A stretch of 5,459 nucleotides of DNA from the NCBI GenBank assembly GCA_001803565.1, contig MHDQ01000166.1:1-5459 (forward strand), in the 5' to 3' direction. The position numbers were made by a program, and so were the translations under genes. Positions 1 through 5,459 of the stretch are shown in pieces; positions within the stretch are counted from its first letter, which is position 1; each line of letters opens with the position of its first letter. The DNA is from Nitrospinae bacterium RIFCSPLOWO2_12_FULL_45_22 (GTDB taxonomy: Bacteria > 2-12-FULL-45-22). The notes beneath the pieces are model-generated. The model made no database searches, was not told the origin of the DNA, and saw nothing but the letters and a program-made list of their open reading frames with translations.

Positions 1-1746
1 TTTACAAAGGAACAAGGATTACAACGTGAAATATTTATCAGATACCTCTTTAGTGCCTTAACCGATAGTGACTGGCTTTCTACAGAAGAACATTTTGAAC
101 AAGATACATTTAAGATGCGCATCGGAGCTTCCTTACCGATAGACGTTATGATCAACAAATTAGAAGAGGAATTCTCTAAAAAATCCAAAGAAGGTGAAAT
201 CAATCAATTGCGCAATGATGCCCGCAATCAAGCGCTTCAGAAAGCGGATATGCCATGCGGGTTTTATTCGTTATCCTTGCCGACCGGGATGGGTAAAACA
301 CTCACATCTATGGCGTGGGCGTTACGACACGCAAAAAAGAATGATTTGAAACGGATAATAATTGTCCTCCCTTATATAAACATCATAGACCAGACCGCCC
401 AGGTTTTGAAAAATATTTTCGGTGAAGAATGGGTGCTTGAGCACCATTCCAGTTACAATGAGGACGCACTTGATAGTCGGGATGAGTCGGAGAATTGTTC
501 CCCTATTCAGGAACGAAAGAAATTGGCATGTGAAAATTGGGACTATCCTATTATAGTGACGACCACTGTTCAGTTTTTTGAATCGTTATTCAGTAACAGG
601 CCATCACAATGCAGGAAGGTTCATAATATAGCTGAATCTGTGGTGATATTTGATGAGGTTCAGACTACCCCCAAGGAAGTGATACTGCCTACGCTACGAA
701 TGTTAGAAGATGTTCAGACCGTTATGAAGACGTCTTTTTTGTTTTGCACGGCAACACAGCCTGCTTTTGAGAAGAGACTGGGGTTTGACGGCATAGAAAA
801 TATTCGTCCTTTAATTGATGATCCCTCTGAGCTTTACGAGAAAACAAAGCGTGTTGACTATCGCTTATTGAACGATTTAAAGCCGATTGATTACAGCGGA
901 CTGCTTGAGGCTGTAATACAGACAGGAGACTCAACGCTTGTCATATTCAACACGAAGAAAGCCGTATTGGAGTTTTATAATTGCACCAGCAAACTTGGAG
1001 ATTGGGAAAAGAAATATCATTTATCAACGGCAATGTGTCCATCGCATCGAAAAGGTGTAATCAAAAATATCAGGTATGATCTGGAAGCAAAGAAAAAAAT
1101 ATTGGTGGTTTCTACACAGCTTATTGAAGCAGGTGTTGATTTTGATTTTCCGGTTGTGTTCCGCGCTATGGCGCCGCTTGAGGCGGTTATTCAATCCGCA
1201 GGTCGTTGCAATCGTGAAGGCAATTTGGGTGCACTGGGTGGAAAAGTATTTCTATTTAAATTGCAGGACGGTGGTATGCCAGACAAGACTTATGCTGCCT
1301 GTGCAGGACATGCGGAGGATATGATTAAACGAGACATAGCTCAATTACACGGGCATACGATATTCAATGAATACTATGCTCAAGTAATACAGCTCTATAT
1401 TGACCCGGATAAATACAACATCAACGAAGCACGCAAGAGGTTTGATTTTGAAACTGTAAACGGAGCTTATCACATAATAGAGACTGCTACTGAGGGTTTA
1501 TATGTTTATAACTACAGCGATGAGAGCCGCCAGTTGTTACATTCGCTCGAATACAAAGAGTTTTTATCAAGGGATGATTACCGGAAAATGCAGTCGTATA
1601 CCGTACAGGTATACAAGCATTTTATTATTCAGAATAGTCAGATGTGCAAAACAATGGATCAGGGATTTATGGTATGGTACGGGAATTATGATCCTCAAAC
1701 GGGTATTTCAGTTGCGCCAATAGAGGCGGATAAATTGGTCGTATAA
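1..1746 (+). CDS. cas3: Cas3 helicase-nuclease, type I-C (5'-truncated by window edge)
   Basis: Cas3 is recruited to the target-bound Cascade R-loop, where it unwinds DNA 3'-5' using ATP and degrades it with its HD domain. The frame is open from base 1, giving 581 visible residues. Residues 13-29 contain SALTDSDWLSTE, resembling the end of the Cas3 HD domain (typically S-LVDADRLDTE), so most of the HD domain lies upstream. The SF2 helicase motifs follow in order: Walker A PTGMGKT (residues 94-100), VTTTVQFFES (186-195), Walker B DEVQ (218-221), motif III TAT (250-252), motif V STQLIEAGVD (371-380) and motif VI QSAGRCNR (398-405). A C-terminal accessory domain fills roughly residues 430-581. 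Complete I-C Cas3 proteins are usually 700-800 residues, so about 150-220 are missing here. The ATG at 115 lacks a Shine-Dalgarno and lies after the HD end, so it is not the start. No frameshift or missing helicase motif is seen. Confidence 0.96.
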   Translation, partial: FTKEQGLQREIFIRYLFSALTDSDWLSTEEHFEQDTFKMRIGASLPIDVMINKLEEEFSKKSKEGEINQLRNDARNQALQKADMPCGFYSLSLPTGMGKTLTSMAWALRHAKKNDLKRIIIVLPYINIIDQTAQVLKNIFGEEWVLEHHSSYNEDALDSRDESENCSPIQERKKLACENWDYPIIVTTTVQFFESLFSNRPSQCRKVHNIAESVVIFDEVQTTPKEVILPTLRMLEDVQTVMKTSFLFCTATQPAFEKRLGFDGIENIRPLIDDPSELYEKTKRVDYRLLNDLKPIDYSGLLEAVIQTGDSTLVIFNTKKAVLEFYNCTSKLGDWEKKYHLSTAMCPSHRKGVIKNIRYDLEAKKKILVVSTQLIEAGVDFDFPVVFRAMAPLEAVIQSAGRCNREGNLGALGGKVFLFKLQDGGMPDKTYAACAGHAEDMIKRDIAQLHGHTIFNEYYAQVIQLYIDPDKYNINEARKRFDFETVNGAYHIIETATEGLYVYNYSDESRQLLHSLEYKEFLSRDDYRKMQSYTVQVYKHFIIQNSQMCKTMDQGFMVWYGNYDPQTGISVAPIEADKLVV

Positions 1747-1748
1747 TC

Positions 1749-1756
1749 AGGAGGTG
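1749..1756 (+). promoter_or_regulatory. Shine-Dalgarno site of cas5c
   Basis: AGGAGGTG lies in the 13-base gap after the cas3 stop, five bases (counted from GGAGG) before the ATG at 1760. It decides the start: a GTG at 1754 is in frame with cas5c but overlaps this site, so it would have no ribosome binding site of its own. Confidence 0.85.
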
Positions 1757-1759
1757 TAT

Positions 1760-2491
1760 ATGCTCAATGATCGAATAGTAAGAGTTAAGGTAAAGTGCGA
1801 TTTCGCGTGTTTTACAAGGCCGGATCTGAAGGTTGAGCGCATGACGTATCCTTGCATGACGCCATCGGCGGCACGGGGCATTCTTGACTCGATTCTGTGG
1901 AAGCCGGAGTTTCAGTGGTATGTAAGGCGGATACTGATTCTAAACCCCATTCGCTTTTGTACGATTAAGCGTAATGAGATAAATTCAAAACAAGGCCGAA
2001 GTCCTATCATAATTGAAGAAAAGCGCGCTCAACGTAATAGCGTGGTTTTAAGGAATGTAGCTTATATCATTGAAGCGTCAATTTATATGAAACAATCCGA
2101 TAAAGCTAAACTGGAAAAGTATGTTGGAATGAATGTTAAGCATGAAGGAATGTTTCCCCGCCGCGTTAAAAAAGGGCAATGCTGGCGCAGGCCATATCTT
2201 GGCGTGCGGGAGTTTTCCGCTGAATTTATGGAGCCGGATGAAACTGACGAACCAATTAAAGAAACAATTCCCATCGGTAGCATGTTATTTGACATATTCT
2301 ATGACCAAAACGGAAAGCCGGAGCCGTTGTTCTTCCATGATGTCGCAATACGCAACGGTGTATTGAACTGCGAAGTTCCTGAAAATGACAAAATGATGCA
2401 GTCGAGCCATTTTCAGCCGGCAATTGACAGTGAAGTTTCTTCTGCAATCTATGAATTCAACCAGCAGGAAGAAAAGGAGGCGGCGCTATGA
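1760..2491 (+). CDS. cas5c: Cas5c (Cas5d), crRNA-processing subunit of type I-C Cascade
   Basis: In type I-C systems, which lack Cas6, Cas5c cuts pre-crRNA in the repeat and stays bound to the 5' handle. The 243-residue product has the usual length and family signatures: a N-terminal ferredoxin-like strand (VRVKVKCDFACFTRP, residues 7-21), YPCMTPSAARGILDSILWKP (30-49), RNE (71-73), KHEGMFPRRVKKGQC (127-141) and RPYLGVREF (144-152). K127-H128 align with the catalytic Lys-His pair described for Bacillus halodurans Cas5d (K116, H117). The position matching its Tyr46 is Leu46 here, a possible loss of one catalytic side chain (alignment by eye). ATG 1760 is preferred over GTG 1754 because the latter lies within the Shine-Dalgarno. 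The stop overlaps the cas8c start (ATGA), suggesting translational coupling. Confidence 0.96.
   Translation: MLNDRIVRVKVKCDFACFTRPDLKVERMTYPCMTPSAARGILDSILWKPEFQWYVRRILILNPIRFCTIKRNEINSKQGRSPIIIEEKRAQRNSVVLRNVAYIIEASIYMKQSDKAKLEKYVGMNVKHEGMFPRRVKKGQCWRRPYLGVREFSAEFMEPDETDEPIKETIPIGSMLFDIFYDQNGKPEPLFFHDVAIRNGVLNCEVPENDKMMQSSHFQPAIDSEVSSAIYEFNQQEEKEAAL
2474..2480 (+). promoter_or_regulatory. Shine-Dalgarno site of cas8c, inside the cas5c 3' end
   Basis: AAGGAGG lies seven bases before the cas8c ATG at 2488, within the last codons of cas5c. With the four-base ATGA overlap, it lets ribosomes finishing cas5c re-initiate on cas8c, which fits fixed-ratio production of Cascade subunits. Confidence 0.8.
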
Positions 2492-4341
2492 TTAAGGAAT
2501 TGAGCGACTTAGGGAAAACGCTTCGGGGTCAAAAAAACGAAAATGACTGGGTTCATGATGCGCTTAAAGAAGAAACTATTTCTTTAGTGCTTACAATTAA
2601 ACCTGATGGCAGTTTTGTTTCTTTACAGAGTATCGAAAAGAAAAAAACTATGGCTGAGGCTGTGCAAAGAACCAGTGGGAAAGAGGCGCGGTTGTTGATA
2701 GACAATTGTGGTTACGTATTGGGCGTTTATGATTGTGAGAGCAATGCCTTTAAAAAGAAAGCCAAGGAAAAGGGCGAACAGAAAGCTCATGATATTTTCA
2801 AAAAAGATGTATCTGAAAAATTGGCTTTATTTTTAGAGCGATTGAATGAAACTGCTGAGTTGGAAGAACTGATACCTGTATTGAAGTTTTATAAAGATAG
2901 CAAACAAAAAGGCATTGATATTGTTAATCAAGAGTATTTCTTAAAAAATATTTCCAAAAAGGATCGGGGCGGGAATATAGCCTTATTAGTGTCAGGCAAA
3001 TATAAATATGTCCATGAATACGACTCGGTTTATCGCGGAATAATTGATGCTTATGAGCGCAAACAGCAGGAGATCACATCAAGTGTTAGAAAAAAATGCG
3101 CTATTTGTGCAGGAGAACAATTCCCAGTCGGCGATTTTACTCATTTCCCAATTAAAGGAGTCCCGGGAGATAAAGAGCCCGCCGGGGGGCGTAAATTGAT
3201 TTCTTATAACGGTGACAACAATCCGTTTGAATCTTATGGAATGGTCGGTAATGAAAATAGCATGATTTGCACAAATTGCGCTAAAACTTATGTAGAGGGG
3301 CTGAATTGGCTCCTCTCATCGGGGACAAAGATAAAAAACAAAAAGAATAAAGACGACATAGTCTATACAAATCGTTGGCCTCGTAAAAGGTCAGCAAGTT
3401 TTGGCGTGGATACTGCAATGGTCTTTTGGACTCGTGAGAACGAAAAAGTGGATGAAATAGACTACCTGGAAGCGCCTAACCCTGCCGATATCGCAAGGCT
3501 GATTGAATCTGTGGCATCTGGTACCGAAAGGGATAGCCGCCATATTGAATCTGACCAGTTTTATTCGTGCGCGCTTTCCGGTTCTGCGGCCCGTATAGCG
3601 GTACGGGATTGGATTGAGACCAGTTTACTTGATTTTAAAAAATCAATCGCTAAATGGTTTCGGGATATTGCCATTGACGAATATGATGGAGATTTAAAGA
3701 AGACCCAAACACGTTATTCCCGACTCTATGACCTGGCGAGAAGCTGTCAGAGAAAAAACAGCGATAATAGCTATGACAAAGATGATACATCATGGGTGAG
3801 AGTTGCTACGTATCTATGGAATGCAGCACTGAAAAATGTCTCGCCACCATTATGGATGTTAACAAAAGTGCTCCAACGGGCGCGTTTGGATAAATATGGC
3901 GTTACCGCAGATAGAGCAGCCTTGATTAAACTGATTTTAAACCGACATAAGAAAGGAGGTGATTTTGTGATTACAGAGAAGATTGAACAGGGGAATAGGC
4001 CGGTGGCCTATGTTTGTGGGCAGATTTTTGCAAAACTGGAGAGCATCCAGTATGCCGCATTAGGGGACATAAATGCTGGAATACGGGAGAGGTATTTTAC
4101 CTACGCGATGACCTCGCCTGCTGCCGCGTTCGGGCGGTTGTTCGATTTGGGTTCAAAGCATTATAAAAAAATCAAAAATGAAAAACCCGGGCTTGCTATT
4201 ACTCTGGACAAGGGGCTTCAGGACTTGGTGAAAGATATAGATATTAATAAATTGCCTGCGACTTTTTCTTTAGAAGAAAAAGGACAGTTTGCTATCGGAT
4301 ATTACCACCAAAGACAGTCGCAATTTAGCGGCAGTAAATAA
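2488..4341 (+). CDS. cas8c: Cas8c (Csd1), large subunit of type I-C Cascade
   Basis: Cas8c is the large subunit that recognises the PAM, starts target unwinding and docks Cas3. The 617-residue length fits the Csd1 family. Matching blocks, in order, are: IDNCGYVLGV (residues 71-80), HFPIKGVPG (219-227), a FESYG block (247-251) leading to YVEGLNWLL (268-276), FYSCALSGSAARIAVRDWIE (358-377), and a C-terminal part with RPVAYVCGQIFAKLE (504-518), INAGIRERYF (528-537) and GQFAIGYYHQRQ (599-610). Two CxxC pairs (C204/C207 and C261/C264) flank the HFPIKGVPG to FESYG segment and could bind zinc, which is inference. Two short runs at 88-106 and 281-289 are lysine-rich. The C-terminal 124 residues probably also serve as free Cas11c, made from an internal start. 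No frameshift is seen, and the 21-base gap to cas7c has no terminator. Confidence 0.95.
   Translation: MIKELSDLGKTLRGQKNENDWVHDALKEETISLVLTIKPDGSFVSLQSIEKKKTMAEAVQRTSGKEARLLIDNCGYVLGVYDCESNAFKKKAKEKGEQKAHDIFKKDVSEKLALFLERLNETAELEELIPVLKFYKDSKQKGIDIVNQEYFLKNISKKDRGGNIALLVSGKYKYVHEYDSVYRGIIDAYERKQQEITSSVRKKCAICAGEQFPVGDFTHFPIKGVPGDKEPAGGRKLISYNGDNNPFESYGMVGNENSMICTNCAKTYVEGLNWLLSSGTKIKNKKNKDDIVYTNRWPRKRSASFGVDTAMVFWTRENEKVDEIDYLEAPNPADIARLIESVASGTERDSRHIESDQFYSCALSGSAARIAVRDWIETSLLDFKKSIAKWFRDIAIDEYDGDLKKTQTRYSRLYDLARSCQRKNSDNSYDKDDTSWVRVATYLWNAALKNVSPPLWMLTKVLQRARLDKYGVTADRAALIKLILNRHKKGGDFVITEKIEQGNRPVAYVCGQIFAKLESIQYAALGDINAGIRERYFTYAMTSPAAAFGRLFDLGSKHYKKIKNEKPGLAITLDKGLQDLVKDIDINKLPATFSLEEKGQFAIGYYHQRQSQFSGSK
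3950..3963 (+). promoter_or_regulatory. Internal Shine-Dalgarno site within cas8c, driving cas11c
   Basis: AGAAAGGAGGTGAT is a 14-base uninterrupted match to the complement of a Bacillus-type 16S rRNA 3' tail, stronger than the site of any other gene in the window. It encodes KKGGD inside Cas8c and sits seven bases (counted from GGAGG) before a GTG that is in frame with cas8c. A site this complete in the middle of a coding region, at the position where other I-C systems start Cas11c, is best read as a real internal ribosome binding site. Confidence 0.88.
3967..4341 (+). CDS. cas11c: Cas11c small subunit, internal translation product of cas8c
   Basis: The predicted product is the small subunit that forms the inner filament of I-C Cascade and stabilises the R-loop's displaced strand. 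It starts at GTG 3967 (Val494 of Cas8c, read as Met when initiating), shares the cas8c frame and stop, and has 124 residues, close to the roughly 120-residue Cas11c known from other I-C systems, where an internal start in cas8c is established. The boundary is sensible: it begins just before the conserved helical block RPVAYVCGQIFAKLE and ends with GYYHQRQ. The near-perfect upstream Shine-Dalgarno is the main evidence. That this strain makes the protein is inference from sequence. Confidence 0.87.
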   Translation: MITEKIEQGNRPVAYVCGQIFAKLESIQYAALGDINAGIRERYFTYAMTSPAAAFGRLFDLGSKHYKKIKNEKPGLAITLDKGLQDLVKDIDINKLPATFSLEEKGQFAIGYYHQRQSQFSGSK

Positions 4342-4347
4342 AACCTA

Positions 4348-4356
4348 AAGAGGAGG
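4348..4356 (+). promoter_or_regulatory. Shine-Dalgarno site of cas7c
   Basis: AAGAGGAGG lies in the 21-base gap after the cas8c/cas11c stop, six bases before the ATG at 4363. The gap has no inverted repeat or T-run, so cas7c is expected to be read from the same transcript. A strong independent site fits Cas7 being the most abundant Cascade subunit. Confidence 0.8.
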
Positions 4357-4362
4357 CATAAA

Positions 4363-5232
4363 ATGAGTGATGTAATCAAGAATCGGTATGATTTTGTATT
4401 TCTGTTTGATGTAAAAGACGGCAATCCTAATGGCGACCCAGATCAGGTAAATTTACCCAGAGCCGATGCCGAAGATCAGCATGGTTTGGTTACCGATGTG
4501 TGTATTAAAAGGAAGGTCAGGAATTATGTCATGCTAGAAAAGGAGCTTAAGTCGCCCTTCGACATATTCATCAGACAAGAGCAGGTTTTGAATAAGATTA
4601 TTGATGCTGCTTCTGGTGAGAATATACAGCAGCGTCAAGAGGGGTTATGTAATAATTACTTTGATATTAGGACATTCGGAGCTGTGTTATCGACAGGGGA
4701 TAAAGGCGCTGGAACTGTTCGAGGTCCGGTGCAGTTTACCTTTGCCCGTTCAGAAGATCGCATATATCAGGCGGAACACTCTATAACACGTTGTGCTGTA
4801 ACTACAGAAGAAGATGCTAAAAAACAGGAAAGCAGGGAATACGCTTCAACATTTGGACGGAAATCTACTGTACCATATGCTCTTTACAGAATGCATGGTT
4901 TTATCTCGGCTATTGATGCTAGAAAAACAAAATTCTCTGAAGTGGATCTCACGTTATTATGGAAATCATTAATCAATGCCTTTGAAAATGATCGGGCTGC
5001 CGCACGAGGAGAAATGAACCCAAGAAAGCTGGTCATTTTCAAACATTCAAGTCATTTGGGGAATGAACTGTCAGGCAGATTGTTTGAGCGTGTGAAAGTG
5101 ACAAAGAACTCGGAACTGCCGAGAGGGAAAAATGATTATACGATTTCTGTTGATAGGCAGAATCTCCCATCTGATGATAAGAAGAAGGCATTAATTGAAA
5201 TTAAAGAGTGGCCGGAAGAAACTATATTCTGA
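4363..5232 (+). CDS. cas7c: Cas7c (Csd2), backbone subunit of type I-C Cascade
   Basis: Cas7c is the RRM-fold protein that polymerises along the crRNA spacer (about seven copies in studied I-C complexes) and kinks the guide-target hybrid. The 289-residue product has normal length. Its N-terminal signature is clear: FVFLFDVKDGNPNGDPD (residues 11-27), NLPR (30-33) and GLVTDVCIKRKVRNY (41-55). Further conserved blocks are DIRTFGAVLS (101-110), GTVRGPVQFTFARS (117-130), HSITRCAVTTEED (139-151), the FGRKSTVPYALYRMHGFISA segment (164-183) and LLWKSLINAFENDRAAARGEMNPRKL (in 198-223). No catalytic role is expected. The start is fixed by a strong Shine-Dalgarno. The next gene starts 12 bases after the stop, in the same reading frame, separated by TGA and four sense codons. 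Confidence 0.97.
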   Translation: MSDVIKNRYDFVFLFDVKDGNPNGDPDQVNLPRADAEDQHGLVTDVCIKRKVRNYVMLEKELKSPFDIFIRQEQVLNKIIDAASGENIQQRQEGLCNNYFDIRTFGAVLSTGDKGAGTVRGPVQFTFARSEDRIYQAEHSITRCAVTTEEDAKKQESREYASTFGRKSTVPYALYRMHGFISAIDARKTKFSEVDLTLLWKSLINAFENDRAAARGEMNPRKLVIFKHSSHLGNELSGRLFERVKVTKNSELPRGKNDYTISVDRQNLPSDDKKKALIEIKEWPEETIF

Positions 5233-5244
5233 GGTAATCACCAC

Positions 5245-5459
5245 ATGACCGACCCAAAAGAATTCCCGCAGCTCATCCCGCCGCACGGCGGGTATCGGGA
5301 ACTACAGTCTTACCGAATGTCGGAGATTGTTTTTGACGCTACGATAGTATTTTGCAACCGGTTCATTGATCGCCGCTCCCGCACCCATGACCAGATGGTG
5401 CAGGCGGCACGCAGCGGCAAACAGAACATCGCCGAAGGTAGCATGGCCTCAGGCACGTC
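5245..5459 (+). CDS. Four-helix-bundle 'suffix domain' protein (3'-truncated by window edge)
   Basis: The 71 visible residues start MTDPKEFPQLIPPHGGYREL and contain SYRMSEIVFDATIVFCNRFI, RRSRTHDQMVQAARSGKQNI (residues 43-62) and AEGSMASGT. LIPPHGGYR, THDQMVQAARSG and NIAEGSxASGTS are the pattern I associate with the 'four helix bundle suffix domain' family, related to the S23/IVS and Avd-type four-helix-bundle proteins. Avd helps reverse transcriptase in diversity-generating retroelements, but the function of this branch is unknown, so none is assigned. The start is ATG 5245, with a weaker Shine-Dalgarno GAGGT at 5231-5235 overlapping the cas7c stop. GC is about 57% by hand count, well above the cas genes, suggesting different ancestry. 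It sits where type I-C loci normally have cas4. No reverse transcriptase or template repeat is visible. Confidence 0.85.
   Translation, partial: MTDPKEFPQLIPPHGGYRELQSYRMSEIVFDATIVFCNRFIDRRSRTHDQMVQAARSGKQNIAEGSMASGT

Follow-up and report, generated by a model that had tools for sequence, protein, structure and literature searches.

A probable nested cas11c gene with an internal Shine-Dalgarno sequence inside cas8c of a type I-C CRISPR-Cas operon

In CRISPR-Cas types I-B, I-C and I-D, Cas11 is translated internally according to McBride et al. 2020, as described in PMC7684278 and PMC11899642; for type I-C this includes independent translation of Cas11c from inside cas8c (McBride 2020, as cited in PMC7684278). 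The preliminary description of the DNA analysed here had treated nested Cas11c as an established phenomenon in type I-C, which the published work, as represented in PMC7684278 and PMC11899642, bears out. In D. vulgaris the small subunit corresponds to Cas8c 489-612, has a mass of 14 kDa and is present in two copies per complex (PMC7684278). At the D. vulgaris DP4 locus, GGAGGTGCCC is followed by a GTG from which exactly 124 codons remain, and the aligned point of the D. vulgaris locus reads CTGGAGGTGCCC-GTG. Cas11d and Cas11b, of types I-D and I-B, are likewise described as translated independently inside a large-subunit gene (McBride 2020 as cited in PMC11899642), but they belong to other large-subunit families (Cas10d and Cas8b), and in our tests the genes were non-homologous to the one considered here.

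The window, meaning the whole stretch of DNA that was analysed, is a complete contig of 5459 bases (G000:C166) from a genome bin of 321 contigs that is 85% complete. It carries cas3, cas5c, cas8c and cas7c in that order on a single strand, the arrangement of a type I-C operon, while the cas4-cas1-cas2 side of the operon lies past the contig end (Table 1). We propose, with a probability of about 0.95, that this cas8c contains a nested cas11c gene translated from an internal Shine-Dalgarno (SD) sequence and GTG 3967. The window case is a clear new instance of an arrangement that the literature has already described for type I-C. It shares with the D. vulgaris type I-C system (PDB 7KHA, 8DEJ) the gene, the place within the gene, the length of 124 aa, the GTG start, the preceding SD and the predicted fold. 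In contrast to D. vulgaris, the pairing is much longer in the window, the motif is read as GGA-GGT (KGG) rather than CTG-GAG-GTG (LEV), the two Cas11c proteins are about a third identical, and the window product is a predicted one, where that of D. vulgaris is experimentally verified. In the type I-C Cascade of PDB 8G9S, the Cas11 chain also has 124 aa and shows homology to almost all of the product (E 5e-17), but in the alignment its start falls some four residues downstream of the window's.

Table 1. Coordinates of the operon genes and of the proposed nested gene in the window.
Feature	Position	Strand	Remark	Basis
cas3, type I-C helicase	1..1746	+	5' end beyond contig	PADLOC Cas3c 6e-159
cas5c	1760..2491	+		NCBIfam TIGR01876 3e-40
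cas8c (csd1), large subunit, 617 aa	2488..4341	+	host of the proposed nested start	Pfam PF09709 1.7e-96; NCBIfam TIGR01863 above cut-off; PADLOC Cas8c 1.2e-86
Putative internal Shine-Dalgarno AGAAAGGAGGTGAT	3950..3963	+	core GGAGG 3955-3959	16S-tail complement and homologue conservation
Putative Cas11c GTG start codon	3967..3969	+	cas8c codon 494	start kept in homologues; D. vulgaris parallel
Putative cas11c, small subunit, 124 aa	3967..4341	+	nested in frame	PDB Cas11c chain matches and predicted four-helix fold
cas7c (csd2)	4363..5232	+		NCBIfam TIGR02589 2.4e-89

Both elements that internal initiation would require, a ribosome-binding site and a start codon, are present in the sequence. The string AGAAAGGAGGTGAT is unique in the window, matching with 0 mismatches where the next best site has 3, and it is the exact 14-base complement of the end of the 16S gene of the same bin (GGATCACCTCCTTTCTAAGG; locus L003, the only 16S found there). 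The pairing partner is the 3' end of the gene, which may differ from that of the mature rRNA, and this 16S could be mis-binned. The 14-base anti-SD match of the preliminary description is thereby confirmed, as is its in-frame GTG: the frame running from codon 494 of 617 to position 4341 yields a product of 124 residues. The spacing of seven bases that it gave before the GTG holds when counted from the core GGAGG, whereas the whole 14-base match ends 3 bases before the GTG. Past GTG 3967, the next in-frame ATG comes only deep within the domain. In a different frame, a TTG at 3965 overlaps and competes with the GTG (TTGTG within 3964-3970) but runs straight into TGA. We found no support for a separate cas11c transcript from an internal promoter, the region 3500-4400 having two weak matches where 2.1 would be expected.

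The identity of the putative product as Cas11c, as the preliminary description had proposed, is supported by homology, by the predicted fold, by D. vulgaris as a positive control and by 90 homologues. The 124 residues match Pfam Csd1 positions 445-558 as well as the Cas11c chains in the PDB (8g9s_H 5e-17, 7kha_K 3e-16), with starts agreeing within three or four residues. The length falls within the range of about 110-145 aa expected for a product of the Cas8c C-terminal domain, and equals both the homologue median (124) and the D. vulgaris value (124). AlphaFold2, using an alignment of only five sequences, predicted four helices with a pLDDT of 84 and uncertainty at residues 1-5; this predicted fold is a helical bundle of the kind expected for Cas11c. 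Foldseek searches with the predicted structure recovered two groups from type I-C Cascades, Cas11c and the C-terminal domain of Cas8c (TM 0.76-0.84, E down to 5e-6). VIA-align gave Z scores of 15-18 to both groups, and of 16-18 to the Cas11c chains, compared with 4.5 for the first unrelated chain. No profile library or gene table that we used names Cas11c, not even for the D. vulgaris locus, whose Cas11c is established. A candidate for a stand-alone cas11c (L042) was rejected as a hemerythrin-like false match.

To measure conservation we used 90 distinct Cas8c sequences from a genome search, aligned on a conserved Gly of the domain; these are wider relatives, the phylum-level set around the window's genome comprising only two genomes. 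For each homologue the start was taken as the best-paired one within a 17-codon stretch, and the identical rule was applied to controls. All 90 homologues possessed an in-frame start at the matching point (ATG in 67, GTG in 23), and in 85 of the 90, which are mutually related rather than independent and may include errors in some MAG sequences, GGAG stood 5-12 bases before it. The corresponding control rate was 2.2% (63/2852 other 17-codon stretches of these genes). Clustering at 50% identity left 36 clusters, 32 of which had GGAG. The mean pairing energy was -11.5 kcal/mol compared with -6.5 for synonymous resamplings, none of which (0/500) reached it. Conservation of the SD beyond codon need, the check that the preliminary description had called for, is thus borne out. 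The window site was the second strongest among the 90. In addition to the 85, L004 (67% identity to the window) carries AAAGGGGGTGAT at the Cas11c point, in which one A-U pair is changed to G-U. The second, distant type I-C operon of the same bin (L002, G000:C112), which has cas4 and cas1 nearby, reads AAAGGAGGTAATCACGGT-ATG at the Cas11c point of its cas8c. L035 has no SD-like sequence there, and 16/90 homologues have another in-frame ATG or GTG in the gene with an equal or stronger upstream match.

Chance occurrence of an SD in a Lys/Gly-rich stretch was considered, since AAA-GGA codons readily yield SD-like strings. Under the gene's own codon usage the codon string for K-K-G-G-D has P of about 0.0055, and 0.4% of synonymous resamplings pair as strongly as the window site. 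Chance is scarcely credible given an exact match of 14 bases, compared with a longest match to the 16S tail of 10 bases in 100 first-order Markov simulations of the window, and given that 85 of 90 homologues retain the motif while 2.2% of control stretches contain it. Homologue conservation, synonymous resampling and controls together already disfavour it.

Some homologous loci were irregular. L040, considered as a split cas8c, was rejected as a Cas8c cut short. In L008 Cas8c ends early after GQFR and the cas7c start is missing (about 4713-4926), reflecting a deletion or an assembly join. In G952 (C157/C159) and G660 (C34/C161) the match to Cas8c is divided over two contigs, with the break close to the Cas11c start and probably due to assembly ends.

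The codon register of the motif bears on a further alternative, namely that a Cas11c-like fragment, if made, arises by proteolysis of Cas8c, the SD-like string being a by-product of a conserved Lys-Gly-Gly linker. The C-terminal domain is indeed a single unit that could be cut off, the KGG motif is common to the closest relatives, and an earlier interpretation of some type I-B Cas8b proteins invoked fragmentation (PMC11899642). However, the motif is conserved at the level of nucleotides and encodes KGG, KEV or RR/RS depending on the homologue. GGAG falls in codon registers 0, 1 and 2 in 15, 3 and 67 genes, respectively: 15 genes, the window's and those of its closest relatives among them, read GGA-GG (KGG), 67 read G-GAG-G (mostly KEV) and 3 read GG-AG across the third register. 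Mapping these labels onto a quick Cas8c tree required at least 7-8 changes. Residues thus vary where nucleotides are retained, a pattern for which a constraint on the linker as protein cannot account. Proteolysis is likewise at odds with pairing above synonymous expectation and with a start codon at functional distance in every homologue, and we regard it as very unlikely. We lean towards the view that the internal SD, rather than the encoded peptide, is the selected element at the Cas8c linker, with the same string re-read in three registers and the RNA signal setting the linker peptide (KGG, KEV or RR). We found no statement of this view in the literature examined, in which McBride 2020 figures only through citing papers, and the register shifts may represent a small addition to the published work.

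In two Bacteroidota genes, from Parabacteroides and Phocaeicola, the ATG is retained but the SD motif is absent, with ACAATAAAAAACTCGATATT in front. Because Bacteroidota are generally reported to be without SD sequences (PMC3155529), these genes serve as a natural control and look as expected. They also bear on the possibility that the internal SD is a translational pause, helping Cas8c to fold before its C-terminal domain is made, rather than a start. Intragenic SD-like strings have been proposed to slow ribosomes, and the site lies just ahead of the domain boundary. A pause, however, needs no start codon, yet the in-frame ATG or GTG 5-12 bases downstream is kept, and retention of the ATG without an SD is the pattern of a start. 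We therefore consider a pause in place of a start extremely doubtful, although the two roles could coexist.

The preliminary description had further held that the internal site surpasses the sites of cas5c, cas8c and cas7c in strength, and that this strength sets Cas11c output above Cas8c, as for a multi-copy subunit. The former is correct as pairing energy in the window (-17.6 kcal/mol for cas11c compared with -13.6, -12.6 and -11.9 for cas5c, cas8c and cas7c, respectively), and, of the operon's four start regions, the internal one has the least structure. The latter was unsupported. Among 87 homologues the cas11c site exceeded the cas8c site in strength in 37 and fell below it in 48 (slightly weaker overall), in a test that somewhat favours cas8c by taking its start as the best-paired one near the ORF beginning. 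The weakest sites among homologues were those of cas7c, whose product has seven copies per complex in D. vulgaris, and the window start is a GTG. A GTG start is as a rule weaker than an ATG one. The window's long pairing, which runs towards the start codon, resembles the extended SD that helps to choose GUG in S. aureus (PMC13009471). A link between SD strength and copy number does not hold up generally. Pairing over 14 bases does not necessarily raise initiation in proportion, and other factors, such as start codon, structure, coupling and message decay, must set the Cas11c:Cas8c ratio.

Directly after cas7c the window contains the start of a four-helix-bundle gene (5245-5459; weak TIGR02436/PF05635 match). 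An evidently homologous, full-length gene lies between cas7c and cas4 in the relative L004 (3861-4424), and the Smithellaceae relative L008 has a different gene there (5694-6740), Fic-domain-like by eye. This slot may take up accessory genes. We found no RNA families in the window and no near relatives among viral contigs and plasmids.

In the mechanism that we propose, ribosomes reading the full cas8c frame would produce the large subunit, while other 30S subunits would bind the cas mRNA within cas8c via the internal SD and start at the GTG. The product would be a helical bundle of about 14 kDa, identical to the Cas8c C-terminal domain apart from its initiator Met. On the D. vulgaris model, Cascade would incorporate two copies, which would line the path of the non-target strand in R-loop formation. 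We infer actual initiation in the host, as well as the copy number and role of Cas11c. Register shifts of the kind described above offer an easy way to tell from sequence whether nested starts in other gene families are real. For this operon, the nested gene would add a second protein product of cas8c to what the gene table annotates. Type I-C Cascade reportedly fails to form when Cas11c is absent (Tan 2022, as cited in PMC11899642), so cloning of the system must keep or supply Cas11c.
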